From an uncultured Clostridia bacterium (GTDB lineage Bacteria; Bacillota; Clostridia; Oscillospirales; Oscillospiraceae), in NCBI GenBank assembly GCA_945948185.1, contig CAMFAL010000006.1, forward strand, positions 1 to 52,930: a DNA stretch of 52,930 nucleotides, read 5' to 3'. The notes beneath the pieces are model-generated. The model saw only the letters and a list, made by a program, of their open reading frames with translations. It did not search any database and had not been told where the DNA came from. A program made the translations under genes and the position numbers. Shown here one piece after another: positions 1-52,930 of this stretch; within the stretch, counting starts at the first letter, position 1; each line of letters begins with the position of its first letter.

Positions 1-71
1 GAGATAAGCGGGATCGAACCGCTGACCTCTTGACTGCCAGTCAAGCGCTCTCCCAGCTGAGCTATACCCCC
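1..71 (-). tRNA. tRNA-Ala(GGC), 3' end cut by window edge
   Basis: Read on the minus strand, the gene starts at 71 with acceptor strand GGGGGTA, a standard D arm, anticodon stem CTTGA/TCAAG with loop CTGGCAG (anticodon GGC), and T arm AGCGG-TTCGATC-CCGCT. The acceptor helix has the G3:U70 pair that identifies alanine tRNAs. The last acceptor base, the discriminator and any encoded CCA lie beyond the window. The loop has C32 and G38, whereas the second tRNA-Ala(GGC) at 50758 has A32 and U38; all other visible positions are identical. Confidence 0.95.
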
Positions 72-88
72 GAACCGGAACATGTGAT

Positions 89-117
89 AGTATAGCAGGT
101 TACCGGAAACTTGTCAA
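89..117 (-). promoter_or_regulatory. Promoter of tRNA-Ala (minus strand)
   Basis: On the minus strand a -35 TTGACA (112-117) and -10 TATACT (89-94) are separated by exactly 17 bp, about 18 bp before the tRNA start. The stretch from the -10 box into the tRNA closely matches the one in front of the truncated tRNA-Ala copy at 50653-50697, so the two loci share an ancestral promoter and 5' region. Confidence 0.85.
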
Positions 118-295
118 TATAAAATTGATGAAAGCATAAAATTTTTTTGAGCTGTATCTGATAAGAGCAGGTGGGATAAACGGCTGCGCCGGGGAACGGC
201 TTCGCAGCAGCTTTTTGACATGCAATTTCAGGCTGACGTATTCACCGAAGAGCACAAAGGCATACCTGGAAGTTGGAGTTGTAATCGGCCGGGGC

Positions 296-333
296 TTGTG
301 ATAAAATAATATAATTATAATAACCATTATAAT
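296..333 (+). promoter_or_regulatory. AT-rich probable promoter region before ddl
   Basis: The gap 72-373 has no gene I can support. Its right part is unusually AT-rich for this genome and contains TTGTGA (296-301) and two TATAAT boxes (310-315 and 328-333), none paired with a convincing -35 box at 17 bp. The middle (about 180-215) has a GCTGCG...CGCAGC stem followed by a T run, possibly a terminator relic. I call the region only as the likely start of the ddl operon transcript. Confidence 0.4.
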
Positions 334-373
334 AGTATTGGTATGCCTATTGCAGGAAGGGAAGCGAAGCTCC

Positions 374-1432
374 ATGAAGATCGTTGTATTGGCAGGGGGA
401 CTGTCCACGGAACGGGAAGTCTCCCTGGTGACGGGTACCTCTGTGTGCAGGGCCCTGCGGCAGAACGGCCACAAGGCCATTCTGGTGGACCTGTTCCTGG
501 GTCTGGAAGAGGTCTCCGTGGATCTGGAAACATTATTTGACGCACCGGACGGCCTGTGTCCGGATACGAAGATCCAGGTGACCGCCCCGGACCTGGCGGC
601 CGTCCGGGCCAGCCGGAAGGACCAGAGCGGGCGGCTGTTCGGTCCCAACGTGCTGGAGCTGTGCTCTCTGGCGGATATCGTGTTCCTGGGCCTTCACGGT
701 CAGGACGGCGAGGATGGCCGGGTCCAGGCTACCTTTGATCTGCTGGATATCAAATACACCGGCGGCGGCTATTTGGCCTCTGGCCTTGCCATGGACAAAT
801 CCATGACCAAGCGGATGATGGATTCTGCCGGAATCCCCACCGCACCCTGGCGGGATATCCCGTCCTACACCGAGGCGGACATCCCCGCCCTGACGGCGGA
901 GCTGGAGGTTCCCTGTGCGGTGAAGGTGGTCAACGGCGGCTCCTCTATCGGCGTGGCCCTGCCGGACACCAAGGAGGAACTGGAAACTGCCCTTCAGGAG
1001 ATGCTGCGCTACGGCAGCCATATTATCGTGGAGAAGAAGATTCATGGCCGGGAACTGACGGTAGGCGTCCTGGGCGACCGTGCCCTGCCCGCTGTGGAGA
1101 TCGTCCCTGCTGTGAAGGAGTTTGACTATACAGCCAAGTACCAGACTGGTGGTGCGCAGGAACTTTGTCCTGCCCCCATTACGGCGGAGCAGCAGGCGGT
1201 GATGGGAGCCCTGGCACTGAAGCTCCACCGGACCCTGGGCCTGGAGGTCTACTCCCGGACAGACTTTTTGCTGGACGATGACGGGAAGTTCTGGTGCCTG
1301 GAGGTCAACTCCCTGCCGGGCATGACCGCTGCCAGCCTGGTGCCCAAGGAGGCAGCGGCAGCCGGCCTGACTTATAATGAGCTGTGCGAGGAGATCGTGC
1401 AGCGGTCCTATCGTTTGAAGAGGAGAGGTTGA
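374..1432 (+). CDS. ddl: D-alanine--D-alanine ligase
   Basis: Cytoplasmic ATP-grasp enzyme joining two D-alanines for the peptidoglycan stem peptide. The protein (352 aa) begins MKIVVLAGGLSTEREVSL, the typical Ddl N terminus, and carries the HGQDGEDG segment, the YTGGGYLASGLAMDK segment and the C-terminal LEVNSLPGMT metal-binding motif. I place the start at ATG 374 because conservation begins there; an in-frame ATG at 338 has no Shine-Dalgarno site. An AGGAAGG lies rather far (13 nt) upstream of 374. murF follows after 4 nt and uses the D-Ala-D-Ala product, so the two form a functional pair at the head of a long co-directional run. Confidence 0.95.
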   Translation: MKIVVLAGGLSTEREVSLVTGTSVCRALRQNGHKAILVDLFLGLEEVSVDLETLFDAPDGLCPDTKIQVTAPDLAAVRASRKDQSGRLFGPNVLELCSLADIVFLGLHGQDGEDGRVQATFDLLDIKYTGGGYLASGLAMDKSMTKRMMDSAGIPTAPWRDIPSYTEADIPALTAELEVPCAVKVVNGGSSIGVALPDTKEELETALQEMLRYGSHIIVEKKIHGRELTVGVLGDRALPAVEIVPAVKEFDYTAKYQTGGAQELCPAPITAEQQAVMGALALKLHRTLGLEVYSRTDFLLDDDGKFWCLEVNSLPGMTAASLVPKEAAAAGLTYNELCEEIVQRSYRLKRRG

Positions 1433-1436
1433 TCCT

Positions 1437-2810
1437 ATGCAGCCTATGACCGTAAAAGAGATCGCCGCCGCTGTGGGCGGCGTCTGGTGGAATCCACGGG
1501 AGGACGCAGCCCCTGTGACCGCCGTCTGCACAGACAGCCGGAAGATCACGCCCGGCTGCCTGTTCCTGCCATGGGTAGGAGAGAAGTTCGATGGCCACGA
1601 TTTTATCGACATGGCCCTGGACAAGGGTGCCGCGGGCTGCCTGTGTGCCAGGCTGCCCCAGAATATCCGGCCGGACAAATTCTACATCAAGGTGGACGAC
1701 ACCCGCCTGGCTCTTCGGGCCATGGCCTCCGCCTACCGGGACAAGTTCGCCATTCCCTTCGTCCAGATCACCGGCAGCGTGGGCAAGACCACCACGAAGG
1801 AGATGATCGCTGCCGTCCTGGGAGCCAAGTACCGGACCCTCAAGACGCCGGAGAATTTCAACAACGACATCGGTACGCCCCTGACCCTCTTCGGTCTGGG
1901 ACCGGAGCATGAGGCTGCTGTCATCGAGACTGGCATGAATCACTTCGGAGAGATCGAATATCTGGGTGCCCTGGTGCGGCCGGATGTGGCGGTGATCTCC
2001 AACATCGGTGACGCCCACATCGAATTCCTGGGCAGCCGGGAGGGCATTCTGAAGGCTAAGTGCGAGATCTTTGCACATCTGAAGGAGGGCGGACTGGTGG
2101 TCCTCAACGGCGACGATGCTCTGCTGAACACCGTCCAGGTGCCCTTCCGGACCGTCCGCTGCGGCCAGTCCGAGCACTGCCAGGCCCGCATCACGGAGAT
2201 CGCGGACCACGGCGTGGACGGCATCACCTGCACGGTGGTGACGGAGAAGGATACCTACGCACTGACCATCCCCGCCCCCGGAGCCTACATGGCCTATTCC
2301 GCCTCCATCGCCGTAGCGGTGGGCGAGGAGCTGGGTCTCAGCCACGAGGAGATCGTCCGGGGTGCAGCGGCCTATGAGCCCGCCGGCTCCCGGATGCGGG
2401 TGGTCCATCTGCCTGAAGGCCGTATTCTGCTGGATGACTGTTACAACGCCAACCCCCAGTCGGTCACCGCGGCGCTGGAGGTGCTGGCAAAGACCGAGTG
2501 TGACCGCCGTGTGGCCGTGCTGGGAGACATGGGGGAGCTGGGGGCCTTGACGGACCAGGCCCACTACAACATGGGTGCCTTGGCGGCCATGCTGGGCATT
2601 GACTTTGTGGCGGCCATTGGCGAAAAGGCCGCCCGGATCGCGGACGGCACCGCCCAGAGCGGCGGCGAGGTCCTGCATTTTTCAACCAAGGAAGAAGCCC
2701 TCAAGACGCTGAAGGAGGAGCTGAAGCCCGGCACCGCCATGCTGGTGAAGGCCTCTCACGCCATGCACTTCGGCGCCCTGGTGGACGCGCTTCAGGAGGA
2801 CTATGATTGA
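1437..2810 (+). CDS. murF: UDP-N-acetylmuramoyl-tripeptide--D-alanyl-D-alanine ligase
   Basis: Adds D-Ala-D-Ala to the UDP-MurNAc-tripeptide, the last cytoplasmic stem-peptide step. The 457-aa length is normal. The N-terminal domain has the TDSRKITPGCLF substrate-binding region, followed by the Mur-ligase P-loop GSVGKTTTKEM and the NNDIGTPLTLF and ETGMNHFGEIEYL motifs; the C-terminal domain carries DDCYNANPQS. The start is ATG 1437 behind AGGAGAGG; ATG 1446 is a possible alternative. It follows ddl directly and its stop overlaps the start of the ABC-F gene by 8 nt (ATGATTGA). Confidence 0.96.
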   Translation: MQPMTVKEIAAAVGGVWWNPREDAAPVTAVCTDSRKITPGCLFLPWVGEKFDGHDFIDMALDKGAAGCLCARLPQNIRPDKFYIKVDDTRLALRAMASAYRDKFAIPFVQITGSVGKTTTKEMIAAVLGAKYRTLKTPENFNNDIGTPLTLFGLGPEHEAAVIETGMNHFGEIEYLGALVRPDVAVISNIGDAHIEFLGSREGILKAKCEIFAHLKEGGLVVLNGDDALLNTVQVPFRTVRCGQSEHCQARITEIADHGVDGITCTVVTEKDTYALTIPAPGAYMAYSASIAVAVGEELGLSHEEIVRGAAAYEPAGSRMRVVHLPEGRILLDDCYNANPQSVTAALEVLAKTECDRRVAVLGDMGELGALTDQAHYNMGALAAMLGIDFVAAIGEKAARIADGTAQSGGEVLHFSTKEEALKTLKEELKPGTAMLVKASHAMHFGALVDALQEDYD

Positions 2811-4704
2811 GATACAGGTAAACGGCCTGGTAAAATCCTTTGAGGTGGGGAAGAACGTCCTGGACGGCCTCACCTTTCAGATTGACCAGGGCGAGCGGGT
2901 AGGCCTGCTGGGGAAAAACGGCGCCGGCAAGACCACCCTGTTCAAAATACTGACGGGAGAGATCGACTACGACGAGGGCCAGGTGACCATTGGTCAGGGC
3001 CGCCGGGTGGGTCTGATCTCCCAGATTCCCGTGTACCCTGCCGGGTATACGGTGGAGGACGTGCTGCGCTCCGCCTTCGCCCGCCTGCAAAGATTAGCGG
3101 AGGAGATGGAGCTTCTGGCGGACCGTATGGCGGCAGGGGAGACCGACCCTGCTATCCTGCGGCGCTACGGCGCCCTCAGTGAGCGGTTCGAGGTCTTTGG
3201 CGGCTACGACACCGATGTGGCCGTCAACAAGATCGCCAATGGCCTGTCCATTTCCCGGGAAATGCGGGCCCAGTTGTTTGACAGCCTCTCCGGCGGCGAA
3301 AAGACCCGGGTGAACCTGGGCCGTCTGATCCTGGAGGACACGGACATCCTGCTGCTGGACGAGCCCACCAACCATCTGGACCTCCATGCCACGGAGTGGC
3401 TGGAGGAGTATGTCCGGGGCTTCCGGGGCACCGTGGTGACTATTTCCCACGACCGTTACTTCTTGGACCGCATTGTTACCCGGGTCATTGAGATCGCCGA
3501 CGGCAAGGCGGAATTTTACAGCGGTAATTACAGCTTCTACGCCGTGGAGAAAGAGCGCCGGTTCCAGGAACGCATGAAGCAGTATGAAAAGGAACAGGCC
3601 AAAATTCAGCAGCTGGAAAAGGCTGCGGAACAGCTGCACCTGTGGGCCTTTATGGGCAACGACGCTTTGCACAAGCGGGCATTCTCCATGGAAAAGCGCA
3701 TTGAGCGTATGCGGACCACCTCCAAGCCCACCAAGGCGAAAAAGATGGACGCCCGGTTCTCCACCGCGGAGTTCCACGGGGACGAGGTATTGGCACTGCG
3801 GAATCTGGCGAAATCCTATGGGGACAAGCACCTGTTCGAGGGCATCAGCCTGAAGATCGAGGGCGGTGAGCGAATTGCTCTCATCGGAGACAACGGCACC
3901 GGCAAGTCCACACTCATCAAAATGATCATGGGGGAGCTGTATCCCGATGACGGCCGCATCCGCACCGGCCCCCAGGTCAAGGCGGCCTACCTGCCGCAGA
4001 TCATTCACTTCGACCATCCGGACTGGAATCTGGTGGAGAATATGATGGCCGCCAAGCGGGGCCTTTCCGCCCAGAGTGCCCGAAACCGGCTGGCGGCCTA
4101 TGATTTCCGGGGCGAGGACGTGCTGAAGCCCGTCTCCATCCTGTCCGGCGGCGAGCAGAGCCGCCTGCGGCTGTGTATGCTGATGGATGACGACATTAAC
4201 TTTTTGATTCTGGACGAGCCCACTAACCACCTGGATATCGCATCCCGGGAGTGGATCGAAGAGGCGGTGGAGGCCTACGACGGCACGCTGCTGTTCGTCA
4301 GCCATGACCGTTATTTCATTAACCGCTTCGCCACCCGTATTTGGGAGCTGGCGGACGGTACCATCACCGACTATCCCATGGGCTTTGCCCAGTACCGGCA
4401 GGTGAAGGCACAGGAGGAGGCGGAAAAGACAGAACCGCCAAAGCCTGTGAAGGAAAAGACCGTTACAGATCGGCCGCGGCCTGCCAATCGGGCTCAGCAG
4501 GCGGCCAGGAAGCAGTTGACCATCTGTGAGCGGGATATCAGCAAAACGGAGGAGCGGATCGCGGCGTTGGACGCCGACATGGAGGCTGCCGCCTGCGATT
4601 ATGAAAAGCTGAATGAGTTTTTGAAGGAGAAAGAGGCCGTGCAGGCCGAGCTGGACAGCCTGTATGAACGCTGGGAGCAGCTCAGCGCGGAGGCGGGGGA
4701 GTGA
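2803..4704 (+). CDS. ABC-F family ATPase
   Basis: Soluble tandem ATPase of the ABC-F (translation factor) family, with no membrane domain. The 633-aa protein has two ABC modules: Walker A GKNGAGKTT near residue 38 and GDNGTGKST near 362; signatures LSGGEKTR and LSGGEQSR; Walker B LLLDEPTNHLD and LILDEPTNHLD. A charged linker lies between them, and a C-terminal coiled-coil tail rich in Lys/Glu (about 550-633) resembles that of YdiF/Uup-type members. ABC-F proteins act at the ribosomal E site. Nothing here points to antibiotic resistance, and housekeeping context (cell wall genes upstream, prfA downstream) suggests a general role. The start overlaps murF. Confidence 0.93.
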   Translation: MIEIQVNGLVKSFEVGKNVLDGLTFQIDQGERVGLLGKNGAGKTTLFKILTGEIDYDEGQVTIGQGRRVGLISQIPVYPAGYTVEDVLRSAFARLQRLAEEMELLADRMAAGETDPAILRRYGALSERFEVFGGYDTDVAVNKIANGLSISREMRAQLFDSLSGGEKTRVNLGRLILEDTDILLLDEPTNHLDLHATEWLEEYVRGFRGTVVTISHDRYFLDRIVTRVIEIADGKAEFYSGNYSFYAVEKERRFQERMKQYEKEQAKIQQLEKAAEQLHLWAFMGNDALHKRAFSMEKRIERMRTTSKPTKAKKMDARFSTAEFHGDEVLALRNLAKSYGDKHLFEGISLKIEGGERIALIGDNGTGKSTLIKMIMGELYPDDGRIRTGPQVKAAYLPQIIHFDHPDWNLVENMMAAKRGLSAQSARNRLAAYDFRGEDVLKPVSILSGGEQSRLRLCMLMDDDINFLILDEPTNHLDIASREWIEEAVEAYDGTLLFVSHDRYFINRFATRIWELADGTITDYPMGFAQYRQVKAQEEAEKTEPPKPVKEKTVTDRPRPANRAQQAARKQLTICERDISKTEERIAALDADMEAAACDYEKLNEFLKEKEAVQAELDSLYERWEQLSAEAGE

Positions 4705-4726
4705 TCCTGCCGCAGAGAGAAATCCA

Positions 4727-5488
4727 ATGAAATTATCTGAAAAGTTCCAATGCGTAGCGGCTGCTGTGCTGATTTTGACGGGGATTGTTCTTCGGTTTGT
4801 CCCCGGCGTGCGGTTTTCCAGCTATTTGTGCCTGTGCCTGGCGGGGCTGTGTATCCTGTGGCTGATTTTGGGACGCTGGGCGGAAAAAAGCAGAACCGGC
4901 AAGTGGTGTAAAAGGATATTCCTCGTTGGACTTTCGGCGGTGACGGTTTTGCTCTGCGCCTTTGAAGCGGTCATTGTGACCCGGGGCGAGGAGGACTGGT
5001 CCGCCATGCCCGTGGACGCCATTATTGTGCTGGGGGCTGGAGTCAATGGAGAATCGCCGTCCCTGACGCTGCAAACCCGCATCCGGAAAGCTGCGGAGTA
5101 TGTGGAACTTCATCCGGAGGCCCCGGTGGTGCTGTCCGGCGGGCAGGGACCCGGGGAGAGCATCACTGAGGCGGAGTGCATGCGCCGGGCGCTTTGGACC
5201 AACAGTGAGGAATGGAACCAGCGGTATCTGCTGGAGGACCGCTCCACCAGCACGGCGGAGAATTTCGCTTTTTCCAAGGCGCTTCTGGAGGAGCAGGGCA
5301 TCCAAACGGACACCGCCGTCATCGGTGTGGTGACCAACGATTTCCACATGTTCCGGGCAAAGCTGATTGCCCGGCGGGAGGGACTGACCACCGTAGGTGT
5401 CCCGGCGGAGCTGCCTTGGTGGTGGCTGACGGCCAATTATTATGTGCGGGAGGCCTTCGCCCTGGTCAAGACCCTGATTTTCGATTGA
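4727..5488 (+). CDS. YdcF/SanA-like membrane protein (DUF218)
   Basis: 253-aa protein with two or three hydrophobic segments in its first 90 residues and then a DUF218 domain, recognised by DAIIVLGAGVNGESPS, LSGGQGPGESITEAECM, DRSTSTAENFAFSK and TNDFHMFRA. DUF218 proteins are membrane-anchored and thought to act in envelope maintenance; the reaction is unknown. I start at ATG 4727, where the hydrophobic N terminus begins, because the longer reading frame from 4664 overlaps the ABC-F gene and encodes an unlikely Arg/Ser-rich leader. It is followed 11 nt later by a flavodoxin gene. Confidence 0.85.
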   Translation: MKLSEKFQCVAAAVLILTGIVLRFVPGVRFSSYLCLCLAGLCILWLILGRWAEKSRTGKWCKRIFLVGLSAVTVLLCAFEAVIVTRGEEDWSAMPVDAIIVLGAGVNGESPSLTLQTRIRKAAEYVELHPEAPVVLSGGQGPGESITEAECMRRALWTNSEEWNQRYLLEDRSTSTAENFAFSKALLEEQGIQTDTAVIGVVTNDFHMFRAKLIARREGLTTVGVPAELPWWWLTANYYVREAFALVKTLIFD

Positions 5489-5499
5489 GGAGACATTTC

Positions 5500-5988
5500 A
5501 TGAGCGACGTACTGTGTATCTATTATTCCAGAACGGGACATACCAAACAGACCATGGAGGAGATCGCCCAGGCCCTGGGGGCGGAGACCGTGGAGCTGCG
5601 GGACGGCGTGAACCGCAGCGGCTGGCAGGGCTGGCTCCGCAGCGGCCTGGACGCCATGCGGAAGACCACCCGGCCCCTGCGGAAGTTTGAGACCGGCCGG
5701 CCTCTGAAGGACTACCGGCTGGTGATCGTGGGTACCCCCGTCTGGGCGGGACGGTGCAGCTCCGTGGTGCGGAGCTTTTTGAAGGAGCATGGCGGCAGCC
5801 TGCGGAATACCGCCTATGTCATCACCCGGGGCAGCGAGGACAAAAACGAGGAGGTCTATGAGCAGATGGACCAGTACACGCCCTGCGGGCACTGCGCCGC
5901 CGTCTCTCTGCGGACCGGCTCCGTGGGCTATGCCTTCTGGGAGGAGGAGTTCCTGCGGCAAGTACGGGAAATCCTGAACCAGCAGTAG
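5500..5988 (+). CDS. Flavodoxin-like protein
   Basis: 162-aa cytosolic FMN protein. The N terminus VLCIYYSRTGHTKQTMEEIA is a clear flavodoxin phosphate-binding loop (S/T-x-T-G-x-T), and IVGTPVWAGRCSSVVRSFLKEH matches the second FMN-contact region of the flavodoxin_4-like subfamily. ATG 5500 is chosen with GAGGAG 8 nt upstream. The longer frame from 5212 is antisense-like Gly-rich sequence over the previous gene and was dropped. It probably serves as an electron carrier or small flavin reductase; the partner is not evident. It is one of four flavodoxin-fold genes in this window. Confidence 0.85.
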   Translation: MSDVLCIYYSRTGHTKQTMEEIAQALGAETVELRDGVNRSGWQGWLRSGLDAMRKTTRPLRKFETGRPLKDYRLVIVGTPVWAGRCSSVVRSFLKEHGGSLRNTAYVITRGSEDKNEEVYEQMDQYTPCGHCAAVSLRTGSVGYAFWEEEFLRQVREILNQQ

Positions 5989-6028
5989 GGAGGGGCCTTT
6001 TTCAGAGATTTTGGAAAGGAGCACCCCC

Positions 6029-7096
6029 ATGCTGGATAAACTAAAGCAGCTGGCCCTGCGGTATGAAGATCTGCAGGCCCAGCTGGCGGATCCCGCCGTT
6101 TACGGCGACATGGACAAGCTGAAAAGTATCAACCGGGATCTGAAGGAGCTGGGCCCGGTGGTGGAGGCCTATCACGCCTACCGGCAGGCCCTGTCGGACC
6201 GGGAAGCGGCGGAACAATTGCTCCATGACCCGGATTTCCGGGAGCTGGCCCAGGAAGAACTGGCCGACGCCGGAGCGCACCTGGAGCGGCTGGAGGAGGA
6301 GTTGAAGCTCCTGCTGCTGCCCAGGGATCCCAATGACCGCCGCAACGTCATCATGGAACTACGGGGCGGTGTCGGAGGAGAGGAGAGCGCCCTGTTCGCC
6401 CATTCTCTGCTGCGAATGTACACCATGTACGCCCAGTCCAAGGGCTGGAAGCTGGATATCGTAAACCTGAATGAAACGGAATTAGGCGGTGTGAAGGAGT
6501 GCAGCGTCGTCATTGAGGGCGAGGGCGCCTTCTCTCGGCTGAAATTCGAGAGCGGCGTCCACCGGGTCCAGCGGGTGCCGGAGACGGAGTCCGGCGGACG
6601 TATCCACACCAGCGCCGCCACTGTGGCGGTGCTGCCGGAGGTGGAGGATGTGGACGTAGAACTGAATCCGGCGGATATCGAGATGCAGGTGTTCCGCTCC
6701 TCCGGTGCCGGCGGACAGCACGTCAATAAGACCTCCTCCGCCGTTCGCCTGATCCACAAGCCCACCGGCACGGTGGTGGAGTGCCAGCAGGAGCGGAGCC
6801 AGTTCCAGAACCGGGACAAGGCCATGCGCGTTCTGGCCTCCAAGCTCTATGAGGAGGAACGGGAAAAACGGGATGCCGCCGAGGCGGCGGAGCGCCGCAG
6901 CCAGGTGGGCAGCGGCGACCGCAGCGAGCGCATCCGGACCTACAATTTCCCGCAGGGCCGGGTGACGGACCACCGCATCGGACTGACACTGTATAAGATC
7001 GACGCCATCATGGATGGCGACCTGGACGAACTGATCGACGCATTGATTACAGCAGATCAGGCGGAGAGATTGAAGAACGGCGCGGACGCCGACTAA
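6029..7096 (+). CDS. prfA: Peptide chain release factor 1
   Basis: RF1 releases nascent chains at UAA and UAG. The 355-aa protein has the codon-recognition segment RVPETESGGRIHTSAATVAV (PxT form PET) and the catalytic GGQ in SSGAGGQHVNKTSSAVR, whose Gln is normally methylated by PrmC. The start is ATG 6029 with GGAAAGGAG 7 nt upstream; a TTG at 6011 extends the frame but lies before the Shine-Dalgarno site. In many Bacillota prfA is followed by prmC and then tsaC. Here prmC is absent and the tsaC fusion follows after 27 nt. Confidence 0.97.
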   Translation: MLDKLKQLALRYEDLQAQLADPAVYGDMDKLKSINRDLKELGPVVEAYHAYRQALSDREAAEQLLHDPDFRELAQEELADAGAHLERLEEELKLLLLPRDPNDRRNVIMELRGGVGGEESALFAHSLLRMYTMYAQSKGWKLDIVNLNETELGGVKECSVVIEGEGAFSRLKFESGVHRVQRVPETESGGRIHTSAATVAVLPEVEDVDVELNPADIEMQVFRSSGAGGQHVNKTSSAVRLIHKPTGTVVECQQERSQFQNRDKAMRVLASKLYEEEREKRDAAEAAERRSQVGSGDRSERIRTYNFPQGRVTDHRIGLTLYKIDAIMDGDLDELIDALITADQAERLKNGADAD

Positions 7097-7123
7097 CCAT
7101 AGAAGATAGAAACAGAGGCGAAC

Positions 7124-8791
7124 ATGATGCAGACGATTTATTATGACCTGCGGGACACCAAGGGACAGCAGAAAGAGATCGAGGAGAAGATCAGCGCCGC
7201 CGCCAAGATCCTGCGGGAGGGCGGTCTGGTGGGTATTCCCACGGAGACGGTGTACGGCCTGGCTGCCAATGGCCTGGACCCAGAGGCCGTCAAGCGGATC
7301 TTTGAGGCCAAGGGCCGCCCCCAGGACAACCCCCTGATCCTGACCATCCCCGGCCAGCAGTGGCTGCCCCGGTACTGTAAGGATATCCCCCCGCTGGCCT
7401 ACGTGCTGGCCCGGAAGTTCTGGCCCGGTCCCCTCACCATGATCCTGAAGTGCCGGAAGGACGTGGTCCCCGACATTATTACCGCGGGCCTGGACACCGT
7501 GGCCATGCGCTGCCCCAACCACCCCGTCACCCTGGCCATCATCCGGGAGGCGGGTGTTCCCGTGGCGGCCCCCAGTGCCAACACCTCCGGCCGCCCCAGC
7601 TGTACCACGGCACAGGATGTACTGGAGGATATGGACGGCAAGATCGAGGGCGTGGTGGACGGCGGTCCCTGCACCGTGGGCGTGGAGTCCACCATCCTGG
7701 ACCTGACCTGTGATCCTCCCCGGCTGCTGAGACCCGGCGGACTGCCTCTGGAGGCCCTGGAGCAGATCATAGGTCCTGTCGCTGTGGACAAGGCCGTCAC
7801 CGGACTGCTGGCTGAGGGCGAGCAGCCCAAGGCCCCCGGCATGAAGTACCGTCACTATGCTCCCAAGGCACCCGTGACCGTGGTCACCGGCGCGCCGGAG
7901 GCCTCCGCCCGGGTGATCCGGCAGCATGTGGGCCCCACCAGCGGCGTCATCTGCTTCGACGAGTATGTGGACTTCTTTAAAGACCAGAAGGTCCAGCCCC
8001 TGGGCCCCAGCGGCGACAAGCTGATCCAGGCCCAGCGGGTGTTTGACGCCCTGCGGGCTTTTGATTCCAGCGATGTGACGGAGATCTACGCCCAGTGCCC
8101 CGACAACCGGGGACTGGGACTGGCCGTCAGCAACCGCCTGAAAAAGGCGGCGGGCTTCCATGTCATTGAGGCGGACAGCCTGCGGGTGGTGCTGGGCCTT
8201 ACCGGCGGCACCGGCGCGGGAAAAAGCAGCGCTTTACAGGCCATCGAAGACCTGGGCGGCATGGTGGTGGACTGCGACAAGGTGTACCACCGGATGCTGG
8301 CGGAGAACCAGGAGATGCGCAATGCCATCAACATGGTGTTTCCCGGTGTGTTCCGGCCGGACGGCTCTCTGAACCGCCAGAAGCTGGGTCAGGAAGTCTT
8401 TTCCAAGAAGGAACGGCTGGACAAGCTCAACAGTATCGTCTACCGCTTTGTGGTCCCGGAGATCCGGCGGCTGATCGGAGAGGGCGACGGCCTGTACGCC
8501 ATCGACGCCATCAATTTGCTGGAGAGCGGACTGGATAGCCTCTGCGACCGTACCGTGGCGGTGACGGCCCCCATGGAGCTGCGGGTCCGCCGAATCATGG
8601 CCCGGGACGATATCCCGGAGCAGTACGCCCGCATGCGCATCAGTGCCCAGAAGCCGGACGAGTATTACCGCAATAAATGCGACTGTGAACTGAACAACGC
8701 TGCCGATACGCCGGAGGCCTTCCGGGAGGAGGCACGGCTGTATTTCAAGCGGCTGATCGACAGCATCAAGGAGGAAAAATCCCATGGATAA
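7124..8791 (+). CDS. Fusion: threonylcarbamoyl-AMP synthase + dephospho-CoA kinase
   Basis: A 555-aa two-enzyme protein. Residues 1 to about 215 are a YrdC/TsaC domain (GIPTETVYGLAANG, KGRPQDNPLIL, PSANTSGRPS) making threonylcarbamoyl-AMP for the t6A37 modification of ANN-reading tRNAs. About 230-345 is the Sua5-type C-terminal domain (APGMKYRHYAPKAPV). From about 353 a dephospho-CoA kinase (CoaE) follows, with P-loop GLTGGTGAGKSS, DCDKVYHRML and the RMRISAQKPDEYY lid region. CoaE performs the last CoA synthesis step. No stop, start or Shine-Dalgarno site separates the halves. ATG 7124 or 7127 may start it, behind a weak AGAGGCG. The stop overlaps the peptidase start by 8 nt. Confidence 0.93.
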   Translation: MMQTIYYDLRDTKGQQKEIEEKISAAAKILREGGLVGIPTETVYGLAANGLDPEAVKRIFEAKGRPQDNPLILTIPGQQWLPRYCKDIPPLAYVLARKFWPGPLTMILKCRKDVVPDIITAGLDTVAMRCPNHPVTLAIIREAGVPVAAPSANTSGRPSCTTAQDVLEDMDGKIEGVVDGGPCTVGVESTILDLTCDPPRLLRPGGLPLEALEQIIGPVAVDKAVTGLLAEGEQPKAPGMKYRHYAPKAPVTVVTGAPEASARVIRQHVGPTSGVICFDEYVDFFKDQKVQPLGPSGDKLIQAQRVFDALRAFDSSDVTEIYAQCPDNRGLGLAVSNRLKKAAGFHVIEADSLRVVLGLTGGTGAGKSSALQAIEDLGGMVVDCDKVYHRMLAENQEMRNAINMVFPGVFRPDGSLNRQKLGQEVFSKKERLDKLNSIVYRFVVPEIRRLIGEGDGLYAIDAINLLESGLDSLCDRTVAVTAPMELRVRRIMARDDIPEQYARMRISAQKPDEYYRNKCDCELNNAADTPEAFREEARLYFKRLIDSIKEEKSHG

Positions 8792-10190
8792 GGACGCATA
8801 TAAGGAACTCAAGCAAAAGCTGCTGTCCACTAAAAAGAACGGCTATGACCTGGTGAGCGCCGGGGATCTGAAGGCCATGGAGGACTACTGCAAGGGCTAT
8901 ATGGCCTTTCTGGACGCCGGCAAGACAGAGCGCCTCTGCGCGGCCGAGACCATCCGCCTGGCGGAGGAGAAGGGATACAAGCCCTATGTCCGGGGCATGA
9001 AGGTAGAGAGCGGCGACAAGCTGTACCTCTGCAACCGGAGCAAGGCTGTCCTGCTGGCTCATATCGGCAAGAACTCCCTGGCGGAAGGTGCCCAGATCGC
9101 CGCCGCCCACATTGATTCTCCCCGGCTGGATCTGAAGCCCAATCCTCTGTATGAGGACAGCGAGCTGGCCTTCTTCAAGACCCATTACTACGGCGGCATC
9201 CGCAAGTACCAGTGGGTCACCATTCCCTTGGAGCTGCGGGGCGTGGTAGCCCTGAAGAACGGCACCAGCGTGAAGGTGAATATCGGCGGAGACCCCGGCG
9301 ATCCCACCCTGGTCATCACGGACCTGCTGCCTCACCTGGGTCAGGAGCAGGCCAAGAAGCCCCTGGCCTCTGCCATCCCCGGCGAGACGCTGAACCTGTT
9401 GCTGGGCAGCCGCCCCATTGGGGACGAGGAGGAGTCCGGCCGGGTGAAGCTGGCGGTCATGCAGATCCTGAACGAGAAGTACGGCATCACTGAGGACGAC
9501 TTGACATCCGCGGAGCTGGAAGCTGTCCCTGCTGTGAAGGCCTGTGACATCGGCCTGGACCGTTCCATGATCGGCGCCTACGGCCACGACGACCGGGTCT
9601 GCGGTTACGCCGCACTGAAGGCCCTGCTGGACCTGGAGGAAACGCCGGAAAAGACCGCCGTCTGCGTCCTGGCAGACAAGGAGGAGATCGGTTCCGACGG
9701 CGTGACGGGCATGCAGTCCGCCGCCTTCGACACCTTCATGGAGGACCTGTGTGCCGCCCAGGATGTGCCTGTCCGGGTGTGCTTTGAAAAGTCCTTCTGC
9801 CTCAGTGCTGACGTGACGGCGGCCTATGACCCCGACTACGCTGAGGTGTATGAGAAGCGGAATGCCGCCTTTGTCAACTACGGCATCGGCCTGTGCAAGT
9901 ACACCGGTGCCCGGGGCAAGTCCGGCGCCAGCGACGCCGACGCGGAGACCGTGGCCTATGTCCGCCGCTTGTTTGACGAGGCGGGCGTGGTCTGGCAGAT
10001 TGCTGAGCTGGGCAAGGTGGACGCCGGCGGCGGCGGCACCGTGGCCATGTATATGGCCAACCGCAACATTACCACCCTGGACGCCGGTGTGCCGGTGCTC
10101 AGCATGCACGCTCCCTTTGAGGTAGTCAGCAAGCTGGACTGCTGGGAGACCTACAAGGGTATGAAGGCCGTCTACCAGGCGGAGAAATAA
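8784..10190 (+). CDS. M18 family aminopeptidase
   Basis: Zinc metallopeptidase of family M18 (aspartyl aminopeptidase type), which removes N-terminal residues from peptides in the cytosol. The 468-aa length is usual. The metal-site motifs are visible: HIDSPRLDLKPNP near 110, YGHDDRVC, DKEEIGSDGVTGMQS near 300, and the C-terminal KVDAGGGGTVAMYMA with SMHAPFEVVSKLD. ATG 8784 lies behind GGAGGAAAAATCCC and overlaps the previous stop (ATGGATAA). It is the last gene of the run that started at ddl and is followed by a GC hairpin. Confidence 0.93.
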   Translation: MDKDAYKELKQKLLSTKKNGYDLVSAGDLKAMEDYCKGYMAFLDAGKTERLCAAETIRLAEEKGYKPYVRGMKVESGDKLYLCNRSKAVLLAHIGKNSLAEGAQIAAAHIDSPRLDLKPNPLYEDSELAFFKTHYYGGIRKYQWVTIPLELRGVVALKNGTSVKVNIGGDPGDPTLVITDLLPHLGQEQAKKPLASAIPGETLNLLLGSRPIGDEEESGRVKLAVMQILNEKYGITEDDLTSAELEAVPAVKACDIGLDRSMIGAYGHDDRVCGYAALKALLDLEETPEKTAVCVLADKEEIGSDGVTGMQSAAFDTFMEDLCAAQDVPVRVCFEKSFCLSADVTAAYDPDYAEVYEKRNAAFVNYGIGLCKYTGARGKSGASDADAETVAYVRRLFDEAGVVWQIAELGKVDAGGGGTVAMYMANRNITTLDAGVPVLSMHAPFEVVSKLDCWETYKGMKAVYQAEK

Positions 10191-10202
10191 GACGATCACA
10201 CG

Positions 10203-10230
10203 AGCCCCCGTACCAACAGGTGCGGGGGCT
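10203..10230 (+). terminator. GC-rich hairpin after M18 gene, probable terminator
   Basis: A 12-bp stem (AGCCCCCGTACC with GGTGCGGGGGCT, one G:U pair) with an AACA loop, placed between the M18 peptidase stop and the MarR promoter. There is no U run, so termination is inferred from position and stem strength only. Confidence 0.55.
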
Positions 10231-10236
10231 TGCCGC

Positions 10237-10279
10237 TTGACAAAAGGCAACCTATTGCGTATAATGCGCAATAGGTTGC
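10237..10279 (+). promoter_or_regulatory. marR promoter with perfect palindromic operator
   Basis: TTGACA (10237-10242), 17-bp spacer, TATAAT (10260-10265): a near-consensus promoter. A perfect inverted repeat, GCAACCTATTGCG (10247-10259) and CGCAATAGGTTGC (10267-10279), encloses the -10 box with a 7-bp centre. MarR proteins bind such palindromes as dimers, and a site over the -10 box next to the marR start is the classic arrangement for autorepression. That the MarR at 10304 is the ligand is inferred. Confidence 0.85.
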
Positions 10280-10303
10280 TTGTTTTGCGAGGAGGGAATT
10301 ACC

Positions 10304-10750
10304 GTGGAGATCCCGGCAAGGGAATATCTGTTTGGCAGCATCTTTCTTTTGTCCAACATACTGCAGGCTCTGGGTGACGGCTATCTGGAGGAGATCACCT
10401 TGAAGCAGTGGCTGCTGTTGATTATGATTCATGTCATGGACAAGGACCGGCCCTCCGTGACGGAAGTGGCGGACTTTATGGGCAGCACCCGGCAAAATGT
10501 GCGGAAGATGCTGGAGGTTTTGGAGGGAAAGGGCTTTGTGGAACTGAGTCCAAATCCTCTGGACCGACGGACCCTGTCGGTAGCCCTGACGAGCAAGACG
10601 GAGCAGTTCTTTGTGCGGTTCCAATCCAAAGGTGATGCCTTCCTGGACAGACTTTTTGCTGGGATTCTACCGGAGGACCTGGAAGCCACCCGCCGGACGG
10701 TGGAAGCACTGTTTGAAAACATGGAAAGGATGGGGGAGGAGCATGTCTGA
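10304..10750 (+). CDS. MarR family transcriptional regulator
   Basis: 148-aa winged-helix regulator. The LKQWLLLIMIHVMD dimerisation and first DNA-binding helices, SVTEVADFMGSTRQNVRKML (recognition helix-turn-helix) and the wing LSPNPLDRRTLSVALT are typical of MarR. GTG 10304 is chosen because GAGGAGG sits 8 nt upstream; the longer frame from TTG 10280 would start inside the operator. Its stop overlaps the flavodoxin start by 8 nt, so the two form an operon under the palindrome-bearing promoter. MarR regulators often sense phenolics or oxidants; the ligand is unknown here. Confidence 0.92.
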   Translation: MEIPAREYLFGSIFLLSNILQALGDGYLEEITLKQWLLLIMIHVMDKDRPSVTEVADFMGSTRQNVRKMLEVLEGKGFVELSPNPLDRRTLSVALTSKTEQFFVRFQSKGDAFLDRLFAGILPEDLEATRRTVEALFENMERMGEEHV

Positions 10751-11300
10751 TATCGTGGTCATTTATTCGTCCCATTACGGATTCACAGAGGCCTACGCCC
10801 GCTGGCTGGCGGAAGAGCTGACGGCGGACCTGCTGGAGGCCGGCAAGGTCAGGAAGGAAGATCTGGAAAAGTACGGCACCATCGTCTACGGCGGCGGACT
10901 GTACGCTGGGGGCGTCAACGGCATCTCCCTGTTGGTTAAAAACGCGGAACGTTTACAGGGAAAAAAGCTGTATCTTTTCACCGTGGGGGCTTCCGACCCG
11001 GCGGACCCGGAGAATGCTGCCAACATCCGGAACGGTATTGCCAAGGTCCTGCCGTCAACCATGCTGGAGGCCATTGGAATTTACCATCTGCGGGGCGGTC
11101 TGCGCTATTCCAAAATGAGCATGGTCCACCGGACCATGATGGCCATGCTGCGAAAGGTGCTGCTGAAAAAGCCGGAGGCGGAGCGGCGGAGTGAGGACAA
11201 AGCCCTGCTGGAGACCTATGGACAGGACATCAGTTTTTTGGACCGGGCTGCCATTGCTCCTCTGGTGGAGGACATCTGCAGGGAAGCGGCACAGACATGA
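10743..11300 (+). CDS. Flavodoxin domain protein (HemG/flavodoxin_5 type)
   Basis: 185-aa protein beginning DIVVIYSSHYGFTEAYARWLAEEL, a flavodoxin FMN-phosphate loop, followed by YGTIVYGGGLYAGGVNG and YLFTVGASDP, the pattern of the flavodoxin_5 group that includes protoporphyrinogen oxidase HemG. Downstream RYSKMSMVHRTMMAML fits the same group. It is translationally coupled to marR (ATGTCTGA overlap), so its level should follow the MarR ligand. No heme genes are adjacent, so a HemG function is not supported; a redox-stress electron carrier is equally likely. A strong terminator follows. Confidence 0.85.
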   Translation: MSDIVVIYSSHYGFTEAYARWLAEELTADLLEAGKVRKEDLEKYGTIVYGGGLYAGGVNGISLLVKNAERLQGKKLYLFTVGASDPADPENAANIRNGIAKVLPSTMLEAIGIYHLRGGLRYSKMSMVHRTMMAMLRKVLLKKPEAERRSEDKALLETYGQDISFLDRAAIAPLVEDICREAAQT

Positions 11301-11310
11301 AACACACCGT

Positions 11311-11337
11311 AAAAGACCGCCTTCGGGCGGTCTTTTT
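11311..11337 (+). terminator. Rho-independent terminator of marR-flavodoxin operon
   Basis: Perfect stem AAAGACCGCC / GGCGGTCTTT with a TTCG tetraloop, flanked by A and T tracts. It sits 10 nt after the flavodoxin stop. The rest of the gap to 11446 holds nothing else I recognise. Confidence 0.92.
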
Positions 11338-11446
11338 GGTGTCTTTTCGGGAGAAAATCCGCCGCTCCTGTCATTTTGCCCACGGAGGGTGGACAATCCG
11401 ACAAAACTTTCCATGATTCCGCCAAAGGTTTTTTGCCCTATTGCGG

Positions 11447-11475
11447 TTGCGCACAAGGCAAAAATATGGTACTAT
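11447..11475 (+). promoter_or_regulatory. Promoter of pheB-like gene and hom
   Basis: TTGCGC (11447-11452), 17-bp spacer, TACTAT (11470-11475), 42 nt before the start codon of the ACT-domain gene. Confidence 0.6.
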
Positions 11476-11516
11476 GAGCGACGTGAAAGGACAAATGACC
11501 GTAGGAGGCGGACGAA

Positions 11517-11957
11517 ATGGCAAAAACAATCAAATACTACATCGTAGCGGCGGACGCCCTGCCGGAGATCTTCATCAAAGTGGCCGAAGCCAAGCGGATG
11601 ATGCAGACCGGTGAAGTGGAAACCGTGGGCGCGGCTACCCGGCTGGCCGGTATCAGCCGCAGCGCCTTTTACAAGTACAAGGATTCCGTGCAGCCCTTCA
11701 ACGACATGAAGTCGGAGCACATTATCACCTTTTACGGCATGCTGAAGGATACCGCCGGTGTGCTGAGCCGGGTGCTGTCTGTGTTCGCGTCCTCCGGTGC
11801 CAACATCCTCACTATCAACCAGTCCATCCCTACCAACGGCTGTGCCGCCGTCACCATCTCTGCCGAGACCAGTGAGATGGCGGAGTCCCTGGAGCAGCTG
11901 CTGACCGACGTGTCAAGTCTGGACGGCGTGGTGAAGTTTGAGATCCTGGCAGGCTGA
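11517..11957 (+). CDS. ACT domain protein of UPF0735 (PheB-like)
   Basis: 146-aa protein matching the PheB/UPF0735 family. The N-terminal part has the conserved YYIVAADALPEIFIKVAEAKRM and a helix-turn-helix-like ISRSAFYKYKDSV; the C-terminal part is an ACT domain (residues about 70-146, HIITFYGMLKDTAGVLSRVLS) that should bind a small molecule, probably an amino acid. Its exact function is unproven. ATG 11517 follows TAGGAGG. It precedes hom by 14 nt, a common arrangement in Bacillota, suggesting a regulatory link to homoserine or aromatic amino acid metabolism. Confidence 0.9.
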   Translation: MAKTIKYYIVAADALPEIFIKVAEAKRMMQTGEVETVGAATRLAGISRSAFYKYKDSVQPFNDMKSEHIITFYGMLKDTAGVLSRVLSVFASSGANILTINQSIPTNGCAAVTISAETSEMAESLEQLLTDVSSLDGVVKFEILAG

Positions 11958-11971
11958 GAAGGAGAGAGAAC

Positions 11972-13165
11972 ATGATACAGATCGCGATCATGGGCCTTGG
12001 TACCGTCGGCACCGGCGTTGCCAAAGTCGTGGCGGAAAACGCCAAACAGATCGAGCGAAAGCTGGGTGAGCCCCTGCAGGTAAAGCGGATTTTGGTCCGC
12101 CGATTCAAAGACGGCCCTTACCGCCAGCTGATGACCGATGATTTCAAGCGCATTGAGGAGGACGACGACATCCGCGTGGTGGTGGAGACCATCGGCGGCG
12201 TGGAGGCGGCCTATGAGTACACCAAGCGGGCGCTGATGGCGGGCAAGCATGTGGTCACTGCCAACAAGCAGCTGGTAGCGGAACATGGCTGTGAGCTGCT
12301 GGAGCTGGCCAAGAAGAAAAACGCCAACTACCTGTTTGAGGCCAGTGTGGGCGGCGGCATTCCTATCCTGCACCCCCTGACCCAATGCATGGCCGCCAAC
12401 CGCATCGACGAGGTGTACGGCATCCTCAACGGCACCACCAACTATATCCTGACCCGCATGGTCCGCACCGGTGCTTTCTTTTCCGATGCGCTGCGGGAGG
12501 CCCAGGCCAAGGGCTACGCTGAGGCCGATCCCACCGCCGACGTGGAGGGCATTGACGCCGGACGCAAGATCTGTATTCTGGCGGATTTGGCTTTTGGCCA
12601 TCAGGTGGACCCGGACAAGGTCCCCATGGAGGGCATTACCAAGCTGTCCCTCCGGGATGTGAAGATCGCCGAACGGGCGGGCTACCGCATCAAGCTGCTG
12701 GGCCGGGCGGTCCGGCTGCCCGGCGGCGGACGCACTGCCTATGTGGCGCCCCATCTGATTTCCGAGGACAACCCCATCTCCGGGGTGGAGGATGTGTTCA
12801 ACGCCGTCATGGTGAAGGGTAACGCCACCGGTGAGGTCATGTTCTACGGCAAGGGCGCCGGCGAGCTCCCCACCGCCTCCGCCTGCGTGGCGGACGTGAT
12901 GGAGTGTCTCCAGGCCAGTCCCCGGCGGGAGGAGATCGGCTGGTCTCACGAGACAGCTGGGTTTGAAGACCCCCTGGAGCTCCACACCCGCTATTACTTC
13001 CGCATCGAGGGCAGCCTCACCGATGCCGCCATGGCCTTCGGTCAGGTGGAGGTCCTCAGCGAGGACGGCGAGACCGCCTTCCTGACGGACCGCATCAGCG
13101 GTCAGGATGCCATGCAGCAGTCCAAATTCCTGAACGTACTCGCCTGCATGCGGGTACTGGCATGA
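11972..13165 (+). CDS. hom: Homoserine dehydrogenase
   Basis: NAD(P)-dependent reduction of aspartate semialdehyde to homoserine, the branch toward threonine and methionine. Residues 5-16 are the Rossmann loop IMGLGTVGTGVA; VVTANKQLVAEHG, ILNGTTNYILTRM and EADPTADVEGIDAGRKICILA are catalytic-domain signatures. The C-terminal ACT region (about 345-397) is shorter than in many homologues (397 aa against roughly 430 in Bacillus), so threonine feedback may be altered. ATG 11972 follows AAGGAGAGAG. The lysC gene downstream has its own promoter. Confidence 0.95.
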   Translation: MIQIAIMGLGTVGTGVAKVVAENAKQIERKLGEPLQVKRILVRRFKDGPYRQLMTDDFKRIEEDDDIRVVVETIGGVEAAYEYTKRALMAGKHVVTANKQLVAEHGCELLELAKKKNANYLFEASVGGGIPILHPLTQCMAANRIDEVYGILNGTTNYILTRMVRTGAFFSDALREAQAKGYAEADPTADVEGIDAGRKICILADLAFGHQVDPDKVPMEGITKLSLRDVKIAERAGYRIKLLGRAVRLPGGGRTAYVAPHLISEDNPISGVEDVFNAVMVKGNATGEVMFYGKGAGELPTASACVADVMECLQASPRREEIGWSHETAGFEDPLELHTRYYFRIEGSLTDAAMAFGQVEVLSEDGETAFLTDRISGQDAMQQSKFLNVLACMRVLA

Positions 13166-13194
13166 TTTCCAAACGCCTTCCGTCCGCGTATAAT
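13166..13194 (+). promoter_or_regulatory. Promoter of lysC
   Basis: TATAAT (13189-13194), with a weak -35 TTTCCA (13166-13171) at 17 bp. It lies directly after the hom stop and 42 nt before the aspartate kinase start. Confidence 0.55.
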
Positions 13195-13236
13195 AGGGCG
13201 GAGCCCCCAATCTGAAGCAAAGAAGGAAGCACGACT

Positions 13237-14448
13237 ATGAGTTTGATCGTACAGAAATTCGGCGGCAGTTCCGTGAAGGACGCCCAGCGCATCCGAAATG
13301 TTGCCGGTATTATCGCGGAGACCTATTTGCAGGGCAACGACGTGATCGTGGTCCTGTCCGCCCAGGGCGACACCACCGACGACCTGATCGCCAAGGCGGA
13401 GGAGATCAACCCCCACGCCTCCAAGCGGGAGATGGATATGCTCCTGTCCACCGGTGAGCAGATCTCCGTGGCTCTGTGTGCCATGGCCCTGGAGTCCATG
13501 GGCCTGCCCTGCGTGTCCCTGGCGGCGTGGCAGGTAGGCATCCAGTCCACCAATGTCCATTCTGACGCCCGCATCAAGAAAATTGATTCCGAGCGCATCC
13601 AGTCCGAGCTGGATCAGCACCGCATTGTTATCGTCACCGGATTCCAGGGCGTGGACCGCAATGGTGATGTGACCACCCTGGGCCGCGGCGGTTCCGATAC
13701 CAGCGCTGTTGCCCTGGCAGCCGCCTTCCGGGCGGACCTGTGCCAGATTTATACCGATGTGGACGGCGTATATACCACAGATCCCCGCGTCGTCCCCAAC
13801 GCCCGCAAGCTAGAGGAGATCACCTACGACGAGATGCTGGAGCTGGCGTCTCAGGGCGCCCAGGTGCTTCACAACCGCAGCGTGGAGCTGGCAAAGAAGT
13901 TCAGAGTGAATTTGGAAGTCGTGTCCAGTCTGGAGCGTAAGCCTGGCACGAAAGTTAAGGAGGTCACCAAAGTGGAAAAAACCAATATTGCCGGTGTGGC
14001 AAAGGACACCAGCATCGCCCGTGTCGCCCTGATCGGCCTGCAGCATAACCCCGGCGTCGCTTTCCAGGTCTTTGACCTGCTGAGCAAGCACAACATCAAC
14101 GTGGACGTGATTCTGCAGTCCATCGGCCGCGAGGCTACCAAGGATATCACCTTTACCGTACACAAAAAGGACCTGGAAGAGGTGGAGGATATCCTCAACG
14201 AGCACAAGGAGGCCCTGCGGTTCGACCATATCGAGGCCGACGAGCATATCGGCAAGGTCTCCATCGTGGGCGTGGGCCTCATGAGCAACTGCGGTGTGGC
14301 CGCCAAGATGTTCGAAGCCCTGTACGAGGCCGGCGTCAACATCCAGATGATCAATACGTCTGAGATCCGCGTCTCCGTCCTGCTGGACGAGGCCGATGTG
14401 AACCGCGCCGTCAAGGCTATCCACGCCAAGTTCTTCGACGAGATCTGA
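13237..14448 (+). CDS. lysC: Aspartate kinase
   Basis: Phosphorylates aspartate, the first step toward lysine, threonine, methionine and diaminopimelate. The 403-aa protein starts with the kinase signature VQKFGGSSVKD, has MLLSTGEQISVAL, VTGFQGVDRNGDVTTLGRGGSDTSAVALAAA and YTDVDGVYTTDPR, and ends with two ACT domains (about 265-330 and 345-403, including NIQMINTSEIRVSVLL), where lysine and/or threonine normally inhibit. ATG 13237 lies behind GAAGGAAG. A strong hairpin terminator follows. Confidence 0.96.
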   Translation: MSLIVQKFGGSSVKDAQRIRNVAGIIAETYLQGNDVIVVLSAQGDTTDDLIAKAEEINPHASKREMDMLLSTGEQISVALCAMALESMGLPCVSLAAWQVGIQSTNVHSDARIKKIDSERIQSELDQHRIVIVTGFQGVDRNGDVTTLGRGGSDTSAVALAAAFRADLCQIYTDVDGVYTTDPRVVPNARKLEEITYDEMLELASQGAQVLHNRSVELAKKFRVNLEVVSSLERKPGTKVKEVTKVEKTNIAGVAKDTSIARVALIGLQHNPGVAFQVFDLLSKHNINVDVILQSIGREATKDITFTVHKKDLEEVEDILNEHKEALRFDHIEADEHIGKVSIVGVGLMSNCGVAAKMFEALYEAGVNIQMINTSEIRVSVLLDEADVNRAVKAIHAKFFDEI

Positions 14449-14457
14449 GAACATGAC

Positions 14458-14488
14458 AAAGGGGCGTACATTTCCGTACGCCCCTTTC
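14458..14488 (+). terminator. Rho-independent terminator after lysC
   Basis: Perfect 12-bp stem AAAGGGGCGTAC / GTACGCCCCTTT with an ATTTCC loop, 9 nt after the lysC stop. A weak promoter (TTTACT 14502-14507, TAGAAT 14526-14531, 18-bp spacer) follows for the next gene. Confidence 0.9.
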
Positions 14489-14572
14489 TGTATTCTTTCG
14501 GTTTACTTTTTCTTGTTTGATATGCTAGAATAAACCATTCAACAGAGACACTGTCTCGTCAGGAGGAAGCTT

Positions 14573-14842
14573 ATGAACGCTATCGTGACTGTGATCGGCT
14601 GGGACCGGGTGGGCATCATCGCCGCCGTCTGTGCCCTGCTGGCTGAAAACAACGTCAATATCCTGGATATCTCCCAGACCATCCTGCAGGGGTCCTTCAC
14701 CATGGTCATGGCTGTGGATGTGGGAGCCGCCACCGCCAGCTTCGGTGACCTGAGCGCCGCTTTGGAGGAGCTGGGCAGCGAGATGGGCCTGTCCATCCGC
14801 ATCCAGCGGCAGGAGATTTTTGACGCCATGCATCAGATTTAA
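14573..14842 (+). CDS. Small ACT domain protein, UPF0237
   Basis: 89-aa protein that is essentially one or a tandem half ACT domain: [24 protein letters not shown] is the glycine-rich ACT ligand-binding segment. UPF0237 proteins resemble GcvR and are predicted amino-acid sensors; none has a settled biochemical role that I know of. ATG 14573 follows AGGAGG. It is 13 nt upstream of the UPF0210 gene, a pairing seen in many Bacillota, suggesting the ACT protein regulates or partners the larger one. Confidence 0.93.
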
Positions 14843-14855
14843 GGGGGAGAGGACC

Positions 14856-16214
14856 ATGCTCAATCAAAAGGACATCCTCTCCACCATCGAGATGATCGAC
14901 CAGCAGCATCTGGATATCCGCACCATCACCATGGGAATCTCCCTGCTGAGCTGCTGTGACCCGGATCCCAAGCGGGCCTGCGAGAAGATTTACGAGAAGA
15001 TTACCCGCTACGCCGAAAAACTGGTGAGGACCGGCGAGAACATCGAGCGGGAGTTCGGCATCCCCATTGTCAACAAGCGCATCTCCGTCACCCCCATGGC
15101 TTTGGTGGCGGGGGCCAGTGACACGGAGGACTATGTGCCCTTTGCGCTGGCTCTGGACCGGGCGGCGGAGACCTGCGGCGTCAACTTCATCGGCGGATAC
15201 TCCGCTCTGGTGCAGAAGGGCATGACCCTGGCGGACGAGAAGCTGATCCGCTCCATTCCCGAGGCTCTGGCCCGTACGAAGCTGGTTTGCTCCTCCGTCA
15301 ATGTGGGCTCCACGAAGGCGGGCATCAACATGGATGCCGTGGCCCTCATGGGCCGCATTATCAAGGACACTGCCAAGGCCACCGAGGCTGATGACGGCCT
15401 GGGCTGCGCCAAGCTGGTGGTGTTCTGCAACGCCGTGGAGGACAATCCCTTCATGGCCGGTGCTTTCCACGGTGTGGGCGAGGCGGAGAAGGTCATCAAT
15501 GTGGGCGTCTCCGGTCCCGGCGTGGTGCACCACGCCCTGCAGGCGGTGAAAGGCCAGCCCTTTGACGTGGTGGCGGAGACGGTGAAAAAGACCGCCTTCC
15601 GTGTCACCCGCATGGGCCAGCTGGTGGCACAGGAGGCCAGCCGCCGGCTGGATACACCCTTCGGTATTGTGGACCTGTCCCTGGCTCCCACGCCCGCCAT
15701 CGGCGACAGCGTGGCCCGTATCCTGGAGGAGATGGGCCTGGAGACCTGCGGCACCCACGGCACCACGGCGGCCCTGGCCATGCTGAACGACGCGGTGAAG
15801 AAGGGCGGCGTCATGGCTTCCTCCAGTGTTGGTGGCCTGTCCGGCGCCTTTATCCCCGTCAGTGAGGACGAGGGCATGATCGCTGCCGCCCGGGCCGGTA
15901 CCCTGTGCCTGGACAAGCTGGAGGCCATGACCTGCGTGTGCTCCGTGGGTCTGGATATGATCGCCGTGCCTGGCGACACCCCGGCGGAGACCATTTCCGC
16001 CATCATCGCCGACGAGGCGGCCATCGGTATGGTAAACTGCAAGACCACTGCCGTCCGCCTGCTGCCTGCCCCCGGCAAGAAGGTGGGGGACACCATCGAA
16101 ATGGGCGGATTGCTTGGCAGCGCCCCGGTGATGCCGGTTCACCCGCAGTCCAGCGCGGACTTCATCGCAAGAGGCGGCCGGATTCCCGCACCCATGCATA
16201 GCCTGAAGAACTGA
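14856..16214 (+). CDS. UPF0210 (PFL family) protein
   Basis: 452-aa soluble protein of the UPF0210/DUF711 family, recognised from [47 protein letters not shown] and the C-terminal [20 protein letters not shown]. The fold is related to pyruvate-formate-lyase-like barrels, but the reaction is unknown. The start is ATG 14856 with GGGGGAGAGG 5 nt upstream; the frame is open further back to 14820, inside the ACT gene. It is co-transcribed with the UPF0237 ACT gene. Confidence 0.92.
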
Positions 16215-16253
16215 AAAAAGACCCCTGAAAGGAATTGCCTTTCGGGCAAACTG

Positions 16254-16283
16254 AAACGCAGGAGCCATGAGGCTCCTGCGTTT
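16254..16283. terminator. Bidirectional terminator between UPF0210 gene and queH
   Basis: Stem AAACGCAGGAGCC / GGCTCCTGCGTTT (13 bp) with ATGA loop, between convergent genes. A/T tracts on both sides allow it to act in both directions. A smaller GAAAGG/CCTTTC stem lies just before it. Confidence 0.88.
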
Positions 16284-16286
16284 GAT

Positions 16287-16850
16287 TTATTCCGCGAATT
16301 TTGCTTTGTCCCGGTCAATCTGCTTCTGATAGCGGTCCTGCTCGGAAAACACGCAGCCGCAGTATTTCTGCATATAGAAGCCCAGCTCCCGGGCCTTCTG
16401 GTTCCCGGCCCGGAAGTTGGGACGGAAATCCCGGTACAGGAATTCCACGCCATACTGCTTGGCGTACTTCTCCGCCGCCCGGATGATGCCCTCGTGGTCC
16501 TGATAGAGGCTTGCCAGCAGGGTGGAGGTGAACGCCTGAAAGCCGTGCTCGGCGGCGTAGCGGGCGGTACCCTCAATCCGGTGCTCATAGCAGTAGACAC
16601 AGCGGTGCTCGATGTCATCCGCAACGCGGCGAACAAAATCCTTCAGGCCGTAGTCCTCCTGCACCCGAACCTCCATGCCGATGGTGGGGGCGTACTCCAA
16701 CAGGCAGTCCCGCCGGGCCTGGTATTCCTTCCAGGGGTGGATATTGGGGTTATACCAAAACGCCACCGGTTCAATGCCCTCGGCCCGGAGGGGGTCAATA
16801 CAGGAGAGAGAGCAGGGGGCACAGCAGGTGTGCAGCAGTACGGTTTCCAT
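16287..16850 (-). CDS. queH: Epoxyqueuosine reductase QueH
   Basis: Catalyses the last step of queuosine synthesis in tRNA (epoxyqueuosine to queuosine), the iron-sulfur alternative to cobalamin-dependent QueG. The 187-aa protein has the DUF208 signature HTCCAPCS at the N terminus, FWYNPNIHPWKEYQAR, HRCVYCYEHRI, and FYMQKYCGCVFSEQDR near the C terminus; these cysteines hold the 4Fe-4S cluster and an extra iron. I start at METVLL (16850), behind GAGGTC, not at the longer frame to 16913. No other queuosine genes are nearby, so Q precursor genes must be elsewhere or the precursor is salvaged. Confidence 0.95.
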   Translation of the reverse strand: METVLLHTCCAPCSLSCIDPLRAEGIEPVAFWYNPNIHPWKEYQARRDCLLEYAPTIGMEVRVQEDYGLKDFVRRVADDIEHRCVYCYEHRIEGTARYAAEHGFQAFTSTLLASLYQDHEGIIRAAEKYAKQYGVEFLYRDFRPNFRAGNQKARELGFYMQKYCGCVFSEQDRYQKQIDRDKAKFAE

Positions 16851-16884
16851 GGGAAAAGACCTCGTTTCTGTTCTGGATGGGACA

Positions 16885-16913
16885 AGTATATCATACCGAT
16901 ACAAAAAGGCCAA
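16885..16913 (-). promoter_or_regulatory. Promoter of queH (minus strand)
   Basis: On the minus strand TTGGCC (16908-16913), 17-bp spacer, TATACT (16885-16890), about 35 nt upstream of the queH start. The divergent region 16914-17060 is AT-rich and must hold the promoter of the activase operon, but I see no clear paired boxes for it. Confidence 0.65.
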
Positions 16914-17073
16914 TGAAAAGCTGTAAAATTTTCCTTAACGGATTCTTTACAATTTTTCGGTAGGTTGACGATTGCGTGAAATAAAAAAAGAGAGTAAGAT
17001 ACCAGTTAATGTGGAAATTTATCGCATTTGGCCGAAAGACGGCCGATGCACCGTGATCGAAGGAGGAACTCTC

Positions 17074-19995
17074 TTGAAAGTCGGTTTGGACGTCGGCTCT
17101 ACCACCATCAAGTGCGTGGTGCTGGACGACGCGGACAAGATCGTATACAGTACTTATGAACGGCATTTCAGCCATATTCTGGAGAAGTCCGCCGAGCTGC
17201 TGCGGCGGGTAGGGACCCAGTACGCTCCCCGGGCAGACCTGGCCATCTCCGGCTCTGCCGGCATGGGCATGGCAGACAGCGTGCAGGTGCCTTTTGTCCA
17301 GGAGGTATTCGCCACCCGGGTGGCCGCCAATCGCCTGGCCCCCGGCACCGATGTGATCATTGAGCTGGGGGGTGAGGACGCCAAGATCCTCTTCCTGACG
17401 AACGGTACCGAGGTCCGAATGAACGGCTCCTGCGCCGGCGGCACCGGTGCATTCATCGACCAGATGGCCACCCTGCTGAAAATGACCGCCGACGAGATGG
17501 ACGATGCCGCCCAGAAGGCGGAAAAGACCTACACCATCGCCTCCCGCTGCGGCGTATTCGCCAAGAGCGACGTGCAGCCCCTCATCAATCAGGGCGCCCG
17601 GGCGGAGGACATCGCCGCCAGCATCTATCAGGCCGTGGTGAACCAGACCATTGCCGGCCTGGCCCAGGGCCGGCCCATCAAGGGAAATATCCTGTATCTG
17701 GGCGGGCCGCTGACCTTCTCCCGCGTCCTGCGGGCGAGTTTTGACAAGACCCTGGGCGTTAAGGGTACCTGCCCGGAGAACAGCCTGCTGTTTGTGGCGC
17801 TGGGTGCCGCCTACTACTCCGACCAGACCTTTGATCTGGTGGAGGTGGCGGAGGAACTGGAGCGCCACGGCGCCTCTGAGACCTATCGCTCTCAGCCACC
17901 CCTATTTGAGAGTGAGGAGGAGTACGAGGCGTTCAAAGTCCGCCATGCCAAGGCCGCGGTGCCCCGGGTGCCCTTCGGTCCCGACTATGCCGCTCCAGTC
18001 CATATCGGCATCGACTCCGGCTCCACCACCGTGAAAATGGTGGTCATGGACCAGGAGGCCCGCATCCTGTTCACGGACTACCGCCCAAACCTGGGCAATC
18101 CCGTGCCCCTCATCCGGGAGGTCCTGCAGCAGCTCTATGACGAGCATCCGGCCCTCCACGTGGCCTCCGTCACCACCACCGGCTACGGCGAGGACCTGGC
18201 GAAAAACGCATTCCACGCTGATTACGGCGTGGTGGAGACCGTGGCTCACTTTACCGCCGCCCGCCACTTCATGCCCAACGTGGACTTCATCATCGACATC
18301 GGCGGCCAGGACATGAAGTGCTTCAAGATTGAAAACGGCGCTATCAGCAATATCTTCCTGAATGAGGCCTGCTCCTCCGGCTGCGGCAGCTTCCTTCAGA
18401 CCTTTGCCCAGGCCATGGGCAAGGACGTGAAGGAGTTCGCCAAGCTGGGCCTGTTTGCGGACAGGCCCGTGGACCTGGGTAGCCGCTGCACCGTGTTTAT
18501 GAACTCCAGTGTGAAGCAGGCCCAGAAGGACGGCGCCACCATTGAGAATATCTCCGCCGGTCTTTCCATCTCCGTGGTGAAGAACGCCATCTACAAGGTT
18601 ATCCGTGCCGCCTCTCCCGAGGAACTGGGCCGTCATATTGTGGTCCAGGGCGGCACCTTCTACAACGAGGCAGTCCTCCGGGCCTTTGAGAAGGAGATGG
18701 GCGTGGAGGTCATCCGCCCCGACATCGCTGGTCTCATGGGCGCCTTTGGCGCCGCTCTGTACGGCCGGGGCAAAGCTGCTGCCGGACAGACCAGCCGGCT
18801 GCTGGACCGGGAGGCCCTGGCGGCCTTCCATCAGGAGACCCGCAGCGAGGTCTGTGGCCGCTGCGGCAACAACTGCCAGCTCACCATCAACACCTTTGCC
18901 GACGGCGGCACCTTCATCAGCGGCAACCGCTGTGACCGCCCTGTTACCGGCAAGGCCGATACCGGAGAGCGAAACCTGTACGCCTATAAGCGGAAGCTGA
19001 TCCTGGAATACAAGCCTGTCCCCGGCAAGCGGGGTAAGATTGGTCTGCCCCTGTGCCTGAACATGTGGGAACTGCTGCCTTTCTGGCATTCCTTTTTCAC
19101 CAAGCTGGGCTTTGCCGTGTACCACAGCCCCCTCTCCAGCCGGGACCTGTACCTGAAAGGACAGGGGACAATCCCCAGCGACACCGCCTGCTTCCCTGCC
19201 AAGCTGGCCCACGGCCACATCCAGTTCCTCAGCAAGCTGGGGCTGGACGCCATCTTCTATCCCTGCATGACCTACAATATTGACGAGGGCCTGGGAGAGA
19301 ACCACTACAACTGTCCCGTGGTGGCCTACTATCCGGAGGTCATCGCCGGTAACTGCCCGGAGATCAAGGATACCAAGTTCATCTACGACTATGTGGGTAT
19401 CCATCGTCCCAAGGATTTCACGAAGAAGATCTTCACCATTCTGCGGCGGGAATTTCCGGATATCACCAAGGGCGAGGTGAAGGACGCTGCCGATGCGGCT
19501 TACGCCGAGTACGCCCATCACATGTCCCTGATCCGCAAGGAGGGTGAGCGCATCATTCAGCAGGCCCGGGCCGAGGGCCGCCGCATCATTGTACTGGCGG
19601 GACGTCCCTACCATGTGGACCCGGAGGTCAACCACGGCATTGACACGCTCATTACCCGTTCCGGTGCGGCAGTCATTACCGAGGACTCTATCTCTGACCG
19701 GACCGCCAGGTTCCACACCTCGGTGCTGAACCAGTGGACGTACCACGCACGGTTGTACGCCGCCGCCAAATACTGCTGCACCCAGCCCGACATGGACCTG
19801 GTGCATCTGGTGAGCTTTGGCTGCGGTGTGGACGCCATTACCTCTGACGAAACGAGAGAGATCCTGCAGGAGGGCGGCAAGCTGTACACCCAGCTGAAGA
19901 TCGACGAGATCACCAACCTGGGTGCTGTGCGTATCCGCCTGCGGAGCCTGTTTGCCGCTCTGGAAGAGCGGGAAGAGGAAGGAAAGGAGGCGTAA
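17074..19995 (+). CDS. Acyl-CoA dehydratase activase-like protein, two activase domains
   Basis: 973-aa protein of the BcrA/BadF/HgdC ATPase superfamily. Domain 1 (about 1-280) has GLDVGSTTIKCVVLD, the cluster-Cys segments NGSCAGGTGAFIDQMA and ASRCGVFAKSDVQ. Domain 2 (about 310-590) repeats them as GIDSGSTTVKMVV, NEACSSGCGSFLQTFA and GSRCTVFMNSSVKQ. A Cys-rich C-terminal region (GRCGNNCQL, SDTACFPAKLAHGH, YPCMTYNI) follows, like DUF2229. Archetypal activases inject electrons into 2-hydroxyacyl-CoA dehydratases by ATP hydrolysis, but no dehydratase gene is here and the target is unknown. TTG 17074 is the start, with AAGGAGGAAC 4 nt upstream. In many Clostridia this and the next gene appear as one roughly 1400-aa protein. 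Confidence 0.88.
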   Translation: MKVGLDVGSTTIKCVVLDDADKIVYSTYERHFSHILEKSAELLRRVGTQYAPRADLAISGSAGMGMADSVQVPFVQEVFATRVAANRLAPGTDVIIELGGEDAKILFLTNGTEVRMNGSCAGGTGAFIDQMATLLKMTADEMDDAAQKAEKTYTIASRCGVFAKSDVQPLINQGARAEDIAASIYQAVVNQTIAGLAQGRPIKGNILYLGGPLTFSRVLRASFDKTLGVKGTCPENSLLFVALGAAYYSDQTFDLVEVAEELERHGASETYRSQPPLFESEEEYEAFKVRHAKAAVPRVPFGPDYAAPVHIGIDSGSTTVKMVVMDQEARILFTDYRPNLGNPVPLIREVLQQLYDEHPALHVASVTTTGYGEDLAKNAFHADYGVVETVAHFTAARHFMPNVDFIIDIGGQDMKCFKIENGAISNIFLNEACSSGCGSFLQTFAQAMGKDVKEFAKLGLFADRPVDLGSRCTVFMNSSVKQAQKDGATIENISAGLSISVVKNAIYKVIRAASPEELGRHIVVQGGTFYNEAVLRAFEKEMGVEVIRPDIAGLMGAFGAALYGRGKAAAGQTSRLLDREALAAFHQETRSEVCGRCGNNCQLTINTFADGGTFISGNRCDRPVTGKADTGERNLYAYKRKLILEYKPVPGKRGKIGLPLCLNMWELLPFWHSFFTKLGFAVYHSPLSSRDLYLKGQGTIPSDTACFPAKLAHGHIQFLSKLGLDAIFYPCMTYNIDEGLGENHYNCPVVAYYPEVIAGNCPEIKDTKFIYDYVGIHRPKDFTKKIFTILRREFPDITKGEVKDAADAAYAEYAHHMSLIRKEGERIIQQARAEGRRIIVLAGRPYHVDPEVNHGIDTLITRSGAAVITEDSISDRTARFHTSVLNQWTYHARLYAAAKYCCTQPDMDLVHLVSFGCGVDAITSDETREILQEGGKLYTQLKIDEITNLGAVRIRLRSLFAALEEREEEGKEA

Positions 19996-19999
19996 CGGC

Positions 20000-21319
20000 A
20001 TGGAGATGCAATATCCCGTTTTTACGGAGGACATGAAAAAGACCCACACCATCCTTATCCCCAACATGGCCCCCGTGCAGTTCCGCATCCTGGCGGCGGC
20101 TATGGAGTACAAGGGCTACAAGGTGGAGCTGCTGGGCAACTGCGGCAGTCAGGTCAGCGAGCTGGGACTGAAATATGTCCACAACGACACCTGCTACCCG
20201 GCCCTGCTGGTCATCGGCCAGTTCCTGGATGCTCTGGAGTCCGGGAAATACGACCTGGACCACACTGCCCTGATCATTACCCAGACCGGCGGCGGATGCC
20301 GGGCATCCAACTACATCTACCTGCTGCGCAAAGCCCTGGTGAAAGCCGGATACAGCCAGATTCCGGTACTGAGCCTGAACTTCTCCGGACTGGAGAAGGG
20401 CAACAGCCTGCCTATGGACCTGACCTTTATGCGCATGGCTCTGGCCGCCATCTACTACGGCGACCTGCTGGTGACGCTGAAGGCCCAGACGGCCCCCTAT
20501 GAGATCCATTCCGGGGATGCGGCGGCCCTGCAGGATAAATGGCTGGACACCATCTGTGGTTGGGTCCATGAGGGAAAAGGCTTCTCTCAGCGGGAGATGA
20601 AGGCCGCCATGCCCAGGATCGCGTCGGAGTTTGCCGCCATTCCTGTCCACCGGGTACCCAAGGTGAAGGTAGGCGTGGTGGGAGAGATTTACGTGAAATA
20701 CTCTCCCCTGGGCAATAACGATCTGGAGAACTTCTTGGCTTCCCAGGACTGCGAGGTGAATCTGCCGGGCCTCATGGGCTTCGTGCAGTACTGCGCCTAT
20801 AACCCTAGCGAGACCGCCCGGCTCTATGGCGGTACTTTCCTGGAAAAGCATATCTCTGACCTGATCCTGGGCTACATCGCCCAGATGGAGAAGGTCATCA
20901 TCGGCGCTTTGAAGGACAACGGTTACCACGCACCCCTGCCCTTCAGCGAGCTGACCAAGCTCACGGAGGGCCTCATCAGCAAGGGCGACAAGATGGGAGA
21001 GGGCTGGCTCCTGACCGCCGAGATGGCGGAGCTGATCCGCTCCGGCTACGAGAATATCGTCTGCGCCCAGCCCTTCGGCTGCCTGCCCAACCACATCTGC
21101 GGCAAGGGCATGATCAACAAGCTGCGGGATCTGTATCCCCAGGCCAACATCACTCCCATCGACTACGATCCCAGCGCCACCCGCGTCAACCAGGAGAACC
21201 GCATCAAGCTGATGCTGGCGGTGGCCAGGGAACGGCTGATGGAGAAAGATTCTACGGCGGAGAAATCTGCTTCGGAAGGGCAGAGCAAAACCGGTGAAAA
21301 GGAGCCTGCGCTGGTATGA
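20000..21319 (+). CDS. DUF2229/HgdB-like protein, C-terminal partner of the activase
   Basis: 439-aa protein with conserved Cys segments HNDTCYPALLVIGQF, TQTGGGCRASNYIYLLRKAL and CAQPFGCLPNHICGKGM, resembling 2-hydroxyacyl-CoA dehydratase subunits that hold a 4Fe-4S cluster. It continues the domain order of the large clostridial activase-related proteins but is separate here: the upstream gene has a normal stop and this one its own GGAAAGGAGG site and ATG 20000, 4 nt later. It is probably the cluster-bearing electron acceptor of the activase. The substrate is unknown. Confidence 0.85.
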   Translation: MEMQYPVFTEDMKKTHTILIPNMAPVQFRILAAAMEYKGYKVELLGNCGSQVSELGLKYVHNDTCYPALLVIGQFLDALESGKYDLDHTALIITQTGGGCRASNYIYLLRKALVKAGYSQIPVLSLNFSGLEKGNSLPMDLTFMRMALAAIYYGDLLVTLKAQTAPYEIHSGDAAALQDKWLDTICGWVHEGKGFSQREMKAAMPRIASEFAAIPVHRVPKVKVGVVGEIYVKYSPLGNNDLENFLASQDCEVNLPGLMGFVQYCAYNPSETARLYGGTFLEKHISDLILGYIAQMEKVIIGALKDNGYHAPLPFSELTKLTEGLISKGDKMGEGWLLTAEMAELIRSGYENIVCAQPFGCLPNHICGKGMINKLRDLYPQANITPIDYDPSATRVNQENRIKLMLAVARERLMEKDSTAEKSASEGQSKTGEKEPALV

Positions 21320-21894
21320 AGGTCCTAGTCCTGATGGGAAGTCCACGGAAAAACGGCAATACTGCCGCGCTGCTGGTGCCTTTCTGCAAGGAACTGGAAA
21401 GTGCCGGGGCGGAGGTGGAGACTGTCTGGCTGTATGATCGGGACATCCGCCCCTGTGTGGCCTGCCGTACCTGCCAGAAAGACTGGGCCGTGTTCGGCTG
21501 CGCCCAGCAGGATGGTGTACAGGAGATTTTCAGCAAGGTGCTGGCCTGCGACCTGCTGGTCCTGGCGACGCCCATTTATGCCTGGTACTGCACGCCGCCC
21601 ATGAAGTCCCTGCTGGACCGGCTGGTGTACGGTATGAACAAGTATTACGGCGATCAGAAAGGCCCCTCCCTGTGGGCGGGCAAAGCAGTGGCGCTGCTGG
21701 AGACCTGCGGCTACCGCCCGGAGAAGGGCTGTGACCTCTTTGAAGAGGGGATGCGCCGCTACTGCAAGCACTCTCAGCTGCGGTACCTGGGCAGCCACGC
21801 CGAGCGGCATCTGGGATACGATGTTCCATTCATGGACTCGGAAAAAGAAGCCCGCACCCGGGCTTTTGCGCGGAACCTATTGGATATGATCTGA
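21316..21894 (+). CDS. NAD(P)H-dependent FMN reductase-like flavoprotein
   Basis: 192-aa flavodoxin-fold protein. LVLMGSPRKNGNTAALLVPFC is the FMN-phosphate loop of the iron-sulfur flavoprotein / FMN_red family. CVACRTCQKDWAVFGCAQQDG supplies a Cys cluster like that of iron-sulfur flavoproteins, and ATPIYAWYCTPPMKSLLDRL is the second conserved region. Its ATG lies on the previous stop (ATGA overlap), so it is translationally coupled to the activase pair and may deliver electrons to it. That link is inferred from position. Confidence 0.88.
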   Translation: MKVLVLMGSPRKNGNTAALLVPFCKELESAGAEVETVWLYDRDIRPCVACRTCQKDWAVFGCAQQDGVQEIFSKVLACDLLVLATPIYAWYCTPPMKSLLDRLVYGMNKYYGDQKGPSLWAGKAVALLETCGYRPEKGCDLFEEGMRRYCKHSQLRYLGSHAERHLGYDVPFMDSEKEARTRAFARNLLDMI

Positions 21895-21897
21895 CGG

Positions 21898-21928
21898 AGA
21901 GGACTGCTTTTGGGCAGTCCTCTTTTTC
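21898..21928 (+). terminator. Rho-independent terminator of activase operon
   Basis: Stem AGAGGACTGC / GCAGTCCTCT with a TTTTGG loop and a downstream T run, just after the FMN reductase stop. Confidence 0.92.
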
Positions 21929-21951
21929 CATACTTTCGAGGGGAAATAGAA

Positions 21952-21981
21952 TTGACGAACGGGCATTTAAAGAGGTATAAT
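21952..21981 (+). promoter_or_regulatory. Promoter of methyltransferase-ECF operon
   Basis: TTGACG (21952-21957), 18-bp spacer, TATAAT (21976-21981), 34 nt before the methyltransferase start. Confidence 0.85.
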
Positions 21982-22015
21982 AACATGATTTACTATGTAC
22001 ACGGAGGAACGGTTT

Positions 22016-22879
22016 ATGTGGATCGCGGACAAGTGGCAGGATTATGAGCTGCTGGATTGCGGCGGAGGAGAAAAGCTGGAGCGCTGGGACAAGCAATATC
22101 TGGTGCGCCCGGATCCCCAGGCCATTTGGCAGACTCCTCATCAGAACCCCGCATGGAAGCGGGTGGGCGCCCGGTATCTCCGCAGCCAGACCGGCGGCGG
22201 CCACTGGGAGAAGAAGGCTCTGCCGGAGAGCTGGAAGGTCCATTACGGTGAGCTGACCTTCCAGGTGAAGCCCATGAACTTCAAGCATACGGGACTCTTT
22301 CCGGAGCAGGCGGTGAACTGGGACTTCGTGATGGAAAAGATCCGCAGTGCCGGCCGGCCCATCCGGGTGCTGAACCTGTTCGCCTATACCGGCGGTGCCA
22401 CAGTGGCCTGCGCCAAGGCAGGTGCCAGTGTGTGCCATGTGGACGCAGCCAAGGGCATGGTGGCCTGGGCAAGAGAAAATGCGAAGCTCTCCGGTCTGGA
22501 GGAGGCCCCCATCCGTTGGATCATTGACGACTGCGCCAAATTCGTGGAGCGGGAGATCCGCCGGGGCAAAACCTACGACGCCATCATCATGGACCCGCCA
22601 TCCTATGGCCGTGGTCCCGGCGGCGAGGTGTGGAAGCTGGAGGAAAACCTCTATGACTTCGTGAAGCTGTGCGCCGGAGTGCTGTCGGACAAGCCCCTGT
22701 TTGTCCTGATCAACTCCTACACCACGGGCCTGGCCCCCTCGGTGCTGGGATATCTGCTGAACATCCTGGTGGCCAACAAGTACGGCGGCAAGTGCACCTG
22801 GGACGAGCTGGGCCTGCCCGTCACCGAGACCGGCCTTGCCCTGCCTTGCGGTGCCACGGGAAGATGGTTCAGCGAGTGA
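22016..22879 (+). CDS. RlmI/RlmK-like SAM-dependent rRNA methyltransferase
   Basis: 287-aa class I methyltransferase of the COG1092 type. SAM-binding motif I is VLNLFAYTGGATVACAKAGA, the acidic loop VCHVDAAKGMVAWARENA, and motif IV MDPPSYGRGPGG, the DPPxF/Y catalytic loop used to methylate cytosine C5 or guanine N2 in 23S rRNA. Unlike full-length RlmI it has no N-terminal PUA domain. ATG 22016 is chosen with ACGGAGGAAC 7 nt upstream. The actual rRNA position cannot be told from sequence. Confidence 0.85.
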   Translation: MWIADKWQDYELLDCGGGEKLERWDKQYLVRPDPQAIWQTPHQNPAWKRVGARYLRSQTGGGHWEKKALPESWKVHYGELTFQVKPMNFKHTGLFPEQAVNWDFVMEKIRSAGRPIRVLNLFAYTGGATVACAKAGASVCHVDAAKGMVAWARENAKLSGLEEAPIRWIIDDCAKFVEREIRRGKTYDAIIMDPPSYGRGPGGEVWKLEENLYDFVKLCAGVLSDKPLFVLINSYTTGLAPSVLGYLLNILVANKYGGKCTWDELGLPVTETGLALPCGATGRWFSE

Positions 22880-22900
22880 AAACGGAAAGTGAGACCTGAC

Positions 22901-23746
22901 ATGTCTGCGATCATTGAAACAAAAGAGCTTCGCTTCGCCTATCCCGCGGAGGAGGGCGGACAGCCGGTGCTTGCCCTGCGGGGCGTGGACCTGACCATTG
23001 AGAAGGGCAGTTTCGTGGTGGTGCTGGGCCATAACGGCTCCGGCAAGTCCACCCTGGCAAAGACCTTCAACGGTGTGCTGCTGCCCGCGGGCGGCAAGGT
23101 ATATGTGGAGGGGATGGACACCCTGGACGAAAACCTGCTGCTGGCCATCCGCCAACGGGTGGGCATGGTGTTCCAGAACCCCGACAACCAGATTGTCGCC
23201 AATGTGGTGGAGGAAGACGTGGCCTTTGCCCCGGAGAATCTGGGGGTACCTACGGAGGAGATCCGCCGCCGGGTAGACGACGCCCTGAAGGCCGTAGGCA
23301 TGAGCGAGTTTGTGACCCACGCGCCCCATCTGCTGTCCGGCGGTCAGAAGCAGCGCATCGCCATTGCCGGCGTCATCGCTATGGAGCCCGCCTGTATCGT
23401 GCTGGACGAGGCCACCGCCATGCTGGATCCCATCGGGCGGCAGGAGGTGTTGTCCACCGTTCACCGGCTCAACCGGGAGAAGGGCATCACCGTGATCCTC
23501 ATCACCCATCACATGAACGAAGCGGAGGAGGCGGACCGTGTTATCGTCATGGACGATGGCGTGATGGCTATGGACGGCACGCCCAAAGAGGTGTTCACCC
23601 GGATCGACGAGCTGCGCTCCATGGGCCTGACCACACCGGACACAGTGGACCTGCTGGACCGCCTGCGGAGGGACGGCTGGCATGTGTCCCTGGACGCCCT
23701 GACAGTGGATGAGTGCGCCGACGCCATTGCGGCGGCGCTGGGCTAA
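22901..23746 (+). CDS. ecfA1: Energy-coupling factor transporter ATPase 1
   Basis: ATPase of a group II ECF vitamin/metal uptake system. The 281-aa protein has Walker A GHNGSGKSTLAKTFNGVLLP, the Q-loop region GMVFQNPDNQIVANVVEEDVAF, signature LLSGGQKQRIAIAG and Walker B IVLDEATAMLD. ATG 22901 is preferred over GTG 22889 because conserved sequence starts after it. It is followed by ecfA2 and ecfT; no S component lies here, as expected for the shared group II module. Confidence 0.95.
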   Translation: MSAIIETKELRFAYPAEEGGQPVLALRGVDLTIEKGSFVVVLGHNGSGKSTLAKTFNGVLLPAGGKVYVEGMDTLDENLLLAIRQRVGMVFQNPDNQIVANVVEEDVAFAPENLGVPTEEIRRRVDDALKAVGMSEFVTHAPHLLSGGQKQRIAIAGVIAMEPACIVLDEATAMLDPIGRQEVLSTVHRLNREKGITVILITHHMNEAEEADRVIVMDDGVMAMDGTPKEVFTRIDELRSMGLTTPDTVDLLDRLRRDGWHVSLDALTVDECADAIAAALG

Positions 23747-23770
23747 ACGACACGAAAGGGAAGAGACGAT

Positions 23771-24637
23771 TTGGAACCGATATTACAGATCAAAAACCTG
23801 ACCCATACCTACGGCATCGGCACGCCCTTTCAGCGCAGCGCGGTGGAGGATATGAGCTTTGACGTGCATGAGGGAGAATTTCTCGGCATCATCGGCCACA
23901 CCGGTTCCGGGAAATCCACCCTGATCCAGCACCTGAACGGCCTATTGAAGCCCACGGCAGGCCAGGTCCTGCTGGCGGGGAAGGATATTTGGGCGGAGCC
24001 GAAAAAGATCCGGGACGTGCGGTTCCGGGTAGGCCTAGTGTTCCAGTATCCGGAGTACCAGCTCTTTGAGGAAACTGTCTACAAGGACATTGCCTTCGGT
24101 CCTGCCAACATGGGCAAGACCGGGGATGAACTGGACCGCTGTGTCCGGGAAGCCGCCCGCCTGGTTGGCATCCGGGACGACCAGCTGGACAAGTCCCCCT
24201 TTGAACTCTCCGGCGGCCAGAAGCGCCGGGTGGCCTTGGCGGGCGTCATGGCTATGGAGCCGGACGTGCTGATCCTGGACGAGCCCACCGCGGGCCTGGA
24301 CCCGGCGGGCCGGGAGAATCTCATGGCCAACATCCGGGACTACCACCGCAACAAGCACAAGACCATCATTCTGGTCAGTCACAGCATGGATGAGATTGCT
24401 CAAAACGTGGACCGAATCCTGGTCCTGAAGGGTGCTCATATTTTGATGAGCGGCACGCCGGCGGAGGTCTTTGCCAGAGGCGGCGAGCTGATGGCGGCGG
24501 GACTGGATGTACCCCAGGTGACCCGGGTGGCCATAGCGCTGAAACAGCGGGGCCTGGACATCGACCCGGCGGTCTACACCGTGGAGGCGCTGGAAGCGCA
24601 GCTCCTGGCGCTGCGGAAAGGCGGTGCCGTATGCTGA
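23771..24637 (+). CDS. ecfA2: Energy-coupling factor transporter ATPase 2
   Basis: Second ATPase of the ECF module, 288 aa. Walker A GHTGSGKSTLIQHLNGLLKP, Q-loop GLVFQYPEYQLFEETVYKDIAFGP (the YPEYQLFEETV form is diagnostic of EcfA2), signature LSGGQKRRVALAG, Walker B LILDEPTAGLDP. The start is TTG 23771 downstream of AAAGGGAAGAG. It overlaps ecfT by 7 nt. Confidence 0.95.
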   Translation: MEPILQIKNLTHTYGIGTPFQRSAVEDMSFDVHEGEFLGIIGHTGSGKSTLIQHLNGLLKPTAGQVLLAGKDIWAEPKKIRDVRFRVGLVFQYPEYQLFEETVYKDIAFGPANMGKTGDELDRCVREAARLVGIRDDQLDKSPFELSGGQKRRVALAGVMAMEPDVLILDEPTAGLDPAGRENLMANIRDYHRNKHKTIILVSHSMDEIAQNVDRILVLKGAHILMSGTPAEVFARGGELMAAGLDVPQVTRVAIALKQRGLDIDPAVYTVEALEAQLLALRKGGAVC

Positions 24638-25437
24638 AGGATATTACCCTGGGTCAGTATTTTCCCGGAACGACAGTGGCCCATAAGCTGGACCCCCGTA
24701 CCAAAATTCTGCTGGTGGTGCTGTATATTGTGGCGCTGTTCTGCGCTAAGGGCGTGGTGGGCTACGCACTGATGGCACTGTGTCTGGCCGCCTGTGTCCG
24801 GATCTCCAAGGTGGGCATCAAGCAGTTGATGCGGGGACTGAAGCCGGTACTGTTTATCATCATCTTCACCGGCTTATTAAACCTGTTTTTCACCCCTGGA
24901 GACACCTATCTGCTGGAGTGGGGCTTCCTGCGTATCTCCATGGAGGGCCTGCGGAACGCTGTCTTTATGGTGCTGCGGGTGATGCTGCTTATCATGGGAA
25001 CCTTCCTGATGACCTACACCACCAGCCCCATCAGCCTCACCGACGGCCTGGAGCGGCTGCTGAACGGCCTGAAGCGGTTCCATGTGCCGGTCCATGAGCT
25101 GGCCATGATGATGTCCATCGCCCTGCGGTTCATCCCCACCCTGATCGAGGAGACGGACAAGATCATGTCCGCCCAGAAGGCCAGGGGCGCGGACTTTGAG
25201 AGCGGAAATATCATCCAGAAAGCCAAGGCTCTGATCCCCATTCTGGTGCCGCTGTTTATCAGTGCCTTCCGCCGGGCCGACGAACTGGCCACGGCCATGG
25301 AGTGCCGCTGCTACCACGGCGGCGAGGGCCGGACCAAGCTGCATGTGCTGAAATATCAGCGGCGGGACTATATTGCTCTGACCATCGGAATTCTGGTGGT
25401 AGCGGTGATTCTGACACTGCGGCATTTCGGGCTGTAA
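24631..25437 (+). CDS. ecfT: Energy-coupling factor transporter transmembrane protein
   Basis: Membrane scaffold (268 aa, five to six hydrophobic helices) that couples EcfA1/EcfA2 to exchangeable S components. The N terminus LGQYFPGTTVAHKLDPRTKILL and the coupling helix QKARGADFES with the A-R-G motif are typical. C-terminal ECRCYHGGEGRTK is the second Arg-containing coupling segment. ATG 24631 overlaps ecfA2. The gap to the next gene is 29 nt. Confidence 0.95.
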   Translation: MLKDITLGQYFPGTTVAHKLDPRTKILLVVLYIVALFCAKGVVGYALMALCLAACVRISKVGIKQLMRGLKPVLFIIIFTGLLNLFFTPGDTYLLEWGFLRISMEGLRNAVFMVLRVMLLIMGTFLMTYTTSPISLTDGLERLLNGLKRFHVPVHELAMMMSIALRFIPTLIEETDKIMSAQKARGADFESGNIIQKAKALIPILVPLFISAFRRADELATAMECRCYHGGEGRTKLHVLKYQRRDYIALTIGILVVAVILTLRHFGL

Positions 25438-25466
25438 CGGAATGCTTTTGAAGGGAGGCTGGCGTT

Positions 25467-26351
25467 ATGGGATCCCTGAAAAAGAATGGGCTGCCGCTCC
25501 TGTCCTTGGCTCTGTGCGCCGTTCTCACCGTGGCGCTGGTCCGACAGAGCGCGGAAGTCGGCAGTCTGCGGGCGGAGTTGGCGGAGGAGCACCGGACGGA
25601 GGAGGATTTGGCGGAGCGCCTGGACGAGACGGATACCGCTTTGAAATCGCTGCAAGCCAGTCAGAACCAACCGCCGATTTCTGTCTCTTTCGCGAATCCA
25701 TCTGTGAATACCAGGGACCGGATGCTGACCGTGGATATCATTGCGGAACTCCCGGATGCGGATGAATATAGCTCGACGATCGGCTTCTGCCGGGTGGGAG
25801 AGTCATACCGTATGGCTTGGAAAATAGAGTATCTCTATCGGAACGGAGTCGGGATATACATGCAGACGGTGACATTTCCTCTGGACCTGGAGATGGGACT
25901 GGAGCTGCGGCTGGAGGATGACGCCGTGCTGTTCAGCAGTGATTCCATTGCGGAACTGCTGCCGGTGCGGCTTAACTATGGCGGTACTTCCTGGCACTTC
26001 GACAGCCAGGGGCAGAGGCTTTACCAGTGCGACTGGGGTGCCGATCTGATGGACCCGGCGGGGAACGAGGTGCAGGCGCTGGACGGCGAATTCCGGGTTT
26101 ACCGGAATGGAACTCTGGTATTCACCGGGCGGCAGATGCCTGATAACTGCAACGTGGAAGCGGACGGGGAGATTTTGGATAGTGTCGGCCTGGACTGTTC
26201 TCCGGGGGACCGTATGCGGCTGTGCTATGCCTGTACGGATGCGTTTGGCCTGCGGTATGAGTTTCCAATTTGGGAACAGCTTGCCATGCGGTGGGATGAC
26301 ATGGAGGAAGTGCCGCTGTCCCGCCGCCCCACCGTCACCTGGCCGGAATAA
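25467..26351 (+). CDS. Hypothetical secreted or membrane-anchored protein
   Basis: 294 aa, family not recognised. Residues 9-25 are a hydrophobic helix (signal or anchor), 26-67 a charged predicted coiled coil rich in Glu/Leu (SLRAELAEEHRTEEDLAERL), and the rest looks like a beta-rich extracellular domain with many acidic residues and few Lys. ATG 25467 follows AAGGGAGG. Base composition is lower in GC than its neighbours. It lies between ecfT and the duplicated truA start, whose ribosome site TAAGGAG overlaps this gene's stop codon. Confidence 0.7.
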   Translation: MGSLKKNGLPLLSLALCAVLTVALVRQSAEVGSLRAELAEEHRTEEDLAERLDETDTALKSLQASQNQPPISVSFANPSVNTRDRMLTVDIIAELPDADEYSSTIGFCRVGESYRMAWKIEYLYRNGVGIYMQTVTFPLDLEMGLELRLEDDAVLFSSDSIAELLPVRLNYGGTSWHFDSQGQRLYQCDWGADLMDPAGNEVQALDGEFRVYRNGTLVFTGRQMPDNCNVEADGEILDSVGLDCSPGDRMRLCYACTDAFGLRYEFPIWEQLAMRWDDMEEVPLSRRPTVTWPE

Positions 26352-26366
26352 GGAGTTTGACCGACT

Positions 26367-26435
26367 ATGCGTAACATTGCATTAAAATTGATGTACAACG
26401 GCACCGCCTACCACGGGTGGCAGGTCGCAGCGTAA
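26367..26435 (+). pseudogene. Truncated duplicate of the truA 5' end (22 codons, then stop)
   Basis: ATG 26367 opens a frame identical in protein sequence to the first 20 residues of TruA (MRNIALKLMYNGTAYHGWQV), then reads Ala-Ala-stop. It has its own TAAGGAG site and sits where truA would be expected, 15 nt after the preceding gene. Bases 26385-26425 match 26556-26596 in intact truA perfectly (41 bp), while codons 2-6 differ from the intact copy at six bases, all synonymous. It is not a functional enzyme; it may still be translated as a 22-residue peptide. Confidence 0.9.
26385..26425 (+). repeat. 41-bp direct repeat, left copy (truA codons 7-20)
   Basis: Perfectly identical to 26556-26596. 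Identity stops abruptly on both sides: upstream at synonymous differences, downstream at the twin-hairpin insert (GTC against GTG). This looks like a recombination core or a short tandem duplication with an insert. Confidence 0.9.
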
Positions 26436-26519
26436 AGAAAATATGCCAGTGGCATATTTTTAGCGTAGACTCCGCCGGCTATGCTGGCGGAGGGGAACTA
26501 AAGTAGAAGAAAGATAATC
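26426..26519. repeat. Twin-hairpin insert between truA copies
   Basis: Non-coding insert with two neat hairpins: AAAATATGCC-AGT-GGCATATTTT (26438-26460, 10 bp, followed by a T) and CTCCGCCGGC-TAT-GCTGGCGGAG (26470-26492, 10 bp with one G:U). The motif GCGTA flanks the first hairpin on both sides. The sequence ends before the GTGGGAGG ribosome site of intact truA. It resembles a palindromic repeat unit (REP- or MITE-like). I find no second copy in this window, and the family is not identified. The first hairpin could weakly terminate transcripts from the ECF operon. Confidence 0.65.
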
Positions 26520-26537
26520 GAACCGTGGGAGGCGGAC

Positions 26538-27293
26538 ATGAGGAATATAGCACTGAAATTGATGTACAACGGCACCGCCTACCACGGGTGGCAGGTGCAA
26601 AAGAACGCCGTTACCGTCTGCGAGACGCTGCAGAAGGCCCTGGAAAAGATTACCGGGGCGCCGGTGCACCTCACCGGCTGCGGCCGCACCGACGCCGGCG
26701 TCCATGCGGAGCACTACATCGCCAACTTCCGCACTGAGAGCCGCATCCCCGTGGACCGGCTGCCCTTTGCCGTCAATACCCACACTCCCGAGGACATTAT
26801 GGTGAAGGAGGCCCTGGAGGTGGCGGAGGACTTCAATGCCATCGGCTCCTGCATCAAGAAGGAATATACTTACCGCATTTACAACTCCCGCTTCAAAAAT
26901 CCCTTCTATGTGGACCGGGCCTATTTCTATCCCAAGAAGCTGGACGAGGAGTTTTTGAACCGGGCGGCCCACATGTTTGTGGGCACTCATGACTTCAAGG
27001 CCGTCCGCTCCGTGGGAACGGAGACGAAATCCACGGTCCGCACCATCTACTGGTGCGATGTGACGCGGAACGGAGACCTGCTGGAGCTGAAGGTCTGCGC
27101 CAATGGCTTTTTGTATAACATGGTACGGGCCATCACTGGCACGGTCCTCTATGCGGCGGAGGGAAAATTCGCCCCGGAGGATATCCCTGCCATTCTGGAG
27201 AGCGGAGACCGCCGCCTGGCGGGCCCTACCGTGCCTCCCGGAGGACTGTACCTGACGAGACTTTGGTATGAGGATGAACGACTCAATGGCTGA
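26538..27293 (+). CDS. truA: tRNA pseudouridine(38-40) synthase
   Basis: Converts uridines 38, 39 and 40 in the tRNA anticodon arm to pseudouridine. The 251-aa protein has YNGTAYHGWQVQ at the start, the catalytic-Asp motif GCGRTDAGVHAEHYIANF, and the C-terminal VCANGFLYNMVRAITGTVL and YEDERLNG region. ATG 26538 follows GTGGGAGGCGGAC, a site different from that of the truncated copy upstream. The gene is intact; the disturbance is limited to the duplicated first 20 codons and the hairpin insert before it. Its stop overlaps the next start by 8 nt (ATGGCTGA). Confidence 0.96.
   Translation: MRNIALKLMYNGTAYHGWQVQKNAVTVCETLQKALEKITGAPVHLTGCGRTDAGVHAEHYIANFRTESRIPVDRLPFAVNTHTPEDIMVKEALEVAEDFNAIGSCIKKEYTYRIYNSRFKNPFYVDRAYFYPKKLDEEFLNRAAHMFVGTHDFKAVRSVGTETKSTVRTIYWCDVTRNGDLLELKVCANGFLYNMVRAITGTVLYAAEGKFAPEDIPAILESGDRRLAGPTVPPGGLYLTRLWYEDERLNG
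26556..26596 (+). repeat. 41-bp direct repeat, right copy (within intact truA)
   Basis: Second copy of the repeat at 26385-26425, covering codons 7-20 of the functional truA gene, which encode the conserved YNGTAYHGWQ segment. Confidence 0.9.
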
Positions 27294-28488
27294 GAGAACG
27301 AATAACATCTGGAATGACGACGACGGCGAGGAGGAGCAGGTTCCCCGGAAAAAGCACCGGGTCCTGAAAGGCTTCCTGCTGTTTTTCCTGACACTGGTGG
27401 TGGTCCTGGGGGTGGTGCTGATAGCCGCCTGGCGGGACGGCACCGGCTTTGACGCCCTGCGCCGCTATTTCAGCTATGGCAAGGCCGAGGAGGCCAGCGG
27501 CACTGCCGCCTACCATTACGACGCCTCCGCCCGAAACCGCTTCGCTCTGTTGGAAAACCGGCTGGTGGTGCTGTCGGACACCCGCCTTTCCATCCTGAGT
27601 TCCAGCGGAGAAGAAGTTTGGTCCGCTACGGTCAATATGACTGCTCCAGCCCTGTGTGAAGGCGGCGGCCGTGTGGCAGCCTATGATGTGGGCGGCACGG
27701 AGCTGTATGTGCTGGACCGGGATGGTGAGCTGCTGCACCTGACGGCAGCAGAGGAGGAGCCCTTCATCGCGGCTACCCTCAACGACAGCGGTTGGCTGGC
27801 GGTGACAGCGGAAATGAAAGGTTATAAGGGATGGGTGCGTGTATACAACGACGAGCAGGGGGAGGTAGCTGAATTTAAATCTTCCCGGCGGTTCGTGACG
27901 GATGCTTATGTGACGGACGACAATACCCGATTGGCAGCGGTGACTCTGGGCCAGGAGGACAGTGTGTTCGTCAGCAATGTGGTGATGTACGACCTGACAA
28001 AGCCCGGAGAAGCCGAAGTCGCGGCGGATTACAGCGTGACGGACGGCCTGGTGGCAGTTATCGGCCAGCAGGGAGACCGATTGGTAACGGTGTCGGACAC
28101 CTGCCTGACCTATGCCGGGACGGACGGAAAAGTCAGCGCAGCCTATACATACAGCGGCCTGTATCTCCGGGGCTACGCCCTGGGAGGCGACGGCTTTGCG
28201 GCACTGCTGCTGAACCGCTATGAATCCGGCAGCGTGGGCCGCTTGGTGACGGTGAGTCCGGACGGCGCGGAACTGGCGTCTTTGGATGTGAACCGGGAGG
28301 TGCTGGACATCTCTGCCGCCGGACGCTACCTGGCGGTGCTGTACACCGACAGCCTGGTGATATACAACCAGGACCTGCAGGTATATGCCTCCCTGAACGG
28401 CACAGACTTCGCCACCGGTGTGCTTCTGCGGGCGGACGGCTCCGCCCTGTTGCTCTCCGCGGAGAACGCGGGCCTGTTTTTGCCGTAA
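27286..28488 (+). CDS. DUF5711-like membrane-anchored beta-propeller protein
   Basis: 400 aa. The acidic cytoplasmic N terminus (NDDDGEEEQ) is followed by one membrane helix at about 29-49, then an extracellular domain of repeated beta segments of PQQ/WD-like character (LLENRLVVLSDTRLSILSSS, VLDRDGELLHL, YDLTKPGEAEV). This matches the DUF5711 description; function unknown. Starts at 27268, 27274 and 27286 are all in frame; I prefer ATG 27286, which sits in the truA stop with GAGGATG upstream. A CvpA protein follows, as is common for this family. Confidence 0.75.
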   Translation: MAERTNNIWNDDDGEEEQVPRKKHRVLKGFLLFFLTLVVVLGVVLIAAWRDGTGFDALRRYFSYGKAEEASGTAAYHYDASARNRFALLENRLVVLSDTRLSILSSSGEEVWSATVNMTAPALCEGGGRVAAYDVGGTELYVLDRDGELLHLTAAEEEPFIAATLNDSGWLAVTAEMKGYKGWVRVYNDEQGEVAEFKSSRRFVTDAYVTDDNTRLAAVTLGQEDSVFVSNVVMYDLTKPGEAEVAADYSVTDGLVAVIGQQGDRLVTVSDTCLTYAGTDGKVSAAYTYSGLYLRGYALGGDGFAALLLNRYESGSVGRLVTVSPDGAELASLDVNREVLDISAAGRYLAVLYTDSLVIYNQDLQVYASLNGTDFATGVLLRADGSALLLSAENAGLFLP

Positions 28489-28545
28489 ACGGCAGAAGTT
28501 TCAGGGAAATTCATAAAACGTTTACATGCGGAAAGGTAGGCAATC

Positions 28546-29241
28546 GTGACAACAGCTGTTATAATAGATGCCATCGTGGTAGTGGTTCTGCTGGCTTTCA
28601 GCATCCGTGGTGCAAAACAGGGCCTCGTCCGTGCCCTGGCCGGACTGGTCATGGTGATTGTGGCTCTGGTGGGCGCAGGGATGATCGCTGCCACCTTCTC
28701 GGGCCCCGCTGCCAAGCTGGCGGCGCCCGTCATCCAGAAGCATATCACCAGCCGGGTGGAGGAGGCCATGGCGGCCCAGACTGATGACGCTCCGGGGGAA
28801 GAAGCCGGGGAGGAGACCCAGGCAGAGGCCTTGCTGGCCCTGCTGGGCCTGGACGAGGACGTGCGTGACTCCCTGGCGGAGCAGGCGGAAGAACGCGTCC
28901 GGGATACCGGCGCCTCTATCGTCTCCGCGGTGGTGGAGAGCATGGTGGGCTCCATTGCCTACGGTGCGCTGTTTATTCTGTCCTTCCTGGTACTGCTGCT
29001 GTTGCTGCACGTGCTGGTGGGAGCCATGGATCTTGTCATGAAGCTGCCGCTGCTTCATGGTCTTAATAGCCTGGGCGGCGGTGCCCTGGGCCTGATCGAA
29101 GGCACTCTGGTGCTGTTCCTGGCAGTCTGGGCAGCCCGGCGGCTGGGAATCTCCTTTGAAACGGAGACTCTGGCGGAGGCCCATATTTTACGGATATTCA
29201 CGACCAACACGCCTTTGAGCCTGTTGTCGTTTCTTCATTAA
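28546..29241 (+). CDS. CvpA family membrane protein
   Basis: 231 aa with two hydrophobic helices at the N terminus (IIDAIVVVVLLAFSIRGAKQGLVRALAGLV carries the CvpA signature RGxxxG), an acidic loop around 75-125 and two more helices near 135-200. CvpA proteins were linked to colicin V export in Escherichia coli; in Bacillota the role is unclear but envelope-related. The start is GTG 28546 behind GGAAAGGTAGG. Confidence 0.85.
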   Translation: MTTAVIIDAIVVVVLLAFSIRGAKQGLVRALAGLVMVIVALVGAGMIAATFSGPAAKLAAPVIQKHITSRVEEAMAAQTDDAPGEEAGEETQAEALLALLGLDEDVRDSLAEQAEERVRDTGASIVSAVVESMVGSIAYGALFILSFLVLLLLLHVLVGAMDLVMKLPLLHGLNSLGGGALGLIEGTLVLFLAVWAARRLGISFETETLAEAHILRIFTTNTPLSLLSFLH

Positions 29242-29256
29242 CGATGGAGGTATATA

Positions 29257-31569
<2,313 letters not shown>

Positions 31570-31587
31570 GGGAATGGAGGGGGAACT

Positions 31588-31800
31588 GTGAAACTGTTTC
31601 GCAAGGATATGGACCCCCGCTGCGCTTACTGTCAGCGGGGCCAGCAGATCAACGAGCGGGAGGTGGCCTGCGTAAAGCGGGGCATCGTTCCCATGGAGGA
31701 CCACTGCCGGGCTTTCAAGTACGACCCGCTGAAGCGGGTGCCGCCCCGTCCCGCCGCACTGGATACCGGAAAGCTGAAGGACGAGGACTTTTCCCTGTAA
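31588..31800 (+). CDS. Small conserved-looking Cys protein
   Basis: 70 aa with four cysteines (C12-x2-C15, then C28 and C40), Arg/Lys-rich, suggesting a small zinc-binding protein. GTG 31588 lies behind a strong GGAGGGGGAAC site 19 nt after clpE, so it is probably co-transcribed with clpE. Family not recognised; a role as a ClpE adaptor is possible only by position. Confidence 0.7.
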   Translation: MKLFRKDMDPRCAYCQRGQQINEREVACVKRGIVPMEDHCRAFKYDPLKRVPPRPAALDTGKLKDEDFSL

Positions 31801-31820
31801 TACACCAAAGACATCCCTGT

Positions 31821-31861
31821 GGGGCGGTCTCTGGCCGCCCACCGGCGGCTGGGACCGCCCC
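31821..31861 (+). terminator. Long GC hairpin after the clpE operon
   Basis: Inverted repeat: GGGGCGGTCTCTGGCCGCC pairs imperfectly with GGCGGCTGGGACCGCCCC around a CACC loop (about 17 pairs). No U run follows; it lies 24 nt before the EFR1 start. It could terminate the clpE transcript or act in the EFR1 leader. Confidence 0.5.
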
Positions 31862-31885
31862 GCTGCGTTACGAAAGGAGTACCGT

Positions 31886-32707
31886 ATGAAGATCGAGAAA
31901 GTCTGGACCCTCTGCTTCAGTGCCACAGGTAACACAGACCGGGTGGTAACTCTGCTGGGAAAGGAACTGGCGGCGGCCCTGGGAGCACCGCTGGAGCAGA
32001 TCACATTCACCAGGCCCGGGGAACGTGAACAGGTATATACCTTTACAGAGACTGATCTGATAGTGGTGGGCTCGCCCACCTATGCCGGAAAGCTGCCCAA
32101 CAAGATCCTGCCGGACTTCCGGGAGAAGCTGCGGGGAAACGGTGCCCTGGCAGTGGCGGCAGTGACCTTCGGCAACCGGGCTTACGACAATTCCCTGGCG
32201 GAGTTGTGTGCGGTCCTGGAGGACGACGGCTTCCATACAGTGGCTGCCGGAGCCTTTGTGGGCCGCCATGCTTTCACTGATGAGCTGGCCTATGGACGCC
32301 CTGGTTGGAGCGACGAGTTTGAGATGAAATACTTTGTCAAGCAAGTAGCTGACAAGGTAAAAAGCTTAACAGATATTCCGACTCCTGTCCTGGTGCCCGG
32401 AGACTCTGAGGCACCCTATTATATCCCCAAGGGCACCGACGGCCAGCCTGCCAAGTTCCTGAAAGCCAAGCCCAGGACCAATCTGAGCAAGTGCACCAAC
32501 TGCGGCGCCTGCGCCCGCCTGTGCCCCATGGGGGCCATTGATCCGAAGGACGTTTCCAGCGTTCCCGGCACCTGCATCAAGTGCCAGCGGTGCATCCGCA
32601 AATGCACCAAGGGGGCCAAATACTTTGACGATGAGGCCTTCTTGTCCCATGTGAAGATGCTGGAGACGAATTTCATGGACCCGAAGGAGAACGAGGTGTT
32701 TCTGTGA
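31886..32707 (+). CDS. EFR1-family flavodoxin-ferredoxin protein
   Basis: 273-aa redox protein with an N-terminal flavodoxin-like domain (TLCFSATGNTDRVVTLLGK, VVGSPTYAGKLPNKI) and a C-terminal two-cluster ferredoxin: CTNCGACARLCPMGAI and CIKCQRCIRKCTKGAKYF, the second with the usual CxxCxxxC spacing. It probably passes low-potential electrons between FMN and 4Fe-4S centres. ATG 31886 follows GAAAGGAG. It shares a 4-nt overlap (GTGA) with the membrane lipase-like gene downstream, so the two are translated together. Confidence 0.9.
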   Translation: MKIEKVWTLCFSATGNTDRVVTLLGKELAAALGAPLEQITFTRPGEREQVYTFTETDLIVVGSPTYAGKLPNKILPDFREKLRGNGALAVAAVTFGNRAYDNSLAELCAVLEDDGFHTVAAGAFVGRHAFTDELAYGRPGWSDEFEMKYFVKQVADKVKSLTDIPTPVLVPGDSEAPYYIPKGTDGQPAKFLKAKPRTNLSKCTNCGACARLCPMGAIDPKDVSSVPGTCIKCQRCIRKCTKGAKYFDDEAFLSHVKMLETNFMDPKENEVFL

Positions 32708-34065
32708 AACGGATAGCAGAGGCTGCCAGACTGATTCTGCTGTTGGCAGGCAGCAATGCCGTGCTGCTGTTTTTGATGCTGGGCGGCGGTCTGCCGGCTG
32801 CGGCCGTCTGTCTGGTATTGCTGGCTGCTTTTGCGTACATCAACCTGCGGCCTATTCCCAGGACTGCTCCCATGAAGCGCATCTACCAGCTGTCTGCTGG
32901 CTGTGAGCTGCTGCGGCTGTTTCTCATTACCGCCACGGTGAATGCAGTCTGGTTGCTGGCGCTGCTGCCCTCTGCCATCCGGGATGCCAACAGCAGCGGC
33001 TTTTTCTCCGGCATTTGGATGCTGGTCTGGGTGTTCAACGCCCTTGCCATCCTTCTGCTGGAAGCCATCCTCTTCTGGAACGGCATGATCCGGGTCTATC
33101 TGACCTCTGTCCAGCTGGGACTCAAACACCGTGTTTTGGCAGCCCTCTGCGGCTGGATTCCGTTTCTGAACATCTGGTATCTGAGAAAGATCATCCGCAT
33201 TGTTGCGGACGAGGCGGAGTTTGAAACAGAGAAATGGGAACTGGACGAAACCAGGGCGGAGAGTGAGATCTGCAAAACGAAGTATCCCATTCTGATGGTT
33301 CACGGGGTGTTTTTCCGGGATTTCCGCTATCTCAACTACTGGGGGCGTATCCCCAAAGAATTGAAGCGCAATGGCGCCGTAATCTATTATGGCCAGCAGC
33401 AGTCCGCCGCTTCCGTGGAGGACAGCGGGGAGGAACTGGCTGCCCGCATCCGACAAATTCTCGACGAGACCGGGGGCGAAAAGGTGAATATTATCGCCCA
33501 CTCCAAGGGCGGCCTGGACAGCCGTGCCGCCATCTCCCACTGCGGAATGGCGCCTTATGTTGCCACCCTCACCACCATCAACACCCTCCACCGGGCCTGC
33601 ATCTACGCGGAATATCTGCTGAACAAGGTTCCGGAGGCCGCCCGGCAGAAGATCGCCGCCGCCTACAACACCACCTTGAAGCGCCTGGGGGATGAGAATC
33701 CCGACTTTCTGGCGGCGGTGACGGACCTGACGGAAAGCACCTGTCTGGCCCGGAACGAGACTACGCCGGACATGCCCGGCGTGGTGTACGAGAGCGTTAT
33801 GTCCTGCTGCAAAAAAGCTCAGCAGGGCAAGTTTCCCTTAAATGTCACCTATCCCATCGTCAGGCACTTCGATGGCAAAAATGACGGCCTGGTGTCCGTG
33901 GAATCCGCAAAATGGGGCACAAAGTTCATCCTGCTGGAGCCGGAAGGGAAGCGGGGCATCTCCCACGGCGACGTGGTGGACCTGAACCGGGAGAATATAC
34001 CGGGCTTCGATGTGCGGGAATTTTATGTTGACCTGGTGAAAGATCTGAAACAGCGGGGATATTAA
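32704..34065 (+). CDS. Membrane-anchored lipase-like alpha/beta hydrolase
   Basis: 453 aa. The first 150 residues contain about four or five hydrophobic helices; the rest (about 195-453) is an alpha/beta hydrolase of triacylglycerol lipase type: YPILMVHGVFFRDFRYLNYW holds the oxyanion HG, NIIAHSKGGLDSRAA the nucleophile Ser, GKNDGLVSVESA the acid and ISHGDVV the His. The nucleophile motif is AHSKG instead of GHSxG, as in staphylococcal-type lipases. Its active domain presumably faces the membrane. GTG 32704 overlaps the EFR1 stop. Substrate unknown. Confidence 0.8.
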   Translation: MKRIAEAARLILLLAGSNAVLLFLMLGGGLPAAAVCLVLLAAFAYINLRPIPRTAPMKRIYQLSAGCELLRLFLITATVNAVWLLALLPSAIRDANSSGFFSGIWMLVWVFNALAILLLEAILFWNGMIRVYLTSVQLGLKHRVLAALCGWIPFLNIWYLRKIIRIVADEAEFETEKWELDETRAESEICKTKYPILMVHGVFFRDFRYLNYWGRIPKELKRNGAVIYYGQQQSAASVEDSGEELAARIRQILDETGGEKVNIIAHSKGGLDSRAAISHCGMAPYVATLTTINTLHRACIYAEYLLNKVPEAARQKIAAAYNTTLKRLGDENPDFLAAVTDLTESTCLARNETTPDMPGVVYESVMSCCKKAQQGKFPLNVTYPIVRHFDGKNDGLVSVESAKWGTKFILLEPEGKRGISHGDVVDLNRENIPGFDVREFYVDLVKDLKQRGY

Positions 34066-34096
34066 AAAACCGGCGTCTAAAGGACGCCGGTTTTTT
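34064..34096. terminator. Bidirectional terminator between lipase and carboxypeptidase genes
   Basis: Stem AAAAAACCGGCGTC / GACGCCGGTTTTTT with a short TAAAG loop, between convergent genes; it touches both stop codons. Confidence 0.93.
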
Positions 34097-35175
34097 CAGC
34101 CGCAGTAGGTTTTATAGAGCTCTACGTGGTCGTAAATGGCCCGCCAGGCACTGTATGCGTTGCCGGTGACGCAGATGAATTCTCTGCCGGTGCTGTCCTC
34201 ACCCCAGCTGGCGGCGCAGGAGCCGGACTGGAGCACAAAACCCGTCTTGGCGCCTACGGCCCGGACGGCCTGTTCTGTGTCGTGGTCTTCGATCTTCCGC
34301 AGGAACCAGTTGGAGAGGGTCTGCCCCTCCGGGTGCTGCTCCGTGGGAGCGGTCTGATAGGTGTGGGCAGAAAGGACCTCCCGGCACAGTTCGTTGTCCA
34401 TGGCGGCGCTGAGAATGATTGCCATGTCCCGGACGGTGCAGTAGTGATCCGGGTCATACAGTCCCACGCAGTTGGTGAAGTGGGCAGTATCGGAAAGTCC
34501 CAGTTTCTCCAGCTTTTCGTTCATCAGCTCCACAAAGGCCTCCTGGGACCCGGCCACGTAAGTTGCGAGTCCCAGGGCCGCGTCGGCACCGGAGGAGAGG
34601 ATGGTGCCGTACAGCAACTCCCGCACCGTGGCCGTCTCACCCACCTCGTAGCCCACCACGCTGCAGTCGTGGACATAGCAGTAATCCGTGATATCGATGG
34701 TGATGGTGACGGTGTCATCCAGACTTTTCAGATTTTCAACGGCCACCAGCAGCGTCAGAATTTTTGTCATGGAGGCGGGGTTGATGACAGTCTCAGAGCT
34801 TTTCTCTGCCAAAATGTTGCCGCTGGCCCGGTCCACCACCACGGCGTAGGCGCTGGGAAGGGTGTCGTCCAGCTGGACGGTATCCGCCGTGGCGGAGATG
34901 GTGTAGACGGCGGGCTCATCCGGTTCCACCGGAAGGACCTCCGGCATCACGGCGGGGACGGCAGCGGGGGCCTCGGGCTGAGGCTCTTCTTCAGGCCGGT
35001 GAGCATTTCGCAGGAGAAAGACCGCCAGAAGAATGGCCAGGATGATGAAGGGGGCGGTCTGTAAGAGCAGGCGCCAGCGGCGGGCCTGCTGTTTCTTTTT
35101 TCGGGCTGCTGTGCGCTGGGCCCGCCGTCGGGCCCGCTCCTCGTCGCTGAGGATGGGTTCATATGAATGGTCCAT
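34096..35175 (-). CDS. D-alanyl-D-alanine carboxypeptidase (S11)
   Basis: 359-aa penicillin-binding protein that trims the terminal D-Ala of peptidoglycan stems. A basic cytoplasmic N terminus (RRRAQRTAARKKKQQARR) and helix 37-56 anchor it, followed by a Pro/Glu-rich spacer and the S11 domain: catalytic SMTK at 135-138, the second motif as SGA in LSSGADAALG where many relatives have SGN, and KTG in AVGAKTGFVLQSG. The anchor is N-terminal, unlike DacA-type enzymes with a C-terminal amphipathic helix. ATG 35175 follows AAGGAG. TATAAT on the minus strand at 35206-35211 is the likely -10 box. Confidence 0.9.
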   Translation of the reverse strand: MDHSYEPILSDEERARRRAQRTAARKKKQQARRWRLLLQTAPFIILAILLAVFLLRNAHRPEEEPQPEAPAAVPAVMPEVLPVEPDEPAVYTISATADTVQLDDTLPSAYAVVVDRASGNILAEKSSETVINPASMTKILTLLVAVENLKSLDDTVTITIDITDYCYVHDCSVVGYEVGETATVRELLYGTILSSGADAALGLATYVAGSQEAFVELMNEKLEKLGLSDTAHFTNCVGLYDPDHYCTVRDMAIILSAAMDNELCREVLSAHTYQTAPTEQHPEGQTLSNWFLRKIEDHDTEQAVRAVGAKTGFVLQSGSCAASWGEDSTGREFICVTGNAYSAWRAIYDHVELYKTYCG

Positions 35176-35205
35176 GAAGGGCTCCTTGTTTTGAATAGTG
35201 TATCC

Positions 35206-35211
35206 ATTATA
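35206..35211 (-). promoter_or_regulatory. -10 box of carboxypeptidase gene (minus strand)
   Basis: TATAAT on the minus strand 31 nt before the start codon. No good -35 box lies 16-18 bp further upstream, so an extended or activator-dependent promoter is possible. Confidence 0.45.
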
Positions 35212-35334
35212 ACAGAGACATGCCTGGATTGCATCAGGAATCTATGAAATTTTGAAAAAGCGGGAGGAAGGGACTGTCAGGCCAAGGTGTGGCCGCATAG
35301 CCTGAAATTGAGATCAGCAATGGAGGAGACGGCT

Positions 35335-36402
35335 ATGGCACAGGTGACAAACTTTTTCGTAGGCGCCAACAGCGGCGAGGGCTTCCGGAACCTCTTCGGA
35401 GAGCTTCTGGAGCTGGAGGATACATACGATTTTATGGTACTGAAGGGCGGTCCCGGTGTGGGGAAGAACACCTTCATGCGGGAGATTGGCCGTACCATGG
35501 AGCAGGCTGGGACGAAAGTAGAGTACCTGTGGTGCTCCGGTGCCCCGGACTCTCTGGACGGAGTGGTGCTGCCGGAACTGAAATGTGCCATCGCGGACGG
35601 TACCAGTCCCCACGTGATCGAGCCCAAGTACCCGGCGGCAGTGGACCGGTATGTGGACCTGGGGCGGTTTTACGATCTGATGGCGGCTAAGCGGGACACG
35701 GAGGCGGTGAAGGCACACACCCACGATTATCAGGCGGCCTACGCACGGGCCTACCGCTGTCTGAAAGCGGCGCGGCAGGTGGAGCTGGACGCCGTTACGG
35801 CGGTGGGCAAGACCTTTGACGCGGACCGGGTGGCCCGCCGGGTGGCGGGTATCCTCCAGCGGGAGCTGCGGGGCAAAGGCCGGGAGAGCGGGAGGACCAC
35901 AAAGCGGTTTCTGGGGAGCATTACCCACAAAGGGTATCTCTGGCGCTTCGACAGCGTGGATGCCCTGTGTCCCAAGGTCTACGAGTTGGCGGATAGTTGG
36001 GAACTGGCAGGGGAGAGTCTGGCCCGGCTTCACCGGGCCGCGGCGGACAACGGCTGGGACACCATCGCCTGTATGGCACCGGAGGACCCGGCCCGCATGG
36101 AACACCTGCTGGTGCCGGGACTGGGGCTGGCCTTCGTCACCTCCCGGACGGGAATGGACTATGGACAAAAGCCCTTCCGCCGCATCCGTCTGGACGCCAT
36201 GGCAGATCCGGAGGGCAAGTCCCGTCTGCGGTTCCAGGCCCGGATGACGGCCCTGCTGCGGCAGGAGGCGGTGGCGGCGCTGAAGGATGCCAAGGCCAGT
36301 CACGATAAGCTGGAGGCGGTCTACAACCCCTACGTGGATTTCGATGGCGTCCGGGCCCTGGCGGCCATGGAGGCGGGGCGGCTATTGAGCTGGATGGGAT
36401 AA
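35335..36402 (+). CDS. P-loop ATPase of the PRK06851 type
   Basis: 355-aa soluble protein. The P-loop is FMVLKGGPGVGKNTFMREIG (GKNT instead of the more common GKST), and a second nucleotide-binding-like half follows, as in the two-domain PRK06851 proteins of spore-forming Bacillota. VEYLWCSGAPDSLDGVVLPEL is the conserved stretch after the first P-loop; the second P-loop is degenerate here. Function unknown. ATG 35335 has GGAGGAG 7 nt upstream; the frame is open back to 35287 without a ribosome site. Confidence 0.75.
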   Translation: MAQVTNFFVGANSGEGFRNLFGELLELEDTYDFMVLKGGPGVGKNTFMREIGRTMEQAGTKVEYLWCSGAPDSLDGVVLPELKCAIADGTSPHVIEPKYPAAVDRYVDLGRFYDLMAAKRDTEAVKAHTHDYQAAYARAYRCLKAARQVELDAVTAVGKTFDADRVARRVAGILQRELRGKGRESGRTTKRFLGSITHKGYLWRFDSVDALCPKVYELADSWELAGESLARLHRAAADNGWDTIACMAPEDPARMEHLLVPGLGLAFVTSRTGMDYGQKPFRRIRLDAMADPEGKSRLRFQARMTALLRQEAVAALKDAKASHDKLEAVYNPYVDFDGVRALAAMEAGRLLSWMG

Positions 36403-36510
36403 CGTTTGAAGAGGGGAGGGGCGAAAGTCCTTCCCCTTCGGCTTTTCCTGCCTCGAAAGGAAGAACTGCAAGAATCGTGGGACAATGTCCGCACGTCAAT
36501 CAAAACAGTG

Positions 36511-36539
36511 GCGACATTTGGGACCGGGTGTGGTATGAT
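36511..36539 (+). promoter_or_regulatory. Probable recQ promoter
   Basis: GCGACA (36511-36516), 17-bp spacer, TATGAT (36534-36539), 29 nt before recQ. Both boxes are imperfect. Confidence 0.5.
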
Positions 36540-36568
36540 GGACGCAGTGAAGAAAAGGAGAGCCATCC

Positions 36569-38389
36569 ATGACAAAGGAAGAAGTCCTGAAAATTTATTT
36601 CGGCTACGATACGTTCCGGGGCGGCCAGGAACAGGTCATCGACGCCCTGCTGGCCGGACGGGACGCCCTGGCCATCATGCCCACCGGAGCAGGCAAGTCC
36701 ATCTGCTATCAGGTCCCGGCCTTGGTGCTGCCGGGTATCACCCTGGTGATCTCACCCCTTGTGTCCCTCATGCGGGACCAGGTGACGGCCTTGGTGCAGA
36801 TGGGCATTCCGGCGGCGTTTCTCAACAGCAGCCTGACCTTCAGGCAATACCTTCTGGCACTGGACCGGGCGAAAGCTGGGCGGTACAAGATCATCTACGT
36901 GGCCCCGGAGCGGCTGGAGACCGAGGGCTTCCGGGTCTTCGCGGAGCAGGCGGACATCTCCTTGGTGGCAGTGGACGAGGCCCACTGTATCTCCCAGTGG
37001 GGCCAGGATTTCCGGCCGTCCTACCTGAACATCCCGGCCTTCGTGAAGCGTTTGAAAAAACGCCCTCCGGTGGGAGCTTTCACCGCTACCGCCACCCAGG
37101 ACGTGAAAGCGGATATCGAAAAGCTGCTGGAGCTGGACCGTCCCCTGCGGTTGGCCACGGGCTTTGACCGGGAGAATCTGTTTTTCGCGGTACGGCAGCC
37201 TCAGAACAAGCAGGAATCTCTGGTGGACCTGGTCCGGAGCCGCCCGGACCAATGCGGCATCGTCTACTGCGCCACCCGGCGGACGGTGGAGGAGACCTGC
37301 GGCCTGCTGCAGGAGGCGGGGATCTCCGCCACCCGCTACCACGCCGGTTTGGAGCCGGAGGAGCGGCAGAAGAACCAGGAGGATTTCCTCTATGACCGGA
37401 TGCAGGTGATGGTGGCCACCAACGCCTTCGGCATGGGTATTGACAAGTCCAACGTCCGCTACGTCATCCATTACAATATGCCCAAGGACATGGAGAGCTA
37501 CTATCAGGAAGCAGGCCGGTCCGGCAGGGATGGCCTGCCCGCCAGCTGTATCCTGCTGTACAGCGGCCAGGACGTGCGGACGGCCCAGTTCCTTATTGAG
37601 CACAGCGAGCCCCGGGAAGAATTGGAAGCCCGGACAGCGGAGCAGCTGCGGGAACGGGACTTTCAGCGGCTGCGGCAGATGATGGGCTACTGCAAGACCC
37701 GCCGGTGCCTGAGGCAGTACATTTTGCGGTATTTCGGAGAACTGGCCCCGGATCACTGCGGTGCCTGCTGGAATTGCCTCCACAACTTTGAGTCGGTGGA
37801 TGTCAGCCGGGAGGCCCGGGGCATCATCCGCTGTGTCATGGAGACCGGCGGCCACTTTGGCGTTGGCGTCATCACCGAGACCCTCTGCGGCGCCGACACG
37901 GACAAGGTGCGGAAATTCCACATGGACCGGGAGGAGACCTACGGTTTGCTGCGGGATCACACTCAGGCGGAGGTGCGGTCCTGCATCCATTTCCTGTTGG
38001 ACGAGAGCATCCTGGTACTCAGCGATGGCCCCTATCCGGTGGTAGGGTTGGGAGAGCGTGCAGGAGAAGTGCTGCGGGAGGCTCCGGACCTCTTCATGCA
38101 GGTGGAGAAGGGGGAGCGGCCCGCCTTCAAACGGCGTCCGTCCGTGCCGGAGGAGCTGGAGGGCGCTCAGGCGGAGCTGTTCGGGCGCCTGCGGGCCCTG
38201 CGGGCGCAGCTGGCCCGGCGTCAGGGCGTCCCCGCCTATGCCGTATTCTCCGACAAGACCCTGCGGGAGCTGGCGGTAGTCCGGCCCCGTACCATGGAGG
38301 AACTGAAGTCCGTCGGCGGCATCGGCGACGCCAAGGCCAGCCGCTACGGCAGGGCGTTCCTGGCTGAGATCGCCGCTTTTGAGGAATAA
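36569..38389 (+). CDS. recQ: ATP-dependent DNA helicase RecQ
   Basis: 3'-5' helicase for recombination repair, 606 aa. The helicase core has motif 0/I FRGGQEQVIDALLAGRD and MPTGAGKSICYQ, II VDEAHCISQWGQDFRP, III AFTATATQDV, V ATNAFGMGIDKSNVR and VI YYQEAGRSGRDG. The RQC zinc region CxxYxLRYF...CGACWNCL and winged helix follow, and an HRDC domain (about 520-606, QLARRQGVPAYAVFSDKTLREL) completes it. ATG 36569 follows AAAAGGAGAG. Confidence 0.97.
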   Translation: MTKEEVLKIYFGYDTFRGGQEQVIDALLAGRDALAIMPTGAGKSICYQVPALVLPGITLVISPLVSLMRDQVTALVQMGIPAAFLNSSLTFRQYLLALDRAKAGRYKIIYVAPERLETEGFRVFAEQADISLVAVDEAHCISQWGQDFRPSYLNIPAFVKRLKKRPPVGAFTATATQDVKADIEKLLELDRPLRLATGFDRENLFFAVRQPQNKQESLVDLVRSRPDQCGIVYCATRRTVEETCGLLQEAGISATRYHAGLEPEERQKNQEDFLYDRMQVMVATNAFGMGIDKSNVRYVIHYNMPKDMESYYQEAGRSGRDGLPASCILLYSGQDVRTAQFLIEHSEPREELEARTAEQLRERDFQRLRQMMGYCKTRRCLRQYILRYFGELAPDHCGACWNCLHNFESVDVSREARGIIRCVMETGGHFGVGVITETLCGADTDKVRKFHMDREETYGLLRDHTQAEVRSCIHFLLDESILVLSDGPYPVVGLGERAGEVLREAPDLFMQVEKGERPAFKRRPSVPEELEGAQAELFGRLRALRAQLARRQGVPAYAVFSDKTLRELAVVRPRTMEELKSVGGIGDAKASRYGRAFLAEIAAFEE

Positions 38390-38465
38390 ACCGCATCACA
38401 GCAACTCAAATCAAGCGGGGACGCTCCTGTCTCCTTATGATAGGGTTGGAAGGAGGGAGACTGAG

Positions 38466-39440
38466 ATGTACGAATGGCAGAAGCAGATCCAGAGCATCGT
38501 GGATGAGATCGACCGCTGCATCGGGTCACAGGATGACGAGGCTCTGACGCTCCGGGCGCTTTCCGGCAGGCTGGGCTACTCCGAGTTTTATACCACGCGG
38601 AAATTCAGGGAAATATCGGGGATGCCGCTGCGGGATTACCTGCGCGGCCGGAGGCTGGCCTTCGCGCTGAAGGAGGTGCGGGACAGTGAAAAGAGCCTTT
38701 TGGAGATTGCGCTTGACTATGGCTTTTCCTCCCATGAGGCTTTTACCAGGGCCTTCAAGGGGGCTTACGGTGTTACGCCCAGTGAATATCGGAAAGACCC
38801 GAAGCCGGTTATCCTTCGTACGAAGATCAACCCCTTTGACCGCTACTTTTTAGGATTGGGAGAGATCGGCATGGTAAAATCCACAGATGATGTTAAAATT
38901 TACTTTATTACCATCCCGGCGCACAAATTCCTGTATGTTGAAAACTGGGAGAGCAACGGATACTGGGATTTCTGGCAGAAGCAGAATCTCATCCCGGGGC
39001 AGGACTATGAGACGGTCTGCGGCCTGCTGGACAGCATCAAGGGCAAGCTGGATGACGATGGCGGCAGCGAGGCCAACTGCGGCAGCGGCCAGATCATGGC
39101 TTACAGAAATGACCCGGAGGGACGGCTCTGCGACTGGGGCATCCCCCGCACGGAGTGTTGGGGTGTCCGGCTTCCGGCGGATTATCAGGGGGCGGTGCCG
39201 CCGCAGATGCGTCTGACGGATGTTCCCGAGAGCGAATATATCGTCTTTGAGCACGGACCCTTTGACTATGAGCAGGAGAACCGTACCGTGGAGGAGAAGA
39301 TCGAGCGGGCCATGGCGGGCTTCGACTATTCCGGGACCGGATACTGCCTGGATACGACCCCTGGCAGGCTTATGTACTTTTATTATGATCCGAAACAATA
39401 TTTCAAGTATATCAGGCCTGTTTTCCGAACAAAAGGTTGA
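38466..39440 (+). CDS. AraC family transcriptional regulator with C-terminal effector domain
   Basis: 324 aa. Residues about 8-112 are a double helix-turn-helix AraC DNA-binding domain (LRALSGRLGYSEFYTTRKFR and IALDYGFSSHEAFTRAFKGAYGVTPSEYR). The remainder resembles a GyrI/Rob-type effector-binding domain, ending YYDPKQYFKYIRPVF. This N-terminal DNA-binding order is that of Rob/TetD-like regulators. ATG 38466 follows GGAAGGAGG. GC content is lower than in flanking recQ, hinting at later acquisition. The stop codon lies inside the -35 box of the downstream Mg2+ leader promoter. Confidence 0.88.
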   Translation: MYEWQKQIQSIVDEIDRCIGSQDDEALTLRALSGRLGYSEFYTTRKFREISGMPLRDYLRGRRLAFALKEVRDSEKSLLEIALDYGFSSHEAFTRAFKGAYGVTPSEYRKDPKPVILRTKINPFDRYFLGLGEIGMVKSTDDVKIYFITIPAHKFLYVENWESNGYWDFWQKQNLIPGQDYETVCGLLDSIKGKLDDDGGSEANCGSGQIMAYRNDPEGRLCDWGIPRTECWGVRLPADYQGAVPPQMRLTDVPESEYIVFEHGPFDYEQENRTVEEKIERAMAGFDYSGTGYCLDTTPGRLMYFYYDPKQYFKYIRPVFRTKG

Positions 39441-39465
39441 CAGTTCCAGCCGGGAATGATAGAAT
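39437..39465 (+). promoter_or_regulatory. Promoter of M-box-mgtE transcript
   Basis: TTGACA (39437-39442), 17-bp spacer, TAGAAT (39460-39465). It gives a transcript starting near 39472 and so a leader of about 400 nt before mgtE. Confidence 0.85.
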
Positions 39466-39471
39466 GACCAC

Positions 39472-39650
39472 GTAACCGCATATGCGTCCGGTAGGTAAGG
39501 CTACCGCAGGGATATGGATCGCTGCCGCAAAGTGATGGAGACATCACGCGATGGTTTGAACAGGGCTTGTCGAAAGCAAGGCATGACCTAATGCGATTTC
39601 ACCGCCCGGCGGAGCTAAAGCTCGAACGGTGGCAGCATGATTGTCGTGCA
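39472..39650 (+). promoter_or_regulatory. M-box (ykoK) magnesium riboswitch
   Basis: The core GGTAGGTAAGGCTACCGCAG followed by GGGATATGGATCGCTGCCGC corresponds to the conserved M-box block (AGGUGAGGCUCC...GAUACGCUGCC), and GGAGCTAAAGCTCGAAC near 39610-39626 matches the conserved GCUAAAGCUC segment near its 3' end. The gene downstream is an MgtE Mg2+ transporter. High Mg2+ should compact the aptamer and allow the adjacent terminator to form. Limits are approximate. Confidence 0.85.
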
Positions 39651-39651
39651 G

Positions 39652-39686
39652 AACACGCGTCCACCATTTGGGGACGCGTGTTTTTT
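39652..39686 (+). terminator. Expression-platform terminator of the M-box
   Basis: Stem AACACGCGTCC / GGACGCGTGTT followed by a run of T, directly after the aptamer. Its 5' arm could instead pair with aptamer-proximal sequence in low Mg2+. Confidence 0.9.
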
Positions 39687-39718
39687 GGTTGATTTCAGGA
39701 AAAAGTGAGGTGAACGGA

Positions 39719-39808
39719 ATGGACGCCGGCAGTCGAAGGCCAGACAGATCAGAAAGCCCTGACCGGAGCAGCCGTCAGGACAGACGACGCGGCGTCTGTC
39801 CCGGTTAG
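39719..39808 (+). CDS. Putative 29-codon leader ORF between riboswitch terminator and mgtE
   Basis: ATG 39719 is preceded by AAGTGAGGTGAACGGA, a plausible Shine-Dalgarno site, and runs 29 codons to TAG 39806. The peptide is dominated by Arg, Asp, Ser and Pro (MDAGSRRPDRSES at the start, SSRQDRRRG later). The 3' part of the ORF contains a 9-bp stem (GGACAGACG / CGTCTGTCC, 39778-39801). Further on, CCTCC (39824-39828) is complementary to the mgtE ribosome site GAGGAGG (39861-39867), so the leader could switch mgtE translation. No homologue is recognised; it may be a chance ORF. Confidence 0.45.
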   Translation: MDAGSRRPDRSESPDRSSRQDRRRGVCPG

Positions 39809-39876
39809 GCGCGCTTTGTCCGGCCTCCCTGTCAATTGGAGCGAATGCTCACAAGGAAACGAGGAGGTAAGAAAAC

Positions 39877-40884
39877 ATGAAAAAGACATTTGATGAGATC
39901 CGTGAGAACATCCCCGTCACCGGGGACACCGTGGCCGCCATCATGCGGCAGCCGGTAGTGCTGCCGCCGGACTTCCGGGTAAATGAGGCCATCGAACGCA
40001 TCCGGCAGGTGGGACTGCCGGATACCCAGATGAACAACTGCTATGTGGTGGGTGAGGAATACACCCTGTTGGGGCTGGTGAGCCTGCGGGCGCTGCTGGT
40101 GACCCGGGGCGGTGTTCGCCTGAAGGACGCCATGGCCCATCCTTTTATCACCCTCCAGCCGGAGGATGACCAGGAGCTGGCGGCACAGCTTATGCAGGAG
40201 TATGACCTGTTGGAGCTGCCGGTGGTGGACGGAGACAACCGCCTGGTGGGCGTCGTCACTGCCGACGATGCCATGGAGGTCCTGCAGGAGGAGGCCACGG
40301 AGGATATGGAGCGGATGGCGGCCATGATGCCTTCGGAGGCGCCCTATCTGGAGAGGCCTGTGGTATGGGTGTTCCTCAGCCGTATCCCCTGGCTGCTGTT
40401 GCTGATGATCTCCGCCACCTTCACCGGCGGCATCATTGCCCATTTTGAGGATGCCCTGGCGGCCCAGGTGGCCCTGACGGCCTTTATCCCCATGCTGATG
40501 GACACCGGCGGCAACTGCGGCAGCCAGTCCTCTGTGACGGTAATTCGTGGCTTGTCTCTGGGAGAACTCAGCTTTTCCAGCTGGCCCCGGGTGCTGTGGA
40601 AGGAGCTGCGAACGGGGGCCCTGTGCGCGTTGGCGCTGGCGGCGGTAAACTACCTGCGGCTGCTGGTGTTCAGCGGCGTGGGACAGGGGGTGGCGGCCAC
40701 CGTCAGCCTGACTTTGGCGGTCACCGTGGTCCTGGCGGACCTGATCGGTTGCTCGCTGCCCATTCTGGCCCGGCGCCTGGGCTTCGACCCAGCGGTGATG
40801 GCCAGCCCCTTCATCACCACCCTGGTGGACGCGGTCTCCCTGCTGACCTATTTCCGCCTGGCCTCCTGGCTGCTGGGACTGTGA
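39877..40884 (+). CDS. mgtE: MgtE-type magnesium transporter lacking the N domain
   Basis: 335-aa Mg2+ channel/transporter. A paired CBS domain occupies about 20-130 (IMRQPVVLPPDFRVNEAIERI, DLLELPVVDGDNRLVGVVTADD), then five membrane helices (about 160-335) with MDTGGNCGSQSSVTVIRGLSLGE and VVLADLIGCSLP, the conserved MgtE pore and Mg2+-site segments. Family members usually run about 450 aa, with an extra N-terminal superhelical domain that, with CBS, gates the pore in response to Mg2+; it is missing here. ATG 39877 follows GAGGAGGTAAG. Confidence 0.93.
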   Translation: MKKTFDEIRENIPVTGDTVAAIMRQPVVLPPDFRVNEAIERIRQVGLPDTQMNNCYVVGEEYTLLGLVSLRALLVTRGGVRLKDAMAHPFITLQPEDDQELAAQLMQEYDLLELPVVDGDNRLVGVVTADDAMEVLQEEATEDMERMAAMMPSEAPYLERPVVWVFLSRIPWLLLLMISATFTGGIIAHFEDALAAQVALTAFIPMLMDTGGNCGSQSSVTVIRGLSLGELSFSSWPRVLWKELRTGALCALALAAVNYLRLLVFSGVGQGVAATVSLTLAVTVVLADLIGCSLPILARRLGFDPAVMASPFITTLVDAVSLLTYFRLASWLLGL

Positions 40885-40887
40885 CAC

Positions 40888-40916
40888 TTTACCAGGAGGG
40901 CCTTCTGTGGTATCAT
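40888..40916 (+). promoter_or_regulatory. Promoter of TIM-barrel gene
   Basis: TTTACC (40888-40893), 17-bp spacer, TATCAT (40911-40916), 31 nt before the next start. Confidence 0.6.
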
Positions 40917-40947
40917 GGCATCATGATGAAACAGGAGGGACCTTCCC

Positions 40948-41874
40948 ATGAGACTTGCCATTAAGACCTGCACGTTGGACATGCCCTTTGAGGAGATGCT
41001 GGATTTCTGTGTGGAACAGGGCGTCCGCACCGTGGAGATCGGCACCGGAAACTGGTCCGGCGCACCCCATATCGATCTGGACGAGATGGTGTCCTCCGAA
41101 AGGGTCCGGCAGCGGTGGATGGACCAGCTGCGCCGACGGGATATTGCGCTTTGCGCCCTGAACTGCTCCGGCAATCCTTTGGCCTATGAAAAAGAGTGGG
41201 AGGTCACGGAGAAGACCTTTCGTTTGGCGGAGCAGCTGGGTGTGGAGAAGATCGTCATGATGAGCGGCCTGCCTGCGGGCTGTCCAGGCGACAGGACCCC
41301 GGTGTGGATCACTACCTCCTGGCCTCCGGAGACCCAGGACATTCTGGACTACCAGTGGAACGAGGTGGCTATCCCAAAGTGGAAAGAACTGGTACGGATG
41401 GCGGAAAACTGCGGCATCCGCCGCATCGCCCTGGAGAACCACGCCATGCAGCTGGTGTACAACCCGGAGACGCTGCTGCGGCTGCGGGAGGCCGTGGGTC
41501 CCATGGTGGGCATGAATCTGGACCCCTCTCATCTCTTCTGGATGGGCGGCGATCCCATGGAGGCGGCCCGGGTGCTGGGGGAGGCAGGGGCCATCTACCA
41601 CATCCACGGGAAGGATTCCCGGCCGGAGCGCCGCATGTGCGGCCCCAACGGGATGTTGGACACCAAGCCCATCGGCCAGTTCCGCCAGCGGTCCTGGAAC
41701 TATGTGGCGGTGGGGGCCGGTCACGGCGCCCAGTGGTGGAAGGAATTCTTCTCCGTGGTCCGCATGTGCGGCTATGACGGAGACGTGTCCCTGGAAATGG
41801 AGGACCTGACCATGCCCATGCTGGAGGGCCACATCAGCTCCCTGCGGACACTGAAAGAGGCTCTGGTACTCTGA
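40948..41874 (+). CDS. Sugar phosphate isomerase/epimerase-like TIM barrel (AP_endonuc_2)
   Basis: 308-aa protein of the xylose-isomerase-like TIM-barrel family. Metal-binding-type segments are visible: IALENHAMQL (Glu), VGMNLDPSHLFWMGGDP (Asp, His), YHIHGKDSRPE (His, Asp) and VSLEMEDLTM (Glu near the C terminus). Such enzymes isomerise or epimerise sugars or inositols, but no sugar genes adjoin, so the substrate is unknown. ATG 40948 follows CAGGAGGGA and the gene stands alone between its promoter and a terminator. Confidence 0.88.
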   Translation: MRLAIKTCTLDMPFEEMLDFCVEQGVRTVEIGTGNWSGAPHIDLDEMVSSERVRQRWMDQLRRRDIALCALNCSGNPLAYEKEWEVTEKTFRLAEQLGVEKIVMMSGLPAGCPGDRTPVWITTSWPPETQDILDYQWNEVAIPKWKELVRMAENCGIRRIALENHAMQLVYNPETLLRLREAVGPMVGMNLDPSHLFWMGGDPMEAARVLGEAGAIYHIHGKDSRPERRMCGPNGMLDTKPIGQFRQRSWNYVAVGAGHGAQWWKEFFSVVRMCGYDGDVSLEMEDLTMPMLEGHISSLRTLKEALVL

Positions 41875-41878
41875 AACA

Positions 41879-41911
41879 AAAAAGGACATGGCGTTCAGCC
41901 ATGTCCTTTTC
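41879..41911. terminator. Bidirectional terminator
   Basis: Stem AAAAGGACATGGC / GCCATGTCCTTTT with GTTCA loop between convergent genes, with A and T tracts on either side. Confidence 0.93.
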
Positions 41912-41919
41912 ATTTTGTA

Positions 41920-42501
41920 TTACAGAAGTTTTGCGTCCAGCGCCGTGATGGGGATGACCGGGGAGGGCGGGCCGTCGTGGGAGCCGATCTCCTTGTGCAT
42001 CCAGATCATGTCGTACCAATTGTCAAACTTATAGCCGCACTTGGGGAATTTGGCGGTCAGCTCGTACCCCATGTGGGCGTGGAAGTGCATACTGTTGTTG
42101 GTCAGATGGGCGTCCTCGTGGTCCGTATAGGCGATGCAGGCATACATGCTCAGAATGTTCTGGGCCTTCAGCAGTGCCTCCAGCCTGTCGTGGAGAAGGC
42201 GGCCATAGCCCTGCCCGGCATGACCCTGTTTGACGTAGATGGAGGTTTCCACCGCCCAGTCATAGGCGGCGCGGGCTTTGAAAGGGGAAGCGTAGGCATA
42301 CCCCACCAGCCCCTCTTCCGTTTCCGCCGCCAGATAGGGATAGCGGCGCAGACAGTCCGCCATGGTATTCCGGAACTCCTCCGGAGAGGGGGGCTCATAG
42401 TTGAAGGCCACGGCGGTCTCCAGAACGTAGGGACGGAAAATCTCCAGCAGCTCCTCCGCGTCCTGAGGCCGGGCCAGTCTGATTTTGCAGTTCATGGACA
42501 T
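41920..42501 (-). CDS. GNAT N-acetyltransferase
   Basis: 193-aa acetyltransferase resembling phosphinothricin acetyltransferases. KIRLARPQDAEELLEIFRPYV starts the fold; ETSIYVKQGHAGQGYGRLLHDRL contains the acetyl-CoA pyrophosphate loop (Q/RxxGxG/A as GHAGQGYG); HFHAHMGYELTAKFPKCGYKF is the usual C-terminal strand. ATG 42501 is chosen with GGAGG 6 nt upstream; the longer frame to 42588 enters the upstream gene. It is the last gene of a minus-strand run with murC. Substrate unknown. Confidence 0.88.
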   Translation of the reverse strand: MSMNCKIRLARPQDAEELLEIFRPYVLETAVAFNYEPPSPEEFRNTMADCLRRYPYLAAETEEGLVGYAYASPFKARAAYDWAVETSIYVKQGHAGQGYGRLLHDRLEALLKAQNILSMYACIAYTDHEDAHLTNNSMHFHAHMGYELTAKFPKCGYKFDNWYDMIWMHKEIGSHDGPPSPVIPITALDAKLL

Positions 42502-42521
42502 TGTGTGTTCCTCCGGTGGTG

Positions 42522-43274
42522 TCAGGCTTCGGGGAGCCGGGTGGGGGCCAGTTCTTCCAGCAGCCGTCGGGCTTCGGATACCAGCCAAAGGGTGCCGCCC
42601 TCGGCGGCCACGTCCTCCAGGTGCTCCCGGGCACCGTCGTGATTCCCGGTGTCCAGGTCCGCCTTGCCCATGCGGAAGGCGGAAGTCACCAGCTGGAGCT
42701 GATTGGCGGCTTCGGATTGGACCTGCTCCTCCTGGGCGTAGAAGTCCTCCCAGCGGCGTTCAGCCAGGGCCAGACCGGCGTCCATCGCATGCAGGACCTT
42801 TTCAACGGAGGGGCACTGTGCGGGTTTGCTTGTCTCCATCAGCCGGGCGGTTTCCTGCCGGGACTGGCGGGCAGCCTCCGGGTCTCCCAGAGCCAGGCAG
42901 CAGTCAAAGGAAGATTGCAGATACAGCAGGTGGAGGCTGAGATCGGCCCGCTGGATGTATACGTTCGCCAGAGCGTCAGACGCTTCCCGGAACCGGCCAG
43001 AGGCACACAGACCCTGGATGCGGCACAGATTCAAAAAATTAGTGTCCTGCTTGCTCCGGGAAAGAATGCGTTCCATGATCTCTGTGTATTTGACCGCGTC
43101 GCAGTCCTCCCGCAGCACCGTTTGAAGCAGGGAAAACTGTTGAACCTTCATGGCCCGCAGGAAGCGCAGCGCCAGATAAAACGCCGCCACCAGCGCAATG
43201 CAGAGAAACAGATTGAGCTTACTCCACAGGCGCAGCAGCAGAAACAGGAATACCACCAAGGTTCCATAGCGCAT
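42522..43274 (-). CDS. Hypothetical membrane protein with TPR-like helices
   Basis: 250 aa, family not recognised. The N terminus has two hydrophobic stretches (about 3-17 and 22-40) followed by a helical domain with Ala/Leu-rich repeats suggestive of TPR (LCASGRFREASDALANVY, SSFDCCLALGDPEAARQSRQ, FRMGKADLDTGNHDGAREHL). ATG 43274 has no ribosome site at normal spacing. The frame stays open upstream, through a segment reading GYLKECRTITL, and a well-placed start with ribosome site at 43339 is in another frame, so the annotated N terminus may be incomplete or frameshifted. Confidence 0.65.
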   Translation of the reverse strand: MRYGTLVVFLFLLLRLWSKLNLFLCIALVAAFYLALRFLRAMKVQQFSLLQTVLREDCDAVKYTEIMERILSRSKQDTNFLNLCRIQGLCASGRFREASDALANVYIQRADLSLHLLYLQSSFDCCLALGDPEAARQSRQETARLMETSKPAQCPSVEKVLHAMDAGLALAERRWEDFYAQEEQVQSEAANQLQLVTSAFRMGKADLDTGNHDGAREHLEDVAAEGGTLWLVSEARRLLEELAPTRLPEA

Positions 43275-43297
43275 GAGGGTGATGGTCCTGCACTCCT

Positions 43298-43339
43298 TCA
43301 GATAGCCGCGGCCAGTACTTCCGCGGTACGCTCTTTCAT
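43298..43339 (-). other. 13-codon ORF or frameshifted start before the TPR-like gene
   Basis: On the minus strand GGGAGGTCCCAC precedes ATG 43339, which opens MKERTAEVLAAAI and stops at 43298. One extra base near the GCC-GCG-GC run would join it to the reading frame of the downstream membrane protein. It is either a leader ORF or the true start separated by a single-base frameshift. Confidence 0.45.
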
Positions 43340-43352
43340 GTGGGACCTCCCA

Positions 43353-43892
43353 TTACAGCTCAACCACCGTGGCCTCGTGGCCGGTGTGGGGCAACAGCTT
43401 GTGCAGTACGTCCTCAGTCTTGAGCTTGAGGCTGCTGGTGCAGATACAGGGGTGGCAGCTGAGGTACTCCGCTTCGCAGACCTCCCGCTCCATCAGGAGC
43501 CGGACCTTGTGGCCGGTGTCGTTCATGAGTCCAAGGATCGTGGCGGAGCCGGGAGTGCAGTGAAGCAGCTCCCACAGGGCCTCCTCCGGGGCAAAGGACA
43601 GGCGGGCGGAGCCAATCTGGCGGCTCAGGTCCTTGGTGTGAAAGGGTTTGTCCGGTCCCATACACAGCAGGTAAAAGTCCGTTTTCTGCCGGTTGCAGAG
43701 GAACAGGTTTTTACAGATGGGAACACCCAGCACCTCACTGACGGCGGCGCACTTCTCCATGGTGTCGGCGGGCTCGCTGGAAACCCGGTCATAGTCCATG
43801 CCCAGGGACTCCAGCAGGCTGAAAGCGGCGTCCTCCTGGGGAAGGAGCTCCCCTTCGGGGCGGGTGTTGTGATAAAGCTTGGAAATTTCCAT
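43353..43892 (-). CDS. Prolyl-tRNA editing (YbaK/ProX-type) deacylase
   Basis: 179-aa trans-editing domain protein that hydrolyses mischarged Ala- or Cys-tRNA(Pro). ERKxxK-like elements of the YbaK fold are visible: ICKNLFLCNRQKTDFYLLCMGPDKPFHTKDLSR (K for tRNA/substrate binding), TPGSATILGLMNDTGHKVRLLM and SCHPCICTSSLKLKTEDVL, matching the PrdX/ProXp group of Bacillota. METISK-like start MEISKLYHN at 43892 follows AAAGGACGAC. It begins one base after the murC stop. Confidence 0.88.
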   Translation of the reverse strand: MEISKLYHNTRPEGELLPQEDAAFSLLESLGMDYDRVSSEPADTMEKCAAVSEVLGVPICKNLFLCNRQKTDFYLLCMGPDKPFHTKDLSRQIGSARLSFAPEEALWELLHCTPGSATILGLMNDTGHKVRLLMEREVCEAEYLSCHPCICTSSLKLKTEDVLHKLLPHTGHEATVVEL

Positions 43893-43893
43893 G

Positions 43894-45279
43894 TCAGTCG
43901 TCCTTTGCCAGAAGTTTTTCACCGGCCCGGTAGATGTCGCCGGCACCCACAGTCAGAATCAGATCTCCGGGGCGGGCGGTCTTGCGCAGCTGGTCCGTTA
44001 CCTTGTCCAGGGTGGAGCAGTAGACAGAGCCGGGAATATTGCGGCAAAGGTCTGCCGAGGAGATGCCCAGGGTGTTCTGCTCCCGGGCGGCGTAAATCTC
44101 CGCCAGAATGGCCACATCCGCCAGCTTCAGCTCCTCCACAAAGTGGTCGAACAGCTTGGCGGTGCGGGTGTAGGTGTGGGGCTGGAAGGCCACGATCACC
44201 CGCTGATAGCCCAGGGTTTTGGCAGTGGTCAGCAGGGCGTGGAGCTCGTCGGGGTGATGGGCGTAATCGTCGTAGACCTCGGCACCGTGGTAGGTGCCCT
44301 TGTGCTCAAAGCGGCGGCCTGCCCCGGTAAAGGCGGCCAGACCCTCCTCCACAGCGCTGCCGGGGATGCCCAGCACATAGGCGGCGGAGGCGGCGGCCAG
44401 GGCGTTGAGCACATTGTGGTGCCCGTAGACATGGAGGGTCACATGAGCGTACTTTTCACCCTTCACCACCACGTCAAAGGAGGGAGCGCCGTCCACATCC
44501 GTCAGATTGGCGGCGGTACAGTCGGCGGGGTGGTCCAGGCCGAAGGTGAACACCGGATGCTCCAGGCCTGCCGCCGAGTCCACGGCGCCTTGGTTATCGG
44601 CGTTGACAATGATGTGTCCGGCGGGGGGAACCAGCTCGGCAAAACGGTGGAAGGACCGCTCAATGTCATTCAGATCCTTGAAGAAGTCCAGATGGTCCTC
44701 CTCCACATTCAGAATGACCGCCACGGTGGGATAGAAGCTCAGAAAGCTGTTGCAGTATTCACAGGACTCCAGAATGATGGTGTCTCCATGGCCCACGCGG
44801 TAGCCGGAGTGGAGCAGGGGCAGGGTACCGCCGATCATCACCGTGGGGTCGGCCTGGGCGGCCATGAAGATGTGGGTGCACATGGAGGTAGTGGTAGTCT
44901 TGCCATGCGTGCCAGAGACGCACAGTGCGTTGGGATAGTGCTGCATGAGGGCGCCCCAGGCCTGGGCCCGCTCATAGACGGGGATGCCGCGGGCCACGGC
45001 GCCGGCGATCTCGGGATTGCTGTCGTGGACGGCGGCGGTGCGGACCACGAAGTCACAGTCACCCAGGTTCTCCGCGTTATGGCCGATGGCCACGGGGATG
45101 CCCAGGGACCGCAGGTGCTTGACCGTGTCGCTTTCAGTCATGTCAGAGCCCTGGACCAGCAGGCCCTTGCCGTGCAGGACCTCCGCCAGAGGGCACATGG
45201 ACACGCCGCCGATGCCCACCAGATGGACCTGTTTGCCGGGTACCAGATAGTCACGAATGGGATTGGGATTGTTCATCAT
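43894..45279 (-). CDS. murC: UDP-N-acetylmuramate--L-alanine ligase
   Basis: Adds L-Ala to UDP-MurNAc, the first stem-peptide step. The 461-aa protein has VHLVGIGGVSMCPLAEVL (UDP-MurNAc site), P-loop VSGTHGKTTTTSM, ILESCEYCNSFLSFYPTVAVILNVEEDHLD, the HHNVLNALAA element and the C-terminal DDYAHHPDEL motif. I start at 45279 (first of two ATGs), with GAAAGGACG upstream; the frame extends to 45354 through AT-rich promoter sequence. It heads a minus-strand operon with the ProX-type gene. Confidence 0.96.
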   Translation of the reverse strand: MMNNPNPIRDYLVPGKQVHLVGIGGVSMCPLAEVLHGKGLLVQGSDMTESDTVKHLRSLGIPVAIGHNAENLGDCDFVVRTAAVHDSNPEIAGAVARGIPVYERAQAWGALMQHYPNALCVSGTHGKTTTTSMCTHIFMAAQADPTVMIGGTLPLLHSGYRVGHGDTIILESCEYCNSFLSFYPTVAVILNVEEDHLDFFKDLNDIERSFHRFAELVPPAGHIIVNADNQGAVDSAAGLEHPVFTFGLDHPADCTAANLTDVDGAPSFDVVVKGEKYAHVTLHVYGHHNVLNALAAASAAYVLGIPGSAVEEGLAAFTGAGRRFEHKGTYHGAEVYDDYAHHPDELHALLTTAKTLGYQRVIVAFQPHTYTRTAKLFDHFVEELKLADVAILAEIYAAREQNTLGISSADLCRNIPGSVYCSTLDKVTDQLRKTARPGDLILTVGAGDIYRAGEKLLAKDD

Positions 45280-45357
45280 GGAAAATGGTCGTCCTTTCAA
45301 AACGCCTTTGGTTTCATAGAAACGAAAAAAGCGTTGCATAATCTTCAAAAGCACTTT

Positions 45358-45386
45358 ATTATATTACACGAATAAGGGAAATGCAA
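45358..45386 (-). promoter_or_regulatory. Promoter of murC operon (minus strand)
   Basis: On the minus strand TTGCAT (45381-45386), 17-bp spacer, TATAAT (45358-45363), giving a leader of about 70 nt. It lies in the divergent region with cca, whose own promoter I could not place. Confidence 0.85.
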
Positions 45387-45405
45387 CCGAAATGAGGGCG
45401 AAAAC

Positions 45406-46734
45406 ATGGCAGAAATACCGGAATATGTGAAAAAAGTCCTGGAGACCCTGGAGACGGCGGGCCATGAAGCCTGGTGCGTGGGGGGCTGCGTGCGGGATAT
45501 TCTGTTGAGCCGGGTGCCGGAGGATTGGGATGTGACCACCAGCGCCATGCCGGAGGAGACCATGGCGGCCTTTGGACAGCACGCCTTCCCCACGGGGCTG
45601 GAGCACGGTACGGTGACAGCCCGGTCGGATCACAACAGCGTGGAGGTGACCACTTACCGGGTAGACGGTGCTTACCACGACCACCGGAGGCCGGACTCTG
45701 TGACCTTCACCCGTTCTCTGGGGGAGGATCTGATGCGGCGGGATTTCACCGTCAACGCCATGGCGCTGAGCCTCAGGGGAGAACTGCGGGACCCGTTTGG
45801 GGGGCGGGAGGACCTGAAACAGAGCGTCCTCCGCTGCGTGGGTGACCCGGACCGGCGGTTTCAGGAGGATGCCCTGCGCATCCTGCGGGGGCTGCGATTC
45901 GCGGCAGTGCTTGGGTTTTCCCTGGACCCGGCCACAGGGAAGAGCATCCACAAGAATCGGGAACTGCTGGGGGATATCGCCGCGGAGCGCATTCAGGTAG
46001 AGCTGCTGAAGCTGCTGGTGGGGCGGGACGCGGCGGAGGTGCTGCGGCAGTACCCGGATGTGGTGGGGGTGTTCTGGCCCGAGGTGCTTCCCATGGTGGG
46101 CTTTGATCAGAAAAATTACCATCACTGTTACGATGTGTGGGAGCACACCCTCCACGCGGTGGCGGCGGTGCCTGGAGACCCGGTGTTGCGGTGCGCGGCC
46201 CTGCTGCACGACATTGGAAAGCCTAACTGCTTTACAGTGGATGAAAAGGGCGTGGGGCATTTTTACGGCCACAGCGCCATCAGCCGGGAATTGGCGGACC
46301 GGATGCTGCGGCGGCTGAAATGCTCCACGGACTTCCGGGAGACTGTGGTACGGTTGGTGGATTGGCATGACCGGGATATCCCCCGAACGGACAAGGCCAT
46401 TCGCCGGGCTCTGGGAAAGCTGGGGGAGCGGGACCTGCGGCGGCTCATTTTGCTGAAACGGGCAGATAACCTGGCCCAGGCACCGGAATTTCACGACCAC
46501 CAGTTAGAGTTGGATAAGGGGGAGTCCATCCTGAACCGGCTGCTGGCGGAGAACGCCTGTTTTTCCATGAAACAGCTTGCTGTGAATGGAAAAGACTTGA
46601 CGGAGATGGGCCTCTCCGGCCCGGCAGTGGGGCGGGTATTGAACGCTCTGCTGGATGCGGTGATGGAAGGAGAACTGCCCAATGAACGGCATGCACTGCT
46701 GTCGTCTGTGTCACGATTTGTAACGGAATTGTAG
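45406..46734 (+). CDS. cca: CCA tRNA nucleotidyltransferase
   Basis: Adds or repairs the 3' CCA of tRNAs. The 442-aa class II enzyme has the nucleotidyltransferase core [11 protein letters not shown] and EDWDVTTSA (catalytic Asp pair), the [11 protein letters not shown] motif, the [18 protein letters not shown] region, and a C-terminal HD domain (LLHDIGKP near 265), so it may also have phosphohydrolase activity. ATG 45406 follows GAGGGCG. The intact tRNA-Ala at 50758 already encodes CCA. Confidence 0.95.
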
Positions 46735-46792
46735 TTTATTGGGAGGATCGCCGCTGTATACTGAGGTCAGAATTTAAAGAGAGGTGGCTTCT

Positions 46793-47950
46793 ATGAAAAA
46801 ATGGATGGGGGCGGCACTGGCACTGTGCCTGCTGCTGACGGCCTGCGGCGGGGAGACGGCCCAGATGCCTGAACAAGAGAAAAATACAGTCCCGGCGGAA
46901 GAACCCGCACAGACGCAGGAACAGCCTGAGATGCCGAAAGAGCCGGTGTACGCGGACTGGCAGGTAGCCTATGCTGACTTTTTGGAGGAGCTGGCGGAGC
47001 GGGTGAAGGTCCTGCGGGATACGGACCGTCCGGATTATGACCCCAATACCGTTGATTTGGAGGTGGGAGAGGCCAGCGGCACGTATGTCCTTTACGACAT
47101 CGACAAGGACGGTGTGCCGGAGCTGCTGCTTCGCTATGGGTTGGGCGAGGCTGGATATCACACCACAGTTTATGGATACCGGGACGGTGCTGTGGCGGAA
47201 CTGGGGGACGTGGCCACCGGCCATACCAGTCTGTACACCTGGCCGGGAGAGAACGCCGTGGCCTATAACTGGGGCCACATGGGCGGTCACTTTGTGGATA
47301 AACTTAGCATTGTGGATGGGACGCTGGAGGAGACGAAGTTCTTCGAGGAGGACAACTTCAACGACCCGGAGAAGCCCTACACCCCCATGTCGGACATTGC
47401 GCCGGGCAGCGTGTACCTGCGGGAGACCCGCACCCTGGCGGAACTGCCGGAGCTGGGGGCACTGACCCTGCCCGTCTATGACTACGGCCGGGACCGCGCA
47501 TTGGAGGAGATCGATCCGGAGCGGGATTCGGCGGCCCAAGCAGCCATTGAGAACGTATTGGAGAACGGCGGGGAGTTCTACGGCGTCAGCGCCGACGGCT
47601 TCGGCGGCGACACCGGCTGGACCACTCTGGAGGCGTACCTACAGCCCGGCGGCGTCACGGAATACGCGGAGAGACCTTTGAAAATTTCAACACCTAGGGC
47701 CTGGGAAGAGGACTTTAACGGCGACGGCCAGCGGGAGGCTGTGGTGACCGTTCAGAACGCAGAGGGCGACAGCTTTTCCAACACCAGATATGTGATCTTC
47801 GGTGAGCAGGAGGGAACGGTCTACGCCTACTGCCTGAATTACATGGACAACTACCGGCTGGAGGGAACCACCTTCCGCAGCGAACTGATGGCGGACGCCT
47901 TCAGAGTATCTTTCGATAATGAACAGTGCTATGAGTACGGGGTGAAGTGA
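46793..47950 (+). CDS. Lipoprotein with EF-hand-like calcium loops
   Basis: 385-aa secreted lipoprotein: MKKWMGAALALCLLLTACGG has a lipobox with the lipidated Cys at 18, followed by a Glu/Gln/Pro-rich spacer. Two DxDxDG-type loops, YDIDKDGVPELLL near 102 and EDFNGDGQREAVV near 300, resemble the Ca2+ loops of VCBS/FG-GAP-like domains. Function unknown. ATG 46793 with AGAGAGGTGG is preferred to GTG 46784. TATACT (46757-46762) is a probable -10 box. Confidence 0.8.
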   Translation: MKKWMGAALALCLLLTACGGETAQMPEQEKNTVPAEEPAQTQEQPEMPKEPVYADWQVAYADFLEELAERVKVLRDTDRPDYDPNTVDLEVGEASGTYVLYDIDKDGVPELLLRYGLGEAGYHTTVYGYRDGAVAELGDVATGHTSLYTWPGENAVAYNWGHMGGHFVDKLSIVDGTLEETKFFEEDNFNDPEKPYTPMSDIAPGSVYLRETRTLAELPELGALTLPVYDYGRDRALEEIDPERDSAAQAAIENVLENGGEFYGVSADGFGGDTGWTTLEAYLQPGGVTEYAERPLKISTPRAWEEDFNGDGQREAVVTVQNAEGDSFSNTRYVIFGEQEGTVYAYCLNYMDNYRLEGTTFRSELMADAFRVSFDNEQCYEYGVK

Positions 47951-47958
47951 GCACAGCC

Positions 47959-48951
47959 ATGAACCAATTATGGAGCCTATATCATTCGGAAATCCCGGAA
48001 TTCTTACGGGATTTCGCAGCCACGCCGCCTATGCTGCGGCTGAAACAAGTGGGGATGAACTGCGGGTGTGAATACACCCGCTTTCCTCGTTTTGCGGACA
48101 TCGGGCCGTATTCCCGTTATGACCACAGCCTTGGGGTGGCCCTGATTGTCTGGCACTTCACCGGGAGCTGGGAGCAGGCCCTGGCGGGGCTGTTCCACGA
48201 TGTGACCACCCCGGTATTCGCCCATGTGGTGGATTTCCTCAACGGCGACCACCTGCGGCAGGAGTCTACGGAGGCGGGGGTGGAGTCATACCTGGCGGCT
48301 TCACCGGAGGTGTCGGCACTGCTTGAAAAGTACCAGGTGGCGCTGGGAGACATCTCTGACTATCACCGGTATCCCATCGCCGACAATGACAGTCCGGCCC
48401 TGTCGGCGGACCGGCTGGAATATACCTTGGGAAACCTGCTGAACTATGGCTTCTCGGATTTGGAGAGTATCACGGCTATGTACCGTGATCTGACCGTTGG
48501 GTGGGACGAGAAGGGGAGACCGGAGCTGATTTTCCGCACGCCTGAAACTGCCGCCGCCTTCGCCAAAGGCGCCCTGCGGAATTCCCGGGTTTATGTGGCG
48601 GACGAGGACCGCTTTGCCATGCAGTCCCTGGCCGACCTGCTGCGGCTGGCACTGGAGCAGAGGGCGGTCACGCGGAGAGACCTCTGGACCACGGAGCCTG
48701 CTGTTATCCGTATGCTGGAGCTGGACATGGTCTGCGGGCCCCAGTGGCGGCGGTTCTGTGAATATTCCCGTATTCTGCGGAGCCAGGAGAAGCCGGATGC
48801 GGGGAACTGGGTCCAGGTGAATGCCAAAAAGCGGTATATCGACCCGCTGGTCTCCGGACTGGGGCGGGTCTCCCAGTGGGACGGTACCTTCTGCGGGGAA
48901 CTGGAGGACTTCAAAATGCTGGATTTTTCCAATTGGATCAGTGCTGAATGA
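47959..48951 (+). CDS. HD domain phosphohydrolase
   Basis: 330-aa soluble protein with an N-terminal HD domain: RYDHSLGVALIVWHF (first His), GLFHDVTTPVFAHVVDF (HD pair and following His) and, later, DNDSPALSADRLEYTLGNLL (Asp). HD proteins hydrolyse nucleotides or phosphomonoesters; the substrate is unknown. ATG 47959 is chosen with AGTGAG 7 nt upstream; GTG 47947, overlapping the lipoprotein stop, is an alternative. The start context and first residues (MNQLWSLYHSEI) resemble those of the siroheme reductase downstream. Confidence 0.82.
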   Translation: MNQLWSLYHSEIPEFLRDFAATPPMLRLKQVGMNCGCEYTRFPRFADIGPYSRYDHSLGVALIVWHFTGSWEQALAGLFHDVTTPVFAHVVDFLNGDHLRQESTEAGVESYLAASPEVSALLEKYQVALGDISDYHRYPIADNDSPALSADRLEYTLGNLLNYGFSDLESITAMYRDLTVGWDEKGRPELIFRTPETAAAFAKGALRNSRVYVADEDRFAMQSLADLLRLALEQRAVTRRDLWTTEPAVIRMLELDMVCGPQWRRFCEYSRILRSQEKPDAGNWVQVNAKKRYIDPLVSGLGRVSQWDGTFCGELEDFKMLDFSNWISAE

Positions 48952-48964
48952 GCGGAAGCGGGGA

Positions 48965-48993
48965 TTGCCTGCAAGGATCCCCTATGGTATAAT
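48965..48993 (+). promoter_or_regulatory. Promoter of siroheme reductase gene
   Basis: TTGCCT (48965-48970), 17-bp spacer, TATAAT (48988-48993). Transcription would start near 49000, just before the leader hairpin. Confidence 0.8.
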
Positions 48994-49006
48994 CGTATCG
49001 TTATTT

Positions 49007-49028
49007 GCGGAAGACCGGCGTCTTCCGC
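49007..49028 (+). promoter_or_regulatory. 5'-leader hairpin of siroheme reductase mRNA
   Basis: GCGGAAGAC / GTCTTCCGC, a 9-bp stem with a CGGC tetraloop at the very start of the predicted transcript and no U run. It may stabilise the mRNA 5' end or be part of a regulatory element; no known riboswitch is recognised. Confidence 0.5.
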
Positions 49029-49066
49029 CGTGAAAATACGGATCGAATGGGAGAGTGGGAACAGCC

Positions 49067-50596
49067 ATGAACGAACAGTGGATCAAAACTTACCGGTCTG
49101 AGATCGGGAGCTTTCAGGATACCATCAGCGCCTTCCAGAAGGGTGACATTGAAAAGAAGGATTACAAGGGTATCTCCGGCGGCATGGGCAGCTATGCCCA
49201 GCGGGACCCCTCCGTACATATGCTGCGGCTGCGGATGCCCGGCGGCCGCCTGACGGTGGAGCGCCTGGGCTTCCTGGCAGACACCGTGTCAAAATACGGC
49301 GTGAAGCGCATGAAGCTCACCACCTGCGAGACCGTGCAGCTCCATGACCTGCCGGCGGAGCAGGTGACTCCCATCATGGAGGGCGCCATTGATGTGGGTA
49401 TCTACTGCCGGGGCGGCGGCGGAGACAATCCCCGCAACGTTATGAGCAGCCCCCTGTCCGGCGTTCAGAAGGGTGAGGCCTTCGATGTGCAGCCTTATGC
49501 GGAGGCGGCTACCGAGTACCTGCTGTCCATCTGCTGGGACATCCAAATGCCGCGCAAGCTGAAGATTGCCTTCTGCAACGGCGTGGATGACTGTGTCCAC
49601 AGCGCCTTCCGGGACATGGGCTTCCTGGCGCAGGCAGATGGCACTTTCGCCCTGTCCATTGCCGGCGGTTTGGGCAACAACCACCGTATGGGTGTGCCTG
49701 TGGCTGATGCCATTGCTCCGCAGGATGTGCTGTACTATATCCGGGCCATGATCGATACGTTCTGCGCCCACGGCAACTATGAAAACCGGGCCAAGGCCCG
49801 CACCCGTTACATGCAGGAGACCCTGGGAGCCGATGGACTGAAGGCGGCTTTCCTGGCCAATGTGGAGAAGCGGAAGGCTGAGGGCGGCCTGGACCTTGCG
49901 GTGGAGCCTGTCACAGTTGACAAGGCCGGTGACGGCGAACTGACGGATGAACGGGCCATTCCCCAGAAGCAGACGGGTTTGTACGCCGTGGAATACCATC
50001 CCATCGGCGGCATCCTGCCGGTGGAGAAGCCCGCCGAGCTGTATGCACTTTTGAAAGATATACCCGGGGCGGAGTGCCGTGTGGCCCCCAACGAGACGCT
50101 GTACCTTATCAATCTGACGGCGGTGGAGGCGAAGAAGGTCCTGGCCGCCACGGAGGACAGCGCCAGGACGATTTTTGAGCACAGTGTGGCCTGCATCGGT
50201 GCTTCCATTTGCCAGCAGGGCGTGCGGGACAGCCAGAGCTTGCTGCGGGCGGCGGTCCAGGCCGTGCGGGAGGCGGGGCTTCCCGACGGCGCACTGCCCA
50301 GAGTGGTAATCTCCGGCTGCCCCTCCAGCTGCGCCGCCCATCAGGCGGGTGCCATGGGCTTCCAGGGCTGTGTCAAGCCGGTGGACGGCAAGCCCCAGCC
50401 GGCCTTCAAGCTGTTCCTGGGCGGCAATGATACCCTGGGCACTGCCAAGTTCGGCGAGCCTGCGGCCATCATTCTGGAAAAGAATATCCCAGCGCTGTTG
50501 GTAGAGCTGGGCAAGGCAGCGGCGGAGTTGGGCTGGGGCCGTTGGTCCGTGGAACACGCCGCAGAGAGGGACGCTATCATCGCACGGTATGCCTGA
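49067..50596 (+). CDS. Nitrite/sulfite reductase hemoprotein (siroheme, 4Fe-4S)
   Basis: 509-aa enzyme of the NirA/Sir family. Siroheme/4Fe-4S ligands are present as CIGASICQQG (Cys-x5-Cys near 375) and SGCPSSCAAHQAG (Cys-x3-Cys near 417), and the half-repeat motifs LRLRMPGGRLT and YHPIGGILPVEKPAEL are visible. It reduces sulfite to sulfide or nitrite to ammonia with six electrons. The donor is unknown, as no ferredoxin or reductase gene adjoins; nitrite and sulfite cannot be told apart here. ATG 49067 follows GGGAGAGTGGG. Confidence 0.9.
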   Translation: MNEQWIKTYRSEIGSFQDTISAFQKGDIEKKDYKGISGGMGSYAQRDPSVHMLRLRMPGGRLTVERLGFLADTVSKYGVKRMKLTTCETVQLHDLPAEQVTPIMEGAIDVGIYCRGGGGDNPRNVMSSPLSGVQKGEAFDVQPYAEAATEYLLSICWDIQMPRKLKIAFCNGVDDCVHSAFRDMGFLAQADGTFALSIAGGLGNNHRMGVPVADAIAPQDVLYYIRAMIDTFCAHGNYENRAKARTRYMQETLGADGLKAAFLANVEKRKAEGGLDLAVEPVTVDKAGDGELTDERAIPQKQTGLYAVEYHPIGGILPVEKPAELYALLKDIPGAECRVAPNETLYLINLTAVEAKKVLAATEDSARTIFEHSVACIGASICQQGVRDSQSLLRAAVQAVREAGLPDGALPRVVISGCPSSCAAHQAGAMGFQGCVKPVDGKPQPAFKLFLGGNDTLGTAKFGEPAAIILEKNIPALLVELGKAAAELGWGRWSVEHAAERDAIIARYA

Positions 50597-50629
50597 AAAA
50601 AGAAAATTTAAAAAATTTGCAGAAGAGTG

Positions 50630-50658
50630 TTGACAAAGTGGGAATCAACTGCTATACT
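50630..50658 (+). promoter_or_regulatory. tRNA-Ala promoter
   Basis: TTGACA (50630-50635), 17-bp spacer, TATACT (50653-50658). The -10 box and following sequence match those before the tRNA-Ala at the window start almost exactly. Here the promoter first meets the truncated tRNA copy and then the intact tRNA about 100 nt downstream. Confidence 0.88.
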
Positions 50659-50675
50659 ATCGAATGTTCCGGTTC

Positions 50676-50697
50676 GGGGGTATAGCTCAGCTGGGAG
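50676..50697 (+). pseudogene. Truncated tRNA-Ala 5' piece
   Basis: 22 nt (GGGGGTATAGCTCAGCTGGG plus AG) identical to the first 22 nt of both tRNA-Ala genes, then diverging. The next 60 nt (50698-50757) contain GTTGA...TCAAC, placed like an anticodon stem but with a 16-nt loop, and end in AT-rich sequence. No T arm follows. It is preceded by the correct tRNA promoter, so it marks where the original tRNA began. Confidence 0.88.
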
Positions 50698-50757
50698 CCC
50701 GGTTGAAGCGGTTACACACCCCTCAACAAAACTAAATAAATGTTCTTTCCTACATCT

Positions 50758-50833
<76 letters not shown>

Positions 50834-50853
50834 TCTCAAGGGAAAGAACTTTT

Positions 50854-50886
50854 CCTCGCTTCCGAAAGGGAGCGAGGTTTTGTTTT
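50854..50886 (+). terminator. Terminator after tRNA-Ala
   Basis: 10-bp stem CCTCGCTTCC / GGGAGCGAGG with a GAAA tetraloop followed by TTTTGTTTTTT. It ends exactly at the recombinase stop codon and probably marks the boundary between the chromosomal tRNA locus and the mobile element. Confidence 0.93.
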
Positions 50887-52491
50887 TTATGCGGCAATCG
50901 TCACGATGTCCAGCCCGCCGCAGAACTGCTCAAAGTCGATATTGAAATCAATGTGCAGCTTGTAGTCCCGGTAGACATCCACCCGCTTGATTAAGCAGTT
51001 GACGATCATTTTTTTGGCCTCCATACTGGCCGTGTCGTACATTTCAGCCCATGAGATTATATCGTCATATTGGGCGTTCAGCGAAGCAAGCACCGTTTTC
51101 CCTTCGTCATAGGCTGCCTGTGCCGTTTCCATGTTCTCTTGAAGCTCCTGGCATTTGGCCTCGGCCTCGGCAATCAGAGAGCTTAACAGCTCCTTGGAAA
51201 AGGTGCTCTCCCCACGGATGGTCTTAATAACCTCGCCTTTCAGCGTTTCAAGGTCAGCAGCGGCCTTGGCGTATTCCGCCCGGACGCTATGGAGCAGGCT
51301 TTTCCGTTCCTCCATCTTTTCCCGGTAGCGGATATTGACTATATCGCTTTTGGGGATTGCTTTCATGCGCTCAAAGATCTGGCGCACCAGCTTATCAATG
51401 ATCCCGTCAAGGATATGGGCCGTGTAGCCCGTCTGTCCGTCACAGTCCGTCTGCTTGCGGGTTTTTCCATAGCAGACATACCGCACACGCTTCACCACCC
51501 GATTGGGATCTTCCTTGCAGGGATAAGCCTTGCCGTTGGTAGTGAGGGACAGCCTTGCCCCACAATGACCGCAATACACATTCCCGGCCAAAAGGGAGTT
51601 GCCTCGGGTGTTCAGCGGGATATGGCGTTCTTGTTCGGCGCTGTTGGCCCGGGAAGTACGGATATGCTGGGCAGCTTCAAACAGCTCCGGCGAAATGATT
51701 TGCAGGTGGGGCAGCTCTTGGGAGCGGCTTTCCCCACACCGCAGGACGCCCGTATAGGTGAGATTACAGACAATGCCACGGATACTGGCGTGGTGCCACA
51801 TCTTACCCGTTCTTGCCCGGTAGCCCTGTTTGTTCAAGTAGGTGGCAATTCGTTGAGCGCCGAAGCCCTCATGCACATACTTGTCAAAAATGATCCGCAC
51901 CACGGCGGCCTCAGTTTCGTTGACTACCAGATCGTAGAGCTCATGCTTGCGTTTGTTGAAACGCCCGCTTTTCACAAGGTCATAGCCGTATGGAGCAAGG
52001 CCGCCTTTGAAGCCACCGCCCTCAACAAGCTGGCCCAATGCGGTTTTGGTACGGATAGAAGTCTTTTCGCTTTCACCGTCAGCCTGCCAAAAGCGGATAT
52101 AGTTGGTGAGCTTGTCTGTGTGGCTGTCGAAGCGCTGCTCTCCCTCTTGGGTGCTCCATACCTCGATCCCGTTCTTTACGAACCATTCCACCACAAAGGG
52201 CGTTTCGTCAGCGATACGCCCGATGCGGTCAAACATGAACACCAGCAGAATATCAAACTTTTTCTGCTTTGCCAATTCCTTGATGATTTGCAGCTTGTCC
52301 CGGTTTTCCGCCCTTACCTTGTGGCCGGAAACACCTTCCTCTTGTTCCTCATGGACAATCACCCAGCCCATCTTTTCGCAAAAGGCATGACAGGCTTTTC
52401 GCTGCATGGGAATGTCAGCCTGGTTCTTATCATTATGATCCACCTGCTTGTCGGTGGAAACACGGTATAATGTGCAAACTCGATTTTTCAT
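50887..52491 (-). CDS. Large serine recombinase
   Basis: 534-aa site-specific recombinase of the TnpX/TndX kind found on integrative elements. The resolvase catalytic domain starts VCTLYRVSTDKQ with nucleophile Ser12 and includes QRKACHAFCEKMGW, EGVSGHKVRAENRDKLQ and VFMFDRIGRIADE; the recombinase domain spans about 165-280 (APYGYDLV, IIFDKYVHEGFGAQRIATYLN); a zinc ribbon uses C307, C310, C340 and C350; a coiled coil lies near 400-470. ATG 52491 follows GAAAGGAC. It presumably excises and integrates an element extending rightward beyond the window. Confidence 0.93.
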   Translation of the reverse strand: MKNRVCTLYRVSTDKQVDHNDKNQADIPMQRKACHAFCEKMGWVIVHEEQEEGVSGHKVRAENRDKLQIIKELAKQKKFDILLVFMFDRIGRIADETPFVVEWFVKNGIEVWSTQEGEQRFDSHTDKLTNYIRFWQADGESEKTSIRTKTALGQLVEGGGFKGGLAPYGYDLVKSGRFNKRKHELYDLVVNETEAAVVRIIFDKYVHEGFGAQRIATYLNKQGYRARTGKMWHHASIRGIVCNLTYTGVLRCGESRSQELPHLQIISPELFEAAQHIRTSRANSAEQERHIPLNTRGNSLLAGNVYCGHCGARLSLTTNGKAYPCKEDPNRVVKRVRYVCYGKTRKQTDCDGQTGYTAHILDGIIDKLVRQIFERMKAIPKSDIVNIRYREKMEERKSLLHSVRAEYAKAAADLETLKGEVIKTIRGESTFSKELLSSLIAEAEAKCQELQENMETAQAAYDEGKTVLASLNAQYDDIISWAEMYDTASMEAKKMIVNCLIKRVDVYRDYKLHIDFNIDFEQFCGGLDIVTIAA

Positions 52492-52563
52492 GGTTGACCC
52501 GTCCTTTCATATTGTCAATGGGCCAATATGAAGATACGGATCAATACGCAATCTATGTAGTTT

Positions 52564-52776
52564 TCAAGGTACATGGTGTCTACCACCATCCTTATTATAC
52601 CTCTGCTCGGGGGGCATCACAAGGATGTCGCCGGAGCCGGACTTGGCGGAGCTGTTGGCAAACGACGCCAGCAGGATTTGTTTCAGATGGCCGGAAATGG
52701 CCGTGTTTCGGGTTTCGGTAAAGGTGGCAGAAATCTCATACCCGTCCACCTTTAGCGTGGTAGAGTTTCTCGGCAT
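52564..52776 (-). CDS. TnpW-like small transposon protein
   Basis: 70-aa protein with the pattern KVDGYEISATFTETRNTAIS followed by HLKQILLASF, similar in length and layout to TnpW, a small protein of unknown function carried near the recombinase on Clostridia transposons. ATG 52776 follows GAGGAGGTAAC, a strong site, supporting a real gene. It lies 72 nt upstream of the recombinase on the same strand, with a CATATTG/CAATATG inverted repeat in between (52517-52539 region). The TnpW match is from memory of the family pattern. Confidence 0.65.
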   Translation of the reverse strand: MPRNSTTLKVDGYEISATFTETRNTAISGHLKQILLASFANSSAKSGSGDILVMPPEQRYNKDGGRHHVP

Positions 52777-52844
52777 AGCGTTACCTCCTCAACGGAACGA
52801 AAAACAACAACCTACAAAGTTCCCCGTGTCCCGTGGGGAAACGC

Positions 52845-52878
52845 AAGAGGGCGGCACCTTCATCGGTGCCGCCCTCTT
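52845..52878. terminator. Perfect 14-bp hairpin, probable terminator in element
   Basis: AAGAGGGCGGCACC / GGTGCCGCCCTCTT with TTCATC loop, a strong stem flanked by short A/T tracts, so possibly bidirectional. It lies upstream of the TnpW-like gene and may end a transcript entering from the right. Confidence 0.65.
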
Positions 52879-52888
52879 CAGCTTGTCA

Positions 52889-52915
52889 AAGAACCTCGCC
52901 GGTGGCGAGGTTCTT
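52889..52915. terminator. Second hairpin at window end
   Basis: AAGAACCTCGCC / GGCGAGGTTCTT, 12-bp perfect stem with a GGT loop, 10 bp after the previous hairpin and followed on the plus strand by TATAAT (52920-52925). Tandem hairpins suggest insulation of the recombinase module from the rest of the element. Confidence 0.5.
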
Positions 52916-52930
52916 CTGGTATAATAGGAG

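Follow-up and report, generated by a model that had tools for sequence, protein, structure and literature searches.

The start of truA is present twice in an uncultured member of the Oscillospiraceae, and this double start is most likely one case of a recurrent replacement of gene ends by a small folded repeat. The window analyzed here, a stretch of 52,930 nt, is contig C6 of a host assembly of 1.63 Mb in 90 contigs. At truA itself, which is a single copy in one assembly that is 82% complete, gene-end replacement by a small structured repeat is probably the correct reading. The repeat, designated Family 1, also lies between an outer and an active gene end at the 5' end of rnhA and at the 3' ends of lepA, infB, and tpiA in other genomes.

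The gene order near the double start consists of two ABC ATPases, a CbiQ-family gene, an open reading frame designated orfX, the short truA start, a spacer, and the intact truA. The CbiQ-family gene (24631..25437, + strand; Pfam CbiQ, E 3.8e-49), which we take to be ecfT, is a chromosomal neighbor that lies directly 5' of truA in some relatives, with a gap of 17-53 bp in eight and 196 bp in one, and is separated from truA by ~850-1320 bp in others. The 294-aa orfX (25467..26351, + strand), located between ecfT and truA, is a native neighbor that varies among relatives. It gave tblastn matches in 13 of 29 relative loci and matched no PHROG or Pfam family; across the genus it is highly variable (24-67% identity) and is present or absent between ecfT and truA.

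The outer truA start, hereafter S, occupies 26367..26435 on the + strand and encodes 22 codons followed by a TAA at 26433-26435. After only 102 nt (26436-26537), the inner start, S* (26538..26596, + strand), opens an intact truA of 251 aa (26538..27293, + strand; NCBIfam TruA, E 2.7e-55) and is continuous with the gene body. An alignment of 26367-26425 with 26538-26596 spans 59 nt at 90% identity. The six differences, at positions 4, 6, 9, 12, 16, and 18, recode codons 2-4 and 6 of S* and are all synonymous. No difference occurs from position 19 to position 59 (41 nt), and immediately past this block the copies diverge. The first-pass annotation, made on the sequence alone, had described a truA start that is present twice with purely synonymous divergence, the outer copy ending in a stop and the inner one opening the intact gene, and both parts of that description are borne out. 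Two truA-start matches were found only in this genome in a DNA search of 86 genus genomes, 70 of which gave a match, and a second copy of the start was likewise found only here when this genome and 59 relatives were searched at the protein level; the double start is thus not there by chance. Between 26200 and 26700 we found no promoter-like site and no terminator-like site on the + strand, the sole terminator-like site being on the - strand inside truA, so the idea that the spacer serves as a promoter or terminator is unsupported.

The two starts carry different leaders. The 30 nt that precede S (26337..26366, + strand) are identical at 30/30 positions to the truA leader of genome G090 (locus L042) and resemble those of other species with orfX before truA. 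The leader of S* (26508..26537, + strand), which contains a GGGAGG at 26527-26532, is closest to those of G029 and G025, species in which truA directly follows ecfT. When 48 distinct relative leaders were scored, 19 favored S by at least 10 score units; the S* leader was favored by 5-10 units in three (G007, G025, and G029) and by at most 2.5 elsewhere. Over the first 24 nt, S matches G028 at 21/24 positions and S* matches G025 at 20/24, and the truA gene body shows no such separation of lineages (88% identity to G028 and 87% to G029). We read S as the putative displaced native start and S* as a putative replacement that came from another lineage. The evidence for this foreign origin consists of 30 leader nucleotides and 24 coding nucleotides. 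The earlier proposal of an insert in the truA 5' end that displaced the native start and brought a replacement start and ribosome site is largely right: S keeps the native leader, and the active start has a foreign-type leader with its own GGGAGG. A stretch of this leader (26523-26535, CCGTGGGAGGCGG) has a single mismatch in its complementarity to truA codons at 26575-26587 around CCGCCTACCACGG, and such a pairing could mask the ribosome site. The same stretch is present in the G025 leader and mostly present in that of G029.

The first-pass annotation had also regarded silent changes packed next to perfect identity as odd. The pattern is real but carries less weight than it seems to. Compared with nine relatives that we selected, S* is 67-83% identical over nt 1-24 and 86-97% identical over nt 25-59. 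Since the adjoining block is nearly invariant between species, the silent changes in codons 2-6 are the ordinary pattern of alleles from two species.

The spacer between the two starts is one copy of Family 1, a folded repeat of ~85 nt with two hairpins. The homology of S to truA stops at 26425, 0 nt from the repeat core, which was identified by pattern match at 26426-26465 (+ strand) and overlaps hairpin 1 (26430-26466). Hairpin 2 was identified by folding at 26470..26492 (+ strand) as a 10-bp stem with a G-T wobble, and a similar hairpin follows the core in many Family 1 copies, as judged by eye. In the genus search with the duplicated region, the spacer was also matched elsewhere in six other genomes, and in one of these, G008, the rnhA start is present twice around a Family 1 repeat. 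The core pattern occurs in 10 copies in 8 of the 86 genus genomes and in at least 119 stretches of the species genome collection. Among the 80 matches listed from this collection, the hosts are Oscillospiraceae, Ruminococcaceae, Clostridia, and Clostridiales assemblies, including Flavonifractor plautii. These 80 loci and ten loci of the genus search provided a first set of 91 distinct copies; a second set of 38 copies, from 39 further loci, was not used to build the model.

Hairpin 1 shows compensation in both sets. Of 85 distinct copies, 84, 85, and 85 have Watson-Crick bases at the three hairpin 1 pairs that the pattern leaves free, where column composition predicts 55, 48, and 38, and each of these pairs is Watson-Crick in 36/36 copies of the second set. 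The strand that begins at S (+) folds more stably than its complement by a mean of -4.1 kcal/mol, with 76 of the 85 copies biased in this direction by more than 0.3 kcal/mol and 7 in the opposite one (p 1.7e-13), and the bias was repeated at 35 to 1 in 36 new copies (p 5e-7); both p values assume independent copies, an assumption that related copies violate. No significant strand difference in folding was seen in four sets of control segments taken from the flanks. Because the strand starting at S folds better, Family 1 may act as a folded single strand, either RNA or ssDNA. Rfam gave no match in the window at 26300-26700 (E<=5) or in loci L263-L270 (E<=0.5), and in L067-L073 it gave one T-box only, ~3 kb from the repeat in L071. 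Several copies have features of their own. In L102, L103, L111, L133, and L156, hairpin 2 carries an extra branched insertion of ~60 nt. In L084, two copies ~620 bp apart face each other and have inverted repeats at their flanks, an arrangement reminiscent of the termini of a small composite. In L095, L114, and L169, TGTTTCACG precedes the copy and recurs past the repeat, visibly extending as TGTTTCACGTGAA in L095 and L114; it resembles a ParB site, parS.

The association of Family 1 with duplicated gene ends was evaluated by comparing the 60 nt left of each core with the sequence to its right. An S-S* score of at least 13 was obtained for 16 of the 91 copies, as compared with a 99th percentile of 12.5 for mismatched left-right pairs, a null that is raised, as is that of Family 2 below, because it includes pairs of the same gene from other genomes. 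In all 16 scoring copies (16/16) the left copy stops 0-1 nt before the core. The second set behaved similarly, with 8/38 copies passing and 7 of these 8 stopping 0-1 nt before the core; its pairs include an infB-like end, repeated lepA-like ends recognized by eye, and one non-coding duplication. The recognized targets are truA 5' in the window, rnhA 5' (L074), tpiA 3' (L077 and L144), lepA 3' (L094, L106, L132, and L142, and L159 by eye), and infB 3' (L109, with L092 just below threshold), and one protein of each was confirmed by family match. Other scoring pairs are non-coding tandem duplications (L186) or unrecognized sequence. In the coding cases, 3' replacement ends are ~40-50 nt from the core, and the two 5' replacement ends are 72-96 nt from it. 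At L106, the distance to the scored copy is 233 nt, and a nearer copy is visible by eye. Three lepA 3' ends appear to follow one another at this locus: the first precedes the repeat, the second, a truncated copy of ~95 nt, lies past it, and the last is the true end of the gene.

The search suggested in the first-pass annotation, for further genes whose duplicated and recoded end surrounds a similar insert, was positive in other genomes. Its 41-bp recombination core did not hold up, as the identity next to the repeat spans 14 nt for rnhA and ~6-21 nt for the remaining Family 1 gene ends, and the truA block falls mostly within a stretch that is intrinsically conserved between species. Across 11 scored pairs (ten of Family 1 and one of Family 2), which were chosen because a coding gene was recognized and in which the 3' segments are only 18-30 nt, 39 of 40 differing codons are synonymous, the sole exception being an R to K in rnhA. 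The twelfth pair, L159, was skipped since no frame was found, and its lepA pair is visible. Both copies of each pair therefore look like gene ends that were recently under selection, and, judged on these sequences, simple duplication and decay would not give such a silent-only pattern.

These recurrences also bear on two simpler accounts. The truA locus could record a one-off recombination with a fragment of another species' truA, or a tandem duplication of the start, with the repeat being incidental. Taken by itself, the truA S-S* pattern equals ordinary species-level divergence, which speaks for this account; the presence of the same repeat in the same relative position at rnhA, lepA, infB, and tpiA is left unexplained by it, and we consider it quite unlikely. 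A chimeric assembly of the truA loci of two strains is conceivable, given that the assembly of the window has 90 contigs and is 82% complete. The repeat would not arise in this way, and the same arrangement is found in independent assemblies that include Flavonifractor plautii ATCC 29863 (L132). We judge this explanation to be highly improbable.

Most Family 1 copies have no S-S* pair at threshold (75/91, and 30/38 in the second set), which indicates that gene-end replacement is one mode of this repeat and not the only one. Complementary flanks, at a score of at least 9 that 0.8% of the null reaches, border 24 of 83 copies, showing that a gene-end copy does not always accompany the repeat; the window copy (L078) is among the 24 with a score of 10.5. 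Among neighboring proteins, two clusters reach 10 loci, namely ABC ATPases and translational GTPases. A recurrent neighbor as the protein partner of Family 1 was considered and rejected, as the GTPases beside the core are the targets lepA and infB; a further GTPase lies 88 nt left of the core in L145.

A search with rnhA revealed seven genomes in which the 3' end of the gene is copied behind it, and a further case at the rnhA 5' end in G004. As judged by eye, these loci hold a different repeat, designated Family 2, which measures ~130-140 nt from its first hairpin to S and which appears as tandem units in two genomes. Family 2 is present in at least 48 of the 86 genus genomes, and its counts per genome are lower bounds, with at most nine first-look candidates scored in each. 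With a strict pattern, run on loci that had already been collected, 14 of 17 copies showed a scoring duplication, four of the 14 pairs being rnhA and two being alignments of element on element. Of 40 further copies, hand-picked from among the matches listed, 26 scored above the 99% value of the null (30) and 14 were kept as negatives; these copies are not independent, as known tandem pairs are included and several share a gene across genomes, and L386 was kept among them despite its resemblance to an element-on-element alignment. The targets, read by eye and then confirmed as protein families, include rnhA, tuf, prfC, aspS, ackA, a response regulator, and an ABC ATPase. In Family 2, folding favors the strand ending at S in 12/12 elements. 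A segment of 8-15 nt directly before the first Family 2 hairpin is the complement of target sequence spanning the junction in 20 of 38 copies versus 20 of 1356 mismatched pairs, as counted on copies with S/S* and with L294 and the second L291 copy omitted as element-on-element. As seen by eye, L264 and L265 contain tandem units of ~225 bp behind rnhA, each consisting of a gene end and a Family 2 repeat, and in L265 the outermost rnhA end is the most diverged. Seven copies (L351, L356, L358, L366, L367, L374, and L384) have no gene-end pair and lie beside a terminator-like hairpin by eye; ARAGORN placed a tRNA gene near six of these seven, with none near L374.

The complementary segment raises an alternative in which the repeats are guide RNAs of a distant or uncharacterized helper protein, with placement directed by S in Family 1 and by the target-complementary segment in Family 2. 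In line with such guides, folding is strand-specific, S is joined to the strand that folds, and the complementary segment is enriched in Family 2. For Family 1, the family found at truA, no such segment was found at that position, with 1/19 copies reaching the 99% value of the null. At the truA junction S equals S* for 41 nt, and a nuclease that reads S would therefore also cut S*. We regard RNA-guided insertion as doubtful on this balance. The same identity contradicts homing with a protected replacement end at truA and disfavors a nuclease of that kind there.

A candidate mover was sought among four enzyme families. TnpB (PF07282), Y1 (PF01797), IS110 (PF02371), and reverse transcriptase (PF00078) gave no match in this genome (G000, 82% complete) or in G061 and G107, which are 96% and 97% complete and have at least 9 and at least 7 Family 2 matches. 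All four were rejected as the mover based on their absence from these two copy-rich genomes, a result that also speaks against RNA-guided insertion. By contrast, G100, G013, and G108, with at least 13, 11, and 10 Family 2 matches, have three or four of the tested families, a comparison made by eye with no statistic. In open-licence PMC papers we found no description of these repeats, and we draw no link between them and TIGR-Tas (PMC12045711).

The locus could instead represent a conventional integrative element, in a minimal form or as a remnant, with an integrase and gene-end attachment sites in the manner of tRNA-gene islands. The geometry is the same, consisting of a gene body with an element-supplied end, the element, and the displaced old end, and several Family 2 copies lie near tRNA genes. 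The 102 nt between the truA starts are too short for an integrase, and the other coding targets are similarly compact. IMG/VR viral contigs gave no match to nearly the same Family 1 core pattern. A phage collection gave four matches, of which MT836830.1, whose ORFs were read by eye, appears to be a contig of bacterial origin that has truA and the same transporter genes; the other three were compared at the truA start only. An integrative origin of this kind is in our estimation unlikely, and the first-pass annotation's related suggestion of a remnant of a larger element finds no counterpart in the data: no larger lost element was seen, the gaps from repeat to gene end are short, and the upstream part of the window is chromosomal. 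A prophage at truA, which was first suggested by the alike ends of relatives' upstream ORFs, was ruled out by the upstream annotation (ABC ATPase, ABC ATPase, CbiQ, and orfX).

Our current model for gene-end replacement is that the repeat travels with the replacement gene end. On entry into a gene terminus, the recipient's own end would be moved outward to become a relic, and the gene would stay whole. Spread from strain to strain would probably rely on the homology of the relic to the recipient's own end, a route already proposed for the yeast WHO elements. Homologous recombination could copy a donor S-repeat-S* locus, with S as one arm and the gene body as the other. Such copying would cover spread between strains and not the first entry into a new gene; the enzyme or host process that first places the repeat would have to act in trans. 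A stronger version, to which we give little credence, is that Oscillospiraceae harbor protein-free, RNA-guided mobile elements whose folded RNAs pair with gene termini, insert, and replace the end, driven by a host or other protein, and that truA records one such event. If the repeats are a real mobile system, then the mover should be findable, the ends of translation genes would be mosaics of species, and the target-complementary segment of Family 2 would be a direct, testable handle.

Several known systems share features with these repeats. Integrative islands and prophages use gene ends or tRNA 3' ends as attB. As in those systems, an element appears to supply the missing gene end and direct repeats flank the insert; unlike them, the insert contains no integrase or cargo, and repeat plus gene end amount to ~110-230 bp. 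For retroelements such as group II introns and retrons, G000, G061, and G107 have no reverse transcriptase match. REP palindromes and enterobacterial RU-type sequences (PMC12306157, PMC2759123) are likewise short, palindromic, intergenic repeats in many copies, whereas the repeats here are tied to replaced gene ends and are without a Y1 transposase match in G000, G061, and G107. The IS110 bridge RNA (PMC11208160) and the omega RNA of TnpB/IscB resemble them in placing a structured RNA beside a target-matching stretch; in contrast to IS110 and TnpB, no recombinase or nuclease gene is present in the insert, and neither family was matched in the same three genomes.

The closest parallel is provided by the WHO elements of Torulaspora and Lachancea, at which the 3' end of FBA1 is replaced by a diverged copy (PMC7282813). 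The authors of that paper propose that the donor supplies the end that makes FBA1 complete and that the end formerly used by the recipient is left as a fragment. The repeats described here share the outward displacement of the old end, its replacement by a diverged end in a gene that stays functional, and the buildup of tandem fragments by repeated events. There are also differences. WHO elements encode an endonuclease and mainly target FBA1, whereas these repeats carry no protein gene, fold, and target several genes at both 5' and 3' ends, and the truA replacement end does not differ next to the junction, where 41 nt are identical. Gene-end replacement by a diverged copy was described earlier for an endonuclease element of yeast (PMC7282813); the case described here is bacterial, with an insert that has no protein gene and that is found at several conserved genes and at both gene ends.
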